A stretch of DNA of 64,000 bases from Elusimicrobiota bacterium (GTDB lineage: Bacteria > Elusimicrobiota > Elusimicrobia > UBA1565 > UBA9628). Where the stretch lies: positions 62,001 to 126,000 of the forward strand of contig JAPLKL010000075.1 of NCBI GenBank assembly GCA_026388095.1, read 5' to 3'. This document shows, in pieces, positions 1 through 64,000 of the stretch. Position numbers and translations under genes: made by a program. The notes beneath the pieces are model-generated. The model saw only the letters and a list, made by a program, of their open reading frames with translations. It was not told the origin of the DNA and ran no database searches. The stretch's first letter is position 1; every line of letters starts with the position of its first letter.

Positions 1-673
1 CCCGGGCCTCTCCGGCGGCGAGCGCATGGGCGGCCTTGCGCTCGAGCTCCGCGATGGCCGCCAGGCCCCGGTCGCGCAGCGCCTGCGCCGAGGCCGCGTA
101 AAGACGGAAGTCTTCGAGCGGCGGCTCCTGGGCGGAGCGGCTGAGCTCGGTCTCGAAGATCCTGTAGGAGATGACCGAGCCCAGGCGGACGACGGCCGCG
201 GGCACCTTCCACCTTTCCGTGTATGAGCGCAGGTCCAGGACGAAGCCCTCGCCCACCACGTTGCGGCCGCCGAGGGAGAGGTAGAACTCGACCCCCCAGC
301 CCGCCTTGGGCGGGACCCAGCGGGACTGGACGCCGAAGCCGAAGGTCTTGGGGAAGGAGTCCCCGTAGCAGAGCGTGTAGAGCGCGATGGCGTGCTGGTC
401 CCGGGCATCGCCCGCAGCTTCGGTGATTTGGCAGTCGTCCCGCGCCCCTTGGCCCGCGCACCAGCTGGCCTTATAGAAGGCCCCGCTGCGCGCGTAGGGA
501 TGATGGCGCCAGCCCGCCGCGGCGAACCCGCGCACGGCCGCGTCAACGCGCCTGAGCAGAGCCGCATGCGCGGGGTCGGCGAAGGATAGGGCGTCGAGAG
601 GGGAGGTCATGTCCATAGGGCCGGCCGCAGCCAAGCCCGCCAGCAAGGCCGCCAGCCAGACTGCTGTCGTCAC
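1..673 (-). CDS. Exported protein of unknown function, 3' end outside window
   Basis: The frame stays open from a GTG at 673 to the left edge, giving at least 224 codons. The product begins with a signal peptide (MTTAVWLAALLAGLAAAGP). It has two cysteines in SWCAGQGARDDC and a mixed alpha/beta body containing GVEFYLSLGGRNVVGEGFVLDLRSY-like strands. The GTG overlaps the TGA of the upstream gene (GTGA), so the two are translationally coupled. I do not recognise the family. The C-terminus lies outside the window. Confidence 0.72.
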   Translation of the reverse strand, partial: MTTAVWLAALLAGLAAAGPMDMTSPLDALSFADPAHAALLRRVDAAVRGFAAAGWRHHPYARSGAFYKASWCAGQGARDDCQITEAAGDARDQHAIALYTLCYGDSFPKTFGFGVQSRWVPPKAGWGVEFYLSLGGRNVVGEGFVLDLRSYTERWKVPAAVVRLGSVISYRIFETELSRSAQEPPLEDFRLYAASAQALRDRGLAAIAELERKAAHALAAGEAR

Positions 674-1155
674 CGGGTGCCTAGATCGGCCAGGCCGCCC
701 ATCCATTGCTCGAACACCGAGTCGGTCGTGATCCAGTCGCCCGTGTCGATCAATTTGATCGAAGACTTATCATCCTGTCGCGGAACGAGGTAGATTATGC
801 GGCACATCTTCCTCCGCACAAAATATGTCTTGGTCCTCCGGCCCGCGATGTCAGCCCGAAGCAAGGTGCGGCGGCACAGGGCCCCGTGGATCTCGACCCG
901 GTCCCGGAACAAGACGATCTTTTTCTGCAGTGCCCCCAGCACCAGGTAGAGACCCGGCATAGCGACCAAAAGGGCGACGACCATCCCGGGTTCACGGTCG
1001 ATATAGCGCAGATACAGCATCCGGCCCACCCCGCCAGCGGCCGGGATCAAAAAAAGCCCTCCCAGGCACATCACGAGGATTCTCCAAGCCAGGTTAGCCC
1101 GATAGGTGCGAGGGTGGTCCGGCTTGCTTTGGCCGACCTCGTCAGCAGAGTTCAC
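670..1155 (-). CDS. Small membrane protein with two TM segments and a PH-like tail
   Basis: I chose the GTG at 1155 because a run of six G lies 4-5 nt upstream as a ribosome binding site. An upstream TTG at 1206 would add 17 residues without such a site. The 161-residue product has two hydrophobic segments (about residues 20-40 and 55-75). A basic cytoplasmic part follows, with FRDRVEIHGALCRRTLLRADI, which resembles the strand pattern of bacterial PH-like membrane proteins. That fold is an inference. It overlaps the next gene by 4 nt (GTGA), so the two form an operon. Its function is unknown. Confidence 0.6.
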   Translation of the reverse strand: MNSADEVGQSKPDHPRTYRANLAWRILVMCLGGLFLIPAAGGVGRMLYLRYIDREPGMVVALLVAMPGLYLVLGALQKKIVLFRDRVEIHGALCRRTLLRADIAGRRTKTYFVRRKMCRIIYLVPRQDDKSSIKLIDTGDWITTDSVFEQWMGGLADLGTR

Positions 1156-1234
1156 GATTCCCCCCAAGATCACGAGATACCCGCCAGGCCCGTAGAAGGC
1201 CGGCAAGGGCTCATCGTACCAATTTGAGCCGGAC

Positions 1235-1942
1235 TCATCCTCCCAGTCTTGTCAGCTCCCCGAGATAGGCCTGGAGCTTATCGTAATCCGAAGGCTGGGA
1301 ATCGAAACGGAGCAGCACGGATTCTCCATCGAAAACCAATTCCTGGACGCCGCAACCTGCGCCGCGAGCGAACATCCCGAGCTCATCCTCGGAGAATATC
1401 CCGCGCACATCGCTTCCGGCCGGGCCGACCGCGACATCGATACCGAAGCTATTCAGTCCCGGCGGCAGCTTCAGCATCTCCAGCCCCGGCTTCAGGGACT
1501 CCACGCTCTGCGCGACCCTTTGCAGCACGCGCAGGATCGGATTATTTTCTCGGAGTGTGATGCCGACGTTTTTCGCGGAATCCCGTCGGAATGGCAAGAG
1601 GCATTGCATGCAGAAAGGTCTGGGGGAGCGGCTATGCCGCCCGGATCCGGCTGCGCAAAATGATACAGGCCATCTGGCAGTGAAGAAGAATACGGCTTTG
1701 CCGTTTATGATGGCCTGGAACGGACTCATGCATGCCGATGGCCTGGGAGTATTGCCATTCTCCCCATCCGGCTGCATCTTGAGAACAGGGATCGCCCCTG
1801 CATCGCAGGCCGCGAAACCGTTGTCTCGCAGGAAAGCCTTCCTGCCGCCTATTTTCGCCGCTCCCCGGATGATCGCGACAAGAATGCCAAAAAACAGCAG
1901 CAGGAAGATCAAAAGCATGCCGCTGAGAATGACCATCCCCAT
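1235..1942 (-). CDS. Membrane-anchored protein of unknown function
   Basis: The 235-residue product has one strong N-terminal transmembrane segment (MLLIFLLLFFGILVAIIRG, about residues 9-27). The soluble part that follows contains paired cysteines (FCMQCLLPFRRD). The C-terminal half, with LNSFGIDVAVGPAGSDVRGIFS and a FDGESVLLRFDS strand pair, looks folded and conserved in style but matches no family I can name. The local base composition is lower in GC than its neighbours. It probably heads the leftward group with the two genes that follow. A TAATAT hexamer at 1964-1969 (minus) could be its -10. Confidence 0.55.
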   Translation of the reverse strand: MGMVILSGMLLIFLLLFFGILVAIIRGAAKIGGRKAFLRDNGFAACDAGAIPVLKMQPDGENGNTPRPSACMSPFQAIINGKAVFFFTARWPVSFCAAGSGRHSRSPRPFCMQCLLPFRRDSAKNVGITLRENNPILRVLQRVAQSVESLKPGLEMLKLPPGLNSFGIDVAVGPAGSDVRGIFSEDELGMFARGAGCGVQELVFDGESVLLRFDSQPSDYDKLQAYLGELTRLGG

Positions 1943-2008
1943 AATTCTGTCGCTATATTACCAAATGCTCCGGAGTGACCCCTGGTTCTCGCCTAGGCGG
2001 CCCGGCCA

Positions 2009-2037
2009 TTGACAGCGAGAGGTTCTTCTGGTAGTTT
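2009..2037 (+). promoter_or_regulatory. Sigma70-like promoter of the HEAT-repeat gene
   Basis: TTGACA at 2009-2014 is followed by a 17-nt spacer and TAGTTT at 2032-2037. Transcription would start near 2044, about 20 nt before the first candidate start codon, with a GAGGAGGG ribosome binding site between them. Confidence 0.5.
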
Positions 2038-2064
2038 TGACAACAGCAAGACGATGAGGAGGGA

Positions 2065-3459
2065 ATGCATGAGAGCTTTCGCCGCGTCCAGGAAGTGAAG
2101 ATGCTGGCCTGCGCCGTCTTGATCGTGTCCTGCGCCGCCGCGAGCGCGGCTCCTGCCGAGCCCCGGGCCGACTCCTTCTACCAGGCCATACTCAAGAAGA
2201 AGGGCCTGGAGGAGAAGCGGGACCTCGGCCGGCGTCTGGGACGCCTGCGGACACCCGAGGCCAAGGAGCTGCTCCTCAAGCTGCTCGGCGAGCGGTCCTA
2301 TTGGGACCAGTTGGCGGCGGTGGACGGGCTCCTGCTCTTCGAGGACGGTCCCGTCTACGCCAGGCTGGTCCAGGAGCTGCTGCGCAACCACATGGTCGAA
2401 GACCAGGTCTCCCAGGGCCTGCGCCGGCACGGGGCCGCCGCCTTCCCGGCCCTGGCCGAGGCGTACCGCTCGCCCATCGACAAGGACGGGCGGGCCAAGG
2501 TCCTGGCGGCCATGGCCGGCGCGCGGGCGCCCGCGGGCGAAAAGTTCCTCAAGGAGATCGTGGCCGACGCCGAGTCCGAAGACCGGGGCCAGGCCATGCG
2601 GCTGATCATCCTGGACTATCCGGCCAACGACTCTTTCATAAGGAAGCTGAGCGCGGACCCGGCTCTGCGCCCCCAGGTCCTCGACTACATCTGCAAGAAC
2701 GGCTCCGCCGGCGACCTGCCCCGGTTCACCGACATCCTCGCCCGCAGCCGGGACGCGGTCGAGCTCGTCATCGCCTACCGCGCGGTGCGCCGATGGGGAG
2801 ACAGCCCTCTCCAGAAGGATGTCTACCGAAGCTCTTTGCGGGCCGGCGACGAGTCTTTGGTCCGCGGCGGGCTGCGCGTATTCAAAGAGGTCCGCTCCGA
2901 TGAGCTCCGGGGCGAATTGTCCCGCGTCGTCCGACAGGCCTCGTCCCAGGACACCCGGATGCTGGCCGGAGAGCGGCTGGCCGACTACTCCGAATCGGAC
3001 GTGGTGCCTTACCTGGTCCCCTTGCTGCAGGAGGAATACTCCGTGACCCAGCCGAGCCTGTCGCGCGCCATCGCCGGAGTCCTTTCCGCCGGCATCTCGG
3101 ACGCGCTGGACAGCTACAACGAGCATTTCAACCGGAAGGTCTTCGACGGCCAACGAGAGAGTATCCTCGGCGGCTTGCGCCGCATCGCCAGGACCGACAA
3201 TGGGACGTCATACGACCGGTGGCTGGATTGGGCCGTCGCCGACGGCTACACGGTCAAGGGCCGGAATCTGATCCAAGACCTGTTCTCGGGGTATCCGGAG
3301 AAGCGCGGCCGCGCCGTGGTCAGCGCGGTCAAGCTGCTGGGCTACCGGGATCTCGACGAGTTCTCCCGGAAGAACGGCTCCGCCTCCGGCTCCGAGCTCT
3401 CCCTGCGCCTGGCCCGCATGCTGACGGACAAGGGCTATCCCAAAGACGAGAAGTTCTAG
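2065..3459 (+). CDS. Exported HEAT-repeat protein
   Basis: A GAGGAGGG site lies just before the ATG at 2065. A second in-frame ATG at 2101 follows AGGAAGTGAAG and would place the signal peptide (MLACAVLIVSCAAASAA) at the extreme N-terminus, so either start is possible. After the signal come about ten alpha-helical repeats of HEAT type, for example RLRTPEAKELLLKLL and DSFIRKLSADPALRPQVL. These are periplasmic or surface scaffolding repeats with no catalytic motif. A partner is not evident. The gene stands alone, with the lipoprotein operon convergent to it. Confidence 0.7.
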   Translation: MHESFRRVQEVKMLACAVLIVSCAAASAAPAEPRADSFYQAILKKKGLEEKRDLGRRLGRLRTPEAKELLLKLLGERSYWDQLAAVDGLLLFEDGPVYARLVQELLRNHMVEDQVSQGLRRHGAAAFPALAEAYRSPIDKDGRAKVLAAMAGARAPAGEKFLKEIVADAESEDRGQAMRLIILDYPANDSFIRKLSADPALRPQVLDYICKNGSAGDLPRFTDILARSRDAVELVIAYRAVRRWGDSPLQKDVYRSSLRAGDESLVRGGLRVFKEVRSDELRGELSRVVRQASSQDTRMLAGERLADYSESDVVPYLVPLLQEEYSVTQPSLSRAIAGVLSAGISDALDSYNEHFNRKVFDGQRESILGGLRRIARTDNGTSYDRWLDWAVADGYTVKGRNLIQDLFSGYPEKRGRAVVSAVKLLGYRDLDEFSRKNGSASGSELSLRLARMLTDKGYPKDEKF

Positions 3460-3487
3460 AGTGTGAGCTCCGGCCGGACTTAAGGGG

Positions 3488-3751
3488 CTACTGGTCCGAG
3501 GAGGTCCCCGGCGGCGCGCTCAGGCGCAGCTTCTTCTTCTGGCCGGCTTCCTTGCAGGAATCCATGCAGAGCTGGCTCAGCTTGTCGCAGTTGAAGTCCA
3601 TGCCGCAGCGCGAACGCTCCTCGATGCACTTACCGCGGCAGTCCAGGACCTTGTCCATGTCCTGACGGCCCACAGGCCCGTATTCCACGCAGCCTTGCAG
3701 GGCCAGCATGCCGGCTGCAGAGAGTCCGAGAAGAATGAGGCGGATGCCCAT
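3488..3751 (-). CDS. Small cysteine-rich lipoprotein
   Basis: The ATG at 3751 sits 2 nt after the TGA of the upstream membrane-protein gene. The 87-residue product has a type II signal peptide ending in the lipobox LQGC, so Cys21 would be lipidated. The mature part has five more cysteines (LDCRGKCIEERSRCGMDFNC and QLCMDSC) in a CxxxC-like spacing suggestive of disulfide-bonded helices. No family was recognised. It is co-transcribed with the preceding gene. Confidence 0.7.
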   Translation of the reverse strand: MGIRLILLGLSAAGMLALQGCVEYGPVGRQDMDKVLDCRGKCIEERSRCGMDFNCDKLSQLCMDSCKEAGQKKKLRLSAPPGTSSDQ

Positions 3752-3753
3752 GT

Positions 3754-5280
3754 TCAAGGCTTGCGCTGCACGCAGAAATCCTCGTCGCGCGAGTCTTTCC
3801 GGTCGCCTTTGGCTCCCAGGCTGCAGAGCTTGAAGCCGCGGCCGTCAGGAGCGGCTTCATACTCGAACGGCTTGCCGGTGACCGGGTCGGCCAGGTGAGC
3901 CGCGGCCAGCCAGCGCGGGCTCAGCGCATCCAGGGAATTCGGGTACCGGCCGGAACCGGCGCGGTACTGCTCGGCCGCCGACATAAGCAGAGCCAGCCGC
4001 GCCCAGGCCTTGGCCTCCCGCTCCCTGACCCACAGGCTGGAGAGCTGCCTCGGGATGAGGACTCGGGCGAAGATATCCGCCCACGCGGTCTCTTGGAACC
4101 GGTCGTCCGCGCGTGCCGAGTCCTCCCGCGCCATATGGGTCACGTACTGCGCCCATCTCAGGCAGCTGGCATCGAAGGCCCCGCTCCAGACCGCCAGCCG
4201 GTCGAGCCAAGCGACGACGCGCGCGCCCGACTGGGAAGAGGGCATGGGTTCGAACAGGTCGAACTGGGTATTCCCGCGGGCCAACTGCGGCTCGCAGGCG
4301 TTCCGGATGTCGAAGACCAAAGCCACCTCCGTCTGCATGCCTTCCTGTACCAGGCGGTTGTCCTGGAGGGATGCCAGCCTCCCGGAGATGTTCCGGGGAA
4401 CGCTCAGGACAGGATGATTGAGCATGACCGTCATGGAGGCCTGCGCGCCGCCTCGGCGCAGCGCCACCGCGACCATCTTGGCGAGCAGGGTGCGGTCCTG
4501 CGCCACGAGGTCGGCCATGGAGAATAATTTATCCATCCGTTCCCAAGCCTGGGACATGCGGCCTTGCTCCGCCAAGTCCAGGGCGCTCAGTCTGATGACG
4601 CTTCCCATGCTGATCAACGGGACGCTCTTGGGCCAGGAGGCATGCACCGGGTCGCGGGCCGTCGCGAGATAATCGATCTTGGCGAAACGGTGATGCCTGG
4701 CCAGGATGGGCAGGATATCGCGGGAGATCACGGCCTCATAATGGGCCGCGACCTCATGCGCATCCTTGCGTATGCCGGCATCCCAGCGCTTCACGCCGGA
4801 GGCTCCCGGCCGCGGCTTGCTGTTGAGGAACTTGGGGTCGAACTTGGCCAGGGCCCGGGTCAAGTCCGGATAGGCATAGTCCTCATCCGGATAGGATTCC
4901 TGGAACTGCGCCACGCTCAAGGGCAGGCCCTGGGCCTTGAGGCCGTCTTTGAAGGAGTCGAACCTCGCGTGCTGGACGCGGTGCGCGCCCCACATGATGA
5001 GCCGCACGCCCAGAGCCAGGGCCAGCAGCTGCAGGGCCGCCGTCGCGAGCCCGCGCGGGGTGAAACCCCGCACGAAGCTCCGGATGAAATAGCCCAAGGA
5101 GACGGCCACGGCGATGGCCAGCGTCGTCCAGCCGGTGGCCGCGGCGGAGAGCCCGGGCGACAGCATGAGCACGGTCATCACGGCCAGCCCCGTCAAGACG
5201 AGCCAGGCCGCTGCGAAGAGGAGCGTCACGAGGCCTCCCACAGCGCGTCCGGCGAGAAGCCCCTTCAATTTGGTCCACAT
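3754..5280 (-). CDS. Membrane protein with large extracytoplasmic domain
   Basis: The 508-residue product has three N-terminal transmembrane segments (about residues 13-37, 50-66 and 78-97) and then a mostly helical soluble domain. The C-terminus carries GRYPNSLDALSPRW, then DPVTGKPFEYEAAPDGRGFKL, then CSLGAKGD. This arrangement resembles the C-terminal fold of type II pseudopilin-like proteins and of many planctomycete-style hypothetical proteins, but the N-terminus is not a pilin leader. A TAGAAT hexamer at 5288-5293 (minus) ends 7 nt before the ATG, so the transcript may be leaderless. The lipoprotein gene follows directly. Confidence 0.62.
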   Translation of the reverse strand: MWTKLKGLLAGRAVGGLVTLLFAAAWLVLTGLAVMTVLMLSPGLSAAATGWTTLAIAVAVSLGYFIRSFVRGFTPRGLATAALQLLALALGVRLIMWGAHRVQHARFDSFKDGLKAQGLPLSVAQFQESYPDEDYAYPDLTRALAKFDPKFLNSKPRPGASGVKRWDAGIRKDAHEVAAHYEAVISRDILPILARHHRFAKIDYLATARDPVHASWPKSVPLISMGSVIRLSALDLAEQGRMSQAWERMDKLFSMADLVAQDRTLLAKMVAVALRRGGAQASMTVMLNHPVLSVPRNISGRLASLQDNRLVQEGMQTEVALVFDIRNACEPQLARGNTQFDLFEPMPSSQSGARVVAWLDRLAVWSGAFDASCLRWAQYVTHMAREDSARADDRFQETAWADIFARVLIPRQLSSLWVREREAKAWARLALLMSAAEQYRAGSGRYPNSLDALSPRWLAAAHLADPVTGKPFEYEAAPDGRGFKLCSLGAKGDRKDSRDEDFCVQRKP

Positions 5281-5341
5281 GCGCGAGATTCTACTTCTTT
5301 CCCCTTATGGATTTCAGGAGCAGGCCGATGCGGGGCCGGGG

Positions 5342-6634
5342 TCAGCGTTTGGCGGCGCCGAAGTCGGTCCAGGTCCAGGGGCGCCAGTCGCTGGCTTTGG
5401 CCTGGGCGGGAGACGTCTTCGCCAGCGTGATATCGTATGCGGCGCGTTTCTTGGGGTCGGAGAGCGCGGCATAGGCCTCCTGGATGTTCTGGAAGTCCTT
5501 GGTCATCTTCTTGATGACCGCCGCACCCTCGTTGCTGTGCTTGTCCGGGTGATATAACATGACGGCCTTGCGATAGGCCGCCTTGATCTCATCCGCCGAC
5601 ATATCCTTGGCGGCCCCGATCCTTTCGTAGAAATTCCTCGCATCGGGCCTGGGCTGGAGCGCCGGCGGCGCGGGAGGCGCCTGCGGCTTCACGGTAGCGC
5701 CGCGGTCGTTCGACTTCGCCCCGATCCATTCGCGGAAATCCTGCCGCTCGGCTTTCGGCTTGGGCGGCTCCTCCTTTGGCTTGGCGGAATCCTTGCGGTC
5801 GCCCGGCTTCGCCCCGGCCTTCTCTTGGGGATCGCTCCCCTCGGGTTTTGGCGGGGGCGGCTCCTTCGGCTTGGCGGAATCCCCTTGGTCGCTCGGCTTC
5901 GCCGCGGCTGCCTGCTTGTATGCGTGAAGCACCCACTCGTCGGGCATCCTCCGCTGGCTGCCTGGCAGGGAAGCTCCCGCCGCGACCTCGTCGGAGGATC
6001 TCGTGCGGCGCAGGAAGTCGCCCGCGATGCTCTGGGCATGCCCCATGGTCGCCTGGGAGGCCAGGTGCCTGACGATGCTCGCCTTCTCTTGCACGCTAGG
6101 GCCGTAGACCCCGAAGCGTTCGAGCTCGGCGGCTGCCGCGCCGAGCTCCGCCCCCTCGATCTGCCCGTAGGCGACCCCAAGGGCGACCTGCTGGGCGCGC
6201 GCTTGCACGGCCTTGGTCACCTCCGGGATGGCCGCCTGGTAGGCGTTCTCCAGCTCCTTCGACAATGCCGCGAGCTCATCCGAGCCTTCCCCGGGCTGGC
6301 GCAGGGCGACGGTCAAGCGAGCCTCGAAACCCGCGGGCAGCTGCGCGCCCAGCGCGCCCATGGCGCGCAGGTCCAGGTCCGACTCCGGGGAGTACACGCT
6401 GACGGCCCGGAAGGACGGGATCTGCGAGACCAGGCTTGCGCCGGTCGGCGTGCTCATGAAGCGTTGTACGCCGGTCAGCAAGGACGAAGACGCCGGGGCG
6501 AAGGGCGGGGCCCAATTCGTGCGGCCCCCCGCCGCCGAACCCCTCATCTGGGCGACCGCCTGTCCCCCGGCGGCGATGAAGAACGCCGCTGAGAGAAGGA
6601 TGCCCAGAGCCCGCCCCGGATTTCCCGGCCTCAT
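5342..6634 (-). CDS. Exported protein with C-terminal DnaJ (J) domain
   Basis: The ATG at 6634 was chosen because a strong promoter lies at 6680-6708, which rules out the longer frame that reads back into the transposable element. The 430-residue product has a hydrophobic signal region (ALGILLSAAFFIAAGGQAVAQ). A helical domain follows, then a Lys/Pro-rich repetitive linker with several SAKPKE units (about residues 230-340). The J domain ends the protein (about residues 350-415) with an intact HPD in AVMLYHPDKHS. J domains stimulate DnaK ATPase in the cytoplasm, so an N-terminal export signal is odd. It may instead be an inner-membrane anchor. Confidence 0.75.
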   Translation of the reverse strand: MRPGNPGRALGILLSAAFFIAAGGQAVAQMRGSAAGGRTNWAPPFAPASSSLLTGVQRFMSTPTGASLVSQIPSFRAVSVYSPESDLDLRAMGALGAQLPAGFEARLTVALRQPGEGSDELAALSKELENAYQAAIPEVTKAVQARAQQVALGVAYGQIEGAELGAAAAELERFGVYGPSVQEKASIVRHLASQATMGHAQSIAGDFLRRTRSSDEVAAGASLPGSQRRMPDEWVLHAYKQAAAAKPSDQGDSAKPKEPPPPKPEGSDPQEKAGAKPGDRKDSAKPKEEPPKPKAERQDFREWIGAKSNDRGATVKPQAPPAPPALQPRPDARNFYERIGAAKDMSADEIKAAYRKAVMLYHPDKHSNEGAAVIKKMTKDFQNIQEAYAALSDPKKRAAYDITLAKTSPAQAKASDWRPWTWTDFGAAKR

Positions 6635-6679
6635 ATCGCTTTTCTTGGTTGTTTGGGAGGGACACCGACCCGCACTTGA

Positions 6680-6708
6680 AGTGTAATAGCGGTCCTTGAT
6701 TCTGTCAA
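6680..6708 (-). promoter_or_regulatory. Sigma70-like promoter of the J-domain gene
   Basis: On the minus strand TTGACA (6708-6703), a 17-nt spacer and TACACT (6685-6680) form a near-consensus promoter. It predicts a transcript start near 6673, about 40 nt before the ATG at 6634. Confidence 0.7.
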
Positions 6709-6719
6709 GGAGTCGACGC

Positions 6720-7069
6720 CTCAACTTCACCCACATTTCTCCGTTGCCGTTGCAGGAGGTTCCGGCGCACAGCACCGGAACCCGCCCGCCGCAGGTGCCC
6801 AAGAGGGGCTGATCATTAGCCTGTATGATTTCGCGCCGACGAGGAAAGGGCGGCACCGGGGCTGGCGCGGCGAACGCCGCGCCAGCCGCGAGAAGCATGC
6901 CTGGGCATGCGGGATTCCCTACACTTTCTGAAAATTTCTGCTGGATTTTATGACGCAATTCACATCGCGCGCGCGATGCGAATTATGATTATTAATTCAG
7001 CAGAATTTTTGCAAAAACGAAGGCTCGCGATGAACCCCCAACATCTCACAAGAAGTGGGTGAGGTCGTG
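6720..7069 (-). mobile_element. 350-bp MITE-like element, copy 1 (inverted relative to copy 2)
   Basis: This non-coding segment is the reverse complement of 39499-39847 over its whole length, at roughly 85-90% identity by eye. Its ends are imperfect terminal inverted repeats: CTCAACTTCACCC at 6720-6732, and GGGTGAGGTCGTG at 7057-7069, which is the complement of CACGACCTCACCC. The flanks GTCGACGC (6712-6719) and GTCGGCGC (7070-7077) match at 7 of 8 positions, as expected for an old 8-bp target duplication. Inside are a 28-nt near-palindrome (6957-6984), a 13-bp hairpin at 6860-6887 and a GC-rich hairpin near 6759-6784. No transposase is encoded. Confidence 0.85.
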
Positions 7070-7095
7070 GTCGGCGCTGCATGGTCAGGCGAGAA

Positions 7096-7124
7096 CGGCC
7101 GCCGGAATCGTTTTCCGGCGGCCG
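7096..7124 (-). terminator. Stem-loop after the VIT-VWA gene
   Basis: A 12-bp perfect stem (CGGCCGCCGGAA with TTCCGGCGGCCG, loop of 5) lies about 20 nt past the stop codon on the minus strand. The downstream tract is only TTCTCG, so intrinsic termination would be weak. Confidence 0.4.
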
Positions 7125-7143
7125 CGCCGCCCGACGAATAGGG

Positions 7144-9585
7144 CTATTTTATAGCCTTGAGCACAGCGGTCAAGGCCTCGTATTCCCGGATCACGTAGCC
7201 TTTCCAGAGCCCGCCGTCCTGGAGGGCCTTTTTGACCGCCGACGCGCAGTCCGCCCCTGACGTCTGGGCCTTGAGCGCGCTCCAAGCCAGGTTGAGGGCC
7301 TCCTCGATGTCGGATCCCAATGCCGACCGGGCCTTGGCCAAAGCGAGGAGGGCCAGCGCCTGCTCTGCGGCCTTGACCGCGTCCGCGCCGGGCTCGTGGA
7401 ACGCCCCCTGCGCGTCCTGGAGCGCGATGAGCTTGCGGGCCAAAGACGCGGACGGCGCCGCCAACAGTTCCCGCGCCAGCTTGTCCACCATGGCGGGCGC
7501 CTGAGTCCGGGCCGGCACGGGCGGGGTGGCGGGCCCGGGCATGAAGATGGGCTGGCCCGCGTCCGGGCGTCTCTGCCTCATCGTCTTATACATCCGGCCC
7601 GACGCCTCTGAAGCGCCAGCCGGGGCGGCCATGTTCTGATACATCCCGGAGGATCCGCCGGCGCCTCTCACCGCCGAGACCGCCGCGCCGCCGAAGAATC
7701 CCTCGTGCACCGTGCCCTCGGGTATCGGCGCCTCCACCGGCACGACCATGGGCTTCTGGCCCTTGGCCACGGTGGGGGTCTCATCGACGGCCACGAAGGA
7801 GGTGAAGCGCGAGACCAGCTTGTGCTTGAGCGCGAGCTCCGTGATCTGGTTCTCGACCGTCTCGTTCTTCCCCTGGTAGCACTGCCGCTCGAGCTCGGTT
7901 ATGCGGGACCGGGCCCAGAGCGGGCCCATGGGCTCATGCTTGGGCGCCTGGTCCGGCAGATCCACCTCCACCGGCATGCTCCAGGCCTTGCCGTTGAGCT
8001 TGCCCTGGAGGGTGATCGTCGCCTTACCGGGCGTCTCGTAGCGCCCGTGGATGAACACGGGCTGTCCCGCGAAGAGGTCCGGGACGTACAGCGGGGAAGG
8101 GTCGAGCACCTTGAGGCCGTTCCAGTCCACGGAGAGGTCGGTCAGGTAGGGCTTGGCGATGCGGTCGTAGAAGCCGCTGATGACCTTCTCCAGCTTGGCT
8201 TGCCGCTCATCCTGCCGCACGTATTGGACGGAGCCCTTGCCCATGACCGCGAGCTCCTCGAGCAGGTAGCGGTTGGGCGCGGAGCCCACGCCCAGCGGGA
8301 AGATGCGGGAGTTGTTGAGGTGCTCCCTGACGTAGGCGAGGATCTGGCTCTCGTTGCCGATGAAGCCGTCGGTCATGAAGAGCACGATGCGCAGGCGCGC
8401 CGGGTCCTTGGGGGCCTCCAGCACCTGGCGGATGGCGTCGAGCATCTCGGTCCCGCCGCCGCCGCTCAAGGAGTTGATGGCCTCCCGGGCCCGGGCCACG
8501 TTCTCCGGGGTGTTGGGCTGGGGCTTGTCGAAGACCAGCCGGTTGCCGGCGGAGAAGGCCAGGATCTGGAAGGTGTCCTGGGGGTTCATCTGGTCCAGGC
8601 AGTGCCGGGCCAGCTCCTTGGAGGTCTCCACCGGGAAGCCGCTCATGGAGCCGGAGACGTCCAGGGCGAAGACCAGCTCCTTGGGCGTGATCTGGGAGAG
8701 CGGGAAGTCCGCCTTGGGCTGGATCATGAGGGTGAGGTAGCCTTCCGGTCCGGTCTTGTGCGCCAGGACCGCGGTCTGCACGGGCTTGTCCTTGGGCTGG
8801 TAGGTCAGGATGAAGTCCTTGTTGGGGATGCTGTCCTCCGGGCTCAAGGTGACCGCGGCCTTGGTGTCGCCGTCGAGGTCCACGCTCACGTCGTGGGACT
8901 TGGACTTGATGTCCTGCACGGCTATGCCCGCGTCGAGCCGGACCGTGAGCGTGATGTTGCGCCCGGGCCGCGCCCCGGGGCGCACCGGCGGCGGGGTGAT
9001 GCGGCCGGCGTCCGGGACCGCGTCGCCCTTGGGGATGTAGCGCGGCCCCACCACCATGGGGAAGACGAAGGTGTAGACCTTGGCTTCGTACTTGAGGGTC
9101 TGGAGGTAGCGGAGCTTGACCGTGATCGACTGGCCCGGAGGGATGTTGGCCACCGACTGGGTGAAGATGTTGGGCCGCTCCTGGTCGAGCAGGGCCGCGG
9201 TCTTGCCCTCGAGCTTGGCCTTCTCGTATATCTCCTTGGCCTCGGCCCGCTTCTTGATGAGACCCTTGATGACCCGGTCGGCCACGGTCAGCGTCATCTC
9301 GTTGACCGCGGCGTTCTCCGGCAAGGGGAAGACGTATACGGCCTCGATGGGCTTCTCGGCCGGGTTCTGGAAGACCTGCGTGACCTCGACGTCGGCCACG
9401 AAGCCCGATATTCTGGCCTTCACGTCCGTGCTCTTGAGGGGCAGTATCCTGGGCGCCTCGGCCGCGCCTTCCGACTTGATCTGGAGCGAGCCCTCGCCAA
9501 GATCCTGCTGCGCCGCCAGCGGCGCCGCCAGCGCCGCGGCCAGGAACGCCGCCGCCGCGACCTTCGTCAGATTCTCCATTTTCAT
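7144..9585 (-). CDS. Exported VIT and von Willebrand factor A domain protein
   Basis: The ATG at 9585 is 6 nt after GGAGG and starts a signal peptide (about residues 1-24). The 813-residue product has a VIT domain (about 35-170, with VYVFPLPENAAVNEM and IANIPPGQ-like motifs). A VWA domain follows (about 300-470), with an intact metal-ion-dependent adhesion site DVSGSMS and MTDGFIGNE. The C-terminal helical region of about 150 residues is preceded by an Ala/Gly/Pro-rich linker. VIT-VWA proteins are inter-alpha-trypsin-inhibitor-heavy-chain-like and act in extracellular binding or adhesion. The anchoring mode is not evident, since no sortase or TM tail is seen. Confidence 0.88.
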   Translation of the reverse strand: MKMENLTKVAAAAFLAAALAAPLAAQQDLGEGSLQIKSEGAAEAPRILPLKSTDVKARISGFVADVEVTQVFQNPAEKPIEAVYVFPLPENAAVNEMTLTVADRVIKGLIKKRAEAKEIYEKAKLEGKTAALLDQERPNIFTQSVANIPPGQSITVKLRYLQTLKYEAKVYTFVFPMVVGPRYIPKGDAVPDAGRITPPPVRPGARPGRNITLTVRLDAGIAVQDIKSKSHDVSVDLDGDTKAAVTLSPEDSIPNKDFILTYQPKDKPVQTAVLAHKTGPEGYLTLMIQPKADFPLSQITPKELVFALDVSGSMSGFPVETSKELARHCLDQMNPQDTFQILAFSAGNRLVFDKPQPNTPENVARAREAINSLSGGGGTEMLDAIRQVLEAPKDPARLRIVLFMTDGFIGNESQILAYVREHLNNSRIFPLGVGSAPNRYLLEELAVMGKGSVQYVRQDERQAKLEKVISGFYDRIAKPYLTDLSVDWNGLKVLDPSPLYVPDLFAGQPVFIHGRYETPGKATITLQGKLNGKAWSMPVEVDLPDQAPKHEPMGPLWARSRITELERQCYQGKNETVENQITELALKHKLVSRFTSFVAVDETPTVAKGQKPMVVPVEAPIPEGTVHEGFFGGAAVSAVRGAGGSSGMYQNMAAPAGASEASGRMYKTMRQRRPDAGQPIFMPGPATPPVPARTQAPAMVDKLARELLAAPSASLARKLIALQDAQGAFHEPGADAVKAAEQALALLALAKARSALGSDIEEALNLAWSALKAQTSGADCASAVKKALQDGGLWKGYVIREYEALTAVLKAIK

Positions 9586-9699
9586 GCCCCACCTCCAGGC
9601 CTGCGGCCGATGTGACACCGGCCCCGGGATAATGTTCCCGGACCTTCAGGCATGATATCAAAAGCCGTCCATCCGAGTACCCATGACGGAACGCAGGTC

Positions 9700-9960
9700 T
9701 TGACTAATCCTGATATCCGGTTATACTCACTGAGTCGGGCGTTCGTGCGCATGTCCTGAGTCCGGCGTCGTCGACGTGGTCGGTAGCGAGAAGCGAGTTC
9801 GGCGGATCGTGCGTCGCGTTCGTGGCCGGTGCCGCATCGGACCGTGCGTAAGCAGGCGTTCGTCGCAGTCGCGGTGTGTGCCGGACTCAGGACCAGGTCG
9901 TATACTCTGGGGCGCCCAGGCAGTCGATAGAACGACGCTTGCCTGGGCGCCTCGCTCTTT
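9700..9960 (+). ncRNA. Putative structured small RNA, copy 1
   Basis: A promoter (TTGACT 9700-9705, 16-nt spacer, TATACT 9722-9727) predicts a start near 9734. A 14-bp perfect long-range stem pairs GTCCTGAGTCCGGC (9753-9766) with its complement at 9880-9893. A 12-bp terminator stem follows: GGCGCCCAGGCA 9911-9922 with 9940-9951, an inner GTCG/CGAC stem, then TCGCTCTTT. A homologous unit lies at 13931-14190. In the terminator stem the C-G pair here is an A-T pair in the other copy, so pairing is conserved while the sequence changes. No coding frame is shared. The family is not recognised. The U tract touches the stop codon of the convergent gene. Confidence 0.8.
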
Positions 9961-10684
9961 ATGGGCCGCCGGGGGTCTCCACCTCGGCCAGCAGCCTCTT
10001 GAGCGACAGAAGGTCCTGGCCCAGCTTCCCCGCGCAGGCCGAGAGCGCCGTGTTCCAGGCCGCCCGCGCCGCGCCTTTCAGACCCTGGCGATACAAGGCC
10101 ATGCCCCGGCCGATCTGGGCCAGCCCCGCCGACGAGCCGAAGTGGTCCACCCCGGCGAATTCCTGGGCGGCCATGTCCGGAGAGCCGTCCAGGAGCCGGA
10201 TGGCTCCGCGGACCACCGGGGTATGTTGGAAGCTGACTGCCACCCCGGCGGCGTCCTTTGATCCGTTGGCCGCCATCTCGGCGAAGAGCAGCAGCAGCAG
10301 CAGCTTCAGGAAATGCGCCTCGACGTCCTGGGCGACGCAGTCGGCCGCGCGGCCCCAGGACTCCATCGTCTGCGTGAGCCGGTCCTGGTCCTGCCCGGAG
10401 AGCAAGGCGACGATCCGGGCGAAATGGGCCTCGAAGAGGTCGGGCTTGGCCGCGATCGCCGCGTCAGCGTCCTTCAGGGCTCCGGGGACATCCCGCTTCA
10501 TCCGCTTGAGCAGACTGCGGTAGGCCAGGGCCTTGGCCTTGGTCTGCGGGCAGCGGGCGGCCTGGTCCAGGGCGGAGGCCGCTTCAGCGATCCGCCGCTG
10601 CCACAGCTTGGTCCGCCCCTCCCGGACCAGGCGCTCGGCGGCCTCGGCGTCCGGCGGCTTCATGAAGAGGTCGAGGATGCCCAT
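9959..10684 (-). CDS. TPR-like cytoplasmic protein
   Basis: The 241-residue product has no signal peptide and consists of helical pairs resembling tetratricopeptide repeats, for example LVREGRTKLWQRRIAEAASALDQAARC, then ALKDADAAIAAKPDLFEAHF and MALYRQGLKGAARAAWNTAL. It is probably a protein-interaction module, and no catalytic residues are evident. The -10 hexamer TAGGAT (10696-10691, minus) ends 6 nt before the ATG, suggesting a leaderless transcript. It is divergent from the CDF transporter, 77 bp apart, and convergent with the small RNA. Confidence 0.65.
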   Translation of the reverse strand: MGILDLFMKPPDAEAAERLVREGRTKLWQRRIAEAASALDQAARCPQTKAKALAYRSLLKRMKRDVPGALKDADAAIAAKPDLFEAHFARIVALLSGQDQDRLTQTMESWGRAADCVAQDVEAHFLKLLLLLLFAEMAANGSKDAAGVAVSFQHTPVVRGAIRLLDGSPDMAAQEFAGVDHFGSSAGLAQIGRGMALYRQGLKGAARAAWNTALSACAGKLGQDLLSLKRLLAEVETPGGP

Positions 10685-10761
10685 GGCTGAATCCTACAAA
10701 ATCCGGTCCCGGGGCCCGGTGACCTCTTTCCTGCGGAGGCCATCTTATCTACAATCCTAGG

Positions 10762-11676
10762 ATGAACGCGCCGGACAAGAAGTCAGGCGACGCCAAGGAG
10801 AGCCTCCTAGGCCAGAGCGTCCTCATCGAGCTCGCCGGCCTGGTCATCGAAGTCGCGGCCGCCCTCCAGTCGAATTCCCTCTCGCTTTACGCCGACCTTA
10901 TCCAAGAAGGCGTGGAGACCTTGGCCACGATCGTGGCCTGGGGCACTTTGCGCCATCTGCGCCGGCACCACTATGAGTTCGATTTCGGGCTCGGCAAGGT
11001 GGAGAGCCTCCTGGGCCTGGTGGTCGCCGGAGGCATGGCCGTCTCCGTCTACTCCATCGCCCATGAGGCCCTGGCGCGCCTGGCCGCGCCGCAGCCCCTG
11101 GAAAAGGTCGGCCTCGGGCTGGCCATGATCGTCGCCTGGATCGGCGTGGACGGCTATTACTGGTGGAAGTTCGTCCAGCTCGACCGCCAGCACCCCTCGC
11201 CCGTGCTGGAAGCCACCGGGAAATCCTACCGGGCCGGCACCGTGGTCTGCGTGGCGCTCACCGCCACGCTCCTGGCCGGCAAGCTCCTGGAGGACCATCC
11301 CTGGGCCCTGTACATCGACCCCCTCGTCTCCCTCGGCTACGCGGTCTACATGCTGAAGACGATCTACGAGATCACGGCCCGCGCCCTCGGCGACCTGACG
11401 GACTGCACTCTCGACGAGACCCTCCAGCTGGCCATCGTGCGCGAGCTGGCCCGCTTCTTCCACGACTACAGGCTGCTGCACGACGTGAAGTCGCGCCGCT
11501 CCGGGGGGACCGTGCAGATCGAGCTGCACCTGGAGTTCCACCCGGACCAGAAGATGTCCGAGGTCTACGAAGTGTCCGAGCGCATGAGCGCGAGCCTGCA
11601 GGCCAAGATCCGCGGCAGCCGGGTGATCATCGTGCCCGCGCGGCGCAAGACCGCACCCCAACGGAGAGAACCATGA
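10762..11676 (+). CDS. Cation diffusion facilitator (CDF) family transporter
   Basis: The 304-residue product has six predicted transmembrane segments and a C-terminal cytoplasmic domain (about residues 215-300), the usual CDF layout and length. Family motifs are visible in TM2 (SNSLSLYADLIQEGVETL) and TM5 (YIDPLVSLGYAVYM), where acidic residues normally bind Zn2+, Fe2+ or Mn2+. The canonical HSxxD of TM2 is replaced by QEGVE, so metal selectivity may differ. It would export divalent metal from the cytoplasm. TACAAT at 10750-10755 ends 6 nt before the ATG, so the mRNA is predicted leaderless. It overlaps the WD40 gene by 4 nt. Confidence 0.85.
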   Translation: MNAPDKKSGDAKESLLGQSVLIELAGLVIEVAAALQSNSLSLYADLIQEGVETLATIVAWGTLRHLRRHHYEFDFGLGKVESLLGLVVAGGMAVSVYSIAHEALARLAAPQPLEKVGLGLAMIVAWIGVDGYYWWKFVQLDRQHPSPVLEATGKSYRAGTVVCVALTATLLAGKLLEDHPWALYIDPLVSLGYAVYMLKTIYEITARALGDLTDCTLDETLQLAIVRELARFFHDYRLLHDVKSRRSGGTVQIELHLEFHPDQKMSEVYEVSERMSASLQAKIRGSRVIIVPARRKTAPQRREP

Positions 11677-12665
11677 AACGCCCCTCTTTTCCCCTCGCCG
11701 CCGCGGCGCTGCTCGGCCTGTCTTTGAGCGCCTCGGCCAAGTCGAAGCCTTCGGGCATCTGGTACGGCCACACCGACGGCGTCGTCTATCTGGCCTTCTC
11801 CCCCGACGGGACCAAGGCGCTCTCCGGCAGCGGCGACAAGACCGTCCGGCTCTGGGACGTGGCCACCGGCGAGCTCCTGTCCACATTCGAGGGCCACGCG
11901 ACCCCGGTCGCGGCCGTGGCCTTCTCCACCGACGCCAAGACCGCGCTCTCCGCCAGCGACCAGCTCTGCCTGCGGTCCTGGGACATCGCCACGGGCGAGC
12001 CGGTCCTCTCCACGCCGGGGCAGGCCGCCTTCATCTACGCCGCGCAATTCTCCCCGGACGGCGCGAAGGTGATCTCCGGCGGGAGCGACCGCACCCTGCG
12101 GCTCTGGGACGCGAAGTCCGGCAAGGAGCTCTCCTATTGGCCGGGCTATACGGACTACATCCAGACCGTGGCCTTCTCCCAGGACGGGACCCGGGCTCTG
12201 GTCGGCGGCGGCACCACGGAGATCCGGGATGTGGCCAGCGGCAAGATCCTCGTGTTCCTCGCGTCGCCGCTGGGATTGGTCTACGACGTCGACCTTTCCC
12301 CGGATGGGAAGCTCGCCCTGACCGGAGGCTGGGACGGGAGCATCCGGCTCTGGGACGCGGCGACCGGGGACGAGAAAGCCATCTGGAAGGGGCACAGCGC
12401 GGCCGTGGCCTGGTGCTCCTTCTCCCCGGACGGGACCTTGGTCATCTCCGGGAGCTACGACAACACGGTCCGGCTCTGGGACGTGGCCACGGGCCGATGC
12501 ATCAAGGTCTGGACCGGCCACACCGGCCGGGTCAATGCCGTGGCCTTCTCGCCGGACGGACGGCTGGCCCTCTCCGGCAGCGATGACCGCACTCTGCGTC
12601 TCTGGGATGTGAGCCGCGCGCTCGCCGACTTCCGGGCCAAGCCGCCCGAAAAGACCGCGCCCTGA
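11673..12665 (+). CDS. Exported WD40 beta-propeller protein
   Basis: The ATG at 11673 overlaps the transporter stop (ATGA) behind a GGAGAG site. The 330-residue product starts with a signal peptide (LAAAALLGLSLSASA). It then has seven WD40 blades, with repeated GH...AFSPDG...SGS.D.TVRLWD signatures, enough for one closed propeller. It is probably a periplasmic protein-interaction platform. Coupling to a metal exporter suggests a linked role, but nothing in the sequence shows one. Confidence 0.85.
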   Translation: MKRPSFPLAAAALLGLSLSASAKSKPSGIWYGHTDGVVYLAFSPDGTKALSGSGDKTVRLWDVATGELLSTFEGHATPVAAVAFSTDAKTALSASDQLCLRSWDIATGEPVLSTPGQAAFIYAAQFSPDGAKVISGGSDRTLRLWDAKSGKELSYWPGYTDYIQTVAFSQDGTRALVGGGTTEIRDVASGKILVFLASPLGLVYDVDLSPDGKLALTGGWDGSIRLWDAATGDEKAIWKGHSAAVAWCSFSPDGTLVISGSYDNTVRLWDVATGRCIKVWTGHTGRVNAVAFSPDGRLALSGSDDRTLRLWDVSRALADFRAKPPEKTAP

Positions 12666-12692
12666 CCGCGCGGAAGAACAGGAGGGATGTCC

Positions 12693-13904
12693 ATGAAACG
12701 CTCTATGCGATGGTTCCTGGCAACCGCCTTGTCGCTGGCCTCGCTAGCGCCAGGCTATGCCGGCGATGACGCCCCCGCTCCGCCTCCGATGAGATCGTTC
12801 GAGGGCGGCAAGCTCTACATGTCTCCCCGCGGGAAGTTCTACATCGCGGAGCTCCACGGCAATTTCCGGCAGATGGGCAGGCAGTACGGCAATCTCTTGG
12901 GCGAACAGATCCAGGCCTTCTACCGGGAAGTCTATGACGAGGGCATCTTGAAGATGCCTAAAGCGAACTTCGCGGAGCTGGCGCAGTCGGGGGAGGCCTA
13001 TTATGCCTCCATGCCGCAGATGTTCAAAGAGTTCGTCGATGGCGTCGCGGAGACCAACGGGCTCAACGCTGAGAAGACAAGGATACAGACGGCGACGGTG
13101 CTGATCCTGGCCATGTCGGGCTGCAGCAGCCTGTCAGCCTGGGGGGACTATACCGGCGGAGGACCTCTTGTGGTGGGCCGGAACCTGGACCTTGCGAGCA
13201 AGAGTCTCGGAAAGTATGCCAAGTACTGGAACGTCCTGATATGGAATCCGGAAGGATACGGCCACTCTGTCGCCCATATCGATTATGTGGGCGGTCTTTT
13301 CTACCAGACCGCCTTCAACAGCAAGGGCATATTCCTGGAGCTTCAGAACGGGCAGGCCTCGGACAAGGAGACCCCGAAGGACAGAGAGAACACCAATCAC
13401 GCGCTTCTCGCCTCTTTGTTCAGCGCCTCATCCATGGCGGATATGGAGAATTTCTTCCAGACGACACGCCCGCAAGCCGGGCTGATCATGAACGCCTCTT
13501 CGCCTGAGAAAAGCGTCATCTATGAATGGGCGACGTTCCGGACCGTGCGCCGGGAGGGCCCTGGCCTCATCTCCGCATCCAACGACTTCCTCGACCCGTC
13601 CTGGAAGGAATACAAGGTGCCGTACTTCAACAAGAAGAATGAAGGGGTAGGACAAACCTATACGAGAAGAACGAACCTGCTCGATCTTGGACGGAAATCA
13701 AAAGGCAAGATGACCCCGCAGGCCATGATGCGGATATTCGACACCCCGATCCCCCAGGGAGGCGCGACGTTCCCGGACGATGGGGTCGTCAGGTCGATCT
13801 ATCAGGTCGTGGCTGTGCCGGCGGAACTGAAGATGTGGCTCAAGGTGCGCGGGTACTCGGAATGGGAGGAGATCGATCTTAAAAAATATTTCCAGGCCCC
13901 GTAG
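12693..13904 (+). CDS. Exported C45-type Ntn hydrolase (acyl-CoA:6-APA acyltransferase-like)
   Basis: AGGAGGG sits 6 nt before the ATG at 12693. The ATG at 12687 abuts that site and is unlikely. The 403-residue product has a signal peptide. The family hallmark LAMSGCSSLSAWG places a predicted nucleophile at Cys144, which would become the N-terminal residue of the beta chain after autocleavage. GGGPLVVGRNLDL follows it, as in peptidase family C45. Such enzymes cleave or transfer amides, and the substrate cannot be inferred. It is preceded by the WD40 gene (27 nt gap), possibly in one transcript. Confidence 0.78.
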   Translation: MKRSMRWFLATALSLASLAPGYAGDDAPAPPPMRSFEGGKLYMSPRGKFYIAELHGNFRQMGRQYGNLLGEQIQAFYREVYDEGILKMPKANFAELAQSGEAYYASMPQMFKEFVDGVAETNGLNAEKTRIQTATVLILAMSGCSSLSAWGDYTGGGPLVVGRNLDLASKSLGKYAKYWNVLIWNPEGYGHSVAHIDYVGGLFYQTAFNSKGIFLELQNGQASDKETPKDRENTNHALLASLFSASSMADMENFFQTTRPQAGLIMNASSPEKSVIYEWATFRTVRREGPGLISASNDFLDPSWKEYKVPYFNKKNEGVGQTYTRRTNLLDLGRKSKGKMTPQAMMRIFDTPIPQGGATFPDDGVVRSIYQVVAVPAELKMWLKVRGYSEWEEIDLKKYFQAP

Positions 13905-13930
13905 AACGGACGGATGACGGGACCTGGGTC

Positions 13931-14190
13931 TTGACGAATCGCGGTATCCGGCTATACTCCTTGAGTCGGACGTTCGTGTGCCTGTCCTGAGTCCGGTGTC
14001 GTCGAAGTGGTCGGTAACGAGAAGTGGTTCAACGGACCGTACGCCGAGGTCGTGGCCGTCGCCGCATCGGGCCGTGCGTAAGTCGCCGTTGCAGTCGCGG
14101 TGCGTTCCGGACTCAGGACGGGTCGTCCGGCAGACTCTGAGGCGCCAAGGCAGTCGATAGAACGACGCTTGCCTTGGCGCCTCACTTTGT
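13931..14190 (+). ncRNA. Putative structured small RNA, copy 2
   Basis: This has the same architecture as 9700-9960. TTGACG (13931-13936), a 16-nt spacer and TATACT (13953-13958) make the promoter. A 13-bp stem pairs GTCCTGAGTCCGG (13984-13996) with 14107-14119. The terminator stem GGCGCCAAGGCA (14141-14152) pairs with 14170-14181 and is followed by TCACTTTGT. The terminator loop (GTCGATAGAACGAC) is identical to copy 1, while the stem carries a compensatory pair. Overall identity is roughly 80% by eye. It occupies the gap after the Ntn hydrolase. Confidence 0.8.
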
Positions 14191-14254
14191 CATAGGCCTT
14201 TAGACCCAGAGCCCGCTTCCCCCCATGGCCCTGGGGCCGGACCCGGCCCCGCCC

Positions 14255-14418
14255 TATACTGAACATGAAGGGCATCACCCTCCTACCCGAGCGGCACCTT
14301 CCGACATCGTTCCGGAAGAGTCCCGCAAGGGATCCCGGGTGACAGCCGAGCCGAAGAGGACGCCCCTCCAAGGCTTAACGAATAGTCCGCCTCCAGACTC
14401 AGGGAGGCGGACTTTTTT
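14255..14418 (+). ncRNA. Possible short transcript ending at an intrinsic terminator
   Basis: TATACT at 14255-14260 and a perfect terminator at 14385-14418 bracket about 155 nt. The terminator is a 10-bp stem GTCCGCCTCC/GGAGGCGGAC with an 8-nt loop and then T6. No convincing -35 is present. The interval holds only a 25-codon frame (ATG 14265). It could be a small RNA, a leader peptide, or only a terminator for the upstream small RNA. The T6 points rightward, so it does not serve the convergent SUMF1-like gene. Confidence 0.35.
14385..14418 (+). terminator. Strong intrinsic terminator
   Basis: A 10-bp perfect GC-rich stem (14385-14394 with 14403-14412) has loop AGACTCAG and is followed by six T. 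It points rightward and overlaps the last codons of the convergent SUMF1-like gene. Confidence 0.75.
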
Positions 14419-15874
14419 CTGGGAGGTCGGATTGCGCCAGGCGGAACCCGACGTCGCTGGCGCGTTTGCCCGCGTCGCGGGAGCCGCGGGCGGCGGAGCG
14501 CAGGGAGGCGGCGCCGTAGCTCCAGGCGCCGCCCCGGATGACCCGCTCCGGGCCGGCCGCTGCTTCCCAGGCGCTGCCGTCCCTCGGCGCCTCGCTGTAG
14601 GTGTCGTGATACCGGTCCTGCACCCACTGCCACGCATCGCCCGCCATGTCGCAAAGTCCTTGCCGGGTATTGCCCTCGGGCTTCGAGCAGACCGGCCAGG
14701 TGGAGGCTTTGCCGCAGCCGGTCCGGCTGGCCTGAGGCCAACGCGAGTCATCGAACACCGCCAGCCTGCAGGTCGCCTCATCATCGCCCCAAGGATACTT
14801 CAGCCGCTCGCCCCGTCCGCGGGCCGCGTACTCCCATTCCGCCTCGGTGGGCAGCCTGCCTCCGGCCCAGCGGGCGAAGGCTTGCGCCTGGTCCCAATCC
14901 ACGCCGACCGCGGGCTGGCCGCCGCCCTTGAACTTGTCGCCGCGGTCCGCGGGCGCGGCGCAGGCCCCGGCTTGGACGCAAGCCTGGTATTGCTTGTTCG
15001 TCACGAGCGTCCGGGCCAGCCGGAAGGTCCGCACACTGACCCGGTGCCGCGGCAAGGAGGACGGGCCGAGGTCGGTGGCGCCCATGACGAAGCTTCCGCC
15101 CGCGATGGTCACCCAGTCGATCGCCGCCAGCGCGCCGGCGTCCTCGGGGCTCAGCATCTCCTGGGGCAGGAACGGCAGGAGCTCGTCGATATGGGGGTCG
15201 TCCTCGGGGTCCTTGCCGTACGCTTTGACGAAAGCGGCCGCGAACCTCCTCTTGTCCCCCGCATCGACATCGGCCAGGGCCAGGAGCTTGCTCAGCCGGG
15301 ACCAGTCCTGGTCCCGGAGCTTCGCGCGCTGGCGCCTGACCTCATCCACCGCGGCCAGCTCGACCGCGTAGCGCTGCCATTCCCGGGCCTGCGCCAGAGC
15401 CGTCGGCGCGTAGGCGGGCCAGCTCTTGGCCAGCTCCAGCCAGGCGGCCCTTTTCTCGTCCGGGGCCGCGCCGCTGCCTTCCTTCTCCAGGACTGCGTCG
15501 AGCGTCCGCGCCGCCGCGTATTCTTCCCACTGCGCGGCGCGGTTCTGGCAGGCGCCCGCCAAGGCCTGGACTTGGCGCCCCAGGCCGCGCCAGCGGGCCG
15601 CCTTCTCCTGGGGCGGCGCGTCGCTGTCCTCGAAATGCGCCACCGCGTCGTACTCCTTGAGCCCGGCCGCATCCACGTTCTCGAAATGGAAGCTCTCGGC
15701 GCGGCCCGCCTCCACCGGCAGCTCGGCGCGCGGCCGGCTCCAGGCGCCGGCCGTCGCCGGTGCGGCGGCCGCGGGCAGCTCGGGCAAAGGACTGACCTGG
15801 AACTCGGCGGCGCCCGCGGCCGCGGGCCAGCCCGACAGCGCGGCGGCGACGAGGAGATCGGCGATGCCTTTCAT
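14399..15874 (-). CDS. Exported SUMF1/FGE-like domain protein
   Basis: The 491-residue product has a signal peptide and then a helical region of about 230 residues. A C-terminal sulfatase-modifying-factor fold follows (about 255-485), with GGSFVMG, LPTEAEWEYAARG, GLCDMAGDAWQWV, RGGAWSYG and DVGFRLA. The two active-site cysteines of true formylglycine-generating enzymes, near the RGGSF segment, are absent. It is therefore not a sulfatase activator by that mechanism. Extra cysteines (YQACVQAGAC and GCGKASTWPVC) recur in the paralogue at 59116-59919. It is last in the TPR/cNMP-binding operon, 8 nt after the preceding stop. Confidence 0.8.
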   Translation of the reverse strand: MKGIADLLVAAALSGWPAAAGAAEFQVSPLPELPAAAAPATAGAWSRPRAELPVEAGRAESFHFENVDAAGLKEYDAVAHFEDSDAPPQEKAARWRGLGRQVQALAGACQNRAAQWEEYAAARTLDAVLEKEGSGAAPDEKRAAWLELAKSWPAYAPTALAQAREWQRYAVELAAVDEVRRQRAKLRDQDWSRLSKLLALADVDAGDKRRFAAAFVKAYGKDPEDDPHIDELLPFLPQEMLSPEDAGALAAIDWVTIAGGSFVMGATDLGPSSLPRHRVSVRTFRLARTLVTNKQYQACVQAGACAAPADRGDKFKGGGQPAVGVDWDQAQAFARWAGGRLPTEAEWEYAARGRGERLKYPWGDDEATCRLAVFDDSRWPQASRTGCGKASTWPVCSKPEGNTRQGLCDMAGDAWQWVQDRYHDTYSEAPRDGSAWEAAAGPERVIRGGAWSYGAASLRSAARGSRDAGKRASDVGFRLAQSDLPEKSPPP

Positions 15875-15882
15875 GTCCAGGG

Positions 15883-16329
15883 CTACCCGCCGGAGCGCTT
15901 CCGGGCCACGGCCTGGACCTCCGCGGCGATATCGGGGTGACGTTCCAGCATGATCGCGAAGTCGATGGACGCGAGGACGAGGCAGACGGTCGGCTCGACG
16001 CAGACGACGGTCGCCGCGCGCGGCCGGTCGCGGATCAGCGCGATCTCGCCGAAGAATTCGCCGGGGCCCATCGTGCCGATGACCTTGGGCGCGAAGAACC
16101 CCGGGAACCGCGCCTCCGCCCGGCCGGAGCGCACGAGGTAGAACTCGCTGCCCTCGGCGTCCTTCTTGAAGACGGTCTCGCCGGCCTCGAATTCGACGGC
16201 CTTCGTGAAGCAGAGGACCTCGCGCAGCTGGGCGTCGGTGAGCGTCTGGAAGAACTCGACGTCGCGCAGGGCCGCGACGAACGCGTCGGCGTCCGGTCCG
16301 GCGGCGAGGCCCTGGATGAGGATCTTCAT
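15883..16329 (-). CDS. Cyclic nucleotide-binding domain protein
   Basis: The ATG at 16329 overlaps the TPR gene stop by one base (TGATG). The 148-residue product is essentially one cNMP-binding domain. It has the beta-barrel segment GETVFKKDAEGSEFYLVRSGRAEA and the phosphate-binding cassette GEFFGEIALIRDRPRAATV, including the key Glu and Arg. There is no DNA-binding or other output domain, so it probably senses a cyclic nucleotide and acts on a partner, perhaps an operon neighbour. It is cytoplasmic. Confidence 0.85.
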   Translation of the reverse strand: MKILIQGLAAGPDADAFVAALRDVEFFQTLTDAQLREVLCFTKAVEFEAGETVFKKDAEGSEFYLVRSGRAEARFPGFFAPKVIGTMGPGEFFGEIALIRDRPRAATVVCVEPTVCLVLASIDFAIMLERHPDIAAEVQAVARKRSGG

Positions 16330-18155
16330 CAGGAGTAGGTGGGCGGCTCGGGAGGCCGCCGGAACTGCCTGAGCCTCCATACGGCCAGCCCGGCCAGGAC
16401 CCCGCCCAAAGCCAGACCCACGGCCAGGGGCCGGGCCCGGGACGGGCCCCGCAGGGGGCGGCCGGCCTGCTCCAGGGCGGCGATCCTCCTTTCGTCGGCG
16501 GCGCTGCCCGCGGCGTCGCCCAGCTGCCGCCGCGCCAGGAGGCGCTGGCGGAAGGCCTCGATGCGCTCGCCTCCGACAGCGATGGCCGCGGAGGCGTCCG
16601 CCTCGGACCGGCCCCAATCCTTGAGGTGGAGATAGGCCAACGACCGCGCCAGCAGGGCGTCGGCGGCCCGGGGCTGCAGGCGCAGGGCCTCGGTCGCCGC
16701 GGCTATCGCCTCGTCATAGCGCCCCTGCACCCGGTAGGCCGCGGCGCTCACGATGAAGGCCAGGTGATTGCCGCGGTCCAAAGACACGGCGCGCGCGGCC
16801 AGGCGCAGGGCCTCGCGCGTGTCGCCCACGGCGAGCCTCTCGCGGGCCTGGCGCGCGACGTCGAGAGACTGAGGCGAGATCCCGGCATAGAGGGAAGGGA
16901 CCTCGGGCGGAGCCGGCTCGGCCGGGCCAGCGGGCGAGCCCACCGCCTCCGGACGCGCCGCGATGCTCCGGGCCAGGCCCAGGGCCGGGGAGCCTTCGGG
17001 CGCCAGGCGCGCGGCCGCGCGGGCGTCGGCGCGCGCCTCGGGCGCGCGGCCGCTGCGAGCCTGCGACCAGGCCCGCTCCATGAGCGCGGCCAAGGCCGCG
17101 TCCATCTCCTTCTCCAAGGCCGCGGTCTCGTCCTGGACCGCGTCCTCGTGGCGGCCCGCGGCGTCCAAAGCCTTGCCGCGCAGGATGAGGGGCTCGGGTC
17201 CGGAGGCGCCGCTGCCCATGGCGGCGGTCGCGGCCTGGGCGGCTCCGTCGGCGTCGCCCAGGCGCAGCTTGGCCGCGGCCGCCTCGGTCAGGGCCGCGGC
17301 CTTATAGCGGTCCGCGGAGCTGGTCCCGACTTCGGCCGCGGCGCCGGGGCCCGGGCCTGCGCGCGCGCCCGGCGCCGGACCGGCCGCGGCTCCGCCCAAA
17401 GCGCCCGGGTCGCCGGCCTGGTCGAAGCGCGCGTCCTTGGCGCGGCCGGCGTCCTTGGGCAGCGCCTGGGGCGCGAGCAGGCTCACCAAGGACTTGGCGG
17501 TCTTGTCCTCGGGGGAGACCTTGAGCACGGACTTGGCGTCGCTCAAGGCCGCGGCGCGCTCGCCCAGAGCGTTGTTGGCCAAGGCGCGCGCTCCCATGGC
17601 CTGGCTGTTGCCCGGGTCGGACTTGAGGGCCTTGTCGGCGAACTTGCGCGCCCCGGCGAAGTCGCCCTTGGCCAGAGCGCTCTTGGCCGCGGCCGTGTTG
17701 GCGGCGGGATTGTTGGGGTCCTGCTGGAGAGCGCGATTGATGAAGGGGTCGGCCGCGCCCCAGCCCGAGCCCGCCCCGCTCTTCTCGACGGCGTCGGCCC
17801 GGGCCAGCGCCGCCTCGCCGGCCGCGGCCGCGGGATCGGTCGGGGTCTCCGGAGCATCGGGCTTGGAGGCCGGGGTGTCAGTTTTCGGGGCCTTCTCCGG
17901 AGTGGCCGCCGGCTGCGGCTGCGGCTCGGGCTCTCCGTTGAGCTTGCGGCGCTGGGCCTCCAGGCCTTTGAGCTCGTTCCGGAGGAGCGTCTTGGCCCCG
18001 TCGCTCTTGGCGATGGTCAGCGCGTCCTCGACGATCTCGATGTTGGACTGCAGCGCCGCCAGCTGCTCCTGCTTGTCGTCGGCCAGGCCCGGCATCGTCA
18101 GGCAGAGCAGCAGCGCGGCCAGCGCCGAGATGCGGGGGGGGTTTCTCACCGGCAT
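16329..18155 (-). CDS. Exported, C-terminally anchored TPR protein
   Basis: The 608-residue product has a signal peptide (ALAALLLCLTMPGLA) and a Pro/Ala-rich region (about 70-130). Arrays of TPR units follow (about 140-260 and 440-560, for example AGEKALKSDPGNSQAMGARA-like and AIAAATEALRLQPRAADALLARSLAYLHLKDW). One C-terminal transmembrane helix (PLAVGLALGGVLAGLAVW) has a basic tail facing the cytoplasm. It is a probable protein-interaction scaffold. It heads an operon with the cNMP-binding and SUMF1-like genes. Confidence 0.78.
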   Translation of the reverse strand: MPVRNPPRISALAALLLCLTMPGLADDKQEQLAALQSNIEIVEDALTIAKSDGAKTLLRNELKGLEAQRRKLNGEPEPQPQPAATPEKAPKTDTPASKPDAPETPTDPAAAAGEAALARADAVEKSGAGSGWGAADPFINRALQQDPNNPAANTAAAKSALAKGDFAGARKFADKALKSDPGNSQAMGARALANNALGERAAALSDAKSVLKVSPEDKTAKSLVSLLAPQALPKDAGRAKDARFDQAGDPGALGGAAAGPAPGARAGPGPGAAAEVGTSSADRYKAAALTEAAAAKLRLGDADGAAQAATAAMGSGASGPEPLILRGKALDAAGRHEDAVQDETAALEKEMDAALAALMERAWSQARSGRAPEARADARAAARLAPEGSPALGLARSIAARPEAVGSPAGPAEPAPPEVPSLYAGISPQSLDVARQARERLAVGDTREALRLAARAVSLDRGNHLAFIVSAAAYRVQGRYDEAIAAATEALRLQPRAADALLARSLAYLHLKDWGRSEADASAAIAVGGERIEAFRQRLLARRQLGDAAGSAADERRIAALEQAGRPLRGPSRARPLAVGLALGGVLAGLAVWRLRQFRRPPEPPTYS

Positions 18156-18166
18156 ATCCTGGCCTA

Positions 18167-18195
18167 AGTGTATTACAGGTTGCCGATGCCGTCAA
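18167..18195 (-). promoter_or_regulatory. Promoter of the TPR operon
   Basis: TTGACG (18195-18190), a 17-nt spacer and TACACT (18172-18167) lie on the minus strand. The predicted start near 18160 leaves a leader of only about 5 nt before the ATG at 18155. Confidence 0.65.
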
Positions 18196-18217
18196 GGGAG
18201 TATGCTATCATGCGCTC

Positions 18218-19000
18218 ATGATGACCACCGCCATGCTCGGCCTCCTCGCCGTCGCCGGACCGCTCTGCGCCAGCCCCAAGGCGACGGAACCGTCCCGGGA
18301 GCAGGTCGAAGCCAAGATCACCGCCATCTACGCCCAGATGCGCGAGCTCCGCGCGCAAAGCCCGTTCACCGAGCCCGAGCCCCGCAAGGCGCTCGAGCGG
18401 ATCGTCGCGCAGCCGGCCAGCTGCAAGGGCCGCTCCGACGACAAATACTGCCGGCTCTACCTGGAAGTGCTGGCCAAGAAATCCGGGCTCAAGCCCGACG
18501 ACGTCTTCGCCGCGTTCACGGCCGAAGAGATCATGCGATACAAGCTCCTGCGCACGGTGACCGGCTCCACGGGGGATATCCGCGTGTTCCACAAGCTGGC
18601 GCAGGCGGCGGGACTCAAGGACTGGCGGGTGGGCACCGTCGAGAAGAAGTCCTATGCCGCCGGCTGCTACGAGGGCGGCGCCAAGCTCAAGCGCAAGAAG
18701 CTCGACACCCCCCGCAACGGGCACGGGGCCATGGCCGTGCGCTGGGGCGGCAAGTGGCGGCTGCTCGACACCAGCGCCTATGACGGACCCCGCTACGCCC
18801 AGGCCGGACCCGAGCCGCTCCATGAGCTGGCCGTGGACAAGCCGGAGGAACTCCTGGGCCGCGAGGTCTACTTCGGCCTCCCCATGGACCCCTATCTCGC
18901 GACCGCGGTCTCGGAGAGTCCGGATCGGGCGTTCACCCTGAAGGCCGTCGAGAAGGATATGGGCTCGGACTGCCGGTTCGACGCCCCGCCGGCGCCGTAG
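18218..19000 (+). CDS. Exported protein, possibly a transglutaminase-like fold lacking its cysteine
   Basis: The 260-residue product has a signal peptide (MLGLLAVAGPLCAS). The segment VTGSTGDIRVFHKLAQAAGLKDWRVG, then NGHGAMAVRWGGKWRLLDTSA, follows the order of transglutaminase-like proteins. Those have a nucleophile before a helix, then His, then Asp in W.LLD. The residue expected to be Cys is Thr or Gly here, so an inactive or altered enzyme is likely if the match is real. Four cysteines elsewhere may form disulfides. TATGCT at 18201-18206 lies close to the ATG, suggesting a very short leader. It is divergent from the TPR operon. Confidence 0.5.
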   Translation: MMTTAMLGLLAVAGPLCASPKATEPSREQVEAKITAIYAQMRELRAQSPFTEPEPRKALERIVAQPASCKGRSDDKYCRLYLEVLAKKSGLKPDDVFAAFTAEEIMRYKLLRTVTGSTGDIRVFHKLAQAAGLKDWRVGTVEKKSYAAGCYEGGAKLKRKKLDTPRNGHGAMAVRWGGKWRLLDTSAYDGPRYAQAGPEPLHELAVDKPEELLGREVYFGLPMDPYLATAVSESPDRAFTLKAVEKDMGSDCRFDAPPAP

Positions 19001-19007
19001 CACCCCC

Positions 19008-19036
19008 TTGACAATGGGCGGTTCCGGGCCAACACT
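19008..19036 (+). promoter_or_regulatory. Promoter with leaderless geometry
   Basis: TTGACA (19008-19013), a 17-nt spacer and AACACT (19031-19036). The -10 ends 6 nt before the ATG at 19043, so transcription should start at or next to the A of the start codon. Confidence 0.65.
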
Positions 19037-19042
19037 AGGGTC

Positions 19043-20167
19043 ATGTCTACCCTGACCAAGAATCCGGCCGCGCTCCCCTGCCTCTGCCTCCTGCTCCTGG
19101 CCCTGCCGGCGTCCGCGCAAGTCCCGCCCCAGGCCAAGACCGATCCCCAGAAGCCCGCGACCGAGGACAAGATCCGCGCCGCGCTGATCTCATGCATGAA
19201 GGTCGGCGCCGAGCCGGAAGGCCGCAAGGTCTGCGCTCGGGCCCTGAAGGCCTCCAAGGCGCTCGCCAAGACCCGGCAGCTGCCCAAGCATGAAGAGACG
19301 GCGAATCAGGTCGAGGCGTTCATGGCGTCTTTGGACAGATCCTCCGGCACGAAGACCGGGGCCCAGTTGGAAGCCGATTTCGACGCCATCGCCAAAGGCC
19401 TGCCCGTGCGCGAGTTCAAGCCCGAGTATGTCAAGTATTTCGCGCCGCCGGCCCCGCCCCAGGCGGCCGGCGCGGCGGGCGCCGCCAAGAAGCCCGAGGC
19501 GCCGGGGAAGCTGGGGCCTCAGGAGGAAAAGGCCCTGCTGGTGGGGCCTGAAAAGGAAAAGGCACTGAAGGCCGATGAGGACAGCATGGCCCAGGCTCTG
19601 CTTCCGACCAAGAAGGAAGAAAGCCTCCCCGCCTCGCCGGCGAAGGCCGAGGAGCCGTGGCGGGCGGACGCCCAGGAGATGTACAAGATCTGGACCTGCC
19701 GCCACCCGCGGACCGCGGACATGGCCCTCTGCGAATTCGCGGCGCGCGAGCTGAGCGCCCACAACATCCCCTGGCGGATCGCGCTGGCCAATTGGGACTT
19801 TGCCACGGACCTCCTGCCCTCCCACCGCTATTCCAAGGGCGGCATGACGGCCGAAGGATTGACCGACGCGTCATGGACATGGTGCAAGGGCCACCGCGAA
19901 GTCGTGCGGGGACTGCTCGGCCGCCCCGGGGAGCGCTCGGACCTGTACAACCCCCGGGCGAGCATCCTGTGGTGGATCGCCGAATACGAGGAACATGCGC
20001 AGAAGATGGGGAAGAAAGCCGACCCGTGGCGGGTCGCTGCCGGCGTATTCCTCCCCGCCGCGCCCTATAGCGACCGCGCGGAGGACGAGATGCGGGGTTG
20101 GAAGGATGTCGCCGCGAAGCAGGACCGCTGCCTCGTCCCAGCCAAGAAATCCAAGAAAGGACCCTGA
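19043..20167 (+). CDS. Exported protein of unknown function
   Basis: The 374-residue product has a signal peptide (LPCLCLLLLALPASA), a helical N-terminal part, and a Pro/Ala/Lys-rich linker (about 135-205). A conserved-looking C-terminal domain follows (about 210-360), with WTCRHPRTADMALCEFAAREL and DLYNPRASILWWIAEYEEHA. The last motif is faintly like the end of lytic-transglycosylase (SLT) domains, but the catalytic Glu cannot be placed, so I do not assign that function. It is followed after 10 nt by another exported-protein gene, so the two probably share a transcript. Confidence 0.6.
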   Translation: MSTLTKNPAALPCLCLLLLALPASAQVPPQAKTDPQKPATEDKIRAALISCMKVGAEPEGRKVCARALKASKALAKTRQLPKHEETANQVEAFMASLDRSSGTKTGAQLEADFDAIAKGLPVREFKPEYVKYFAPPAPPQAAGAAGAAKKPEAPGKLGPQEEKALLVGPEKEKALKADEDSMAQALLPTKKEESLPASPAKAEEPWRADAQEMYKIWTCRHPRTADMALCEFAARELSAHNIPWRIALANWDFATDLLPSHRYSKGGMTAEGLTDASWTWCKGHREVVRGLLGRPGERSDLYNPRASILWWIAEYEEHAQKMGKKADPWRVAAGVFLPAAPYSDRAEDEMRGWKDVAAKQDRCLVPAKKSKKGP

Positions 20168-20177
20168 GGTTCACCCC

Positions 20178-20918
20178 ATGAAGGATTTCGCCGCCCTGGC
20201 CTTGCTCTTCACCATCCCGGTCCTGGCTCCGCTGGCGCGCGCCGCGGAACAACCCGTGCGCGGCGCCCCCGTCCCCGGCGTCAAGGTCGACTGCAACTCA
20301 TCGGAGGTCATGGCCCAGATCTACGGGCCTCTCAAGACCGTAGCCAAGAACGAAGCCTATTTCCAAACGGCCGGCGCCGGCAAGCTGGAGCCGCTCTACG
20401 CCAGCCTCGGCGAGACGCTGCAGACGGCCAGGGCCTGCGTGAAGAGCCTGCCCGTCTTCCCCGAGCTGCCGCTGGGAGACATCGATCCCCGTCACGAGTG
20501 GATAGACATCCAGAACAAGGCGGATTTCATCCGGACCGCCATCAGGCTGCGTCTGGACCAGGGCAAGTCCGCCTGGGACGAGGACCGGAGCTACCGCCGC
20601 GCCCTGGACGTCATGCACGACGCCAGAAGCGCCAAGGACCCGGACCGCGCCTTGGTCCTGGCCGATCAGAGCCTGACCCTGCTCGACGGGCTCAGCGACG
20701 GGTTCATGGCGTACAATAGCCGCGTCGTCAAAGCCATCGGCAGCCTATGCGACGACGCCAAGAGGATCATTGAGCCTCCCCCGCCTTTCGAGGACGAAGA
20801 GAGCCCCCGGCGCCCCGAGGTCAAGAAACCGCCGACGGACGAGAAGCTCTCGGCCGAGGTGCTTGCCAAAGCCCGGCGCATCAAGCAGCGCGACGCGCGG
20901 CTGAGCGTCCCCGAGTAG
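20178..20918 (+). CDS. Exported protein of unknown function
   Basis: The ATG at 20178 starts a signal peptide (FAALALLFTIPVLAPLARA). The longer upstream frame overlaps the previous gene and is not used. The 246-residue product is mostly helical after VPGVKVDCNSSEV and ends in a Pro/Glu/Lys-rich tail. No motif was recognised. It lies 10 nt after the preceding gene. Confidence 0.55.
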   Translation: MKDFAALALLFTIPVLAPLARAAEQPVRGAPVPGVKVDCNSSEVMAQIYGPLKTVAKNEAYFQTAGAGKLEPLYASLGETLQTARACVKSLPVFPELPLGDIDPRHEWIDIQNKADFIRTAIRLRLDQGKSAWDEDRSYRRALDVMHDARSAKDPDRALVLADQSLTLLDGLSDGFMAYNSRVVKAIGSLCDDAKRIIEPPPPFEDEESPRRPEVKKPPTDEKLSAEVLAKARRIKQRDARLSVPE

Positions 20919-20946
20919 GTCTCGACGTCCGGAACGCCGGAACGCC

Positions 20947-20975
20947 TTGACAGTGCCGGCCGGCGGGGCTACACT
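20947..20975 (+). promoter_or_regulatory. Promoter of the 1444-residue protein gene
   Basis: TTGACA (20947-20952), a 17-nt spacer and TACACT (20970-20975) predict a start near 20982, about 17 nt before the ATG at 20999. Confidence 0.72.
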
Positions 20976-20998
20976 TGGCGATAGTCCCCCTATCCTCG

Positions 20999-23900
20999 AT
21001 GAAGCGCCGAGTCCTGGCGGCCCTGCTGTCCTCCATCTCCTTGTTCCTGGCGGGCACCGCCGGCTTCTGCGCCGCCCAAACCGAGAAGGCCGCGGCCGAA
21101 CAAGCCTTCACCGAGAAGCTGACCACCGCCCTGGCGACCCTGCAGTCCGATTTCGCGGCGGCAGGGCTTGAGCCCTCTCCCCTCCCCGCACTCAAGGATG
21201 AGTTCGCGAAGATACACACCTCGTCGCCGGTGCTGGCCGGCCTCTGGAAGTCCTGCGAGAAGATATCCCATGGATATGAGGCTTTCCGGTCCGATTTCCT
21301 GACCATCCCCGCCGAAGACCTCGGCCAGCGGGTCCAGGACCTGGGCCGGGATATGGGCGTGCCGGAGGAGACCGTCAAGACCGAGGTCGTCCCCCGGTAT
21401 CGCAGGCTCCAGGCCGCCTGCCTGCAGGCCAAGCTCACCTGGAGCCAGGGGGGCCTGCGCAAGCCCGACGGCTCGGCCCTGACGGACGCGGAGCGCCAGC
21501 GCCTGCGCGACGGCGGGGGCTCGAATTGGAAGCAGGTCCTGGTCTCGTACTCTCCCCTGCCGACCCTGCTCAAAGCCGGCGCCTGGCTGTCCAAGCCCGA
21601 CACTCCGGGGGAAGCCGAGACTCCGAAGCCTCCCGCGGCCGAGGCCCCGAAGGAGGCGGTTCCCAAGAAGAAGGCTCCCGACGGGATCCGGCTCTCCGCG
21701 GAGGACCTCCGCGCGCTGATGGCGGGCAAGGGCTCCGAAGCCCTGCCGGAGGGAAGCCTCGATCCCGAGAAGCTCGCGTCCTATTCCCGCTTCCTCCAGG
21801 ACTTGGCCCGGCCCGACTTCCCACTGGCGAAGGCGCTGGGACCGTGCGCGGTGGCCTCCGGCGTCATCAGCGGCGGCAAGCTCGAGCTCGCCCTGACCGG
21901 CTGCTCCGCCCAGCGGCTCGTCGCCATCCACCAGTGGCATATGCCTTTCCAGGTCCTGGTCTTCTCGGGAGGCCAGGCTCCGGAGAAGTGGGAGCTCAGA
22001 GGGGCCGCGAAGATCGACCGCTACCGCCCTGTTGAAAAGGACGGGGTCCTGACCTACGAGCATGACATGGAGTACCGTTCCGATGAGGAGGGCGGGAGCT
22101 GGCGGGCCGCGGCCACGCCCCGGGCCGAGCCCGCGCCGAAGCAAGAGCCGACCAGCCTCGGCAAGCTCAAAGACAGGGGCCAGTCAGGACTCCAGACCCT
22201 AGGCGCCGCTGCGGCCCCGGTGTTCGACAAGTTCCAGGGAGCCTTGTACTACCTCGCGGCCGTGGGCCCCACCGGCCGGGACGTCAAGAACCCGGAGCAG
22301 CGCGCCGCCGTCAACGTCTTCAACCAGCACTACTCCGATGCGCAGGCCGAGGCGAAACTGAAGGGAGCGGAATTGAAAGACAAGGAGCAGCTCCTGGCCC
22401 TGTATCGCTCCGCGATGGAGAAGCTCAAGGACAACCCCTCGGGCCGCCGCTTCATGGAACAGCGCCTCGATGAACGGGTCCGGGAGGAGCGCAAAAAGCT
22501 CTACGGCGAAGGGGCGGAGGAAGTCGCGGAGATCGCGGCCAAACAGGCGGTCACGGACGAGGAAAAGGCTTTCGCCGCAGCCGGCAAGTACGGGGTCGGC
22601 AACCTGACCAAGAACCTGATGGAGAACGGCGCGGCCGCGTGGGAGGACGGCGACAAGTTCAAAGCCGCGGCCTACTTCCTGGCGGCCGGAGCTCTGACCT
22701 ATTCCGAGACCCGCGGCGTGGGCGGGGTGATCGGCGGGGCGACGACGCCGCTCAAGATGGGGGCCGCGCTCAAGTCCCCCCTCCTGGCCAAGATGCTAGC
22801 CGGGACGGAGCAATCCTTCTTCCTGCTGCCCATGGGAGACCAGGTGCTGGAGAAGACCGCGGCTCTCGCCCAAGCCCTGGGCAAGGGCGACGACCGCCGA
22901 GCCAAAGAGCAGGCCGGCGACCTCTATCTGATCGGCGCCGGCATGGTGCCCATGGCCAAGGCCCTGCGCGCCAAGCCCGGCTCCGAAAAAGAGACGAAAG
23001 CGGCCAAGGCCGAGCCCAAGAAGACGAGCCCCCAGCCGCCGGCCGAGCTGAAGCGCTACGCCGATGTCCCGCAGATCGACCTGGCCCGCGATTTCAAGTC
23101 TTTCAACGAGACCGGCAGCCAGGGCGTCATCTACCAGAGCCCGGCCGATCCCAACACCGTGGTCAAGTTCTTCAAGTCCCAGTCGGTCACGCAGGCGCAC
23201 GTCCAGGAGCTCGTCCGGATCAACGAGCAGCTGCGCGCGCGGGGCGTGCCCGTGGTCAAGATGGAGCTGGTCCAGAACGCGGACGGCGCCTTGGGCGTCC
23301 GCATGCCCCGCGTCCAGGGCCGCCCGCTGCTCAGCGTCATCAACAAGCTCAACCCCGGCGACTCGATGACGGACCGCACCGCGAGCGGCCTGCAGCGCCA
23401 GGCCTTCGAGACCCTGGGCCGCATCGACGCGGTCACGGAACAGCTGACGGGAAAGAAGCTCGCGGACCGGCGCCAAGGGTTCCTGAACAACGACGAGGAT
23501 TTCGCCAACTTCATGGTGGCCGGCGGCAAGCTCGTCGACATCGATCCCCTCGACATCACGCGGGTCAAGGAGGCCATGTCCGAGCCGGGCTACACCCCGG
23601 TCGCCCCCGCGCGGGCCGCGCCCGCGTCCCCGCCTTCGCAAGCGCTCACCGCGAGGCTGGCGGGCCTGCTTCATGACGAATGGCGGGCCCCCAGGAAGAT
23701 CCCCGGCACGGAGCGCTACGAGCCCAGGATCAAGACCGGCGCGGACGGCAAGACGCAGGTCGACATCGCCAACCTGCCTTACGAGAAGCTGCCCGAGCAG
23801 TTCAAGGCCGAGAACCGCGAGTCGGCGCGGGTCACCATGGACCTCATCGCGGACCGGCTCCGGCGGCGCCAGCCGCTGGACGCCGAGTTCATCGAGAAGG

Positions 23901-25333
23901 CCAGCTCGGTCCTGCACGACAAGTGGGTGGAGCGCAACGCCTCGTGGGCGCCCGACGAGCAGAAGGTCCCGTTCGAGAAGCTGACCCCGGAGGAGGCGGA
24001 GAAGGACCGGGTCATCATCCGCAAGGGCGTGGACCTCTACCGGCAGCGCGCCGCCGCGACCGGCGACATCCCCGCAGCCCCGGCCAAGGCCGCGGGGTCG
24101 CAGACCCCCGAGTTCGAGACCAGCGCGAAGGCCAACAGCTCCCTGACCTTGGCCGATGCCGCGGTCCGCAAGCGCCTGGACGAGATCGCGGACACCCTGC
24201 GCGAGAAAGGCCTGCCGCCCCTCACCGCGGCCGAGGAATCGGAGATCGTCCAGAAACGACTCTACCGCGAGCTCAACCCGAAGAAAGGCAGCCCCGGCCG
24301 CAAGGAAGGCAAGGGCGGGTTCACCGTCTTCGACAACGACGCCGGGCTCACGCAGCTGCCCGAAGACCACCCGGCCATCATGGACCACCACGGGCGGTAT
24401 TTCGACTCCGAGAAGCCCGAGGTCAACTCCACGATGAAGTTCCTGGACCACATCGAGGCCTTCCTGAAGGACCCGAAGAACCAGGACCTGACCGAGGAGC
24501 AGAAAGCCGCCCGGCTCAAGCAGGACTTCGCCCGGGTCTCGACCAACAACCTGGGCGACGGGGCCTGGTGCGTCTGGATCGCCAAGAACCTCGACCTCGT
24601 GGCCCGCGACCCCGCCCTGCGCCAGCGCATCCGCCTGGCTACCGGCTTCGAGGACTTCGGCTTCTTCGGCCCCAAGGCCTACGCGGACGCCAAGTCCGAC
24701 CCCGCCCTGGCGCAGGCCATCGAGCTGCAGCAGTCCATATTCAAAGGCTACGACCAGATCCTGCGCAAGTATGGAGTCAAGGACTCCGACCGGTTCGACC
24801 GGCTTCCCGCCGCGAAGCAGCGTCGGCTGATGGACGAGACCCTTCAGTTCATAGGCCAGAGCCTCGACGACCCCGCCTTCCGCGGCCGCAACGCCAAAGC
24901 CTTCGCCGCGGAAGTCGAGCAGGCCCGGCAGAACGTGCGGGCCGCGGAGATCAAGCCCTCCGTCCCGGGCCTCGAGGACGTCTTCGTCTTCGACGCGGAC
25001 AAGATCCCGGGCGGCGGCCTCTTCGCCAACTGGGGCGGCCCCCCGCTGGCGCACGGCAAGAGCCTGCAGCTCAGCTTCAAGGCGCTGGCCGAAGGCCGCA
25101 CCCAGTTCATCCTGGCGGTCCCCAACGGGGCCCAGGCGCCGTCTCTCAAGCCCCTGGGAAGGGCCATCCAGAAGGCTCACGAGGCCAAAGCCCAAAAGAT
25201 GGGCATCACGGACGACCTCGGGGCCGTGCTGGGCCGGGACGCCCTGCAGTTCTCCTTCTCCCCCGGACTGCTGCTCACACCCCAGGAGATCATGGGGGTG
25301 CTGGCGCGCCAGCGGCATCTGCCTTCTCCCTGA
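20999..25333 (+). CDS. Giant exported multidomain protein with kinase-like and DHH-like modules
   Basis: The ATG at 20999 lies just downstream of the promoter and starts a signal peptide (MKRRVLAALLSSISLFLAGTAGFCAA). Helical regions occupy about residues 30-680. A protein-kinase-like segment follows (about 690-870). It has GSQGVIYQS like a glycine loop, VVKFF like the ATP-binding Lys, LADRRQGFLNNDEDFANFM like a catalytic loop and LVDIDPLDI like the metal-binding Asp. A further module (about 1095-1230) has FDNDAGLTQ, IMDHHGRYF and STNNLGDGAW, recalling DHH phosphoesterases. These assignments come from motif order only. DUF885 follows 9 nt later, so an operon is likely. Confidence 0.7.
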   Translation: MKRRVLAALLSSISLFLAGTAGFCAAQTEKAAAEQAFTEKLTTALATLQSDFAAAGLEPSPLPALKDEFAKIHTSSPVLAGLWKSCEKISHGYEAFRSDFLTIPAEDLGQRVQDLGRDMGVPEETVKTEVVPRYRRLQAACLQAKLTWSQGGLRKPDGSALTDAERQRLRDGGGSNWKQVLVSYSPLPTLLKAGAWLSKPDTPGEAETPKPPAAEAPKEAVPKKKAPDGIRLSAEDLRALMAGKGSEALPEGSLDPEKLASYSRFLQDLARPDFPLAKALGPCAVASGVISGGKLELALTGCSAQRLVAIHQWHMPFQVLVFSGGQAPEKWELRGAAKIDRYRPVEKDGVLTYEHDMEYRSDEEGGSWRAAATPRAEPAPKQEPTSLGKLKDRGQSGLQTLGAAAAPVFDKFQGALYYLAAVGPTGRDVKNPEQRAAVNVFNQHYSDAQAEAKLKGAELKDKEQLLALYRSAMEKLKDNPSGRRFMEQRLDERVREERKKLYGEGAEEVAEIAAKQAVTDEEKAFAAAGKYGVGNLTKNLMENGAAAWEDGDKFKAAAYFLAAGALTYSETRGVGGVIGGATTPLKMGAALKSPLLAKMLAGTEQSFFLLPMGDQVLEKTAALAQALGKGDDRRAKEQAGDLYLIGAGMVPMAKALRAKPGSEKETKAAKAEPKKTSPQPPAELKRYADVPQIDLARDFKSFNETGSQGVIYQSPADPNTVVKFFKSQSVTQAHVQELVRINEQLRARGVPVVKMELVQNADGALGVRMPRVQGRPLLSVINKLNPGDSMTDRTASGLQRQAFETLGRIDAVTEQLTGKKLADRRQGFLNNDEDFANFMVAGGKLVDIDPLDITRVKEAMSEPGYTPVAPARAAPASPPSQALTARLAGLLHDEWRAPRKIPGTERYEPRIKTGADGKTQVDIANLPYEKLPEQFKAENRESARVTMDLIADRLRRRQPLDAEFIEKASSVLHDKWVERNASWAPDEQKVPFEKLTPEEAEKDRVIIRKGVDLYRQRAAATGDIPAAPAKAAGSQTPEFETSAKANSSLTLADAAVRKRLDEIADTLREKGLPPLTAAEESEIVQKRLYRELNPKKGSPGRKEGKGGFTVFDNDAGLTQLPEDHPAIMDHHGRYFDSEKPEVNSTMKFLDHIEAFLKDPKNQDLTEEQKAARLKQDFARVSTNNLGDGAWCVWIAKNLDLVARDPALRQRIRLATGFEDFGFFGPKAYADAKSDPALAQAIELQQSIFKGYDQILRKYGVKDSDRFDRLPAAKQRRLMDETLQFIGQSLDDPAFRGRNAKAFAAEVEQARQNVRAAEIKPSVPGLEDVFVFDADKIPGGGLFANWGGPPLAHGKSLQLSFKALAEGRTQFILAVPNGAQAPSLKPLGRAIQKAHEAKAQKMGITDDLGAVLGRDALQFSFSPGLLLTPQEIMGVLARQRHLPSP

Positions 25334-25342
25334 GAGGACCTC

Positions 25343-27079
25343 ATGATCAAGACCATGCTCTGCATCGCGATCGGCTCGACCCTCCTGACGGCCGCCGCCC
25401 CCGTCCCGGTGGACTCGAAAGCCTCCGCGGATCTCAAGGCCCTGGGAGACGACTACTGGGAAGCCGTCATGCGCTCCGACCCGCTGGGAGCGACCTTCGC
25501 GCACCATCCCGGCTATGACGACAAGCTGGAGGATGTCACCCCTTCCGGGGTGGCCCGGAGCGTCGCGGAGCTCGAGTCCTTGCGCGGCCGGCTCAAAGGC
25601 ATCCCCGTCTCGGGACTCGGCGATTCCGAGCGCGTCTCCCTGGAGATACTGGAGCTCCTCATCGACCAGCGCCTCGGGCGCTACGAGCGCGGGTTCCGCT
25701 TCTGGGAGATCGACCATCGCGACGGCCCCCATGCGCGGATCCCCTCCTTCGTCGCCGAGTATCAGCCGATGCGGACCGAGGCGGACGCCGCGGCGCTGCT
25801 GGCGCGCCTGAAGGCCATCCCCCCCTTCTTCGCCGCCCACGTCTCCAACCTGCGCGAAGGCATCCGCCTGGGCAGGACCGCGCCCCGCCCGCCCGTGGCC
25901 AAGACCATCTCCCAGCTCGAGGAGATGCTCAAGACCCCGGCCGCAGACTCGCCCTTCGCGGCGGCCGCAAGGCGCCTGCCCGCCGACCTGCAGTCCAAGT
26001 TCCTCCCGCTCATCGCGGCCTCGGTCTCAGCGGACGTCACTCCGGCCCTGCGGACCTACAAGGACTTCCTCAAGGACGAATACCTCGCCAAGTCGCGCGA
26101 GGTGAAGATCGGGCTCAGCGCCCTGCCCGGCGGCGCGGCGGACTACCGCTATCTGATCCGGTATTACACCACGCTCGACAAGGACCCCGCCGCGCTGCAC
26201 GCGGAAGGGCTCCGGCTGACGAAAGGCATCCGGGCGGAGATGGAGAAGCTCGCCAGGAAGATGGGCAAGGCCGACCTGGACTCCTTCATCCGCGAGGTCA
26301 AAGGCGACCCGAAGAACTACTTCTCGACGCGCGAAGAGGTCCTGGCGGACGCGCAGTCGAAGATCGCGCGCCTCGAAGGCAAGCTGCCCCTGTTCTTCAG
26401 CCGGCTGCCCAAGACCCCCCTGGTCATCAAGCCGTTCGAGGACTTCAAGGAGAAGAACGCGGTGATGGCCGGGTACAACGCGCCGCCGGCGGACCTCTCC
26501 GGCCCGGGGATCTATTACGTCAACACCTACCAGCCGGGCACGCGCGCGCGCTTCGCCATGATGGCTCTGGCGGCGCACGAAGGGGTCCCCGGCCACCATC
26601 TGCAGATGTCGCTCGCGGCCGAGGACCGCGGCCTGCCGGTCTTCCGCAGGAAATGGAGCTGCGTGGCCTACGTCGAGGGCTGGGGGCTCTACGCGGAACG
26701 GCTCGCCGACGAGATGGGCATGTACGACGACGACCTCTCGCGCCTCGGGATGCTCTCCTACCAGGCCTGGCGGGCCAGCCGGCTGGTCGTGGACACCGGC
26801 ATCCACTCCCTGGGCTGGAGCCGCCAGCAAGCCATCGACTTCATCAAGCGGAACACCCTGCTGTCCGACCAGGAGATCCAGGCCGAAGTCGACCGCTACA
26901 TAGCCTACCCGGGGCAGGCGCTCTCGTACATGACCGGCCAGCAGGAATTCATGGCCATCCGCCGCGAATCGCAGAAGAGGCTGGGCGCCGGCTTCGATCT
27001 GCGGTCCTTCCATGACAGCGTGCTCCGCAACGGCCCGGTGCCCCTGCGGCTGCTGCACCGGACGATCCTGGGCGACTGA
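25343..27079 (+). CDS. Exported DUF885-family putative metallopeptidase
   Basis: The 578-residue product has a signal peptide and the DUF885 hallmark AHEGVPGHHLQM (about residue 414), a HExxxxH-type zinc site. GWGLYAERLADEMGMY downstream supplies the distal Glu. The length matches the family. DUF885 proteins are widely annotated as gluzincin-like peptidases with unknown substrates. GAGAGGACCTC precedes the ATG as a ribosome binding site. It is convergent with the M1 aminopeptidase gene, with 3 nt between stops. Confidence 0.88.
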   Translation: MIKTMLCIAIGSTLLTAAAPVPVDSKASADLKALGDDYWEAVMRSDPLGATFAHHPGYDDKLEDVTPSGVARSVAELESLRGRLKGIPVSGLGDSERVSLEILELLIDQRLGRYERGFRFWEIDHRDGPHARIPSFVAEYQPMRTEADAAALLARLKAIPPFFAAHVSNLREGIRLGRTAPRPPVAKTISQLEEMLKTPAADSPFAAAARRLPADLQSKFLPLIAASVSADVTPALRTYKDFLKDEYLAKSREVKIGLSALPGGAADYRYLIRYYTTLDKDPAALHAEGLRLTKGIRAEMEKLARKMGKADLDSFIREVKGDPKNYFSTREEVLADAQSKIARLEGKLPLFFSRLPKTPLVIKPFEDFKEKNAVMAGYNAPPADLSGPGIYYVNTYQPGTRARFAMMALAAHEGVPGHHLQMSLAAEDRGLPVFRRKWSCVAYVEGWGLYAERLADEMGMYDDDLSRLGMLSYQAWRASRLVVDTGIHSLGWSRQQAIDFIKRNTLLSDQEIQAEVDRYIAYPGQALSYMTGQQEFMAIRRESQKRLGAGFDLRSFHDSVLRNGPVPLRLLHRTILGD

Positions 27080-27082
27080 CCG

Positions 27083-29689
27083 TCAGAGCCGCCGCGCCCG
27101 CAGACACCGCTCCGCTTCCTGACGCTTCAGCAGGAGGGCTTTGCGTATCCCGAAGAAGAGCTCGGGATGCTTGCCGAGGAAATCGTCCGTGGCGCGGACC
27201 AGGCGCTCGTCGCAGTCCAGAGGATAGAGGCCCGCGGCAAGGACCTGCAGGTACATCCGGTCCTCCTTGTCCGAGAGCCTGGCCAGCTGCTCGAAATACG
27301 GGGCCTCGAACTCGCGCAGCAGGTCCTCCTGCGCGAGCACCTGGAAGACGCGCAGCGCGGGCTTGAGGTCCCCCGCGTCGAACTTGTTCTCGGCGGGGTC
27401 GGAAGAGCTGCGCGTGATCCGGGAGAACCAGCGGCGCTTGGTCCCCGCGTCGGGGAGCAGGCACTCGGCCCGGTAGGCTTCCTTGCGGCCGTCATCCGTC
27501 GCGTCGCGCTTCATCTCGGCCGCGATCAGGGCCGCGGCGTCGGGTGAGCCGGCGCGGGCCAGCGCCTGTATCAGCTGCCAGCGCCGCTCCTGCATGAGCT
27601 CGAATCCGGGCAGGAAGGCCTCCCCCGCCAGCAGCCGGCGCAGCCACTGCCGCCCCTGCGCCGAGCCGACCACCCCCAGGTACCCGCGCATGTAGAGGAG
27701 CTGACGGTCGCTGCCCGGCGGGGAGGCGTCCAATTGGGCCTTCAGGAACCGCTCCACCTCCGCCGCCAGCTTCGGCCTCCGCTCGGGCGGGGTGTAGCGC
27801 AGGACCTCCGAGCTCAGATGGTCGATGACGGATTCGATGGCCAGCAAGCCGGTCTCGGCGGGCAGATGCCGGCGCGCCGCGGCGAAGTAATCCGACGGGG
27901 AAAGCTTGGCGTCGCGCAGCATCTCGTAGAGGGACCCCCAGAGCATGAGCCGCATGAAATCGTCGTCCACAGAGCTCAGGGACTCGCGCACGGCCTTGAG
28001 GCTCTTCGGGTCGAGCTCGTTCTTGACGTAGTCATAGTCGCCGTGGTTCCCGAAGACCAGCGCCGGGCAGGGGGCGTCGGCCCGCACGACGGTGGCGGCG
28101 CCCTGGTACGACACCGGCGCCAGCCGCTCCATCGCCAGCCTGGCATGAGCCGGGTCCCAGCGCAGCAAGGCCAGCTCGGCGCGGTGCTCCCTGAGGGTCG
28201 GCAGTCCGGCCGGCGCGCTCTGCAGCAGCACGAGGGACTTAAGCCGGCCCCCCGAGCAGTCCCAATCCGGCCGCATGGCGTCCAGGCCGGCGGTCTGGAG
28301 CCACTCGCGCTCCCAGTCCTTCAGGTCTTTCCCGCTCGCCTCCTCGAGGGCGTCGAAGAACCCCCGGGCCGTGGCGTTGCCGTATGCGAAGCGCTGGAAA
28401 TAGATGTCCAGGCCCTTGCCGAAGGCTTCGCCGCCCAGGAGATAGCGCAGCTGCCGGAGGCTCGCGGCGCCTTTCCCGTAAGTGATGCCGTCGAAGCTGG
28501 AGCGGGCTTGGTCCGTGTCGGCGATCTCCACCTCCACCGGGTGCGTGGTGGCCGTCTGGTCCTGGAGATAGGCGCCGGCCTTGGACCCGGAGTAGAACAG
28601 TGGCCAGGACTCGGCCTTGAACTCCGTGGCTTCGGCGCCGGCCAGGTAGCCCATCAGGTCGGCGAAGCTCTCGTTGAGCCAGAGGTCGTTCCACCACTTC
28701 ATGGTGACCAGGTCGCCGAACCACATGTGCGCGGTCTCGTGGGTCACCAGCAGGGCGCGCCGCACGTGCTGGCTCCGGGGCTTGGGCGAACGGAAGACGG
28801 TCAGGCTCTCGTTGGCGACGATCACGGCCATGTTCTCCATGGCTCCAGCCGCGAAATTCGGGACCAGGACCAGGTCCAGGCCGTGGTACGGATACGGCCG
28901 CGAGAACTCGCGGGCGTAGAATCCCACGGTCTGGCGCAGGACTTCGAGGAGCTCCTCCGCCTCCACGAACTGGGCCGCCGACTGCCGCGCCAGGACCCGC
29001 AGCGGGACGGCGCCGGCGCGGCCGCTCCAGATACGGAAGGGCCCGGCCGAGAGGTTCAGGAAATAGGTGCTCAGCTTCGGGGTGCGCTCGAAGACCCAGG
29101 AGCTGCGCGGACCTTGCCTGACGACGCGCTTTACGGGCGCGCTGGCCACGACCTCCCAATCCGCGGGCGCCTCGACCGTCAGGTCCACCGCGGCCTTGAG
29201 GTCGGGCTGGTCGAAGCATGGGAAGACCGCGTGCGCGTAATACGCCTCGAAATGATTGGACAGGTAGACGCGGCCGTCGGCCACATCCTTGAACCGGCCC
29301 AGGCCGTTGCCGTTGTTGACGTAGGCCCGGGTGTAGTCCACTTCCAGGAGGTTCCCCGCCTCCTTGAGCTCCGCCGCTTTGAACCGTAGGCGCTGACCGT
29401 CGTAATGGGCCGCGACTTCGTCTTGGGAGAGGGACTTCCCGTTCACCACGAGCCTGCGGATCAGTCCCGAATCGAATTCCAGGAAGACGTCGCCGGCGCC
29501 CGCCTCGGGGCGCAGACCGAAACGGATCTCGGCGGCGCCGTCGAACTCGTCGCGCTCGGCGTCCACCTTGAGGGCGAGGGTATAGCCCAGGTCGGCGATC
29601 TGCCGGTAGCGCAGCGCCGCCTCGGACTCGGCCAAGCGGGCCGCCTGGCAATCCCACGGAAGAAGGAGCAGGATGAGGACTTTGATCAT
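27083..29689 (-). CDS. Exported M1-family aminopeptidase
   Basis: The ATG at 29689 starts a short signal peptide (MIKVLILLLLPWDCQA). The upstream in-frame start overlaps the previous gene. The 868-residue product has the substrate-recognition motif GAMENMAV, and HETAHMWFGDLVTMKWWNDLWLNESFA with the HExxH-18-E zinc site intact. An N-terminal beta saddle domain and an ERAP1-like C-terminal helical domain complete the aminopeptidase N layout. It removes N-terminal residues from peptides, here in the periplasm or outside the cell. It lies 10 nt after the HELGH peptidase gene in one operon. Confidence 0.93.
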   Translation of the reverse strand: MIKVLILLLLPWDCQAARLAESEAALRYRQIADLGYTLALKVDAERDEFDGAAEIRFGLRPEAGAGDVFLEFDSGLIRRLVVNGKSLSQDEVAAHYDGQRLRFKAAELKEAGNLLEVDYTRAYVNNGNGLGRFKDVADGRVYLSNHFEAYYAHAVFPCFDQPDLKAAVDLTVEAPADWEVVASAPVKRVVRQGPRSSWVFERTPKLSTYFLNLSAGPFRIWSGRAGAVPLRVLARQSAAQFVEAEELLEVLRQTVGFYAREFSRPYPYHGLDLVLVPNFAAGAMENMAVIVANESLTVFRSPKPRSQHVRRALLVTHETAHMWFGDLVTMKWWNDLWLNESFADLMGYLAGAEATEFKAESWPLFYSGSKAGAYLQDQTATTHPVEVEIADTDQARSSFDGITYGKGAASLRQLRYLLGGEAFGKGLDIYFQRFAYGNATARGFFDALEEASGKDLKDWEREWLQTAGLDAMRPDWDCSGGRLKSLVLLQSAPAGLPTLREHRAELALLRWDPAHARLAMERLAPVSYQGAATVVRADAPCPALVFGNHGDYDYVKNELDPKSLKAVRESLSSVDDDFMRLMLWGSLYEMLRDAKLSPSDYFAAARRHLPAETGLLAIESVIDHLSSEVLRYTPPERRPKLAAEVERFLKAQLDASPPGSDRQLLYMRGYLGVVGSAQGRQWLRRLLAGEAFLPGFELMQERRWQLIQALARAGSPDAAALIAAEMKRDATDDGRKEAYRAECLLPDAGTKRRWFSRITRSSSDPAENKFDAGDLKPALRVFQVLAQEDLLREFEAPYFEQLARLSDKEDRMYLQVLAAGLYPLDCDERLVRATDDFLGKHPELFFGIRKALLLKRQEAERCLRARRL

Positions 29690-29699
29690 CACAAGCGCA

Positions 29700-31697
29700 T
29701 CACTGCTTGAGCGTGCGCATCGCGGAGGCCGCGGCATCGAGCAGGGGCCGGGCGGAGACCGGCGAGCCCACGGCCTGCCGCATCCACTCGTCCGGGGTCA
29801 CCGCCCCGATCTTGCAGACGCGCTCCATCTCGCTTGCGAAGCCGTGCTGCCGGAAATAAGCCTCGACCTGCGCGGTCACGATGAAGCCCACCGGGTAGTC
29901 GGGAGTATAGAGAGTGGACGCGACCAGGTGCGAGTAGACCGCCAGGATCGGGCTGTCCTTTTCACCGTAGTAGGGAGAGAACCAGCGGTTCCAGACCTCC
30001 CGGGCGATGCCGAGCACGGCCTGCTTGAACTCGGCCGGCGCGGCCCGAGGATGCGCGTAGAGCCACTGCCAGCTCCGGATGTCGACCAAAGCGACCCCAG
30101 CCAGCTGCCGAGAGTCCGAGAACCGGTCCAAAGCCTTCAGGGAGTCGTCGTCCGGGGCATAGCCCAGGATCTCCATCTGCTTGGCCTGCATGATGAAGGC
30201 GAAGCCCTCGCTGAAGGCCTCGCTGGGCGTTCCCCGAAGCAGGTAATGGTCCATCCCGTACAGGGAGAAGACATGCTCCACGCAGTGGCCCAGCTCGTGC
30301 ATGGCGGTGCGCAGGTTGTGGGAGTTGAGGCCGTTCTCGACGCCCTGGGCGTAGAGGTGGGCCTTCTCGCCCCGCATCAGGGGCTCCATGGAGCGTCCGC
30401 TGCCGCGGGATGACTCCACCACGATATGATCGGCCAGGAAGCGGGCCGTCTCCGGCGCGAAGCCGACCACGGTAAGTATGCGGGGCAGGTCGTCCTGGAA
30501 CGCCTGCGCGGCAGGATATCTCTGCCGCAGGGTCCGGTCCAGCTCCTCCATGGGATGCGACGTGATGCTCCGGAAGCCGTTGTACCAGATGTCGAAAGGG
30601 AGCAGTTCCCGCCCCAGGCGCTTGCGGATGAGGGCGGCGAGCGGGGCCTCCTGGTCGGAGTCGAGGATGGCCTCGATGAGCCCCTGCGCCTGGGTCAGCT
30701 TCATGCCGCGCCCGAGCTCGAAGCTGCGGTCGAGATAGGTCGGCAGATCGGGGTAGTACCGGTCCTCCCCGCGATTGGCCCGGAACACGTCGAGCCACTC
30801 GGCGTATCTCCGGTCGGGCTCGCGCTCCGCGGGCTTGCCGTCGATGGTGTTGGCCAGCGGGTCCCAGCGCGAGGGCCGGGCGATGGCGGCGGCCGGGATC
30901 TCCTGGGTGACGATGCGCTCCATCACGGCGTAAAGCAGCTTCTGTTTGCCCAGATTGGCCGCCGGGTCGGAGTACAGCGCCTTGAGCTTGTCCCGCAGAC
31001 CCCAATGGGACACCAGGAATTCGCCATCGGAGAACACCGGCGCCTGGCCGCCCGCGGTCAGGCTGCCCGTGAAGACCTTATAATCGGCGATGTAGGCGTC
31101 CGCCTCCGCCTTCGCGGCGGCGGTCTTCTGCAGGGCCGCACCCGGCACCCGATGCGCCACCAGCCCGAGCAGCCGGTACTGCGCCCAATCGCGGCGCGTC
31201 CAGGAGCCGCCCTCCTTGAGCGCCTCGGCCAAGGTCCTCTTCTTGAAATTGAGCAGGATCGTGAAGGCGAGCTTGCTCTGGAACAGATCGTCGGCCAGGT
31301 GCGCCTCCGGGCTGTAGCCGCCGAAGAGCCTGTCCACCGCGAGCAGGGGGCCGGTGTCCGTGTCGGCCTCCCGGTGCACATCCACCGACATCGCCCGGAA
31401 ATGGCCGAGGACAGCCTCCAGCTTGCTCTCGAAGCGGGCGAAGGTGCCGTCGAGCGGCTGGCCGGAGACGAAGTTCCCGAGGCAGAACCGCTCGAAGTCC
31501 CGCGCCGTCCCGTCGGCGTCCGTCCACAGCGTGGCCGCCTGCCGCACCCCGGCCTGCGCGCGCTCCCGCTCCGCCGGGGGGGAAGCCCGCTGCAGCTTGG
31601 CGATCACCGCCCGGATCTCGCCCTCGGCGAGCCCGCCCCGCGCGGGTGCCGGGGCCGCCAGCATGAATAGAGCCACCATGATCCAGAAAATCCTCAT
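29700..31697 (-). CDS. Exported zinc metallopeptidase (HELGH, M3-like gluzincin)
   Basis: The ATG at 31697 follows AAGGAG by about 8 nt and starts a signal peptide (IFWIMVALFMLAAPAPARG). The 665-residue, mostly helical product has HELGHCVEHVF as zinc site, and SEAFSEGFAF about 25 residues later supplies the third ligand. This matches the HExxH plus Glu geometry of M3/M2-type oligopeptidases. The sequence is divergent, so exact family membership is uncertain. It is co-transcribed with the M1 aminopeptidase, suggesting sequential peptide breakdown outside the cytoplasm. Confidence 0.8.
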   Translation of the reverse strand: MRIFWIMVALFMLAAPAPARGGLAEGEIRAVIAKLQRASPPAERERAQAGVRQAATLWTDADGTARDFERFCLGNFVSGQPLDGTFARFESKLEAVLGHFRAMSVDVHREADTDTGPLLAVDRLFGGYSPEAHLADDLFQSKLAFTILLNFKKRTLAEALKEGGSWTRRDWAQYRLLGLVAHRVPGAALQKTAAAKAEADAYIADYKVFTGSLTAGGQAPVFSDGEFLVSHWGLRDKLKALYSDPAANLGKQKLLYAVMERIVTQEIPAAAIARPSRWDPLANTIDGKPAEREPDRRYAEWLDVFRANRGEDRYYPDLPTYLDRSFELGRGMKLTQAQGLIEAILDSDQEAPLAALIRKRLGRELLPFDIWYNGFRSITSHPMEELDRTLRQRYPAAQAFQDDLPRILTVVGFAPETARFLADHIVVESSRGSGRSMEPLMRGEKAHLYAQGVENGLNSHNLRTAMHELGHCVEHVFSLYGMDHYLLRGTPSEAFSEGFAFIMQAKQMEILGYAPDDDSLKALDRFSDSRQLAGVALVDIRSWQWLYAHPRAAPAEFKQAVLGIAREVWNRWFSPYYGEKDSPILAVYSHLVASTLYTPDYPVGFIVTAQVEAYFRQHGFASEMERVCKIGAVTPDEWMRQAVGSPVSARPLLDAAASAMRTLKQ

Positions 31698-31734
31698 CCT
31701 CGATCTCCTTGCGTCCCCGGGCGGCATGGTGAGG

Positions 31735-31764
31735 ATTATGCCGCTTGCGGGCAGAGGGCGTCAA
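31735..31764 (-). promoter_or_regulatory. Promoter of the HELGH peptidase / M1 aminopeptidase operon
   Basis: TTGACG (31764-31759), an 18-nt spacer and CATAAT (31740-31735) on the minus strand predict a start near 31728, with a leader of about 30 nt containing AAGGAG. Confidence 0.6.
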
Positions 31765-31788
31765 GAATCCTCTGGCGGCGGTCTGGCC

Positions 31789-31810
31789 AATCCGCGGCAA
31801 ATCCGCGGCA
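31789..31810 (+). repeat. Perfect tandem 11-bp repeat abutting a -35 box
   Basis: AATCCGCGGCA occurs twice head to tail (31789-31799 and 31800-31810) and ends exactly where TTGACA of the sensor promoter begins. CCGCGG inside each unit is itself palindromic. The position between two divergent promoters suggests a regulator binding site. Confidence 0.6.
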
Positions 31811-31839
31811 TTGACAGCCGCGGTCGGATAGGCTAGGCT
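31811..31839 (+). promoter_or_regulatory. Promoter of the Cache-domain sensor gene
   Basis: TTGACA (31811-31816), a 17-nt spacer and TAGGCT (31834-31839). The ATG at 31864 has GGGAGG 6-8 nt upstream. Confidence 0.6.
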
Positions 31840-31863
31840 GGGGGCATGCGGCGGGAGGTTTGA

Positions 31864-33570
31864 ATGGCATCCATCATGGCTCTTTTCGCGTTCGCCGGCG
31901 TCTGCTTTTTCAGCGGGCCGAGCTTCGCCGCCGAGACCGCCGCGGAATATCAGTATCAGGAGACCAAGGACGTCGTGGCCCTGGTCGAGGACGCCGCCAG
32001 CCTGGTCGAAGCCAAAGGCGAGGCCGCTTTCCTTGAGTTCAAGAAAGCGGAGAGCCGGTGGAGGCACGGGAGCCTCTATGTCTTCGTCATGGACACGGAC
32101 GGGCTCATGGTCGAGCATCCCGACCCCGCGCTGGAGGGCAAGGAGCAGCTGGGACTCATGGACCTGAACGGCCGGCCTATCTTCAAGGGCCTCATGGCGG
32201 CGGCCGCAGACAAGCGGCGTGATGGCGGGTGGTTCCATTATCAATGGCCTGAGCCCGGAAAATCCTTCCCGGACTGGAAGTCGACTTTCGCCAAGCTGGC
32301 GGCCGCCCCCTCCGGCAAGAGCTACCTGATCGCCTGCGGGGCCTACGGCATGAAGATGGAGCGGGCGTTCGTGATCGACAAGGTCGCAGACGCGGCCGCG
32401 CAGATCGAACGGGACGGGAAGGCGGCGTTCGACCGGCTCCGGTCCACCGCCGGGGAATTCCGCTTCAAGGACACCTATGTGTTCGTCTTCGCTCCGGACG
32501 GGACGGAGCTCGTCAATCCCGGGTTCCGGAACCTGGAAGGCCGGAACCTGCTCGAGCTCAAGGACACGCAAGGCCAGCGCCCGATCCGGGACATGATCGA
32601 CCTGGCCAAGGGCCGCGGCTCCGGCTGGGTGGACTACATGTGGCCCAAGCCCGGAGACTACATCCCCGCCCAGAAGTCGTCGTACGTCCGCAAAGCCAGG
32701 CTGGGCGACGGCTGGGTCGTGGTCGGCTGCGGGGTCTATCTGGAAGGAGCGGCCAAAGCGCCGGCGCCGGCTCCCAGCGCCGACGCCCGGCGGATCATCC
32801 GCCTGGTCCAGGACGCCGCCGCGCTCCTGAAGGAAAAAGGCGAGAGCGCCTTCCCGGGATTCCGGAAGAAGGGGAGCCGCTGGTTCGACGGCGACACCTA
32901 CCTGTTCGTCTGGGACATGGCGGGGAAAAGGATCTTCCACGCGGCCGATCCGAGCTCCGAGGGCCAGGATGTCCATGACCTCAAAGACGTCCAGGGCCGG
33001 CCGATCGGCAGGATGTTCCTCGACACGGCCGCGGGAGCGCCCGGGGAAGGCTGGGTCCACTATCTCTATCCCAAGCCCGGCGACATCTTCCCGACCTGGA
33101 AGAGCACCTTCATCAAGCGGGTGACTTTCCCGTCGGGCCGGGACCACATCGTGGGCTGCGGGGTCTACAACATGCGCATCGAGGAGGAGTTCCTCTCCGG
33201 CGCGGTCGACGCCGCCGCCGCGCTGATCGAAAAACAGGGGCGGGACGCCTTCCCGGCGCTCCGCGACAAGAACGGACCGTTCATCTTCCTGGACACGTAC
33301 GTGTTCGTGGTCGCCGCGGACGGGACCGAGCTGGTCGTCCCCGCCTTCCCCGGCCTGGAGGGCAAGAACATGATGGATTTCAAGGATGCCGCCGGGAAAT
33401 ACGCGGTGCGCGAATTCATCCAGGCCGCGCTCGCCAAGGGCACGGCCTGGGTCGATTACATGTGGCCCAAGCCCGGGGAGACCGCGCCTTCCCGGAAGCA
33501 CACCTACGTCAGGAAAGCGGCGCACGGCGCGGAGACCTTCATCGTGGGCGCCGGCGCATATCCGTTCTAG
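31864..33570 (+). CDS. Periplasmic protein with four tandem single-Cache domains
   Basis: The 568-residue product has a signal peptide (about 1-23) and then four units of about 130 residues. Each ends in a sCache_2-type signature (GWVDYMWPKPGD, KSSYVRKA, VVGCGVY or variants). Units 1 and 3 share VFVxDxxG...H..P..EG with NGRPI or QGRPI. Units 2 and 4 share FKDTYVFVxAxDGTELVxPxFxxLEG. The order is therefore A-B-A-B, pointing to duplication of a two-domain block. There is no transmembrane or output domain, so it is a soluble binding protein. Cache domains bind small ligands such as carboxylates. The kinase gene begins 49 nt later. Confidence 0.85.
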   Translation: MASIMALFAFAGVCFFSGPSFAAETAAEYQYQETKDVVALVEDAASLVEAKGEAAFLEFKKAESRWRHGSLYVFVMDTDGLMVEHPDPALEGKEQLGLMDLNGRPIFKGLMAAAADKRRDGGWFHYQWPEPGKSFPDWKSTFAKLAAAPSGKSYLIACGAYGMKMERAFVIDKVADAAAQIERDGKAAFDRLRSTAGEFRFKDTYVFVFAPDGTELVNPGFRNLEGRNLLELKDTQGQRPIRDMIDLAKGRGSGWVDYMWPKPGDYIPAQKSSYVRKARLGDGWVVVGCGVYLEGAAKAPAPAPSADARRIIRLVQDAAALLKEKGESAFPGFRKKGSRWFDGDTYLFVWDMAGKRIFHAADPSSEGQDVHDLKDVQGRPIGRMFLDTAAGAPGEGWVHYLYPKPGDIFPTWKSTFIKRVTFPSGRDHIVGCGVYNMRIEEEFLSGAVDAAAALIEKQGRDAFPALRDKNGPFIFLDTYVFVVAADGTELVVPAFPGLEGKNMMDFKDAAGKYAVREFIQAALAKGTAWVDYMWPKPGETAPSRKHTYVRKAAHGAETFIVGAGAYPF

Positions 33571-33619
33571 CCGGCGCGCGGCCGCCCGGCGGGCCCTCCA
33601 GAATGGTATCATCGCCTCC

Positions 33620-35635
33620 GTGGCCAAAAAGCAGCCATTGAGCCGGCTCGCGCAGATCAGAGAATGCCTCCTTTCCCTCAGAGGAGAGTGTGACGACGAC
33701 ATACAGAAGGTGACGGAGCTGTGCGGCCGGCTCATGGGCGGCGACTCCGCGTTCTACAACCGCCTCGAAGGCCCGCTCCTGCGCACCTGCGCCAAGTGGC
33801 AGGCTCCGCCCGACCTTCCGGCCACGAGCCCCGCCGAAGGGCATATCTGCTGCGAAGTCATCCGGAAGGGCGGCGCCGAGCCCTGGGTCATCCGCAACCT
33901 GGACCAAGGACCCTTTGCCAAGGACCCCAATGTGTCCCGCTACGGGCTCAAGACCTACATGGGCCATCCGGTCATGTACGGCGGCAACGGGATCGGCTCC
34001 TTATGCGTCGTGTTCCAGCGCGACCACGAACCATCCGCCGAGGACCTCGAGCTCTTCGGCATCCTGGCCGCGGCCTTGGGGGCCGCGGAAAGGTGGAGAG
34101 TGACCCTGGAGGGACTGCAGGAGGCCAAGGGGTTCCTGGATTCCATCGTGGAGAACGTCCCGGACATGATCTTCGTCAAGGACGCCCAGGACCTGCGCTT
34201 CGTGCTCTTCAACCGCGCCGGCGAGCGCCTGCTGGGCTACGACCGCGGCGAGCTCATCGGCAAGAACGACTACGACTTCTTCCCCAAAAAGGAAGCCGAC
34301 TTCTTCACGAGCAAGGACCGGGACGTCATCGATAAAGGAGAACTCCTCGACATACCGGAGGAGCCGATCCAGACCAAGAACGGCCCGCGCCTGCTGCACA
34401 CGAAGAAGATACCCATCCGCGACCAGGCCGGACGCAACGCGTTCCTGCTGGGCATATCCGAGGACATAACCGAGACCAGAAAGCGGGAACAGCAGATGCT
34501 CGAGGCGCAGAAATTGGAGTCCCTCGGCCGCCTGGCCGGCGGCATAGCCCACGAGTTCAACAACATACTGACCGGCATCATGGGATTCGCCAGCATGGTC
34601 AAGAGCTCGTTGGGGGAATCCCACCCCAGCAAAGACGATGTCGAAGAGATCATAGTCGCTTCCAGGCGCGCCGTCGACCTGGTCAGCCAGGTCCTGACTT
34701 TCAGCCGCCAGGTCCCGTCCCAAAAGAGCATCTTCAATCTCAACGAGCTCATAGAGCGCAACCTCAAGATGGTCAGGGCCGCGGTCGGCGAACGCATAAA
34801 GATCCAGCTCGACTTGGCATCCGACCTCCCGACTATCAACGCGAACTTCGCCCATATGGAGCAGGTCCTCCTCAATCTCTGCCTGAACTCCCGCGACGCC
34901 ATGGCGGAGACCGGCTGCCTGCGCATCGAGACCCATGCCCGCAGGCTCGAATCCCCCCTGAGCTGCGCGCAGGGCTCCTTGCCCGGCGGGGCCTACGCGG
35001 TCTTGACGGTCGCCGACGACGGATCGGGCATCGCGCCTGAGGACCTCAAGCGTATCTTCGAGCCGTTCTTCACCACGAAAGCGGTCGGCCAAGGCACGGG
35101 ACTGGGGCTCTCCATCTGCTACGGCATCATAAAGGAGCACGGCGGGTCCATAGACGCGAAAAGCGCGCTCGGCCGCGGCACGGCCGTCCAGGTCTATCTG
35201 CCGGCCTGCGCGCAGGCGCAGGCCGAGCCGGAGGCCCCGGCCGCGGCCGCGGCACACGTCAAGACCCGATCCCACCCGACGATACTGATCGCGGACGACG
35301 ATGCGGTCATCCGGAGCATGCTTCAGAAGATCCTGCAGATGCAAGGCTTCACGGTCCTGGCCGCGCAAGACGGCGAGGAAGCCGTGGGATTGTTCCAGGC
35401 GCACATGGCGGAGGTGGACATCGTCCTGCTGGACGTGATCATGCCCAAGCTCGACGGGGTGGGCGCCTACGAACGCATCCGCGGGCTGCGTCCCGACACC
35501 AAGGTCGTCTTCATGAGCGGACACGCCACGGCGCAGGCCGAGGCCGTCATCCGCAGCCACCCCGGCGGCTTCATCTCCAAGCCCTTCCAGCCCGATGAAT
35601 TGGCGCGCCGATTGCAGGAGGTCCTGAACGCATGA
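33620..35635 (+). CDS. Cytoplasmic GAF-PAS hybrid histidine kinase
   Basis: The start is a GTG at 33620. TATCAT at 33607-33612 ends 7 nt before it, suggesting leaderless mRNA. The 671-residue product has a GAF-like domain (about 1-155), a PAS domain (about 170-290) and HisKA with [14 protein letters not shown] (His311). An HATPase domain has [10 protein letters not shown] and [14 protein letters not shown] motifs (about 390-530). A receiver domain ends the protein with phospho-acceptor Asp605 in [10 protein letters not shown]. No transmembrane helix is seen, so any link to the periplasmic Cache protein must be indirect. It overlaps the response regulator by 4 nt. Confidence 0.93.
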
Positions 35636-35994
35636 AAGGGCGTCTGCTCGTCGTCGACGATGAGCCGTCCATCCTGGCCGCCTTCTCGCGCTATTTCGGC
35701 GACCTGGGCTATGCGGTGACGCCGGTCTCCAGCGCCGAAGAGGCCCTGGCCGCGGCCAAACGAGAGCCGTTCGACTTCATCTTCCTCGACAACGTGCTTC
35801 CCGGCATGAGCGGCCTGCGGGCGATCCCGGAGCTCTCGCGCCGCAGCCGCGCCCCCATCCTGATGATGACCGCGCATTTCGATGAAGAGCTCAAAAAGGA
35901 CGCCCTGCTGCTGGGCGCCGCCGACTTCCTGCCCAAGCCCCTCGACTTCGAGGCTTTGGCGCGGCGCCTCGCGACTCCGACTTCGGGGGCCTGA
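35632..35994 (+). CDS. Single-domain response regulator
   Basis: The 120-residue product is one receiver domain only. It has the acidic pair VVDDEPS, phospho-acceptor Asp53 (FIFLDNVLP), Thr80 (LMMTAHF) and Lys102 (LPKPLD). There is no output domain, so it probably acts by binding a partner or as a phosphorelay intermediate with the hybrid kinase. Its ATG overlaps the kinase TGA (ATGA). Confidence 0.93.
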   Translation: MKGRLLVVDDEPSILAAFSRYFGDLGYAVTPVSSAEEALAAAKREPFDFIFLDNVLPGMSGLRAIPELSRRSRAPILMMTAHFDEELKKDALLLGAADFLPKPLDFEALARRLATPTSGA

Positions 35995-35997
35995 GCC

Positions 35998-37050
35998 CTA
36001 ATCCTCGCCCAGTTCCGCGAGCGCGGCCGCGGCCGCGGCGCGCACGGCGAGATGGTCGTCGTCCTTGAGTTTTTTGAGGGTCAGGACGGCCCGCGCTCCG
36101 CCGAGCTGGCCCAGGCTGTGCGCGATGACCAGCCGCAAAGCCGGCTCGGCCGCGTGGATCGCCTCGGTCAGCGGCAGCACCGCCCGCCGGTTGCCGGCCT
36201 TGCCCAGGATCTCGGCGGCGGAGATCTGCAGGTTGCCGCCCTCGGCCTCCAGAAGCTGGACCAGAAAATCCAGCCCGGAGCTGCGGTCGAGCTTGGCCAG
36301 GTAGTACGCGGCCAGCCGCGCCGCCGGATCCCCGGTCAAGGACGACTCCAGCATCCCCTCCAGCGCCCGGACGCCCTCCTTGCGGCCCAGGCGCGCCAGG
36401 CCGTAGGCGGCCGGAGCCGCCTGCAAGGCGTTCTCCGCCTTGAGCAGGCGCTCCAGGGCCGGCCGGCCCCGGGCGTCGCCGACGGCCCCCAAGGCCTCGC
36501 AGGCCGCCTGGCCCAGGTCGCCGCCGCGCCCCGCCAGCTCCGCCAGGGCCTCGACCGACTTGCGCTCCCGCATCGTCCCCAGGGCCCGGACCGCGGCTTG
36601 CGCCACGGCCGGGTTGGGATCCGAGAGGGCCTCCATGAGGGCCCGGCCCGCGGCCTCCCCGCCGACGCGGCCCAAGGCCTCGACGACGGCCAGGCGCAGG
36701 ACCTGGACCTGGGCCGTGAGGTCCATCTGCTGGCGCAGGCCCACCAGGTAGTCCCAGGCTCCCAAGAGGGTCTCCGCGGCCTTGCGGTCGCCCAGGCGCC
36801 CGAGGGCCTCGACGATGACCGCGGAGCGCCGCGGGCTGTCCTGGCGCACGTCGAGCAGGGCCAGCAGCGGCGGGACCGCGGCCTTGGGCTTGCCCGAGAG
36901 GCCCAGGTCCCGGATCAGGCGCAGCTGGCCGTCGCCTTGGGTCTTGGGCAGAAGCTTGAGCAGGCGGCCCACCGAGGGCCGGGCCGCGGCCGGCGCTGAC
37001 GCCAGCAGGATGATGAGGAGGCTCAGGAGGCGCGCGCTCAGGCCGCTCAT
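35998..37050 (-). CDS. Exported HEAT-repeat protein
   Basis: The ATG at 37050 was chosen because TATAGT (37063-37058, minus) ends 7 nt upstream, a leaderless arrangement. A GTG at 37059 would lie inside the -10. The 350-residue product has a signal peptide (LLSLLIILLASAPAAA) and about ten HEAT/PBS-lyase-type repeats, for example VEALGRLGDRKAAETLLGAW and VRALGTMRERKSVEALAEL. No catalytic motif is present. It is convergent with the response regulator and divergent from the next gene. Confidence 0.75.
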   Translation of the reverse strand: MSGLSARLLSLLIILLASAPAAARPSVGRLLKLLPKTQGDGQLRLIRDLGLSGKPKAAVPPLLALLDVRQDSPRRSAVIVEALGRLGDRKAAETLLGAWDYLVGLRQQMDLTAQVQVLRLAVVEALGRVGGEAAGRALMEALSDPNPAVAQAAVRALGTMRERKSVEALAELAGRGGDLGQAACEALGAVGDARGRPALERLLKAENALQAAPAAYGLARLGRKEGVRALEGMLESSLTGDPAARLAAYYLAKLDRSSGLDFLVQLLEAEGGNLQISAAEILGKAGNRRAVLPLTEAIHAAEPALRLVIAHSLGQLGGARAVLTLKKLKDDDHLAVRAAAAAALAELGED

Positions 37051-37100
37051 TCGGGCCACTATACCAATCCGCCCGGCGCGCGGACAAGGCCGGCCCGGGC

Positions 37101-37129
37101 TTGAGGCCTCGGGCGCAAGGGGCTATACT
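37101..37129 (+). promoter_or_regulatory. Promoter with leaderless geometry
   Basis: TTGAGG (37101-37106), a 17-nt spacer and TATACT (37124-37129). The -10 ends 6 nt before the ATG at 37136. Confidence 0.65.
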
Positions 37130-37135
37130 AGAGCC

Positions 37136-38371
37136 ATGCTCGGCGCCGCCCTAATCATCAGCCTCTGCCTGCCGGCGGCGGCCGACGAACGGCCGGCGCC
37201 GGTCCCTTTGCCCCCCGCTCATGAGCAGGCCGCCGGGCCCCAGGACGAACCGCCTGAGTCCGACGTGACGCCCAGCGCCCAGGAGCTGCGGCGCATGCGC
37301 CGGGCCGAGCGCCGGGCTCGGCGGCGCGCCGGACGGAAGGCTTCCGACGCGGCCAAGGATGCGGACGCCACTGCCGCCGAGAAGAGCGGGGAAGCCGCGG
37401 TCCAGAAGGCCCTGACTATGGGCGAGGCCCTGAAGGGCTCGCTCAAGGACGGCTCCTCCTCGGGGCTCCCGGACGCCGCCTCCGCCCGGGGCGCGATGCC
37501 CTCGGCCGGCCCCGTGGCGGGAAACTCGCCCGCCGGACCCGCGCGGCCGCCCGCCGACCCCTCGCAGCCGCGCACCGAGCACGAGCTCGTCCTGGCGGCG
37601 CAGTCGGCGTACCGGGATTCGCCCGCGGCCGTGGGCCTCAAGGTCGAGCGCGACGCCTCGGGCGCGGGCCGGCTTCTGCGCGAAGACGGCCGGCCCGCGG
37701 CCCCGGCGGACCTCGAGGCCCTGCGCCGGCGCATCGCAGCCGAGCCCCGGGCCCTGATGCGGCGCCCGGACTTCTTCCAGGTCCTGCCCCGTGAGCATTA
37801 CCAGGAGCTCAAGCGGGATTTCCGCGGCCGGCCGGAGCTCAAGGCCGCGGCCTTCCAGGACGTGGGCCTCACCCCGCAGGACCGCGACTTCGTCTGGGAC
37901 CGGACCTGCCAGCAGGTCTCCGGCGGCTGCAACCCCAACGCCCGGGAGGGCGGCTACAAGAAGGACTCGGAGGTGGCGCCCGAGGACCTCGACAGCATCT
38001 GGAGGCAGGTCTACGGGACCGCGGACACCTTCCTGCAGGCGGTGGTGGGGCGGCGGGCCGCGGCGCCGGACGCAGGCCCCGGCGTGGTCTCCCCCTCGCT
38101 CATGGGCCGTCTGCTGGGCCGGCTGGCCTCCTGGCGCGGCTGGTTCTCGGGCGAAGACCCGGGCGATGTGCTCTCCAGCGAAGCGGCGGCCGTTTCGGCG
38201 GCGGCCGGCGGTGCCGCCGCGGGCGGACCGGGCCGCATCCGGAGCCAGGACTCGCTGCGCGCCGCGCAGGCCGCGCGGGCGGCGCGCGGCCGCAAGCGCC
38301 AAGCCGGCGCGGGGCTGGGTCTGCTGGCCGCGGGAGTCCTGCTGTGGCTGGTCCTGCGCTCTAGGCCTTGA
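37136..38371 (+). CDS. Exported, C-terminally anchored protein of unknown function
   Basis: The 411-residue product starts with a signal peptide (MLGAALIISLCLPAAADE). A very basic Arg/Ala helix follows (about 52-70, RRMRRAERRARRRAGRK), then a low-complexity stretch. A conserved-looking central domain (about 140-290) has EREHYQELKRDFRGRPELKAAAFQDVGLTPQDRDFVWDRTC. One C-terminal transmembrane helix (GLGLLAAGVLLWLVL) ends the protein. No family was recognised. The reading frame extends far upstream of this start, but the promoter position fixes the start. Confidence 0.62.
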   Translation: MLGAALIISLCLPAAADERPAPVPLPPAHEQAAGPQDEPPESDVTPSAQELRRMRRAERRARRRAGRKASDAAKDADATAAEKSGEAAVQKALTMGEALKGSLKDGSSSGLPDAASARGAMPSAGPVAGNSPAGPARPPADPSQPRTEHELVLAAQSAYRDSPAAVGLKVERDASGAGRLLREDGRPAAPADLEALRRRIAAEPRALMRRPDFFQVLPREHYQELKRDFRGRPELKAAAFQDVGLTPQDRDFVWDRTCQQVSGGCNPNAREGGYKKDSEVAPEDLDSIWRQVYGTADTFLQAVVGRRAAAPDAGPGVVSPSLMGRLLGRLASWRGWFSGEDPGDVLSSEAAAVSAAAGGAAAGGPGRIRSQDSLRAAQAARAARGRKRQAGAGLGLLAAGVLLWLVLRSRP

Positions 38372-38428
38372 CGGGGCGCCGACCCCACGATATCATTACC
38401 CCTACGCGAAGCCCAGGAGGCCCGCCCC

Positions 38429-39484
38429 ATGCTCAAGACCATCCTTCCCCTCGCCGCGCTGCTGCTCTGGGCCCCGGCCCTGAGAGCCCAGCAGGGGGGC
38501 GACGTCCCCAAGCGCCTGGAACGCAAGGCCGAGACGATCGCGCATAAGGACGCCGACTTCGCCAAGCTCAACGACGCCGAGGAGCGCCTCGTGGTCTCGG
38601 CCATCGCCAAGAAGCTGCGCGACGTCCGCCGCTACAACTGGACCCACCTCTTCAGCAAGAAGAGCCTCTCCAAGACCGACGTGGGCGTCTACGTGGACGA
38701 CGCCGACCTCGACGCCCTCTACGCCCGCTACGCCAAGTCCATCAACAAGCGGGAGGTGGTCTCCGAGCAGCAGAAGCAGGACGCGGCCCCGCCTCCGGAG
38801 CTCGTGGCCCGGCCGCCGGCCGTGGAGTTCATCGAGGTCCACGGCGACCCCTTCCACGGCCTGTTCCAGGACAACGAGTGGGAACTGCTCGGAGGCTCGG
38901 ACGACGCCCAGGACCTGCAGGCCCAGGCCGACGACGCCCTGGCCCAGGCCGGCCCCCAAGGCCGCATCACCGGCCTGACCATCCACTCCTCGGCCAGCAC
39001 TTTGCTCAATACGGGCAAGGCCGCGGCCATGAGCCATCTGCAGCTCAGCCAGGCTCGCGCCAACGCCGCCCTCAAGTACATCCTGGCCTACCTCGACGGC
39101 AAGGGCGTGCGGCTCGACCAGAGCCAGGTGACCGTGGACGCCTCGGGCGAGAACGGGGACGGGACCTCGGGCCCCGCCGCCCCCTCCGGCAAGGGCGCCA
39201 AGGGCAACGGCCAGCCCGCGCTCAAGGACACGGCGGACTACGACCAGTACAAGTTCGTGGATGTGAAATTCCTGGTGGAGAAGCCGGTCGAGAAGGACGT
39301 CCCGCCCGAGATCATCCAGAAAGAAGGGGACACGCATTCCCGGGTCGTGACGCTCGACATCGACGTCAAGACCAGCCACTGGCTCAAGTTCCGCCGGCAC
39401 ACGCACCTGCGGGTCACCCACCGTCACACGCCTCGGCGCCACCCGGGCAAGCACAAGGCGATCGGGTGCCCTGACTTCCACTGA
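38429..39484 (+). CDS. Exported OmpA-like domain protein
   Basis: CCAGGAGG precedes the ATG, and a signal peptide (LPLAALLLWAPALRA) follows. The 351-residue product has a region (about 175-250) with ITGLTIHSSASTLLN, LSQARANAALKYILAYL and VTVDASGENGDG. This follows the beta-alpha-beta order of OmpA/MotB peptidoglycan-binding domains (GxAS, LSxxRAxAV, G.GE). It may tether the envelope to peptidoglycan. The His/Arg-rich tail (FRRHTHLRVTHRHTPRRH) is unusual and could bind metal or polyanions. Assignment to OmpA is by motif resemblance. Confidence 0.55.
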   Translation: MLKTILPLAALLLWAPALRAQQGGDVPKRLERKAETIAHKDADFAKLNDAEERLVVSAIAKKLRDVRRYNWTHLFSKKSLSKTDVGVYVDDADLDALYARYAKSINKREVVSEQQKQDAAPPPELVARPPAVEFIEVHGDPFHGLFQDNEWELLGGSDDAQDLQAQADDALAQAGPQGRITGLTIHSSASTLLNTGKAAAMSHLQLSQARANAALKYILAYLDGKGVRLDQSQVTVDASGENGDGTSGPAAPSGKGAKGNGQPALKDTADYDQYKFVDVKFLVEKPVEKDVPPEIIQKEGDTHSRVVTLDIDVKTSHWLKFRRHTHLRVTHRHTPRRHPGKHKAIGCPDFH

Positions 39485-39498
39485 CCGGACTTGACTTT

Positions 39499-39847
39499 CA
39501 CGACCTCACCCTCTTCTTGTGAGATATTGGGGGTTCATCGCGAGCCTTCGTTTTTGCAAAAATTCTGCTTAATTAATAATCATAATTCACATCGCGCGCG
39601 CGATGTGAATTACTTCATAAAATCCAGCAGAAATTTTCAGAAAGTGTAGGGAATCCCGCATGCCCAGGTATGCTTCTCGCGGCTGGCGCGGCGTTCGCCG
39701 CGCCAACCCCGGTGCCGCCCTTTCCTCATCGGCGCGAAATCATAAAGGCTAGTGGTCAGCCCCTCTTGGGCACCTGCGGCGTGCAGGTTCCGGCGCTGTG
39801 CGCCGGAACCTCCTGCAACGGCAACGAAGAGAGAGGGTGAAGTCGAG
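39499..39847 (+). mobile_element. 349-bp MITE-like element, copy 2
   Basis: The element starts CACGACCTCACCC (39499-39511) and ends GGGTGAAGTCGAG (39835-39847). These are inverted repeats matching at 11 of 13 positions. It is flanked by the perfect 8-bp direct repeat TTGACTTT at 39491-39498 and 39848-39855, a target duplication. Inside are a 28-nt perfect palindrome with a CGCGCGCG core (39584-39611) nested in AAAATTCTGCT/AGCAGAAATTTT arms, a 10-bp hairpin (39684-39705) and an 11-bp hairpin (39786-39810). No reading frame spans it. Copy 1 is at 6720-7069 in opposite orientation. Confidence 0.9.
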
Positions 39848-39900
39848 TTGACTTTTTCTTGCTCCCCTCCGGGCACACTATCAGTGACCGGAGGTGCGTC

Positions 39901-40476
39901 ATGTTCAAGAAGCTCGCGACCGTCGCCGCGGGAGCGCTGCTTTTGGCTCTGGCCGTTTACGGAGCCCGCCTCTGGGTTCAAGGCGCGCGCCGCGACGCCG
40001 GGGCGCGGGCGCTGGCGCAGACCGCCGGCTGGCCCGAAGGCCCGAGCCTGGCCGCCCGGCTGATGGTGGAGGAGTACGGGCCGCCGCAATGGGCGAGCGC
40101 GGGCCGTCTGGAATGGTTCGTGGTCCCGCCCTGGAAGAGGATCGTGGTGCGCAGTTCGCCGGCCGGCTTCCTGGAGCACGCGGTCTCCTACAGCATCCCG
40201 CGGGACCGGCTGCCGGCCCTGCTGAGCTTCGGCCGCGGCCTGCGCTTCGACCCGGAGCAGGGAGAGCTCGCGGCCAGCGGCGACAGCGAGGAACACAACC
40301 TCCTCTGCCTCAACCTCGCCAGCGACATCGCCCGGGGAAAGATGACCGCGGACCAAGCCCGCCGGTTCTACGACGACACGCTCAGGAAGTCCTACGCCGG
40401 GAAGTCCTCGCCGTATCTGGAGCGCCTGCTCTTCGCCGCGCCCCTGTGGCCCGAAGCGGAACTGCCGTTACCTTGA
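39901..40476 (+). CDS. Membrane-anchored protein of unknown function
   Basis: GGAGG lies 6-8 nt before the ATG. The 191-residue product has one N-terminal hydrophobic helix (AAGALLLALAVYGARLWV) and a soluble domain with RLEWFVVPPWKRIVVRSSPAGFLEHAVSYSI and MTADQARRFYDDTLRKSY. No family was recognised. It starts 53 bp after the transposable element, which may have altered its promoter: the TTGACTTT target duplication provides a -35-like sequence. It overlaps the convergent gene by 9 nt. Confidence 0.55.
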   Translation: MFKKLATVAAGALLLALAVYGARLWVQGARRDAGARALAQTAGWPEGPSLAARLMVEEYGPPQWASAGRLEWFVVPPWKRIVVRSSPAGFLEHAVSYSIPRDRLPALLSFGRGLRFDPEQGELAASGDSEEHNLLCLNLASDIARGKMTADQARRFYDDTLRKSYAGKSSPYLERLLFAAPLWPEAELPLP

Positions 40477-40983
40477 GGAGGTCCGGCGCAGGAGGCCCTG
40501 GCAGGTGTCTGCGGCCAGGGGCACCTCGCTGCAGAAGCGGTAGTCCGCCCGCTTGGCGGAGGCGTCCACGTTGGCGCTGCCGTAGACCTTGCCCGGGGCG
40601 GGCACGGCCGTGCCCATCAACTGCATGCCGGTAGCCTGGTAGAAGATGCGCGCGCCGCCCGCGGCGAAGCGCAGAGAGAAGCCCAGCTCGCCCAAAGGGG
40701 TCTCGGCCAAAGCCGCGCAGGTGTCGGGCTTGGGCCCGGCCAGCAGCCGGACCTCGCCCGAGACGGGCTCTCCGCCGTCCGGTGAAACGGTGTAGCGCGC
40801 CGTGTCGCCGCGCAGGTCGAAGGCGACGGCGTACCGCCCGCTGCTGCAGGTCTGCCGTCCGGACCAGGAGCCCGCGTAGCGCTGCGCGGGCCGGCAGGCG
40901 GGGGCCTCATGGGCGTTCATGAGCCCCCAGGCCGCCGCGGCCGCCGGGAGGAGGAACGCCGCGGCGAGAAGGCCGGGCTTCAT
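40468..40983 (-). CDS. Exported beta-rich protein of unknown function
   Basis: The ATG at 40983 overlaps the tyrosyl-tRNA synthetase stop (ATGA). The 171-residue product has a signal peptide (LLAAAFLLPAAAAAWG). About eight predicted beta strands follow (YAGSWSGRQTC, YAVAFDLRGDTARYTVS, LGFSLRFAAGGARIFYQA), consistent with a small lipocalin-like barrel, which is an inference. Five cysteines may form disulfides. It is co-transcribed with tyrS. Confidence 0.55.
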   Translation of the reverse strand: MKPGLLAAAFLLPAAAAAWGLMNAHEAPACRPAQRYAGSWSGRQTCSSGRYAVAFDLRGDTARYTVSPDGGEPVSGEVRLLAGPKPDTCAALAETPLGELGFSLRFAAGGARIFYQATGMQLMGTAVPAPGKVYGSANVDASAKRADYRFCSEVPLAADTCQGLLRRTSSR

Positions 40984-42254
40984 TCGAACTTGAGCAGGCA
41001 GGTTTCTTTGCGGCCCTTGCGCAGGAGGAGCCAGCGCCCGAAGAGGAGCCCCTCGGCGGTGATCTTGGCTTCCAGTCCGGCCTTGCGGTTGTTGAGGTAG
41101 ACCCCGCCCTGTTCGACCAGGCGCCGGGCCTCGCCGCGGCTCTTGGCCAGGCCCGCCTTGACCAATGCGTCCACCGGGGCCAGGCCGGCGGCCAGGTCCG
41201 CGGCCGGGAAGGCGGCGGTGGTGACGTCGGCGAACACCTCGCGGAACACATCCTCCGGGATGTCGCGGACGGCCTCGCTGAACACGACCTCCGAGGCTTT
41301 GGCCACGCTCTCGGCCGCGGCCGCGCCGTGCACCAGAGCCGTGACCTCGTGCGCGAGCCGCTTCTGGGCCTGGCGCTGCTCCGGCGTCTTGGCCGTGGCC
41401 TCGGCCAAAGCCGCGATCTCCTCGCGGGAGAGGTAGGTGAAGAGCTTGAGATGGCCGACGACATCTTTGTCGTCCACGTTGACGAAGTACTGATAGAAGC
41501 GGTAGGGGGTGGTGAGCTTGGCGTCGAGCCAGACGCTGGTGCCCTTCTCGGTCTTGCCGAACTTCTCGCCCGAGGCCGTGGTCAGCAGGGGGAAGGTCAG
41601 GCCATAGGCTTCTTTGCTCCTCAGCTTGCGGATGAGGTCGATGCCCAGCGTGATGTTTCCCCACTGGTCGTCGCCCCCGGCCTGCAGCCGGCAGCCCAGC
41701 TCGTCATGAAGGTGCAGGAAGTCGTGCGCCTGCAGGATCATGTAGGAGAACTCGGTGTAGGAGATGGACTGCTCGCGCTCGAGGCGCCTTTTGGCCGAGT
41801 CCTTCTCCAGCATGTCCTTGACCGTGATGTGCTTGCCCACCTCGCGCAGGAATTCCAGGTAGGAGAACTTGGCGGTCCAGTCCAGGTTGTTGACCATGAC
41901 CGCGGCGTTGGGCCCCGCGAAGGAGAAGAACCGGCGCAGCTGGCCGCGCACGCCGTCCATGTTCTCGCGGATGGTCTCCAAGGTCTGGAGCCTGCGCTCC
42001 TCGGTCTTGCCCGAGGGGTCTCCGATCATGCCCGTGGCCCCGCCCATGAGGATGACCGGGGTGTGCCCGGCCCTCTGCAGGTGGGAGAGCCCCATGATGG
42101 TGACCAAGGAGCCGATGTGCAGGCTGGCCCCGGTGGGATCGAAGCCCACGTAGACCTTGAGGGGCGACTGGGCCAGAAGGCCCTCGATGTCCGGGCTGGT
42201 CTTCTGCTTGATGAAGCCGCGCCATTCGAGTTCCTGGTAGACCGGGGTCTTCAT
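40980..42254 (-). CDS. tyrS: Tyrosyl-tRNA synthetase
   Basis: The 424-residue product is a class I synthetase that charges tRNA-Tyr. It has the HIGH-type motif SLHIGSL near residue 45, the tyrosine/KMSKS-loop regions QAGGDDQWGNI and GEKFGKTEKG, and a C-terminal S4 RNA-binding domain (KAGLAKSRGEARRLVEQGGVYLN). The length fits the bacterial family. TATAAT (42268-42263, minus) ends 8 nt before the ATG, so the mRNA is probably leaderless or nearly so. Confidence 0.97.
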   Translation of the reverse strand: MKTPVYQELEWRGFIKQKTSPDIEGLLAQSPLKVYVGFDPTGASLHIGSLVTIMGLSHLQRAGHTPVILMGGATGMIGDPSGKTEERRLQTLETIRENMDGVRGQLRRFFSFAGPNAAVMVNNLDWTAKFSYLEFLREVGKHITVKDMLEKDSAKRRLEREQSISYTEFSYMILQAHDFLHLHDELGCRLQAGGDDQWGNITLGIDLIRKLRSKEAYGLTFPLLTTASGEKFGKTEKGTSVWLDAKLTTPYRFYQYFVNVDDKDVVGHLKLFTYLSREEIAALAEATAKTPEQRQAQKRLAHEVTALVHGAAAAESVAKASEVVFSEAVRDIPEDVFREVFADVTTAAFPAADLAAGLAPVDALVKAGLAKSRGEARRLVEQGGVYLNNRKAGLEAKITAEGLLFGRWLLLRKGRKETCLLKFE

Positions 42255-42280
42255 AGCTGATGATTATACACAATGCCTCT

Positions 42281-42982
42281 TCACTGGGGCGCCGCGCCCG
42301 GGATGGGGTCGGCCGGCCCCCCGGGCAGAGGCGGCCCGGGCTTGACGTCGGGGATCTTGCCGTCCAGGGCTTCGAGCACCCAGGCCTTGAACCGGCCGTC
42401 CTGCAGGTAGCGGTAGAAGTCCCGGCCCGGGCAGTCGGTCTGGTCCGGCGCCGCGTCCTGATGGCCCCGGACATGGGAGAGGTCTATGCCGTGCTTGCGG
42501 CAGAGCCAGGCGGTCAGCCGGGCCGCCGAGCGCAGTTGCTCGACGCTGGGGCGCTGGAGATTGAAGTCGCCCATCAGCTCCACCCCGATGTTGCCCTTCA
42601 AGGCATAGTCCGTGTTGCTCTCCGGCTCGTACTCCACCGGCCGCCCCTCGAAGATGCGGCCGTCGGGAGCTATGAGGTAATGATAGGGCAGGTCGGGCCA
42701 GAAGGTGTCGCGCGGCGGATTCTCCAGGCGCGCGCGGTTCTGGCCCCAGCTCTGCATCCTGCGCACGAACTCGGCCGGGTCCGCCCCCTTCTTCCACGGA
42801 TCGCCGGCATGATGGAGCGTCACCCACACCGGGACCTGCCTGCGGGCCTCGGGGATGGGCATGGGCTTGGAGCCCCATTGCGCGCGGGTCACGATCCGAG
42901 GCTTGGGGACCGGCGGCGGCTCCGCGGCCCCGGCCGGGCGCGCGCCGCCCAGGCCCAGCAGCAGAGACAGCACCCAGCCCAA
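42281..42982 (-). CDS. Exported N-acetylmuramoyl-L-alanine amidase (PGRP/Amidase_2)
   Basis: The product (about 233 residues) has a signal-like N-terminus and an amidase_2/PGRP domain. Zinc ligands are visible in VTLHHAGDP and GHQDAAPDQTDCPG (His, His, Cys), with the catalytic-type Tyr in PYHYLIAPDG. It would cut the bond between MurNAc and L-Ala in peptidoglycan. The start is uncertain: TTG at 42982 or GTG at 42973, neither with a clear ribosome binding site. It follows the EF-G-like gene by 14 nt and may be read through from it. Confidence 0.85.
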   Translation of the reverse strand: MGWVLSLLLGLGGARPAGAAEPPPVPKPRIVTRAQWGSKPMPIPEARRQVPVWVTLHHAGDPWKKGADPAEFVRRMQSWGQNRARLENPPRDTFWPDLPYHYLIAPDGRIFEGRPVEYEPESNTDYALKGNIGVELMGDFNLQRPSVEQLRSAARLTAWLCRKHGIDLSHVRGHQDAAPDQTDCPGRDFYRYLQDGRFKAWVLEALDGKIPDVKPGPPLPGGPADPIPGAAPQ

Positions 42983-42996
42983 GAGCCGCCCGTCGG

Positions 42997-45054
42997 CTAG
43001 GCTTCCTGCTCCTGCTTCTTGGCCGCCTTGGCCTGCTCCACGATCCCCGCCACCAGGTGCGACGGCACGGTCTCGTAGTGCGAGAAGGTCATGGTGTAGG
43101 TCCCGCGCCCGCCCGTGATGGACTTCAGCTCGTTGACGTACTTGTACATCTCGTCGAGCGGGACCTTGGCCTTGATGACCTGGCTGCCGTCGCCGGCCTC
43201 CATGCCCATCACGCGCCCGCGCCTCTGGTTAAGGCTGCCCGCGATGTCGCCCATGTACTGCTCCGGGACCACGAACTCCACGTCCATGATCGGCTCCAGG
43301 ATCACCGGCCGCGCCTTCTCCAGCCCTTCCTGGAAGGCGTAGCGCGCCGCGATCTGGAAGGCGATGTCCTTGGAGTCCACCGGGTGCATCTTGCCGTCGT
43401 AGACCGTGGCCCTGACGTCCATGATCGGGTAGCCCGCCTGGATGCCCAGGTTCAGCGCGGCGCGGATGCCCTTCTCGCAGCTGGCCATGAACGGCGCCGA
43501 GATGGCCCCGCCCTTGATCGCGCTGGCGAACTCGAAGCCCCCGCCGCGGGGCAGAGGCTCCACGTGCAGCCAGACCTCGGCGAACTGCCCGGAGCCGCCG
43601 GTCTGCTTCTTGTGCCGGTACATCCCGCTGCCCTTGGCCGTGATGGTCTCTTTATAGGCCACCTTGGGCGTGCCCACGTCCGCGCCCACGCCGTAGCGCA
43701 TGCGCATCCGGTTGATCATCAGGTTGATGTGGATGTCGCCCATGCCCGCCACGATCATCTCCTGGGTCTGCTCGTCGCGGGTCAGCTGGAAGGTCGGGTC
43801 CTCGGCCGTCAGCTTGTGCAGGGCCGTGGAGATCTTGTCCTCGTCGGCGCGCGACTTCGGCTTGAGGGAGAACGAGATCGCGGGCTCCGGGAACTGGATC
43901 GGCTCGACCTTCAAGAGCGCCTTCTCCTCGGAGAGGCAGTCGTTGGTGGAGGTCTCCTTGAGCTTGGCCACGCAGGCGATGTCGCCCGCGGCCGCCGCGT
44001 CCATCGGCGTCTGGTTCTTCCCCATCAAGGAGAAGATCGGCCCGATCTTCTCCTTGGCGCCCTTGTTCACGTTGTAGAAGCCGGAGTTGGACTGCACCTT
44101 GCCCGAGTAGACCTTGAAGATGGAGATCTGCCCCATGTAGGGGTCGGACAAGGTCTTGAACACCAAAGCGCAGAACGGGCCTTCGGGATCGAGCGGCAGC
44201 TCCTTCTTCTCGTCGCTGCCGTTGGTGGCTTCGACCGCGGGCCGGTCCGCCGGGGAAGGCAGATAGGCCTCGATCGCGTCGAGCAGCTCCTTGATGCCGA
44301 TCATCGGGACCGCGCCGCCGCAGAGCACGGGCGCGATCTTTCCCGCGGCCACGGCCTTGCGCAGGGCGCCCTTCAGCTCGTCGGCGGAGAGGGCCCCCTT
44401 CTCGAGGTACTTCTCCAGCAGGGCGTCGTCCGTCTCGGCCACCGCCTCGGTCAGCTGTTCCCGCGCCGTCTGCGCCTTGGCCTTGTCCTCGCCGGCCAGC
44501 GCGTCCAGGCCCTCGCCCGTGAGCAGGTTCGCCACGCCCTTCAGGGACGACTGGCCGCCCTGCGGGTAGGTCAGCGCCACGCAGTGCTTGCCGAAGCGCT
44601 TGCGGATGGCCTCCAAGGTCTTGTCGAACTCCGTGTTGTCCTTGTCGAGCTTGTTGACGAAGAAGAACGGCGCCACGCCCCGCTCCTTGGCCATCTTGTA
44701 GCCCCGCTCCGTGCCCAGCTCGATTCCGCCCATGGCGTTGACCACCACCAGGCTGGCGTCCACCGCGCGCAGGCCGCCGATCATCTCGCCCACGAAATCC
44801 GTGTAGCCGGGGGTGTCGATCACGTTGGCCTTGGCCGCGCCGGCCTTGAAGCTCATCAAGGAGGAGCTCAAGGAGCAGTGCCGCTCCTTCTCGTCCTCGT
44901 TGTAGTCCGAGACCGTATTGCCGGCGTCCACGCTGCCCATCCGGGGGATGGCGCCCGCGGCGCAGAGCATGGCCTCGGCCAAAGAGGTCTTGCCGCAGCC
45001 GGAATGGCCGGCGAGAATGAAGTTCCTGATGTTCTTGGTTTCGACGTTGGACAT
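42997..45054 (-). CDS. EF-G-like translational GTPase (fusA2 type)
   Basis: GAGGAA precedes the ATG at 45054. The 685-residue product has the five-domain EF-G layout. It has G1 AGHSGCGKTSL, G3 DTPGYTDF and G4 NKLDKD, then domains III-V with GSGQFAEVWLHVEP and a C-terminal MTFSHYETVPSHL. The AGHSGxGKT loop is typical of the EF-G-like paralogue group rather than the canonical EF-G of the str operon, and no ribosomal protein genes are nearby. It may act in translocation or ribosome rescue under special conditions. An extended -10 (TGCTATATT) lies near 45148-45156 on the minus strand. Confidence 0.88.
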   Translation of the reverse strand: MSNVETKNIRNFILAGHSGCGKTSLAEAMLCAAGAIPRMGSVDAGNTVSDYNEDEKERHCSLSSSLMSFKAGAAKANVIDTPGYTDFVGEMIGGLRAVDASLVVVNAMGGIELGTERGYKMAKERGVAPFFFVNKLDKDNTEFDKTLEAIRKRFGKHCVALTYPQGGQSSLKGVANLLTGEGLDALAGEDKAKAQTAREQLTEAVAETDDALLEKYLEKGALSADELKGALRKAVAAGKIAPVLCGGAVPMIGIKELLDAIEAYLPSPADRPAVEATNGSDEKKELPLDPEGPFCALVFKTLSDPYMGQISIFKVYSGKVQSNSGFYNVNKGAKEKIGPIFSLMGKNQTPMDAAAAGDIACVAKLKETSTNDCLSEEKALLKVEPIQFPEPAISFSLKPKSRADEDKISTALHKLTAEDPTFQLTRDEQTQEMIVAGMGDIHINLMINRMRMRYGVGADVGTPKVAYKETITAKGSGMYRHKKQTGGSGQFAEVWLHVEPLPRGGGFEFASAIKGGAISAPFMASCEKGIRAALNLGIQAGYPIMDVRATVYDGKMHPVDSKDIAFQIAARYAFQEGLEKARPVILEPIMDVEFVVPEQYMGDIAGSLNQRRGRVMGMEAGDGSQVIKAKVPLDEMYKYVNELKSITGGRGTYTMTFSHYETVPSHLVAGIVEQAKAAKKQEQEA

Positions 45055-45239
45055 GGCGGGTTCCTCGGACTCCGGAGAATCTGGTCTTCCGGGCGCGGGC
45101 GCGATGGGGCCCCGCCCCCCTGGGACACATACTGGACGGAGAATTAGAATATAGCATAAGACGGCCCGGTGTTGAGCCGCCCGAGGCTCCCGCGCCGGGT
45201 TCGCCAAGGCCGGCTATTTCTGCCATAATATCGCGTCGC

Positions 45240-46376
45240 ATGAACCCGATCACCCTCGGCCGGCGTCTGCGGCTCGCGCTCCTGCTCCTCGCGCTCTACC
45301 CCGCCGCGGCGCGGGCCGACCAGCTCCTGCTCAAGAACGGCCGGACCATGGAAGGCATCATCCGCGGCGAGGACGCCGTCGAGGTGACCCTGGACTTCGG
45401 CTACGGGACCACGACTCTGCAGAAGGCGGACATCGCGTCCATCCGCCGCTCCACCCCGAAGCAGCGCCGGGCTCTGGAGCGCCGCCTCCTGGGCGTGGCC
45501 GCCAAGTCCGGCTCCATCGCGGCGCCCGCGGGCGCCGAGGAGCTCTCCCGCCTGCTGGAAGCGGCCCGGCGCGGCCGGGAAGAGGCCCAGGACGCGCGCC
45601 GCGAGCGCGAGCAGATCCTGGACGAGCAGGCCGAACTCGCCGAGCAGGCGCGCGAGCTGCGCGGCCGCCAGCCCCGGCTGGCCGCGGCGCTGGGCTCCGC
45701 CAACCCCAACAACCGGCGCGACTACAACTCGCTGGTCGGAGAGGTCAACGCCGTCAACGCCGGCCTGTCGGCCAACGCCTACCAGGTCGAGGAGGCGGGC
45801 CGCAAGCTCGAGGCGGGCGAGGCCGCGCTGGGCAAGTACCTCGGCGACTACAGCGCCCTGCGCCGCTACTCGGCCGCCAACCTCCAGCGCCTGCGCGCCG
45901 GCGCGCCGGACGAGGCGGCCAAGGTCTTCTACGAGGACGCGGCCCGGGAGCTCGCCGAGATGGCCGCGGAATTCAACAAGCAGGCGGTGCCCTCGCGGCG
46001 CGTGGGCGCGCATCTGATCGTGGACGTGGTCTTCAACGGCAAGGTGACCGTGCCGCTGCTGGTGGACACGGGCGCCAGCCAGACCGTGATCTCGCCCGAG
46101 GTGGCGGCCGAGGTGGGCCTGGAGGGAGGCGAGGTGGTGCACTCCACGGTGGCCGACGGCCGGCAGGTGGAAGGCCGGCTGATCGTCGTGGATTCCCTGG
46201 CCGTGGGCGACGCGCGCGTGGAGAAGACGCCGGTGATCGTGATCGCCGCGCCCGGCCCGGACGCGAAAGGCCTGCTGGGGATGTCGTTCTTGAAGAACTT
46301 CATGGTCCAGCTGGACCTGCCCAACAGCAAGCTCATCCTGGAAAGCCTGGCCCCGGCGGCCCCGGCCAAGCGCTAG
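45240..46376 (+). CDS. Exported retropepsin-like aspartic protease
   Basis: The 378-residue product has a signal peptide (LALLLLALYPAAARA) and a short beta region (KNGRTMEGIIRGEDAVEVTL). A charged coiled coil follows (about 75-150). The C-terminal retropepsin domain (about 255-370) has VPLLVDTGASQTVIS with catalytic Asp near residue 277, plus GLLGMSFL. Such single-domain clan AA enzymes act as dimers, and the coiled coil could support this. CATAAT at 45224-45229 places the start of transcription about 4 nt before the ATG. It is convergent with the HAD gene. Confidence 0.85.
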   Translation: MNPITLGRRLRLALLLLALYPAAARADQLLLKNGRTMEGIIRGEDAVEVTLDFGYGTTTLQKADIASIRRSTPKQRRALERRLLGVAAKSGSIAAPAGAEELSRLLEAARRGREEAQDARREREQILDEQAELAEQARELRGRQPRLAAALGSANPNNRRDYNSLVGEVNAVNAGLSANAYQVEEAGRKLEAGEAALGKYLGDYSALRRYSAANLQRLRAGAPDEAAKVFYEDAARELAEMAAEFNKQAVPSRRVGAHLIVDVVFNGKVTVPLLVDTGASQTVISPEVAAEVGLEGGEVVHSTVADGRQVEGRLIVVDSLAVGDARVEKTPVIVIAAPGPDAKGLLGMSFLKNFMVQLDLPNSKLILESLAPAAPAKR

Positions 46377-46382
46377 AGCGCC

Positions 46383-48413
46383 CTAGGGTACGAAGGGAGG
46401 CTGCAGCAGCCAGCCGCGCTCGCGGGCCTTGCCGCGCAGAGGCTCGCGGCCGAAATCCACCACCAGGCGCTCGCCCTGGGAAAGCTCGAGCATCTGCGTG
46501 TCCGAGTTGCTGTCCCCCCCGGCCAGCAGGCTCGGCCGGCCCGCCAGGCGCAGGATGGTGTCGGCCTTGCCCTGGCCCCAGGTGCGCTGGGTCAGCAGCG
46601 TGGTGAGCCGGCCGCGGCGCAGGCGCACGCGCACGCCGTGCGCGCGTTCGGGCGGGATGCCGGCCAAGGCCGCGAAGCGCGCCACGATCCATTCGGCCGT
46701 GGCGCTGACGATGCGCACCTCCCAGCCGGCCTCCTGCAGGCGGCGCACCAGGTCGAACATCTCCTTGTGCGGCCGGATGCCCGAGGCGATCTTGACCGGG
46801 CTCGGATCGCCGTCGAAGCCGGCGATGAGCTCCTCGCCCAAGGGCTTGGCCAGCTCCTCGGCTATGGTCTCATCGGCGAAGCGCTCCAGCTCGCCCGGCG
46901 AGAAGCCGACCATGAGCTGGACCAGCCAGCCGTAGTCCAGGCCGAGGCCCGGGCCCTCCTTCTTCACGCGCTCGTAGACCTCGTGGAAGTGCTTGCGATA
47001 GCGGCGGTACTCCGGGGTCCGCTGCGCCTGGGCCAGCGGCAGCTTGGCGATGGCCTCGTAGTCCGCGCGCAGGGCGTCGCGGCCGAACTCCTTGGGGATG
47101 AAGCCCCAGAACTTGTCGCCTTGCTCGAACTTGAAGGCCAGCTCCTTGATCGCGCGGTAGAACACGGCCTCGCCGATGTCGTTGCGGATCATGGTGTTGT
47201 CCCAGTCGAAGGTGGCCAGGGGCGGACGCTTGGGGTCGTAGCCGGGGGCGCCCCGGCCGTGCTCGCGGATGAGGCGCTCCAGGCGCGCCTTGTTCTCGGG
47301 CAGCCAGGAGCCGGGCTCCAAGACGCTGGGCTTGGCCAAAGAAACGGCCGCGGGCGCAGCCGCGGTCTGCCCCTTGACCCAGAGGCTGAACGCGGTGGGC
47401 AAGGTGAGGACCTTGTGGTCCATGACCGGGTGCTCGGTCCAGAGCCAGTCGCCGGGGTCCGGCACGGTCTGGATGCGTCCCACGCGCGAGAGCCCCAGGG
47501 CCTCGGCGCCCTGCATGAGGCGCACGTCGCCTGCGCGCAGCACGAGCACCATGTCGCCGGGCCGCAGGAGGCGGTCCAGCATGCGGCCGAGGAGCTCGGG
47601 ATGGTCCTGCGCGTAGCGCCAGAAGTCCTTGAGCACCAGGACGCGCGGGCCGGCGATGGCGTCTACCTTCCGGGCGTAGTCCTCGAGCCGGCGCACGTCG
47701 AGGACCTCCTGGTTGAGGAGGTTCCGGTCCAAAGCCGAGACGTCGAGCCCCAGAACTTTCTCGGCCATGGCGCGGCCGCGGCGGAAGTCGTCAGGGTCGT
47801 GCTCGATGGGGAAGGTGGGGCGCAAGAGCGCGGGCACCGCGTCCGGGCCCATGAAGGGGTAGATGAAGGCCGCGTCCTTGGGCAGGTTGGCCGAGACCTC
47901 GGCCATGAGGTCGCGGTAATCGAGGAGCTTGCGCTTGGCCCAGGCCTCGCGCTCCTGGTCCGCCTCCGGCACCGCTTGGAGGCCGATCTTGGCATAGCGC
48001 GCGAAAGCGGCTTCGCCGGCCGCGTAGAGCCTGCCCAAGGCCGAGGTCTGTCCGGGAGGAGCGAACTCGGGGAGTATTGGAGCGGCCGAGCCGTCGAAGA
48101 CCCGTCCCAGAGCCGCGGGGAGCTGGGCCGGCTCGGGCGTCGCCAGCGCCGCGGCGGCCGGGGCCATGGCCGGCAGCGGGGCGATGAGAGGCGCCGCTAC
48201 GGGAACGGGAGCCGGGGTCGAAGGCGACAAGGCCGGAGCCAGGAGCGGCGCGCTCAGCAAGGGCTGGCTGGCGCTGGGCCCCAAGAGGGGATTGGCCAGC
48301 AGCGGGGCCGCTGCCAAAGCGGGTATCGGGGCCGGGGCGGTGCGGATGGAGGACAGGGTGAGGGCGGCGTGGGAATCGAGGGCGAGCAGGGCGAGAGCCG
48401 CGAGCCTCAGCAT
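46383..48413 (-). CDS. Exported HAD-superfamily phosphatase with Pro/Ala-rich leader
   Basis: The 676-residue product has a signal peptide. About 90 Pro/Ala/Leu-rich residues follow (repeated APLLAPAL and VAAPLIAPLPAM units). A middle domain (about 125-330) contains LVLKDFWRYAQDHPELLGR. The C-terminal HAD domain has nucleophile motif FDWDNTMI (about residue 403), VRIVSATAEW and GGDSNSDTQML, as in phosphoserine-phosphatase-like enzymes. The substrate is unknown. Secretion of a HAD enzyme behind a low-complexity leader matches the style of the two C1B peptidases in this window. A GATAAT at 48432-48427 (minus) gives a short leader. Confidence 0.8.
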   Translation of the reverse strand: MLRLAALALLALDSHAALTLSSIRTAPAPIPALAAAPLLANPLLGPSASQPLLSAPLLAPALSPSTPAPVPVAAPLIAPLPAMAPAAAALATPEPAQLPAALGRVFDGSAAPILPEFAPPGQTSALGRLYAAGEAAFARYAKIGLQAVPEADQEREAWAKRKLLDYRDLMAEVSANLPKDAAFIYPFMGPDAVPALLRPTFPIEHDPDDFRRGRAMAEKVLGLDVSALDRNLLNQEVLDVRRLEDYARKVDAIAGPRVLVLKDFWRYAQDHPELLGRMLDRLLRPGDMVLVLRAGDVRLMQGAEALGLSRVGRIQTVPDPGDWLWTEHPVMDHKVLTLPTAFSLWVKGQTAAAPAAVSLAKPSVLEPGSWLPENKARLERLIREHGRGAPGYDPKRPPLATFDWDNTMIRNDIGEAVFYRAIKELAFKFEQGDKFWGFIPKEFGRDALRADYEAIAKLPLAQAQRTPEYRRYRKHFHEVYERVKKEGPGLGLDYGWLVQLMVGFSPGELERFADETIAEELAKPLGEELIAGFDGDPSPVKIASGIRPHKEMFDLVRRLQEAGWEVRIVSATAEWIVARFAALAGIPPERAHGVRVRLRRGRLTTLLTQRTWGQGKADTILRLAGRPSLLAGGDSNSDTQMLELSQGERLVVDFGREPLRGKARERGWLLQPPFVP

Positions 48414-48549
48414 GGCAGGCCCCTATATTATCAACACGCGCTAGCGCGCGTATGGGCTGGGAAGGTAAGCGCCGCGCCGGCAATGGTCCTAGGCCGCAAT
48501 GGGTCTCAGCCGCATGGGCGCAGCAGGCGCGCCAGCCGGGGCATGGGGC

Positions 48550-48891
48550 CTAGGCGTGCGCGGCGGCCATGGCCGCGCAGAGCGGGCAGTCGGGCTCGTA
48601 GAGATCGTCCGAGACCAGGGCGGGCTTCTGGCCGTCCAGGTACTCGCGCAAGGCGCCGGCCACCTGCTCGGCGAAGAGCTCGTCCATGCACACGCCGAAC
48701 ACGCCGTCGGGCCGGTGCAGCGCCACCGTGAATCCCAGCCCGGCCTCGCGGCTGACGCTCAAGGACGAGCTCGGGCCGCGGCGCAGCTCCAGGCGGGCCT
48801 CCCGGCAGGCGCGCAGGTTCTCGAAGGCCGCCAGGACGTCGCCGGCCTCGGGCTTGGGGTTGATGAGGGCGTCGTTGAGATAGAGCCGCAT
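48550..48891 (-). CDS. Small cytoplasmic protein of unknown function
   Basis: GGAGG lies 4 nt before the ATG at 48891. The 113-residue product is acidic, with beta strands (LRLYLNDALI-like start, LGFTVALHRPDGVFGV) and a C-terminal CPLC motif (DCPLCAAMAAAHA). That motif could bind metal or be redox active. No family was recognised. Its promoter region contains the duplicated ECF-like module described separately. Confidence 0.6.
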   Translation of the reverse strand: MRLYLNDALINPKPEAGDVLAAFENLRACREARLELRRGPSSSLSVSREAGLGFTVALHRPDGVFGVCMDELFAEQVAGALREYLDGQKPALVSDDLYEPDCPLCAAMAAAHA

Positions 48892-48915
48892 GTATCCTCC
48901 TGGACCCGGGGGTCC

Positions 48916-48948
48916 ACTATACATACGAGCTCGGGCCCGAAAAGTTCC
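48916..48948 (-). promoter_or_regulatory. ECF-like promoter module, copy A
   Basis: On the minus strand GGAACTT (48948-48942), a 16-nt spacer and TATGTAT (48925-48919) match the GGAAC-type -35 of extracytoplasmic-function sigma promoters. TATAGT (48921-48916) could alternatively serve sigma70. The whole module, including the GGCCCGAGCTCG palindromic spacer, recurs at 57331-57360. Confidence 0.5.
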
Positions 48949-48954
48949 CTTATG

Positions 48955-48987
48955 AAAACGCGGAAGCCATCCTTGCGGATGGCTTCC
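48955..48987 (-). terminator. Intrinsic terminator of the small secreted-protein gene
   Basis: An 11-bp perfect stem (GGAAGCCATCC with GGATGGCTTCC, 4-nt loop) is followed on the minus strand by GCGTTTTC. It lies about 22 nt after the stop at 49010. Confidence 0.7.
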
Positions 48988-49009
48988 TGGACGGGCGCGG
49001 CGACGGGCG

Positions 49010-49624
49010 CTACTTCAGCAGCCAGAAACCCACGCCGTTCATGGCGGAGAGGTCCGCGTGCCCGGTGCCCACGTCCGTGCAGTTTCCACCGACGACGTTG
49101 AGGTAGGTCATGGCGTCGCCGCTCTTCGCGTCGCGCATGAGCGACAGCTTGAAGGCGCAGCCCGCGTAGTCATAATGGAGCACGCCGTCGACCGGCGGAG
49201 CCAGGCAGGTCCCCATGATGATGGGCTTGCCGTCGTTGTCCATGGCCCGGGTCCGCATAGTGACCATCTCGCCCTGGCAGAAGCCGTCCTTGCCGCCGAG
49301 GATGTCCAGGAAGCCCGTGACGTGCTTGTTGCGGGTCATGTACACGCCGAAGAAGCCTTTGGTGTTGACCACGTGCTTGTAGGCGCTGCCGTCCTCGTCG
49401 ACGCCTTCGTAGACCTGGGAGCCCCCGGAGCCGCCGCTGAGCTTGAGCTTGGGCAACTCGGGCATGGCGAGCGGCTCGCCGTTGGGGGGAGCGTCGTTGG
49501 GCGCGTCGCGCAGGGTCAGCTGGTCGGCGGGCGAGACGAGGGCCTGGCTCTTGTGCGCGCGCAGGAGCTGGGCTCCCGCGATGATGAACGCCGCGACGGC
49601 TATGCAGCCGATGAGCTTTTTCAT
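49010..49624 (-). CDS. Small secreted protein of unknown function
   Basis: GGAGGT precedes the ATG at 49624 by 8 nt. The 204-residue product has an N-terminal hydrophobic signal or anchor (LIGCIAVAAFIIAGAQLL), a linker, and a beta-rich domain. That domain contains GFFGVYMTRNKHVTGFLDILGG, FCQGEMVTMRTRAM, HYDYAGCAFKLSLM and GNCTDVGTGHADL. Four or five cysteines suggest disulfides. No family was recognised. It has its own promoter and terminator, so it is a single-gene unit. Confidence 0.65.
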   Translation of the reverse strand: MKKLIGCIAVAAFIIAGAQLLRAHKSQALVSPADQLTLRDAPNDAPPNGEPLAMPELPKLKLSGGSGGSQVYEGVDEDGSAYKHVVNTKGFFGVYMTRNKHVTGFLDILGGKDGFCQGEMVTMRTRAMDNDGKPIIMGTCLAPPVDGVLHYDYAGCAFKLSLMRDAKSGDAMTYLNVVGGNCTDVGTGHADLSAMNGVGFWLLK

Positions 49625-49665
49625 GGGGGACACCTCCGGCAGAGGCCTGGAGTCGGGTACCGGTA

Positions 49666-49694
49666 AGGATAGCTCCAGTTCATTATCCTGTCAA
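49666..49694 (-). promoter_or_regulatory. Consensus-like promoter of the small secreted-protein gene
   Basis: TTGACA (49694-49689), a 17-nt spacer and TATCCT (49671-49666) on the minus strand. The start is near 49659, with a leader of about 35 nt carrying GGAGGT. Confidence 0.7.
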
Positions 49695-49708
49695 TGGTTC
49701 CAGCCGGA

Positions 49709-50896
49709 TCACCGCGCCGGCTTGGCGGGCGGCTCGTAGAGGGCGCCCAGGAACAGGAGCTCGCCGGTCGCGTTGTCCTCGACCGCGTAGAGGAACGGCC
49801 GGTCCGCGATGAACTCGAAGGGCGGGGCCGCGGGGCGCGCCGAGCCTCTGGACGCCATGACCACGGCGGTGGCCGCGGCGGCCTCGGTGCCCTCCTCGTT
49901 GACCTCGACGAAGGTCTTTTGCAGGACGCGGCTGATGAAGAGGCGGTCCGCGGGCTTGGTCGCCTCGGCCATCCCCGTGAAGTCGGCCCGGAGCCGGTCG
50001 AAAGCCACGCCCATGCCCAGGCCCGCGAGGGGCCCGCCGAGCGAGGCGCTGAAATCGAGTTTGAAGCGCGGCAGGCGGACAAGCCCCTGCTTCTCATTCA
50101 AGCCGCCGATGACCGCGCGCCAGCCGGCGGCGTTGGCGGTGGTCTCGATGAGAGAATCGAGCGGGCGGCCGGGCGCGGGCAGCAGCACGATCATGCCCAG
50201 CCGGCCGCCGCCGTAGGGCAGGCGGAGGGCCTGGAAGCCCTCACCCTCGAAGTAGGGATAGCCGCCGTAGCGCTCCATGAGCGGGCGCCTGACCACGGCG
50301 CCGCCGGCCAGATGAAAATCGTCCGGCCTGGTCCGCTCCTTCTTGAACTGGTCCGTCCAACTGCCCTTGAAGTAGACGGCGTTGAGCAGCAGCGCCCTGT
50401 CGCCGGGCCCGAACTTGTCCAGGATCGTGGGGATCTTGCCCTCGGTCTTTCCGCTGACCCAGGCATTGGCCTCGTCGGCGTCGGCGGGCATGAAGTCCCG
50501 CTCGAAGATCTCGGCGCGGAAGGCGGCGGTCACCGAGGAAGTGAAAGCCTCCTTGAACAGGAAGCCGCGCTTGAGCCAGATCGAGTTGGCCACGCGCAGC
50601 GTGACCTTGGGATCGGCCGACATCAAAGAGGCGATCCGGTTGGATTCAAGCGCCAGGTCCTCGGCGAGCGGCGGCGCCCCCAGCGCCAGGGCCATGGCCT
50701 TCTGCGTGTCGCCCGCGGAGCCGGCATAGGCCATGGACAGGGCCCAGCGCGCGCTGGAGGGAGACAGGAAGACGTTCTTGGCGGGGCTGGCGGAGGCGAC
50801 CTTCTTGAAGAGGTCGAAAGCGAAGTCCTCGGGAGTTCGGGGGGCCGGGGCTGCGGCTACGGCTGCGGCCAGAAGAAGGGCTGGGGAGATGTTCAT
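49709..50896 (-). CDS. Secreted serpin with inhibitory hinge
   Basis: The 395-residue product has a signal peptide (ALLLAAAVAAAPA) and full serpin length. Signatures include NVFLSPSSARWALSMAYAGS, LLLNAVYFKGSWTDQF and a C-terminal ADRPFLYAVEDNATGELLFLGAL. The reactive-centre hinge EEGTEAAAATAVV is of the inhibitory type. Counting 17 residues from the first hinge Glu places Arg (ASRGSA) at P1, near residue 349, predicting inhibition of trypsin-like serine peptidases. TACAAT (50909-50904, minus) ends 7 nt before the ATG, so the mRNA is probably leaderless. Confidence 0.93.
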   Translation of the reverse strand: MNISPALLLAAAVAAAPAPRTPEDFAFDLFKKVASASPAKNVFLSPSSARWALSMAYAGSAGDTQKAMALALGAPPLAEDLALESNRIASLMSADPKVTLRVANSIWLKRGFLFKEAFTSSVTAAFRAEIFERDFMPADADEANAWVSGKTEGKIPTILDKFGPGDRALLLNAVYFKGSWTDQFKKERTRPDDFHLAGGAVVRRPLMERYGGYPYFEGEGFQALRLPYGGGRLGMIVLLPAPGRPLDSLIETTANAAGWRAVIGGLNEKQGLVRLPRFKLDFSASLGGPLAGLGMGVAFDRLRADFTGMAEATKPADRLFISRVLQKTFVEVNEEGTEAAAATAVVMASRGSARPAAPPFEFIADRPFLYAVEDNATGELLFLGALYEPPAKPAR

Positions 50897-50903
50897 GCTT
50901 GGG

Positions 50904-50913
50904 ATTGTATAAA
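50904..50913. promoter_or_regulatory. Overlapping bidirectional -10 element
   Basis: ATTGTATAAA reads as TACAAT on the minus strand (serpin, ATG 50896) and TATAAA on the plus strand (radical SAM gene, ATG 50924). The two start codons are only 28 nt apart, so the two RNA polymerases must compete for nearly the same bases. Confidence 0.6.
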
Positions 50914-50923
50914 ATGGTCCCTT

Positions 50924-51790
50924 ATGCAAGAGCCTATGTTCCGGCCTCCGGCCGAAGCGGACAGCCTGATCCTGCAGGTGGACCGGGGCTGTCCCTACAA
51001 CCGCTGCTCCTTCTGCGGGATGTACTCGGGGGTGCATTTCCGCCGGCTGACCTTGGTCGAGATCGAGTCTGCGCTGGCGCGCCAGGCCCGCCCGGAGGCG
51101 CGGCGGGTATTCCTGGCCGACGGCGACGTCCTGCGCCGGCCTTTCGCCGAGCTGGCCGCGATCCTGAAGCTTTTGGGCGAGCGTCTGCCGTCCTTGGCCC
51201 GGGTCAACACGTACGCCACGGGCTCGGCCATCGCGGAGAAATCAGACGCGGAACTGCGCGCCTTGCGCGCTCTGCGCCTGCGCACGCTCTACCTGGGGCT
51301 GGAGAGCGGCGACGAGGCGGTGCTCAAGAGCATGCGCAAGGGGGAGTCGGCCGAGCTGATGGTGAGCCAGGGCCTGCGCGCCCAGGCCTGCGGTTTGCAG
51401 CTCTCCGTTATGGTCCTGCTGGGCCTGGGCGGCAGAGCGCGCAGCGCGGAGCACGCGCAAGCCACGGCCGCGGCGCTCAACCGGATGCAGCCGCGCCTGC
51501 TCTCGGCCCTGCGCGTGATACCGGTGCGGGGCACCGAGCTGCTGGAGCAGATCCGGGCCGGGCGTTTTTCGGAGCTCTCGGAGCACGAGGCGGCGCTGGA
51601 GCTGCGGGCCTTGCTCGCCGGGCTCAAGCTCTCGCGCACCGTGTTCCGCGCCAACCACGCCTCCAACGTGGTGCCTCTGGAGGGGTCTCTGCCCAAGGAC
51701 CAGGCGCGGCTCTTGGCGGAGCTCGACGCCTTGCTGGACTCGGGCGAGCTGGACCAAGACTCGCCCGGCCCCGCGCCGCTCTGGCTGTAG
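50924..51790 (+). CDS. Radical SAM protein
   Basis: The 288-residue product has the [4Fe-4S] cluster motif CPYNRCSFC (CxxxCxxC) near residue 24. A (beta/alpha)6 core follows, with LADGDVLRRPF, LYLGLESGDE and VMVLLGLGG segments. It resembles small Elp3/MiaB-core-like radical SAM proteins without extra domains. The reaction is unknown. The preceding -10 gives a leader of only a few nucleotides. It is convergent with the HD-domain gene. Confidence 0.85.
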   Translation: MQEPMFRPPAEADSLILQVDRGCPYNRCSFCGMYSGVHFRRLTLVEIESALARQARPEARRVFLADGDVLRRPFAELAAILKLLGERLPSLARVNTYATGSAIAEKSDAELRALRALRLRTLYLGLESGDEAVLKSMRKGESAELMVSQGLRAQACGLQLSVMVLLGLGGRARSAEHAQATAAALNRMQPRLLSALRVIPVRGTELLEQIRAGRFSELSEHEAALELRALLAGLKLSRTVFRANHASNVVPLEGSLPKDQARLLAELDALLDSGELDQDSPGPAPLWL

Positions 51791-51793
51791 TCG

Positions 51794-52291
51794 TCAGCGC
51801 GTCGCGGGGCGGATGGAGCGCTGGTAGGCCCAGTCGAGGATGTCCGGGTCGCGCGCGGCCTCCGTGCAGAGCCGCTGCGGGCTGGGCCGGATGCCGACCC
51901 GGCCGAGGTCGAGGCGGTCCGCGTCCCAGCAGGCAAGGACGGTGATGTCGCCGGTCATCAGGCCCTCGCTGTGGCCATGGCAGGCGTCCATGAGCAGCTT
52001 GAGGTCGCAGGCGGCGAGCTCGAAGGCGGACCCGGCCAAAGTCTGCGCGAACAGGGCCCCTCTGGCCCCATGTCCGGGGTCGCGGCAGTCATTGAGGCGC
52101 CGCGAATCGTGGAAGAGCGCGAAGAGCTCGATCACTCCGGGATTGGCGCCGGTCAGCCCGGCCAGGCGCAGGCCGTTGTCCCGCACGCGCTGCCAGTGGG
52201 CGCTGCCGTGGACGCCGTCGCAGTCGAGGGCGAACTGCTCTTGGATGATGCGCAGCAGCCTGCCGGCAGGAATGCTCTGGTCAGGGCTCAT
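51794..52291 (-). CDS. HD-domain phosphohydrolase-like protein
   Basis: The 165-residue product has the HD-superfamily metal ligands in order. These are His in HGSAHWQRV, the HD pair in LFALFHDSRR, and a later Asp in LACWDADRLDLGRVG. It is short, so it is probably a stand-alone hydrolase of a phosphorylated small molecule. Its ATG overlaps the stop of the nitroreductase gene (ATGA). Confidence 0.8.
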   Translation of the reverse strand: MSPDQSIPAGRLLRIIQEQFALDCDGVHGSAHWQRVRDNGLRLAGLTGANPGVIELFALFHDSRRLNDCRDPGHGARGALFAQTLAGSAFELAACDLKLLMDACHGHSEGLMTGDITVLACWDADRLDLGRVGIRPSPQRLCTEAARDPDILDWAYQRSIRPATR

Positions 52292-52902
52292 GGCAGGATG
52301 AGTTCGTCGAGGGGCCGGCGGGGGCGCGCTTTCGGCGATTCATCGGGATAGCCGACGGGGATAAGGGCCGCGACGTGGAGGTTCTCGTCCCAACCGAAGA
52401 GCTCGCGCACCCGGGCCTCGTCGAAGGCGCGCACCCAGCAGGTGCCCAGGCCGAAGTCCAAGGCCCGCAGGGCGATGTGCTCGCCGGCGATGCCCATGTT
52501 GAAGGCGATGCCGCGGGCGGCCAGGTCGCGAGGGCCGTCCACGAGGTCCTGGGTGCGGCGGCGGATGCTCTCGGCCATGGGGGCGGGGAGCTGGCCGTCG
52601 GCGCGCATGGCGTCTATGGTGGCGATGGTGCCGGCCGCGTAGGCTTTGATGTCCACGCAGCAGACGAGCACCACGGGCGCGGCGCCGATGAAGGGCTGGT
52701 CGTTGGCCACGGCCATGAGCTTGGCCTTGGTGGCGGGGTCCTGGACGATCTTGAAGCGCCAGGGCTGGGAGTTGCTGCCGGAGGGGGCCAGGCGGGCGGC
52801 TTCGAGGAGCTGGGTGAGGTGCTCTTCGGGCACGGGGTCGGGCTTGTAGCGGCGGATGCTGCGCCGCGCGAGTATGGCTTGCTTGGTGGTGAGCTCTTTC
52901 AT
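52288..52902 (-). CDS. Nitroreductase-family flavoprotein
   Basis: The 204-residue product has RRSIRRYKPDPV and APSGSNSQPWRF at the N-terminus, the FMN phosphate-binding region of nitroreductases. GIAGEHIALRALDFGLGTCWV and a C-terminal IPVGYPDESPKARPRRPLDELI complete the fold. It probably uses FMN and NAD(P)H to reduce nitro, quinone or similar substrates. TATCAT (52914-52909, minus) ends 6 nt before the ATG, predicting a leaderless mRNA. It heads a two-gene operon with the HD-domain gene. Confidence 0.9.
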   Translation of the reverse strand: MKELTTKQAILARRSIRRYKPDPVPEEHLTQLLEAARLAPSGSNSQPWRFKIVQDPATKAKLMAVANDQPFIGAAPVVLVCCVDIKAYAAGTIATIDAMRADGQLPAPMAESIRRRTQDLVDGPRDLAARGIAFNMGIAGEHIALRALDFGLGTCWVRAFDEARVRELFGWDENLHVAALIPVGYPDESPKARPRRPLDELILP

Positions 52903-52968
52903 GTGGGGATGATATCAAACGCGCCGCCGGCATGCGGCGCCAAATCGTGACCTCAAGAGCCGTCGTGG

Positions 52969-52974
52969 TATAAT
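52969..52974 (+). promoter_or_regulatory. -10 box of the B12/radical SAM gene
   Basis: A consensus TATAAT lies 11 nt before the ATG at 52986, with a weak GTGACC 16 nt further upstream. The leader would be about 5 nt. Confidence 0.5.
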
Positions 52975-52985
52975 CTCGACGGCCT

Positions 52986-54680
52986 ATGCCGCTTTCCCGG
53001 ACTTCGGATCAACGGATCGTCTTTCTCCAGCTGCCGCGTCTCGATCCGGATGTCTCCATGCCGGGCGAGAACGTGATGCTGGCCGCGGCCGGTCTGCAGC
53101 ACGCGCTGCGTACTTCGCGGGAATGCGCGGCCTGGAGCATCCTGCCCACGCCCGCGGAGCAGGACAGCTCCGATAATGCCGTCCTGGCCGACGCCATCGT
53201 CAAGCTCGAGCCGACGGTTGTGGCGTGCACCGTCTATCTCTGGAACGTCGAGCGCAGCATCCGGCTTCTGGGGTCGCTGAAAAAGAGGCTCCCGCGCCTG
53301 CGCGCCGTGGTCGGCGGCCCTGAGGTCTCGCGCGACCACCCGCTGCTGGGACCCGCGGCCGGCATTGATGTCGAAGTGGCCGGCGAAGGCGAGACGGTCT
53401 TCCCCGACGTCCTGGCCGCGCTGCGCCAGGGGCGGGCGACGGACTGGCGCGGCGTGGGCTGGCGCCGCGGCCGCACGCTGGCCTGGGGCAAGCGCGCGGC
53501 GCCGACGCGGCCGCTGGCCGAGTTGCTGCCGCCGGCCGAGGCCGAGATCAACCGTCCGGACGCGCACGGCATGGCTTATCTTGAGACCAACCGCGGCTGT
53601 CCGATGCGCTGCGCCTTCTGCTGCTACAATCTGCTGCGCCGCGGCTGGAGCAGCCTGCCGCCGGCCGAGACCGAGCGCCGCATCCGCGTGCTGCGCCGGC
53701 GCGGCGTCCGGGAGATCCGCCTGGTGGACCCGACCTTCAACGCGCATCGGCGGTTCCGCGCGACCTTGGCCGCCATGCGCCGAGCCAACGCGGACAAGAA
53801 GGTGCGTTTTTTTGTGGAAATCCGCGCGGACACTCTGACCGCGGCCGACGCGGCGGCGCTGGCTGCCGCGAATGTGACCGAGGCGGAGGTGGGCGTGCAG
53901 AGCACGGATCCCGCGGTGCTGCGCCGCATCCACCGGCCGGCGCGGCTGGACCTGGCGCGGCGCGGCATCGAGCTTCTAATCGAGCACGGGATCAAGCCGA
54001 CGATCGACTTCATGTACGGCCTGCCGGGCCAGGGCCTTGATGATCTTTCGCGCTGCCTGGCGTGGCTGGAAGCCTTCCCGGAAGCGCACCAGCAGTTCCT
54101 GCCGACCTTGCTTTTGCCGGGGACGGAATTGCGCGAACGCTGCCGGGAGCTGGGCCTGCGCGGCCAGAGTCTGCCGCCGTACCGGGTGCTGGCCACCGAT
54201 CGCCTCAGCTCGCGGCGCTTGGCCGCCGTCGAGGCGGATGCGGAGCGGCGCATCGGGGGGTTCGACTCGCCGACGCGGTGTTTCGTGGGCCGCCGGCTGC
54301 CGGATCTTTTCCCGGAGCGGGTCCGGGGTTTCGAGGCCCGGGGCTCGTCCAACCGCCGCGCCGCGATCTTCTCGGGGGCGGATCTTTTCGCGCGGCGAGA
54401 GGCCATCACGGGCTGGATGAAAAAGGCGGTGCGCCGCGAGCCGGATATCTTATGGCAATTCGTTTTTGCGCCGCAGAGCGAGGAGCCGTTGGACCTGCTC
54501 GTTGCGGCCATCGCCGCGGTGCGCCGCATGCCGGGGCACTGGCTCGACCGGATGGTTTCGCCGGCCGGCACGACGCGTTTTGCCGCTCGCCGCGTGCTGA
54601 TGCGGCTGCCGCGCAACCGCACGTTCGATCCGGGCTGGCGCGCCGCGGTCGAGGGTCTGCTAGCCAGCGTGTTCCACTAG
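52986..54680 (+). CDS. B12-binding-domain radical SAM protein
   Basis: The 564-residue product has an N-terminal cobalamin-binding-type Rossmann region (about 10-150, with VGGPEVSRDHPLLG and VAGEGETVFPDVL). The radical SAM core carries the cluster motif CPMRCAFC (Cys205, Cys209, Cys212) and TIDFMYGLPGQ. A C-terminal domain of about 200 residues follows. This is the class B-like architecture of methyl- or ring-modifying enzymes. The B12 ligand motif DxHxxG is not obvious, so cobalamin binding is uncertain. No biosynthetic neighbours suggest the substrate. Confidence 0.88.
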   Translation: MPLSRTSDQRIVFLQLPRLDPDVSMPGENVMLAAAGLQHALRTSRECAAWSILPTPAEQDSSDNAVLADAIVKLEPTVVACTVYLWNVERSIRLLGSLKKRLPRLRAVVGGPEVSRDHPLLGPAAGIDVEVAGEGETVFPDVLAALRQGRATDWRGVGWRRGRTLAWGKRAAPTRPLAELLPPAEAEINRPDAHGMAYLETNRGCPMRCAFCCYNLLRRGWSSLPPAETERRIRVLRRRGVREIRLVDPTFNAHRRFRATLAAMRRANADKKVRFFVEIRADTLTAADAAALAAANVTEAEVGVQSTDPAVLRRIHRPARLDLARRGIELLIEHGIKPTIDFMYGLPGQGLDDLSRCLAWLEAFPEAHQQFLPTLLLPGTELRERCRELGLRGQSLPPYRVLATDRLSSRRLAAVEADAERRIGGFDSPTRCFVGRRLPDLFPERVRGFEARGSSNRRAAIFSGADLFARREAITGWMKKAVRREPDILWQFVFAPQSEEPLDLLVAAIAAVRRMPGHWLDRMVSPAGTTRFAARRVLMRLPRNRTFDPGWRAAVEGLLASVFH

Positions 54681-54690
54681 AGACTTGCCC

Positions 54691-54880
54691 TCAGCAAGCG
54701 ATCCCCGGACGTCTCGGGCGACGGGCCGGGGGATAGGTGATAGCCGGCAGCATGGTGACGCCGCCCGATGCCTCGCGCAGGCGGCGGATGGCCTCATAGA
54801 GGGCCTCGATCTGGATGTCGTGGCAGGCGGCCTCGACCTTGAGTTTTTCAGTTTGGTCTCGAGGTCGTCGCTTGGGTCCG
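54691..54880 (-). pseudogene. Frameshifted remnant of an ORF6N-type phage DNA-binding protein
   Basis: One minus-strand frame gives LKVEAACHDIQIEALYEAIRRLREA ending in a Pro/Arg-rich GI tail. The adjacent frame just upstream gives DDLETKLK. Together they resemble the C-terminus of ORF6N/KilA-type proteins, and the frame changes at an A5 run near 54851-54855. No N-terminal domain is left. It lies directly downstream of the winged-helix gene. The identification is tentative. Confidence 0.35.
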
Positions 54881-54893
54881 CGCCGGGCGCGCC

Positions 54894-55283
54894 TCAGGTC
54901 CCGCCGCGCCCCCCATCCCAGAAAAGCCGCCCCTTCCACCGGTAATTGCCGTGTTTCTCCCGCTCGATCCACCCCATATCCAGCAGCACGTTGATGCGGC
55001 GCTTGACCACATCCACCCCAAGGCCCGTCGCCTTCGTGATGTCCGAGCGCGAGAACTCCCCGGCGCGCTCGCAGGCCTTGGCCACCGCCTCCAGGTCCGC
55101 GGCCAGCTCGTGCGGATCAGAGCCGCCGTCGGCCAAAGGCGCGGGCGGCGCCACAGGCGTCGGGAAGGGCAGCGAAGGCTGGCGCGGCGCGCGGCGCCAG
55201 CCCGCCAAGCCCGCAGCGAAGTCCAGCAGGGCGTCGGCCCATCTGCTGATGGCGCAGAGCACAGCGCTGAATGCAGGAAGCAT
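54894..55283 (-). CDS. Small winged-helix DNA-binding protein
   Basis: The 129-residue product has a hydrophobic N-terminal helix (about 1-28) and a Pro-rich linker. A C-terminal winged-helix segment follows (about 60-125): LEAVAKACERAGEFSRSDITKATGLGVDVVKRRINVLLDMGWIEREKHGNYRWKGR. It fits a helix-turn-helix followed by a wing. TATAAT (55309-55304, minus) is 20 nt upstream. The N-terminal helix may associate with the membrane. Regulatory targets are unknown. Confidence 0.6.
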   Translation of the reverse strand: MLPAFSAVLCAISRWADALLDFAAGLAGWRRAPRQPSLPFPTPVAPPAPLADGGSDPHELAADLEAVAKACERAGEFSRSDITKATGLGVDVVKRRINVLLDMGWIEREKHGNYRWKGRLFWDGGRGGT

Positions 55284-55423
55284 AGGGGGTCCGGGGACAA
55301 TCGATTATAGCAATCGGGACCTCACACTAGACCCAAATCCGCCTAGGTCCTTCTCATCCTCCCCCCCGGCCACTTGGCCCAGGCGTTGCCGCCCCCCGCC
55401 GGCTACCCTCTCTCTCAAGGCGT

Positions 55424-57247
55424 ATGAAAACCAAACCTTCCCTAATAGCAGCCGCGGCCTTGCTCCTCTGCGCCCCTCTCCAAGCCGCAGTCATCACCGC
55501 CGCCCCCGTCTCCGGCATGGCCGTCCCCGGCGGCGCCGCCTCGGCCGTCGGCGCCATGCGCCTCTCGCCCGTCTCCACCTTGCAGCTTCAGCCCGGCCTC
55601 CTATCGCCCAGCCTCACACCCAGCCTCGCCCCGGCCGTAGAGGTGTCCGTCCGGCCGGCACCGGCGGAACTTCCGATACCGCAGGTGTCCCCCGTCCCCG
55701 CGATCGCCCCCATCGCCGCTCTCACACCGGCCCAGGTCCCGCAGGAGCAAGCTCCCCAAGTCACGACCCAACAGAGCCTCGAGACCCTCGCCGACTCCGC
55801 CAGCAAGGGCAAAGACGAGGACATCCCCCAGTTCTACGACCAACAGGCCGCGGTCCGCACCCCCGGCGCCTCCGAGGGCGCCGACGGCCCCAAAGCCGTC
55901 CGCATCGAGATCGACGAAGGCCTCAACCCCAACTGGGTCAAAGGCCAGATCAAGCGCAGCCGGCAGGCCGACCCCGCCACCCTCGCCTTGCAGAAGAAGG
56001 CCCAGACCAAGGGCTTCCGCAAGACCGCCCTCAACAAGGAGCTCCTGGCGGCGCACAACAACCGCTACACCGACGAGCTCCCCGTCGGCCGCGTCACCGA
56101 CCAGAAAGACTCCGGCCGCTGCTGGATCTTCGCCGGCCTCAACATGATCCGCGACCAGCTCGTGGCCAAGGGCAAGGTCTCCAAGGACTTCGAGTTCTCC
56201 GAGAACTACCTCTATTTCTACTCCCAGCTCGAGCGCGCCAACAAGCACATCGAGAAAGTCATCCGCGGCCTCTACCTCAAGGGCGGCGCCGGCGAGCCCT
56301 TGAAGACCTTCGGCAAGCTCAGCCCCGAGGTCGGCGACGGCGGCGGAATGGAAGCCCTCCAGTTCTTGATCAACAAGTACGGCCTCGTGCCCAAGTCCGC
56401 CATGCGCGAGACCAAGAGCTCCGGCAACACCACCCTGCTCGACGCGGACCTCGACTACGCCATCGGCAAGACCATGCAGGAGCTCCAGGCCGACGCCCGC
56501 AGCCTGGTCACCGGAAAGGGCGGCGGCGGCGTCATGGAGATCAAGCGGCAGGGCCTGGAGCGCGTCTGGAAGATCCTCTCCGCGCACCTCGGCATCCCCC
56601 CCACCCGGTTCAACTACGGGACCAAGGCCGCCCGCAAGAGCTATACCCCCAGACAGTTCGCCGCGCGCTTCGCGCGCTTCGACCCCCGCGACTACGTCGT
56701 CATCGCCGCTCTGCCCCACCTGCGCCACGGCGTCGCCTATGAGCAAGCCGACTCGAGCCTCGGCGTGGCGGCCAAGAAGAAGGACAACTACAACTGGCGC
56801 TACCTCAACGTGGACGTCGACCGCATGGAAGAGCTCGTGGTCAAGTCCATCCAGAGCGGCAAGGCCGTCTATTTCCGCGCGCCGGTGGGCCGCGACATCG
56901 ACCCCAAGACCGGCATCATGCACCCGGCGGTCTATGACCGCGAGGCCCTCTACGGCGTGGCGGACGCCTCCGAGCGCCTCTCGCGCACGAAGGATTTCGA
57001 CCTCGGCCTGGAGCGCGGCGGGCATCTGATGGTCTTCACCGGCTTCGACCGGCCCGACGCGAACGGGCCGGTGGTCAAGTACAAGGTGGAGAACTCCTGG
57101 GGCCCCAAGGCCGGCGACCAGGGAGTCTTCCACATGTACCGCGAGTGGTTCCGCCAGTACGTCACCTACATCACCGTGCCCCGCAGCCTGCTCGAGAAGT
57201 CCGAGCGCAGAGCCTGGGACCGCAAGGCCAGGCCCGATCCGGACTGA
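55424..57247 (+). CDS. Secreted C1B cysteine peptidase (bleomycin hydrolase/PepC-like)
   Basis: The 607-residue product has a signal peptide (LIAAAALLLCAPLQAA) and about 150 Pro/Ala/Val-rich residues. The peptidase domain has nucleophile motif TDQKDSGRCWIFAGLNMIR (Cys233), DGGGMEALQFLINKYGLVPKSAM, catalytic His in RGGHLMVFTGFD and Asn in KVENSWGPKAGD. C1B enzymes are normally cytoplasmic hexameric aminopeptidases, so secretion behind a long leader is unusual. A paralogue is at 60046-61944. The leader could be a propeptide. Confidence 0.9.
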   Translation: MKTKPSLIAAAALLLCAPLQAAVITAAPVSGMAVPGGAASAVGAMRLSPVSTLQLQPGLLSPSLTPSLAPAVEVSVRPAPAELPIPQVSPVPAIAPIAALTPAQVPQEQAPQVTTQQSLETLADSASKGKDEDIPQFYDQQAAVRTPGASEGADGPKAVRIEIDEGLNPNWVKGQIKRSRQADPATLALQKKAQTKGFRKTALNKELLAAHNNRYTDELPVGRVTDQKDSGRCWIFAGLNMIRDQLVAKGKVSKDFEFSENYLYFYSQLERANKHIEKVIRGLYLKGGAGEPLKTFGKLSPEVGDGGGMEALQFLINKYGLVPKSAMRETKSSGNTTLLDADLDYAIGKTMQELQADARSLVTGKGGGGVMEIKRQGLERVWKILSAHLGIPPTRFNYGTKAARKSYTPRQFAARFARFDPRDYVVIAALPHLRHGVAYEQADSSLGVAAKKKDNYNWRYLNVDVDRMEELVVKSIQSGKAVYFRAPVGRDIDPKTGIMHPAVYDREALYGVADASERLSRTKDFDLGLERGGHLMVFTGFDRPDANGPVVKYKVENSWGPKAGDQGVFHMYREWFRQYVTYITVPRSLLEKSERRAWDRKARPDPD

Positions 57248-57252
57248 GCGCG

Positions 57253-57340
57253 CCAGGGCGGGCCCAACCCCGGATTCCTCGCCGACGGTAAGAAAATCCG
57301 TCCCGCCGAGTAATGGCCCACCCGCCCTGGGGAACTTTTT
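57253..57340 (+). terminator. Long hairpin with T5 after the first C1B peptidase gene
   Basis: CCAGGGCGGG (57253-57262) pairs with CCCGCCCTGG (57321-57330) across a structured loop. GGAAC and T5 follow. The same GGAACTT overlaps the ECF-like -35, so function as a terminator, a promoter or both is open. Confidence 0.4.
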
Positions 57341-57360
57341 CGGCCCGAGCTCGTATGTAT
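57331..57360 (+). promoter_or_regulatory. ECF-like promoter module, copy B
   Basis: GGAACTT (57331-57337), a 16-nt spacer containing GGCCCGAGCTCG, and TATGTAT (57354-57360) duplicate the module at 48916-48948. It lies about 60 nt upstream of the toxin start, in tandem with the sigma70-like promoter at 57378-57406. Confidence 0.5.
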
Positions 57361-57377
57361 TGTAGGGAGCCGCGCCC

Positions 57378-57406
57378 TTGACAGACTGTCGTTTATAGGA
57401 TACACT
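57378..57406 (+). promoter_or_regulatory. Promoter of the toxin-antitoxin operon
   Basis: TTGACA (57378-57383), a 17-nt spacer and TACACT (57401-57406). The start would be near 57413, which excludes the ATG at 57408 and leaves about 7 nt before the ATG at 57420. Confidence 0.72.
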
Positions 57407-57419
57407 TATGATCAGCGAC

Positions 57420-57749
57420 ATGCCGCCGCGCAAGAGGAAGGTCCTCCACTATGTCGTCGACGGCAGAGATGTCTTCGGAGAATGGCTTGACCGCCTCGGG
57501 GACGTCGCCGGCCGCGCCGCGATCCTCAAGCGCATCGGCCGGGCGGAGGACGGCAACTTCGGGGATCATCGTCCCGTCGGCGCCTGCGTCCGCGAGATGC
57601 GCATCGATTTCGGGCCGGGCTACCGCCTCTACTACGGGGAGGACGGACCAAAAGTCGTCCTGCTCCTCTGCGGGGGAGACAAGTCGACGCAGCAGAAGGA
57701 CATCCGCAGGACTCAGGAGCTGTGGGCGCAGTACCGGAGGCTGACATGA
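57420..57749 (+). CDS. RelE/HigB-type toxin (Gp49-like)
   Basis: The ATG at 57420 was preferred to 57408 because the latter lies upstream of the predicted transcript start. The 109-residue product has the family signatures RAAILKRIGRAEDGNFGDHRPVG, then VREMRIDFGPGYRLYYGEDG and VVLLLCGGDKSTQQKDIRRTQELWAQY. This is the RelE/ParE-fold addiction-module killer protein (Gp49/HigB group). Such toxins cleave mRNA at the ribosome. The antitoxin gene follows with a 4-nt overlap, in the toxin-first order typical of higBA. Confidence 0.92.
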   Translation: MPPRKRKVLHYVVDGRDVFGEWLDRLGDVAGRAAILKRIGRAEDGNFGDHRPVGACVREMRIDFGPGYRLYYGEDGPKVVLLLCGGDKSTQQKDIRRTQELWAQYRRLT

Positions 57750-58123
57750 ATCGCACCGTTTCTCATCACGAGTACCTGATGAAGCACCTCACCGCCCCGG
57801 CGGAAGCGGCAGCCTACCTCGATTCCGTCGCGGAGGATGGCGATATCAGGTTCCTGCTCAAGGCCATCCGCAATGTCGTAGAGGCCCAAGGCGGCGTCGG
57901 GGTCCTGGCGAAAAAGACGAAGCTGAGCCGGACCACTCTATACAAGACACTGTCTGAGACCGGCAACCCGGCGGTGAGCACATTAGACGCCATCCTGGCC
58001 GTGTACGGCATCCGGCTCGGTTTTTTCCCCGCAGCCCGCGAGCCCGCCGGCCGCCTGCGGCGCTCCGCCTGGCCTGGGTCGCACGGCGGCGCGCAGTACC
58101 CGGGCGCCATAATGGGCCATTGA
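57746..58123 (+). CDS. HigA-type antitoxin with helix-turn-helix
   Basis: The ATG at 57746 overlaps the toxin TGA (ATGA), and CGGAGG lies 5 nt upstream. The 125-residue product has the addiction-module antidote pattern YLDSVAEDGDIRFLLKAIRNVVEAQGG, then GVLAKKTKLSRTTLYKTLSETGNPAVSTLDAILAVYGIRLGF. This is an HTH that binds the operon promoter for autorepression. The last 28 residues (after FFPAARE) are low-complexity and not typical, perhaps a read-through extension after loss of the original stop. Confidence 0.9.
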   Translation: MNRTVSHHEYLMKHLTAPAEAAAYLDSVAEDGDIRFLLKAIRNVVEAQGGVGVLAKKTKLSRTTLYKTLSETGNPAVSTLDAILAVYGIRLGFFPAAREPAGRLRRSAWPGSHGGAQYPGAIMGH

Positions 58124-58181
58124 CGCGCTGGTGGCCTGCCCAAAGGCCTGTCGCGACACTGCCGCCGCAATCGGGACCGGC

Positions 58182-59114
58182 CTAGCCGCGCGCCGCGCGG
58201 GCCATGGCCCGCCGGGAGATCCAGCCCTGCGTGCCCGTGGAGCAGTAATACACCGAGATGCTCCTCTTGGCCTTGGCCGCGGCCAGAAGCACCTCCAGCG
58301 CCGCCTCCTCGCTGGCCTCCACCCCCGACCAGGTCAGCCCGGAGCGCCGCGCATGCGCGCGCCGGCCCGACAGGCGCGAGACATTGGCCGCGGAAGCGAA
58401 GAGCTCGTGCAGGATCAGGTGCCGGCAGCCCAGCTCCTCGAGCTGGCCCAGCAGGACCAGGACCCGCCCCTTATCCTCCGGGATCATCGGGATCTCGACC
58501 TCCACGTCCTTGAAGACCTCCAAGGCCATGCCCACCGGCGCCGGGTCGTAGCCGTTGGCCGCCAGATTCACGCGCAGGCCGCTCACCCCGGCCGACTTCA
58601 GCTGCTTGAGCACCGGCGCGCTCAGAAGATCGCCGTTGGTGTACAGGTCGATGCGCAATGAGCGGCCGAAGCGCTTGCGCAGAGCCCGGGCCAAGGCCAG
58701 GACCTTCTTTTTCTCAAGCAGGGGCTCCCCGCCGCTGATGCCCACGCTCTTGACGCCCAGGCTCGCGAGCAGCTCGACCCCTTCTTTCAGGGAGCGCACC
58801 GAACGGCCGTGCACGCTCATGCCCGCCGCGCGCGGCTTCGGGTTGAAGCAGAAGAAGCAGTCCCGGTTGCACTTGAGCGTCATCACCAGGTTGCTCCCCT
58901 GGCCTTGCAGGCAAGGCCGGCAGCCCATGGGCAGCTGCTTGGTGAAAAGCGTCATGCGCTTCGGCCAGCCCTTGATCCCCGCGGCCCTGAGCTTGCGCAG
59001 AAGGGCCGCGCGCCGCTGGCCCGAGTCCTTGGCCGCCGGCGCCAGCAGACGCTCGCGGGCCAGGCCCAAAGCGTAGCGCTGCAAAGCCTCGGAGGGAGCG
59101 CGCGGGCGGGTCAT
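58182..59114 (-). CDS. Radical SAM protein in the SUMF1-like operon
   Basis: The ATG at 59114 follows the upstream TAG by 1 nt. The 310-residue product has a first cysteine pair (MGCRPCLQGQGSNLVMTLK) and then the cluster motif CNRDCFFC. GISGGEPLLEKKKVL follows (the GGEP motif that binds SAM), then DLYTNGDLLS. The pattern fits the MoaA/SPASM-like radical SAM enzymes that include peptide-modifying maturases. No C-terminal SPASM cysteine cluster is evident. Coupling to a SUMF1-like gene suggests protein or peptide modification. Confidence 0.85.
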   Translation of the reverse strand: MTRPRAPSEALQRYALGLARERLLAPAAKDSGQRRAALLRKLRAAGIKGWPKRMTLFTKQLPMGCRPCLQGQGSNLVMTLKCNRDCFFCFNPKPRAAGMSVHGRSVRSLKEGVELLASLGVKSVGISGGEPLLEKKKVLALARALRKRFGRSLRIDLYTNGDLLSAPVLKQLKSAGVSGLRVNLAANGYDPAPVGMALEVFKDVEVEIPMIPEDKGRVLVLLGQLEELGCRHLILHELFASAANVSRLSGRRAHARRSGLTWSGVEASEEAALEVLLAAAKAKRSISVYYCSTGTQGWISRRAMARAARG

Positions 59115-59115
59115 G

Positions 59116-59919
59116 CTAGCGGGATCTCCTGCGCGCCGCACGCACCGGCCGAAACCCGCCGTCATCGACCGGGATGGCCGGGTCGAATGCGCCGCGGTCG
59201 ACCACGCGCATGGATTTGGCCCCGTTGTGCCAGGCGCTGCCGCGGCCCACGCGGCGTGCGCCGGCCGGCTTGTCCCTGTCCCGGACCCATTGCCAGACGT
59301 TTCCCGCCATGTCGCAGAGGCCCTGCTTGGTGTCGCCCTTGGGCTTGGAGCACACCGGCCAGGTGGACTTGCGGCCGCAGCCCCAGCCCTGGCCGTCCAT
59401 CACGGCCCTCTCGCAGTCCGGCTCCTGGCCGCCCCAGGGATACTCCTGGTCCAGGCCCGCGCTCCGGGCCGCATATTCCCACTCGGCCTCGCTGGGCAGC
59501 CTGCCCCCCGCCCAATTGGAGAACACGCTCGCCTGATGCCAGCTCACGCACACCACCGGCTGATCATCGCCCTGGAAAGAGGCGGGCAGGTTCCCCGGCT
59601 TCCAGCGCTCTCCATCGTATACGTAGCAGGTCCCATCCGAAAAATGCGGCGGAGTGCACGCCGCGGCCTTCACGCAGGCCTGATACTGAAGGTTGGTCAC
59701 CGGGGCCTTGGCCATCTCGAACGGCTTCAGCGTCACGCGCCGGCCCGGCTGCGCGGAGCCCTCGGCGCCCGGCATGAAGCCCCCGCCCGGGATGCGGAGC
59801 CAGCGCAAGCCGTCTTTGGCCGCCGGCTCTGGCGTTGGCGCCGCGGCCAGCAGAAAGACCGCGCAGGACGCGGGCAGGATGAACGGACGGCACAGACGCC
59901 CCAGGTTCGCGATGGACAT
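59116..59919 (-). CDS. Exported SUMF1/FGE-like domain protein
   Basis: The 267-residue product has a signal peptide and a compact SUMF1 fold: RIPGGGFMPG, LPSEAEWEYAARS, QGLCDMAGNVWQWV, GRGSAWHNG and DDGGFRPVR. The catalytic cysteine pair of formylglycine-generating enzymes is absent. Instead it shares extra cysteines with the paralogue at 14399-15874 (YQACVKAAAC and GCGRKSTWPVCSKP). TATCAT (59931-59926, minus) ends 6 nt before the ATG, a leaderless layout. It forms an operon with the radical SAM gene. Confidence 0.82.
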   Translation of the reverse strand: MSIANLGRLCRPFILPASCAVFLLAAAPTPEPAAKDGLRWLRIPGGGFMPGAEGSAQPGRRVTLKPFEMAKAPVTNLQYQACVKAAACTPPHFSDGTCYVYDGERWKPGNLPASFQGDDQPVVCVSWHQASVFSNWAGGRLPSEAEWEYAARSAGLDQEYPWGGQEPDCERAVMDGQGWGCGRKSTWPVCSKPKGDTKQGLCDMAGNVWQWVRDRDKPAGARRVGRGSAWHNGAKSMRVVDRGAFDPAIPVDDGGFRPVRAARRRSR

Positions 59920-60045
59920 GACTCAATGATACAAAAACGGCTCCACACCGAGACCTGGGACCCAGAACCCCTAGGCCGTTTGTCCGACGGAGCAGGGGCC
60001 CACAAGGCCCAGAGGGAATCATTGAAACAGACCTAGAATCAGGCT

Positions 60046-61944
60046 ATGCGGGGCAGACGACCCGTCGCAGCCGTGTTGGCCGCCCTCATGCTCGGCCAAG
60101 CTTGGCTGCCGGCCGGCTTATTTGCGGGCGGAGCCGCGGTCGCGCCCGTGCGCGCAAGCGCGCCGGCCAGCCCGGTCGCAGGCTACAGCGGCGCGGCCTT
60201 GGGCGCGGGCCTGGCCAGCGGCCTCGACACCCGGCTCTCGCCTTTAAGCGCCCCATTGAGCGGCCCGATTTTCTCGGCCCAGGCGGTCCCGACCGTCCAG
60301 GGCCAGCCAGGCGCCGCGGCCTTGCCGCTCTTGCCCCCCACGGCTCTACCCGCCCCTGCGGCCGTCCCCCAGACCGCGGACCCCGCGGCTCAGGCTCTGG
60401 CGGCCTTGCCGGCCTTCGCAGTGGAAGGCGCCCAGCTCCAGGCCGAGGCTCTGGCCCAAGAGCACGGCCGCTTCTCCGAAGGCGCGGCCCGGGCCCGCAC
60501 GGACATCCTCTCCACCCTCAAGGCCCTCTTCTACGACAAGGCCGCGCAGGCCGCGCGCGCCAAGGAAGTCGAGGGCATAGACCCCGACTGGGTCAAGCAG
60601 ATGGAGCGCAAGGACCAGCGCCTGCCCGAGACCACCAAGCGCAGGCGCGGCGCGCTGCAGAAGGAAGGCTTCACCGAGGCCGCGCTCAACCGCGAGCTGG
60701 TGGCCAAGCACGACAGCTCCTACACCGACGAGCTGCCCATGGGCCGAATCACGGACCAGCAGGACACCGGCCGCTGCTGGATCTTCGCCGGGCTCAACAT
60801 GATCCGCTCGCTCTTGATGTCCGAGGGCAAGGTCCCCAAGAAGTTCGAGTTCTCCGAGAACTACCTGCACTTCTTCAACATGCTGGAGAAAGCCAACCGC
60901 GCCTTCGAGAAGACGGCGGACCTGGCCGTGCAGCGCGCGGACGGCAAGAAGGTCTCCGACCGCAAGCTCCGCGAGGTCGCCAACCTGGACCCCGACAACA
61001 CCCTCAGCGACGGCGGCGCCTTCGAGTACTTCCAGTTCCTGGTGGCCAAGTACGGCATGGTGCCCAAGGCCGCCATGAAGGAGACCGACAGCTCCAACTC
61101 CACCAAGACCCTCAACGACGAGTTGGCCCTCTCCTTGGCCGGCAGCATCGAGGAGCTGCTCGCCCAGACGCGCGGGCTCAAGGCCCCGGCCGCGGCGCGC
61201 AAGACCGCGGCGATCAAGAAGGCGGCGCTGCAGCGCGTCTGGAAGATCCTGGCCTCGCACCTGGGCACCCCGCCCGAGACCTTCAAGTACCGCGCCTCCC
61301 CCAAGGGCCGCGCCCAGGAGTTCACGCCGCAGGACTTCTCCAAGAAGTTCGTGGGCTTCAAGCCCGAGGACTACGTGACCGTGGCCAGCCAGCCCAACCT
61401 GCCCGAAGGCGCGACCTACCGCATCAAGCGCTCCGCCATCGGAGCCGCGCGCAAAGGCGAGCGGCGCTACGACACGCGTTACCTCAACCTGGGCGTCGAC
61501 CGCCTTGAGGAGCTCGCTTTGGCGTCCTTGCAGGGCGGCCAGCCCGTGTACTTCTCGGCCGACGCCGGCAAGGACATGGACGACGCCACCGGCATCATGC
61601 ACCCCGACATCTACAAGCGCCCCCGCGCCTACGGGCTGAGCAAGGCCGAGGCCAAAGCCAAGGCCTCGCGGCGCTTCGCCAGCTTCATCAAGGCCGCCGG
61701 CGCCAACCACATCATGCTCATGACCGGCTTCGACCGGCCGGACTCCAAGGCCCCGGCGGTCAAGTTCAAGGTGGAGAACTCGTGGGGCAAGGCCGCCGGA
61801 GACCACGGAGTGTTCCACATGTACCGAGAGTGGCTGAGGGACAACGTCTACGACATCATCGTGCACAAGAAGTTCCTGACCCCGGCGGAACGGAAGCTTT
61901 GGAAGGGGCGGGCGAAGAGCGTCAGCGAGAAGGACATCTACTGA
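60046..61944 (+). CDS. Secreted C1B cysteine peptidase (bleomycin hydrolase/PepC-like), paralogue
   Basis: The 632-residue product has a signal peptide and an Ala/Pro/Gly-rich leader of about 150 residues. The C1B domain has TDQQDTGRCWIFAGLNMIR (Cys244), DGGAFEYFQFLVAKYGMVPKAAM, catalytic His in NHIMLMTGFDRPDS and Asn in KVENSWGKAAGD. The mature domain is clearly paralogous to 55424-57247 while the leaders have diverged. TAGAAT at 60034-60039 ends 6 nt before the ATG. Substrates are unknown. Aminopeptidase or endopeptidase action outside the cytoplasm is expected. Confidence 0.9.
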   Translation: MRGRRPVAAVLAALMLGQAWLPAGLFAGGAAVAPVRASAPASPVAGYSGAALGAGLASGLDTRLSPLSAPLSGPIFSAQAVPTVQGQPGAAALPLLPPTALPAPAAVPQTADPAAQALAALPAFAVEGAQLQAEALAQEHGRFSEGAARARTDILSTLKALFYDKAAQAARAKEVEGIDPDWVKQMERKDQRLPETTKRRRGALQKEGFTEAALNRELVAKHDSSYTDELPMGRITDQQDTGRCWIFAGLNMIRSLLMSEGKVPKKFEFSENYLHFFNMLEKANRAFEKTADLAVQRADGKKVSDRKLREVANLDPDNTLSDGGAFEYFQFLVAKYGMVPKAAMKETDSSNSTKTLNDELALSLAGSIEELLAQTRGLKAPAAARKTAAIKKAALQRVWKILASHLGTPPETFKYRASPKGRAQEFTPQDFSKKFVGFKPEDYVTVASQPNLPEGATYRIKRSAIGAARKGERRYDTRYLNLGVDRLEELALASLQGGQPVYFSADAGKDMDDATGIMHPDIYKRPRAYGLSKAEAKAKASRRFASFIKAAGANHIMLMTGFDRPDSKAPAVKFKVENSWGKAAGDHGVFHMYREWLRDNVYDIIVHKKFLTPAERKLWKGRAKSVSEKDIY

Positions 61945-61967
61945 GGCGGCGGCCCTTCAACGGCACG

Positions 61968-62037
61968 GCCGTCCCCGCGGGGGGACGGCCGGATTTCCGT
62001 CCAGACAGCTAGCGCTGTCTGGACGGAAATTCATTTT
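61968..62037 (+). terminator. Double hairpin terminator region
   Basis: A first GC-rich hairpin (GGCCGTCCCC/GGGGACGGCC, 61968-61990) is followed by a 17-bp perfect stem with a TAGC loop (61993-62030) and then TCATTTT. It ends the peptidase transcript and lies 14 nt before the SulP -10 box, so it may also act as an operator. Confidence 0.65.
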
Positions 62038-62050
62038 AAGAGAAAAAGAC

Positions 62051-62056
62051 TATAAT
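62051..62056 (+). promoter_or_regulatory. -10 box with leaderless geometry for the SulP gene
   Basis: A consensus TATAAT ends 6 nt before the ATG at 62063. The sequence upstream is the 17-bp palindrome, and no clear -35 is seen. Confidence 0.55.
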
Positions 62057-62062
62057 CGCTCA

Positions 62063-64000
62063 ATGGCGTACGAAAAGAGCGCTTTGACCGGCGACGCCTG
62101 GGGCGGCCTGGCCGCCTCGCTCGTGGTCCTGCCCCAGTCCATCGCCTTCGGAGTGGCCACTTACGCCGCTTTCGGCCCCGCCTACGCGGCCTACGGCGCC
62201 TTGGCCGGCTTTTTGGGCGCCGCGGCCATAGGCCTGGCCGCATCAGCGGCGGGCGGAGCGCCGCGCCTGATCTCGACGCCCTGCGCGCCCGCGGCCGCGG
62301 TCATGGCCCCTTTGGCCGCGACGCTGCTGCTGCACGTGCAGAGCCCCGAGCAGGTCATGGTGCTCTTGCTCGTGGTCGGGCTCCTGGTGGGGCTTCTGCA
62401 GATCACCTTCGGCCTCCTGGGCGGGGGCACGCTCATCAAGTACATCCCCTATCCCGTGGTCACGGGCTATCTCTCCGGCGTGGCCATCCTCATCGTCCTG
62501 AGCCAGGGACCCAAGCTCCTCGGCCTGCCCAAGGGCATGGCTTTGACCCCGGGCCTCTGGACGTTGTCGGCATGGCGCTGGGAAGCGGTGGTGGTGGGAC
62601 TGACGACCATCGCCGGCATCTACGCGGGGCCCAAGCTCACCAAGAAGATCCCGGCCACCGTGCTCGGCATGACCGGCGGCGTGCTGGCCTACCTGGCGCT
62701 GGCGCTCTGGCGCCCCGACCTGCGCGTCACGGCCGGCAACCCGTTGGTCATCGGCCCCCTCGGCCTGCAGGCCGCGGGCTTCGGCGCCTGGACCACGCGC
62801 TGGGCCGTGGCTGCGGCTTTGGGGTTCTCCCAGGTGCGCGAGCTGCTCTTCCCGGCTTTGACCCTCGCCATCCTCCTTTCCATAGACACCTTGAAGACCT
62901 GCGTGGTCCTCGACGCCATGACCGGCACGCGCCACGACTCCAACCGCGAGCTCATCGGCCAGGGCCTGGGCAACGCGCTCTCGGGCCTGGCCGGCGGCAT
63001 GCCCGGCTCCGGCGCCATGGCGCCCACCGTGGTCAACCTCTCCAGCGGCGGCCGCTCCCGGGCCTCGGGCCTGTTCTCGGCCGTCTTCGTGGTGGCGGCC
63101 TTCCTGCTGCTGAGCCGCGCCGTGGCCTGGCTGCCCCTCTCGGCCTTGGCCGGCATGCTCATCGTGCTGGCCGGCCGCATGTTCGACTGGCACAGCTTCC
63201 ACCTCCTGCGCCAGCGCGCCACCTGGTTCGACTTCGCGGTCGCCGCCGCGGTGGTGGCCACCGCGGTGTCCGTGGACCTGGTCCTGGCCTCGGGCGTGGG
63301 CCTGGCCCTCTCCATCCTGCTCTTCATCCGCAACATGATGCACTCCTCCGTGGTGCGGCGCAAGGTCTACGGCGACCAGGTCTTCTCCCACCAGAGGCGG
63401 CTGCCCGCGGAGGCGGCGGTCCTGGCGCGCGAGGGCTCCAAGATCGCCATCTTCGAGCTGCAGGGCTCGCTCTTCTTCGGCACGGCCGACCAGCTCTACA
63501 CCGACGTCGAGCCGGAGTTCTCCCGGCGCAAGTACTTCATCTTCGACATGAAGCGCGTGCTCTCCGTGGACTTCACCGCGGCGCACATGCTCGACATGAT
63601 CGAGAACCGCCTCTTCGAGCGCGGCGGCCGCCTGCTCTTCGCCAACATCCCCCAGACCTCGCCCACGGGCCAGGACCTGACTTCGTACCTGCGCCTGCTG
63701 GGCCTGGCCGACCCGGCGCGGCGCGCGCATCTCTTCCCCACCTTGGACGACGCTTTCACTTGGGCCGAAGACCGCATACTGGCCAAGAACCTGGGGGGCG
63801 CGGCGCCCGATTCGCCCCTGCCTTTGGAGGAGATCGACCTGCTCAAAGGCCTGGACCCCTCGTGCCTCGCCGCGCTCAAGGCCTGCACCGGCTCGCGGGC
63901 GCTGGCGCCGGGGGAGCCCGTCTTCAAGCAGGGCGACGAGGCGGCCGACGAGATGTACCTCATCCGCCGCGGCCGGGTGCGCATCGAGCTCGACGTGGCC
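62063..64000 (+). CDS. SulP-family anion transporter with STAS and cNMP-binding domains, 3' end outside window
   Basis: The frame runs 646 codons to the right edge without a stop. About 10-12 hydrophobic segments (residues 10-430) form the SulP core, with VVLPQSIAFGVATYAAFGP, YPVVTGYLSG and GGMPGSGAMAPTVVN. A STAS domain (about 455-570) has IAIFELQGSLFFGTADQLY and FIFDMKRVLSVDFTAAHML. The start of a cyclic nucleotide-binding domain follows: GEPVFKQGDEAADEMYLIRRGRVRIEL. It would carry sulfate, bicarbonate or related anions, with the cytoplasmic domains as regulators. Confidence 0.93.
   Translation, partial: MAYEKSALTGDAWGGLAASLVVLPQSIAFGVATYAAFGPAYAAYGALAGFLGAAAIGLAASAAGGAPRLISTPCAPAAAVMAPLAATLLLHVQSPEQVMVLLLVVGLLVGLLQITFGLLGGGTLIKYIPYPVVTGYLSGVAILIVLSQGPKLLGLPKGMALTPGLWTLSAWRWEAVVVGLTTIAGIYAGPKLTKKIPATVLGMTGGVLAYLALALWRPDLRVTAGNPLVIGPLGLQAAGFGAWTTRWAVAAALGFSQVRELLFPALTLAILLSIDTLKTCVVLDAMTGTRHDSNRELIGQGLGNALSGLAGGMPGSGAMAPTVVNLSSGGRSRASGLFSAVFVVAAFLLLSRAVAWLPLSALAGMLIVLAGRMFDWHSFHLLRQRATWFDFAVAAAVVATAVSVDLVLASGVGLALSILLFIRNMMHSSVVRRKVYGDQVFSHQRRLPAEAAVLAREGSKIAIFELQGSLFFGTADQLYTDVEPEFSRRKYFIFDMKRVLSVDFTAAHMLDMIENRLFERGGRLLFANIPQTSPTGQDLTSYLRLLGLADPARRAHLFPTLDDAFTWAEDRILAKNLGGAAPDSPLPLEEIDLLKGLDPSCLAALKACTGSRALAPGEPVFKQGDEAADEMYLIRRGRVRIELDVA

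Follow-up and report, generated by a model that had tools for sequence, protein, structure and literature searches.

A family of small RNA genes almost certainly exists in one lineage of uncultured Elusimicrobiota and, judging from sequence comparison, it appears to be new and strongly conserved in shape. With a probability of about 0.45, we consider these loci to be a dispersed family of orphan noncoding RNA genes whose products would act in trans, the tip of their terminal hairpin binding a partner. A literature search turned up no study of small RNAs in Elusimicrobiota, and a conserved, promoter-driven and modular RNA family provides an entry to regulatory RNA use in such bacteria.

Two copies of a structured RNA gene

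The window, that is the whole stretch of DNA analysed (64,000 nt from Elusimicrobiota bacterium GCA_026388095.1, contig JAPLKL010000075.1, positions 62,001 to 126,000), holds two copies of the gene, both on the + strand. Copy 1 (9693-9962) is composed of a sigma-70-type promoter, a 14-bp closing stem and a terminator-like hairpin. The promoter (9693-9727) comprises a GCAGGTC element, the -35 box TTGACT (9700-9705), a 16-bp spacer and the -10 box TATACT (9722-9727); it had been called near-consensus in the original prediction and indeed carries 10 of 12 consensus bases, with three such sites in 9400-14500 versus 0.5 expected, two of them being the promoters of copies 1 and 2. From promoter and terminator, an RNA of about 229 nt is predicted (9734-9962), its start being placed ~7 nt past the -10 box. 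The proposed 14-bp long-range stem was also recovered: its 5' arm (GTCCTGAGTCCGGC, 9753-9766) pairs perfectly with its 3' arm (GCCGGACTCAGGAC, 9880-9893), enclosing a GUC-rich apical region of 113 nt (9767-9879). A GC-rich terminal hairpin follows (9909-9953), with a bulged tip, AGTCG-ATAGAA-CGAC-GCT, at 9922-9939, and directly 3' of it lies a weak T tract (CGCTCTTTAT, 9954-9962).

Copy 2 has the same layout at 13925-14192 and is 82% identical to copy 1 across 257 nt (E = 2.6e-69). Its promoter (13925-13958; TGGGTC element, TTGACG, 16 bp, TATACT) is followed by an outer stem (13963-13972 with 14124-14137), a closing stem whose arms lie at 13981-13996 and 14107-14122, and the terminal hairpin (14139-14183). 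The folding energies of the two copies were low (z = -3.9 and -5.6), and none of 200 dinucleotide shuffles was as low. R2, a covariance model built on the terminal hairpin, scored 75.8 bits at 9908-9962 and 75.4 bits at 14138-14192, versus 12.7 bits for the best match elsewhere in the window. The claim of an intrinsic terminator held with one qualification: a hairpin and a T run are present, but a simple terminator scan called neither copy's hairpin, because the bulge interrupts the stem and the T run is imperfect. The T tracts are weak in both window copies, and the hairpins of relatives run into T5-T7.

Regarding the surroundings of the two copies, the T tract of copy 1 (9954-9962), read on the - strand, provides the TAA stop of a convergent gene (9959-10684). 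The gene 5' of copy 1 (7144-9618, - strand) encodes a VIT/VWA-domain protein with no obvious link to the RNA. On the + strand 3' of copy 2, the segment 14250-14418 contains a TATACT box, then a structured-looking stretch that ends, at 14384-14413, in a strong hairpin with T6; Rfam gave no convincing match for it.

Base pairing, and not protein, is under selection as read from the alignments, in agreement with what had been proposed from the two copies. The C-G pair of the terminator stem in copy 1 (CCCAGG..CCTGGG) is A-T in copy 2 (CCAAGG..CCTTGG), while the hairpin tip is identical in both. Across 22 sequences the 18 pairs of the terminal hairpin were 98.2% paired and 12 of the 18 had changed on both sides, counts that lean towards the model because the alignments were partly hand-picked around the tip motif; the controls were clear despite this, with slid registers less than 50% paired and no match among 500 shuffles. 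The closing stem was 89% paired in 15 homologues, with changes on both sides in 8 of 17 pairs, and the outermost stem was weakly supported (57% paired). Consistently with an autonomous structured small RNA, the units thus combine their own promoter and terminator-like hairpin with compensatory base changes across species.

The hairpin motif reads R-GUCS-loop-SGAC-GCYN, namely a four-pair tip, a 3' bulge and an R-Y pair that is A-U in 11 hairpins and G-C in the other 11. The sequence of the tip loop is poorly conserved (AUAGAA, AUUGAA, AUAAAG, ACUGGAA, CUUAGU, GAUUAAAA), and any partner with sequence specificity would need to read the stem and the bulge. The dinucleotide bulge itself is not strictly kept in other families (GTC in L108). 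An ANTAR-type hexaloop (A1, G4) was considered and rejected: AUAGAA and AUUGAA fit it, but AUAAAG, CUUAGU and GAUUAAAA do not.

Distribution, copy number and modular make-up

R2 was used to search 341 genomes of the phylum Elusimicrobiota. It matched 33, of which 32 were convincing, the E-values of such home-made models being rough. Such a search had been proposed with the original prediction, which survived its own refuting condition, a lack of homologues with covarying pairs: homologues were found in 32 of the 341 genomes. The convincing carriers include 28 in the window's family, one in each of two sister families within the order (L108, L109) and two in a more distant family of the same class, with the same promoter (L112, L113). 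One match (G302, E = 0.004) was discounted, as the promoter was missing. When 84,980 species were scanned for the exact pattern, 14 loci were returned, 12 of them in Elusimicrobia; the two outside the phylum (Planctomycetota, Thermomicrobiaceae) lack the hairpin fold and were attributed to chance. All named carriers are Elusimicrobia metagenome-assembled genomes. No Rfam match to units of the family was found at gathering or relaxed thresholds (to E = 5), which agrees with its having been called undescribed.

The 4.6-Mb genome (79 contigs) to which the window belongs carries six copies, two of them in the window; three are similar full-length genes, two are more distant long forms and one is a mini form. 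Each of its six congeners has 2-4 copies, one genus has a single copy in most genomes, and carriers as a whole have 1-6, numbers that may be off because the genomes are metagenome bins. Two copies in G005 (contig C12; L138, 5110-5249 and 7818-7957) are 98% identical over 140 bp, exactly the unit; they lie 2.7 kb apart in unrelated flanks, with no target duplication. The gene is thus copied, by some route, as a discrete cassette of DNA. Copy 2 and a locus in another genome (G001:C402) have their downstream flank in common.

Alternatively, the units could be non-autonomous mobile repeats of the MITE, REP or BOX type, which spread as DNA copies and bring a promoter and hairpin with them. The G005 pair speaks for this, as do flanks that differ among copies, similarity being limited to the unit. 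We nevertheless consider it improbable, since genomes hold no more than six copies, neither terminal inverted repeats nor target duplications were seen, a mutL-linked gene has been retained in three families, and compensatory changes require selection at the RNA level. Moreover, searches of viral contigs and plasmids gave no hairpin match on either, and a phage or plasmid origin of the family was rejected on this basis.

The family is built from constant and variable parts. Constant are the unusual TGGGYCTTGAC-N17-TATACT promoter and the terminator hairpin with its bulged tip, whereas the 5' part takes one of three forms: a GUC-rich loop carried on a long closing stem, a short module or hairpin (L014, L020, L108, L109) or nothing at all, the last giving mini-RNAs of about 65 nt (L005, L011, L012, L016, L021, L028, L029). 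Mini, medium and long forms all occur at the mutL locus, in three families. At this mutS-mutL locus the RNA lies directly 3' of mutL in several genera and near mutL in 3/3 families of the order; queE is the next gene in one genus and in G005, and in the window's genus a mini and a long form are adjacent there. The mutL-linked mini-RNA of the window's genome lies at G000:C75:36097-36194. The mutL-linked site is probably ancestral, the window copies being later dispersals.

We considered the genes around each unit, with orientations taken from a simple GC3-based caller. Among 29 scorable units, 18 face a convergent gene. A cis-acting leader was rejected as a general rule for this reason; by this arrangement, the RNA is usually no leader of a downstream gene and most units appear autonomous. 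As 13 of the 29, copy 1 among them, end ≤15 bp from the convergent gene's stop end, the unit might instead work at the transcription or DNA level, as an insulator or bidirectional terminator between convergent genes with the RNA as a by-product, and this would suit both a hairpin that scores in antisense too and mini forms with little beyond promoter and hairpin. An insulator, however, needs no promoter, yet the promoter is the most conserved part of the unit; in addition, the conserved asymmetric bulge is of no help to termination and many units lie away from convergent ends. We therefore regard such a promoter-terminator cassette as unlikely.

A promoter shared with c-di-GMP-I riboswitch RNAs

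In the promoter, TGGGYC directly adjoins the -35 box; of 38 aligned units, 35 have a 16-bp spacer. The exact TGGGYCTTGAC-N17-TATACT pattern had 66 matches in 57 relatives, and the reversed pattern had none. Among 29 readable loci, 27 precede a structured RNA: nine belong to the small RNA family, c-di-GMP-I riboswitch RNAs account for 12 (nine with Rfam confirmation), two are aptamer-less riboswitch RNAs (L160, L177) and four are other hairpin RNAs, the remaining two loci being mRNA-like. This make-up indicates a promoter type that, in the genomes covered, is nearly dedicated to structured noncoding RNAs. Since the c-di-GMP-I riboswitch RNAs have the same promoter, they and the small RNA family are probably expressed in one regulon. 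A dyad, GGGTCTNNAGACCC, was considered as an operator and rejected, as it showed no enrichment in the window.

The same promoter precedes a second modular RNA family, in which a c-di-GMP-I aptamer is joined to another conserved terminal hairpin (tip CGGGAYAGAGGGGU). The aptamer is present in L152, L159, L161, L165, L168, L173 and L181, and has been lost, with promoter and hairpin kept, in L160, L177 and L080, the last in the window's own genome (G000:C79:74083); with this loss the distance from the -35 box to the tip falls from 172-192 to 83-85. Together with the shared promoter, these riboswitch units that keep the hairpin without the aptamer point to some function of the terminal hairpin itself, an idea that is testable.

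The c-di-GMP-I models RF01051 and RF03167 matched no member of the small RNA family, and nothing was found with them across the window's whole genome. In genus g1 (G000-G006), c-di-GMP-I riboswitches went undetected in the five species that carry 3-6 copies of the small RNA, and the two species with 2 copies (G002, G006) have three such riboswitches each, a post hoc comparison in a small sample.

Candidate mechanism and comparison with known RNAs

We explored whether carriers encode common RNA-binding partners. Hfq was found in none of 57 relatives, CsrA in two of the 57, both non-carriers, and ProQ in one of 38 genomes, again a non-carrier. Since none of the carriers searched encodes CsrA or ProQ, and Hfq is missing as well, all three were rejected as partners.

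The loop within the closing stem measures 81-115 nt in the window's genus and shows no excess structure (mean z +0.4). It is enriched in GTCGC, GCCGT and GGTCG, with a marked strand bias (GTCGC 39 vs 1 on the other strand; GCCGT 34 vs 0). In another genus the interior holds an extra conserved hairpin (GACGCCGAGTTGAGGCCGAGGCCGTAACCGGCG), and one copy (L023, about 200-370) has tandem GTCGCCGTTCGT-like units in its 5' part, which suggests that the GUC-rich region grows by slippage; the loop may be tolerated filler. In L158 (1501-1880) and L151 (- strand), from other families of the class, the same promoter is followed by a long RNA that is poor in A and rich in GUC/GUU, and the terminal hairpin differs; the loop composition recurs there with no obvious homology.

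Such a loop, large and free of excess structure on a GC stem, with a strong predicted promoter upstream and segments conserved within a genus (GTCGAAGTGGTCGGTAACG, GCCGTTGCAGTCGC), would be expected of a trans-acting base-pairing sRNA, in which the GUC-rich loop or the tip loop would pair with mRNAs and regulate translation chaperone-free. But the loop is dispensable, because the mini-RNAs retain just promoter and hairpin; moreover, it changes fast in length and sequence and looks low-complexity, the tip loop is not conserved, and Hfq and ProQ are absent. Base pairing with mRNAs is therefore a possible role, though a doubtful one.

By sequence, each gene has its own strong promoter and ends in the conserved bulged-tip hairpin followed by T residues, and in the window copies a closing stem of 14-16 bp holds out the GUC-rich loop of about 110 nt. 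In the favoured reading, that of orphan RNAs acting through their hairpin, the RNA would be abundant and act in trans. An RNA-binding partner, probably a protein other than Hfq, CsrA or ProQ, would recognize the bulged tip of the 3' hairpin, and the long loop, where present, could serve as a low-complexity decoy or docking surface. A broader and speculative extension is that, in this lineage without Hfq, CsrA and ProQ, the TGGGYCTTGAC promoter class might drive modular orphan RNAs in which the bulged terminator hairpin is the constant effector and the 5' module an exchangeable and losable sensor or decoy, a c-di-GMP aptamer in one branch and a GUC-rich loop in the present one. If true, this would amount to a chaperone-free RNA regulon tied to c-di-GMP via a hairpin-binding protein.

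The loose resemblance to 6S RNA noted originally did not withstand comparison. Ms1 is described as a lineage-specific 6S-like RNA (PMC9130861), and the small RNA family resembles 6S RNA and Ms1 in its long closing stem and large unpaired region. A diverged 6S RNA, or a 6S-like RNA that binds RNA polymerase, would also fit with one genus, most of whose genomes have just one copy, and with the lack of another 6S RNA in the 57 relatives, where the RF00013 model found nothing (0/57) while detecting its target in five known control genomes, E. coli and B. subtilis among them. However, RF00013 did not match the window unit even at E = 5, the ends do not form the closing stem, and in all members the 3' end is a separate terminator hairpin; the closing stem is optional, often missing and absent from the mini-RNAs, and the family is multicopy in the window's genus. 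A 6S identity was accordingly rejected, and a diverged or 6S-like RNA is very improbable.

In the same bacteria, units of the c-di-GMP-I-GGC riboswitch (RF03167) share with the small RNA family the promoter, a modular 5' part and a conserved terminal hairpin, but their hairpin is unrelated in sequence and their 5' module is a known aptamer. Sponge RNAs of the CsrB/RsmY type are multicopy, display short repeated motifs in loops and end in a terminator hairpin. The small RNA family is likewise multicopy, with short motifs displayed in a loop and a terminator hairpin, but its motifs are those listed above and not GGA, and the carriers searched lack CsrA.

The nearest functional precedent is merRNA of Bdellovibrio bacteriovorus, an orphan c-di-GMP riboswitch RNA that is massively expressed by RNA-seq and for which sequestration has been proposed (PMC3627812). 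Whereas the small RNA family has no c-di-GMP aptamer, both are orphan structured RNAs that do not lie 5' of a conserved gene, and the layout of merRNA resembles that of the c-di-GMP-I RNAs which have the promoter of the small RNA family.

Follow-up and report, generated by a model that had tools for sequence, protein, structure and literature searches.

Structure of the second unit and comparison with the first

Two similar units lie in the window, the whole stretch of 64,000 nucleotides of Elusimicrobiota DNA that was analysed. The original prediction took the second of them, at 13931-14190, to be a further copy of a small-RNA gene found about 4 kb away in the same orientation, raising the questions of whether it is a genuine RNA gene, whether the pair arose by local duplication and what such an RNA may do. 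The features of the two units are as follows.

Copy 2
13931-14190, + strand: complete stand-alone transcription unit
13931-13958, + strand: promoter, with -35 TTGACG (13931-13936), a 16-bp spacer and -10 TATACT (13953-13958)
about 13964-13965, + strand: predicted transcription start
13965-13972, + strand: 5' arm of the outer stem P1, GUCGGACG, partner of 14124-14131
13981-13996, + strand: 5' arm of the long-range stem P2, CCUGUCCUGAGUCCGG
13997-14106, + strand: variable domain, GUCG/GUGG-rich, 81-191 nt among homologues
14107-14122, + strand: 3' arm of P2, CCGGACUCAGGACGGG
14124-14131, + strand: 3' arm of P1, CGUCCGGC
14139-14183, + strand: terminal hairpin, a 13-bp stem with the N1-N3 pair and a GC bulge; the family-defining core
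inside 14139-14183, + strand: apical hairpin GUCG-AUAGAA-CGAC
14184-14190, + strand: U-rich tail ACUUUGU of the intrinsic-terminator-like hairpin, read from sequence

Copy 1
9700-9961, + strand: unit
9700-9727, + strand: promoter, with TTGACT (9700-9705), a 16-bp spacer and TATACT (9722-9727)
9734-9961, + strand: RNA, with P2 arms at 9753-9765 and 9881-9893 and terminal hairpin at 9909-9953

The predicted RNA of copy 2 is ~226 nt long and folds as a rod followed by the terminal hairpin; its 16-bp long-range stem is extended by the 8-bp outer stem, and both enclose a fast-evolving domain. Fold energies compared with dinucleotide shuffles gave z scores of -5.3 for copy 2 and -3.9 for copy 1. The outer stem is intact in copy 2 (-14.8 kcal/mol) and weak in copy 1 (-7.1 kcal/mol), so that the stems of the second copy, whose failure to form would have told against its being an RNA gene, are well able to do so.

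Both units are present as predicted, on the + strand and 4,231 nt apart. They share 82% identity across the unit, and the expectation that promoter, long-range stem and terminator would be kept and internal regions would vary more was borne out: both P2 arms are 100% identical in a 13-nt core, the terminal hairpin is 93% identical and the promoter 79%, against 79% for the variable domain and 60% for the linker (the leader is at 84%). Furthermore, the differences within the terminal hairpin are compensatory (GGCGCCAAGGCA/TGCCTTGGCGCC in one copy, GGCGCCCAGGCA/TGCCTGGGCGCC in the other). The 200-nt flanks of the two copies are only 49% identical, which amounts to no homology beyond the unit borders. 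Judged on its sequence features, 13931-14190 is close to certain to be a real structured small-RNA gene belonging to a multi-copy family.

The terminal hairpin as the core of the family

No part but the hairpin is present in every copy, short copies consisting of the promoter and the hairpin alone; this short form is the only one in genus g3 (G008), and six genomes of genus g1 retain it. More distant members were reached with an initial covariance model (R1), and 25 hairpins then went into a second one (R2). In the R2 structure 98.2% of cells hold standard pairs, double-sided changes occur in 11 of the 18 pairs, and the covariation score of the hairpin was reached by no shuffle. The core reads N1-GUC-S, a loop of 6-8, S-GAC and then G-N-N3, in which the N1-N3 pair is always GC (13 sequences) or AU (12) and the fourth apical position pairs as GC or CG. 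Copy 2 matches R2 with 73.5 bits (E 7.6e-14) and copy 1 with 74.5 bits, both also being rows of the model; copy 2 is a member of the family, with the core N1-GUCS-loop-SGAC-G-N-N3 and the upstream sequence GGYCTTGAC-N-TATACT both in place.

The letters of the loop differ between genera (AUAGAA, AUUGAA, ACUGGAA, AAUUAAG, CCUAGU and GAUUAAAA), while the GUC/GAC apical helix, the bulge and the N1-N3 pair are kept. Such a pattern suggests recognition by structure and not a seed.

Long-range stems and variable domain

With the arms aligned by hand, P2 shows compensatory changes in 9 of its 16 pairs across genera g1, g9 and g11. For P1, 499 of 500 shuffles showed better pairing of an arm with its own partner than with a swapped one. 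An inner helix, P4, gave own partners that were no better than swapped ones (172/300) and is not claimed. The variable domain evolves fast, with single-base indels between copies; a coding function was rejected, as the frames are interrupted by stops and by these indels. In one long copy (L054, genome g1_G001c, from the start to about 170) the leader is enlarged by ~100 nt through repeats of the GTTCGTCGCC/GTTCGTCCGTCGCC type between promoter and P2.

Promoter and transcription unit

Sigma-70-type promoters resembling GGYCTTGAC-N-TATACT were sought on the same strand within 345 nt upstream of each hairpin and were found for 40 of 41 hairpins, compared with 5 of 605 control tiles. Conservation is 97-100% in TTGAC (preset in the search pattern) and in TATACT, and 35-65% at most spacer positions. 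The hairpins of g9 and of families f2 and f3 had been found by the covariance model alone, the promoter playing no part in their detection. Conservation of the promoter and the terminator speaks for transcription of copy 2.

The neighbour on the right usually runs in the convergent direction, and in many cases its end lies inside the terminator hairpin. This speaks against the units being leaders, and a cis-leader or riboswitch was rejected. The same arrangement would suit a strong promoter and a strong bidirectional terminator that merely part convergent genes and release a functionless RNA, and the model does score the hairpin on both strands. However, this reading leaves the conserved promoter, the compensation in the long-range stems and the conserved bulge unexplained, and strong model matches are confined to these units (6 per 4.6 Mb) with none at other gene ends; it is very unlikely.

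Matches to the promoter alone, found by blast in g9 and g12, precede sequences that by eye resemble c-di-GMP-I-type riboswitches, so that the promoter is general in the family. Examples in which a strong promoter of the same type precedes a c-di-GMP-I (GEMM)-like RNA, again judged by eye, are L039, L056 (G017) and L045 (G036), around the match at 1501.

Copies in the genome

A search of the window's own assembly returned five long copies (C75:75914, which is copy 2; C75:71683, which is copy 1; C74:51147; C63:122940; and C75:36216). A sixth, C75:36142, is a short copy whose hairpin comes straight after the promoter. The two copies originally described are thus both real, but they are part of a larger set.

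The block between the window copies encodes a cation efflux protein (PF01545), a WD40 protein and a C45 Ntn-type hydrolase (NF040521), and had been thought to be bracketed by a duplication. This was not upheld. Copy 2 shares more with the C74 copy on another contig (91%) than with copy 1 (82%), a unit at the corresponding position in another species (G001) has a right flank 86% identical over 204 nt, and the sequences around copies 1 and 2 show no relation to each other. Local duplication alone therefore does not explain the pair in the window; sisterhood of copies 1 and 2 was not formally rejected (AU p = 0.145) on a short alignment and tree. In named genomes, a gene-neighbour search that started from the C45 hydrolase returned nothing.

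Distribution and the mutL site

All sequences used are MAGs. R2 matched 30 of 340 Elusimicrobiota genomes, all within the order of the window: all seven g1 genomes, most of g9 (usually with one copy each), g3, g11 and g12, and in addition one genome of f2 and one of f3. When one genome of each GTDB species was scanned, the class-1 hairpin with an outer stem was seen only in Elusimicrobia MAGs. Pattern matches in Cryosericum, Mesorhizobium and others were set aside, having no outer stem and looking like coding sequence, as was a match on one viral contig of the same coding-like kind, likewise with no outer stem.

The left neighbour is the DNA-repair gene mutL in g1 (short form), g3, g12, several g9 genomes and G054 of f2, and mutL is preceded there by a gene of the size and position of mutS. 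The gap between the mutL match and the hairpin measures 69 bp in G008, 78 in G002, 105 in G017, 149 in G054, 158 in G003, 236 in G020, 276 in G040, 289 in G014 and 472 in G000; elsewhere it reaches about 10 kb on the same strand, and in G046 of f3 the unit lies 1.8 kb from mutL in the opposite orientation. Unfiltered use of R2 on the regions downstream of mutL added weak members in genera g13 and g14 of f2 (E 0.04-0.14), 560-680 bp after mutL and with a promoter or promoter-like sequence. In g2, g4, g5, g7 and g8 the readable part of the 1.5 kb that follow mutL showed no such promoter. Some genera of the family are without the RNA, which must therefore be dispensable there.

In G053 (L220; f2, g14) the unit after mutL has a promoter-like sequence and a conserved CCGCCGAGTAGGTG motif and terminates in a plain hairpin; it has no bulged core and is possibly a core-less derivative.

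In g1 one long copy has recA as its divergent neighbour and an M16 peptidase as its convergent one; the flank of this copy is also kept in G003. In several g9 genomes the gene convergent with the RNA encodes an S41 peptidase; that of G031 (L176, 2-2110) strongly matches the NCBIfam model of chlamydial CPAF (E 1e-169).

From these positions, the ancestral site is placed immediately after mutL in f1 and f2, two families, and the history of the RNA is read as vertical inheritance with expansion in g1 rather than as that of a spreading repeat. A mobile cassette of the MITE or REP type spreading in g1 would account for paralogues at unrelated sites and for homology that stops at the unit borders. 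It would not account for a position kept next to mutL in different genera and families and, within g1, next to recA and the M16 peptidase, for the single copy of most g9 genomes or for the compensatory evolution, and such a cassette is the least probable of the explanations considered.

Known families and partner proteins

The RNA family is previously uncatalogued. No family of Rfam 15 matched at the gathering threshold, nor did any at a permissive E; the best chance match over the copy 2 unit was P4, with 14.1 bits on the other strand where 37 are needed. The literature search, whose scope left out subscription journals, found no paper on an Elusimicrobia RNA of this kind. Hfq was found in 0 of 56 genomes of the order, with five control genomes positive. 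Clear matches to CsrA and to ProQ came from G007 alone (L227, L229), where they may represent a real gain or contaminating contigs, and TROVE was seen in G052 alone; the RNA is absent from both genomes. Copy 2 failed the tests for membership of the 6S, Hfq-dependent, CsrB-type, ProQ-dependent and Y RNA classes.

Like LhrC of Listeria (PMC4132741) and other sibling sRNAs (PMC4211561), the family has several stand-alone paralogues per genome, each with its own promoter and terminator, and to this extent the likeness to sibling sRNAs that had been proposed holds. It differs from them in occurring in an order with no detected Hfq, in the conservation of a bulged terminator-like hairpin and in its hairpin-only short forms; since Hfq was not found, a mechanism of the OmrA/B or Qrr kind cannot simply be assumed. 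The paralogues might still be Hfq-independent siblings, in which the loop or the variable domain pairs with mRNAs and the copies differ in their targets, as their divergence and the fast change of the variable domain would allow. Such pairing is, however, rather unlikely. Neither Hfq nor ProQ is found in genomes carrying the RNA, the short forms have no variable domain, the loop letters differ between genera, and few stretches are exposed. The best of these, the main hairpin loop AUAGAA, has the same letters in both window copies, and the suggested division of labour is unsupported.

A regulator of RNA polymerase resembling 6S RNA (RF00013) would be expected as a long rod expressed from a strong promoter, and the family does share with 6S a rod-like form of about 200 nt, here with a closing stem. 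RF00013 itself was not found in 41 relatives, which would speak for such a role, but the model is weak for distant 6S RNAs and detected 6S in only 5 of 14 control genomes. A conserved central open bubble was not seen, the family is multi-copy with no Rfam match, the conserved part is an extra, separate terminal hairpin, and the short forms have no rod, all of which makes a 6S-like role highly improbable.

Two further systems offer partial parallels. The sequestering RNAs of the CsrB/CsrC type (for their duplication, PMC6262261) are similarly multi-copy and bind protein through conserved hairpins, as is likely here, but the carriers of the present RNA have no detected CsrA and each RNA has one conserved hairpin with no conserved GGA loop. 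Bacterial Y RNA, the partner of Ro60 (TROVE), is likewise a structured RNA closed by a long stem, but the single genome with a TROVE protein is one from which the RNA is absent.

A putative protein-binding RNA

The preferred explanation, held with about as much confidence as doubt, is that of a vertically inherited RNA acting in trans, whose bulged hairpin would be bound by protein and which would serve as a decoy or scaffold. The RNA would be transcribed from its own promoter; the hairpin would be recognised by a putative protein other than Hfq, CsrA, ProQ or Ro60; the several copies may set dosage, and the rod may modulate stability or timing. A decoy or scaffold is favoured over its rivals because the hairpin is the sole shared element, its loop is variable and Hfq, CsrA, ProQ and TROVE were not found together with the RNA. 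Taken by itself, the bulged hairpin is probably a protein-binding module. Alternatively, the conserved apical element may be there only for termination or for the stability of the RNA. A more specific form of the decoy or scaffold, in which the hairpin docks an Elusimicrobiota RNA-binding protein that replaces Hfq, ProQ or CsrA, the hairpin-only copies are titrating decoys and the origin lies at the mutSL loci (in g1 also recA), is tentative and, as a whole, unlikely.

The family adds a covariation-supported RNA to a phylum in which searches found no described small RNA, in organisms with none of the known sRNA partner proteins detected. The family's core, a bulged terminator-like hairpin, occurs alone as a predicted transcript of ~55 nt or with exchangeable 5' domains. 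The compact hairpin offers a bait with which to seek the missing RNA-binding protein, and the covariance model is ready for Rfam.

A second candidate RNA downstream

Directly downstream of copy 2, at 14260-14416 on the + strand of the window, lies a second, unrelated candidate small RNA (fold z -5.8), with TATACT near 14254 and a terminator AGTCCGCCTCC..GGAGGCGGACT-TTTTTT at about 14384-14415. It has no match in Rfam; matches to it were found in six g1 genomes and in G017, and its own genome carries two copies.
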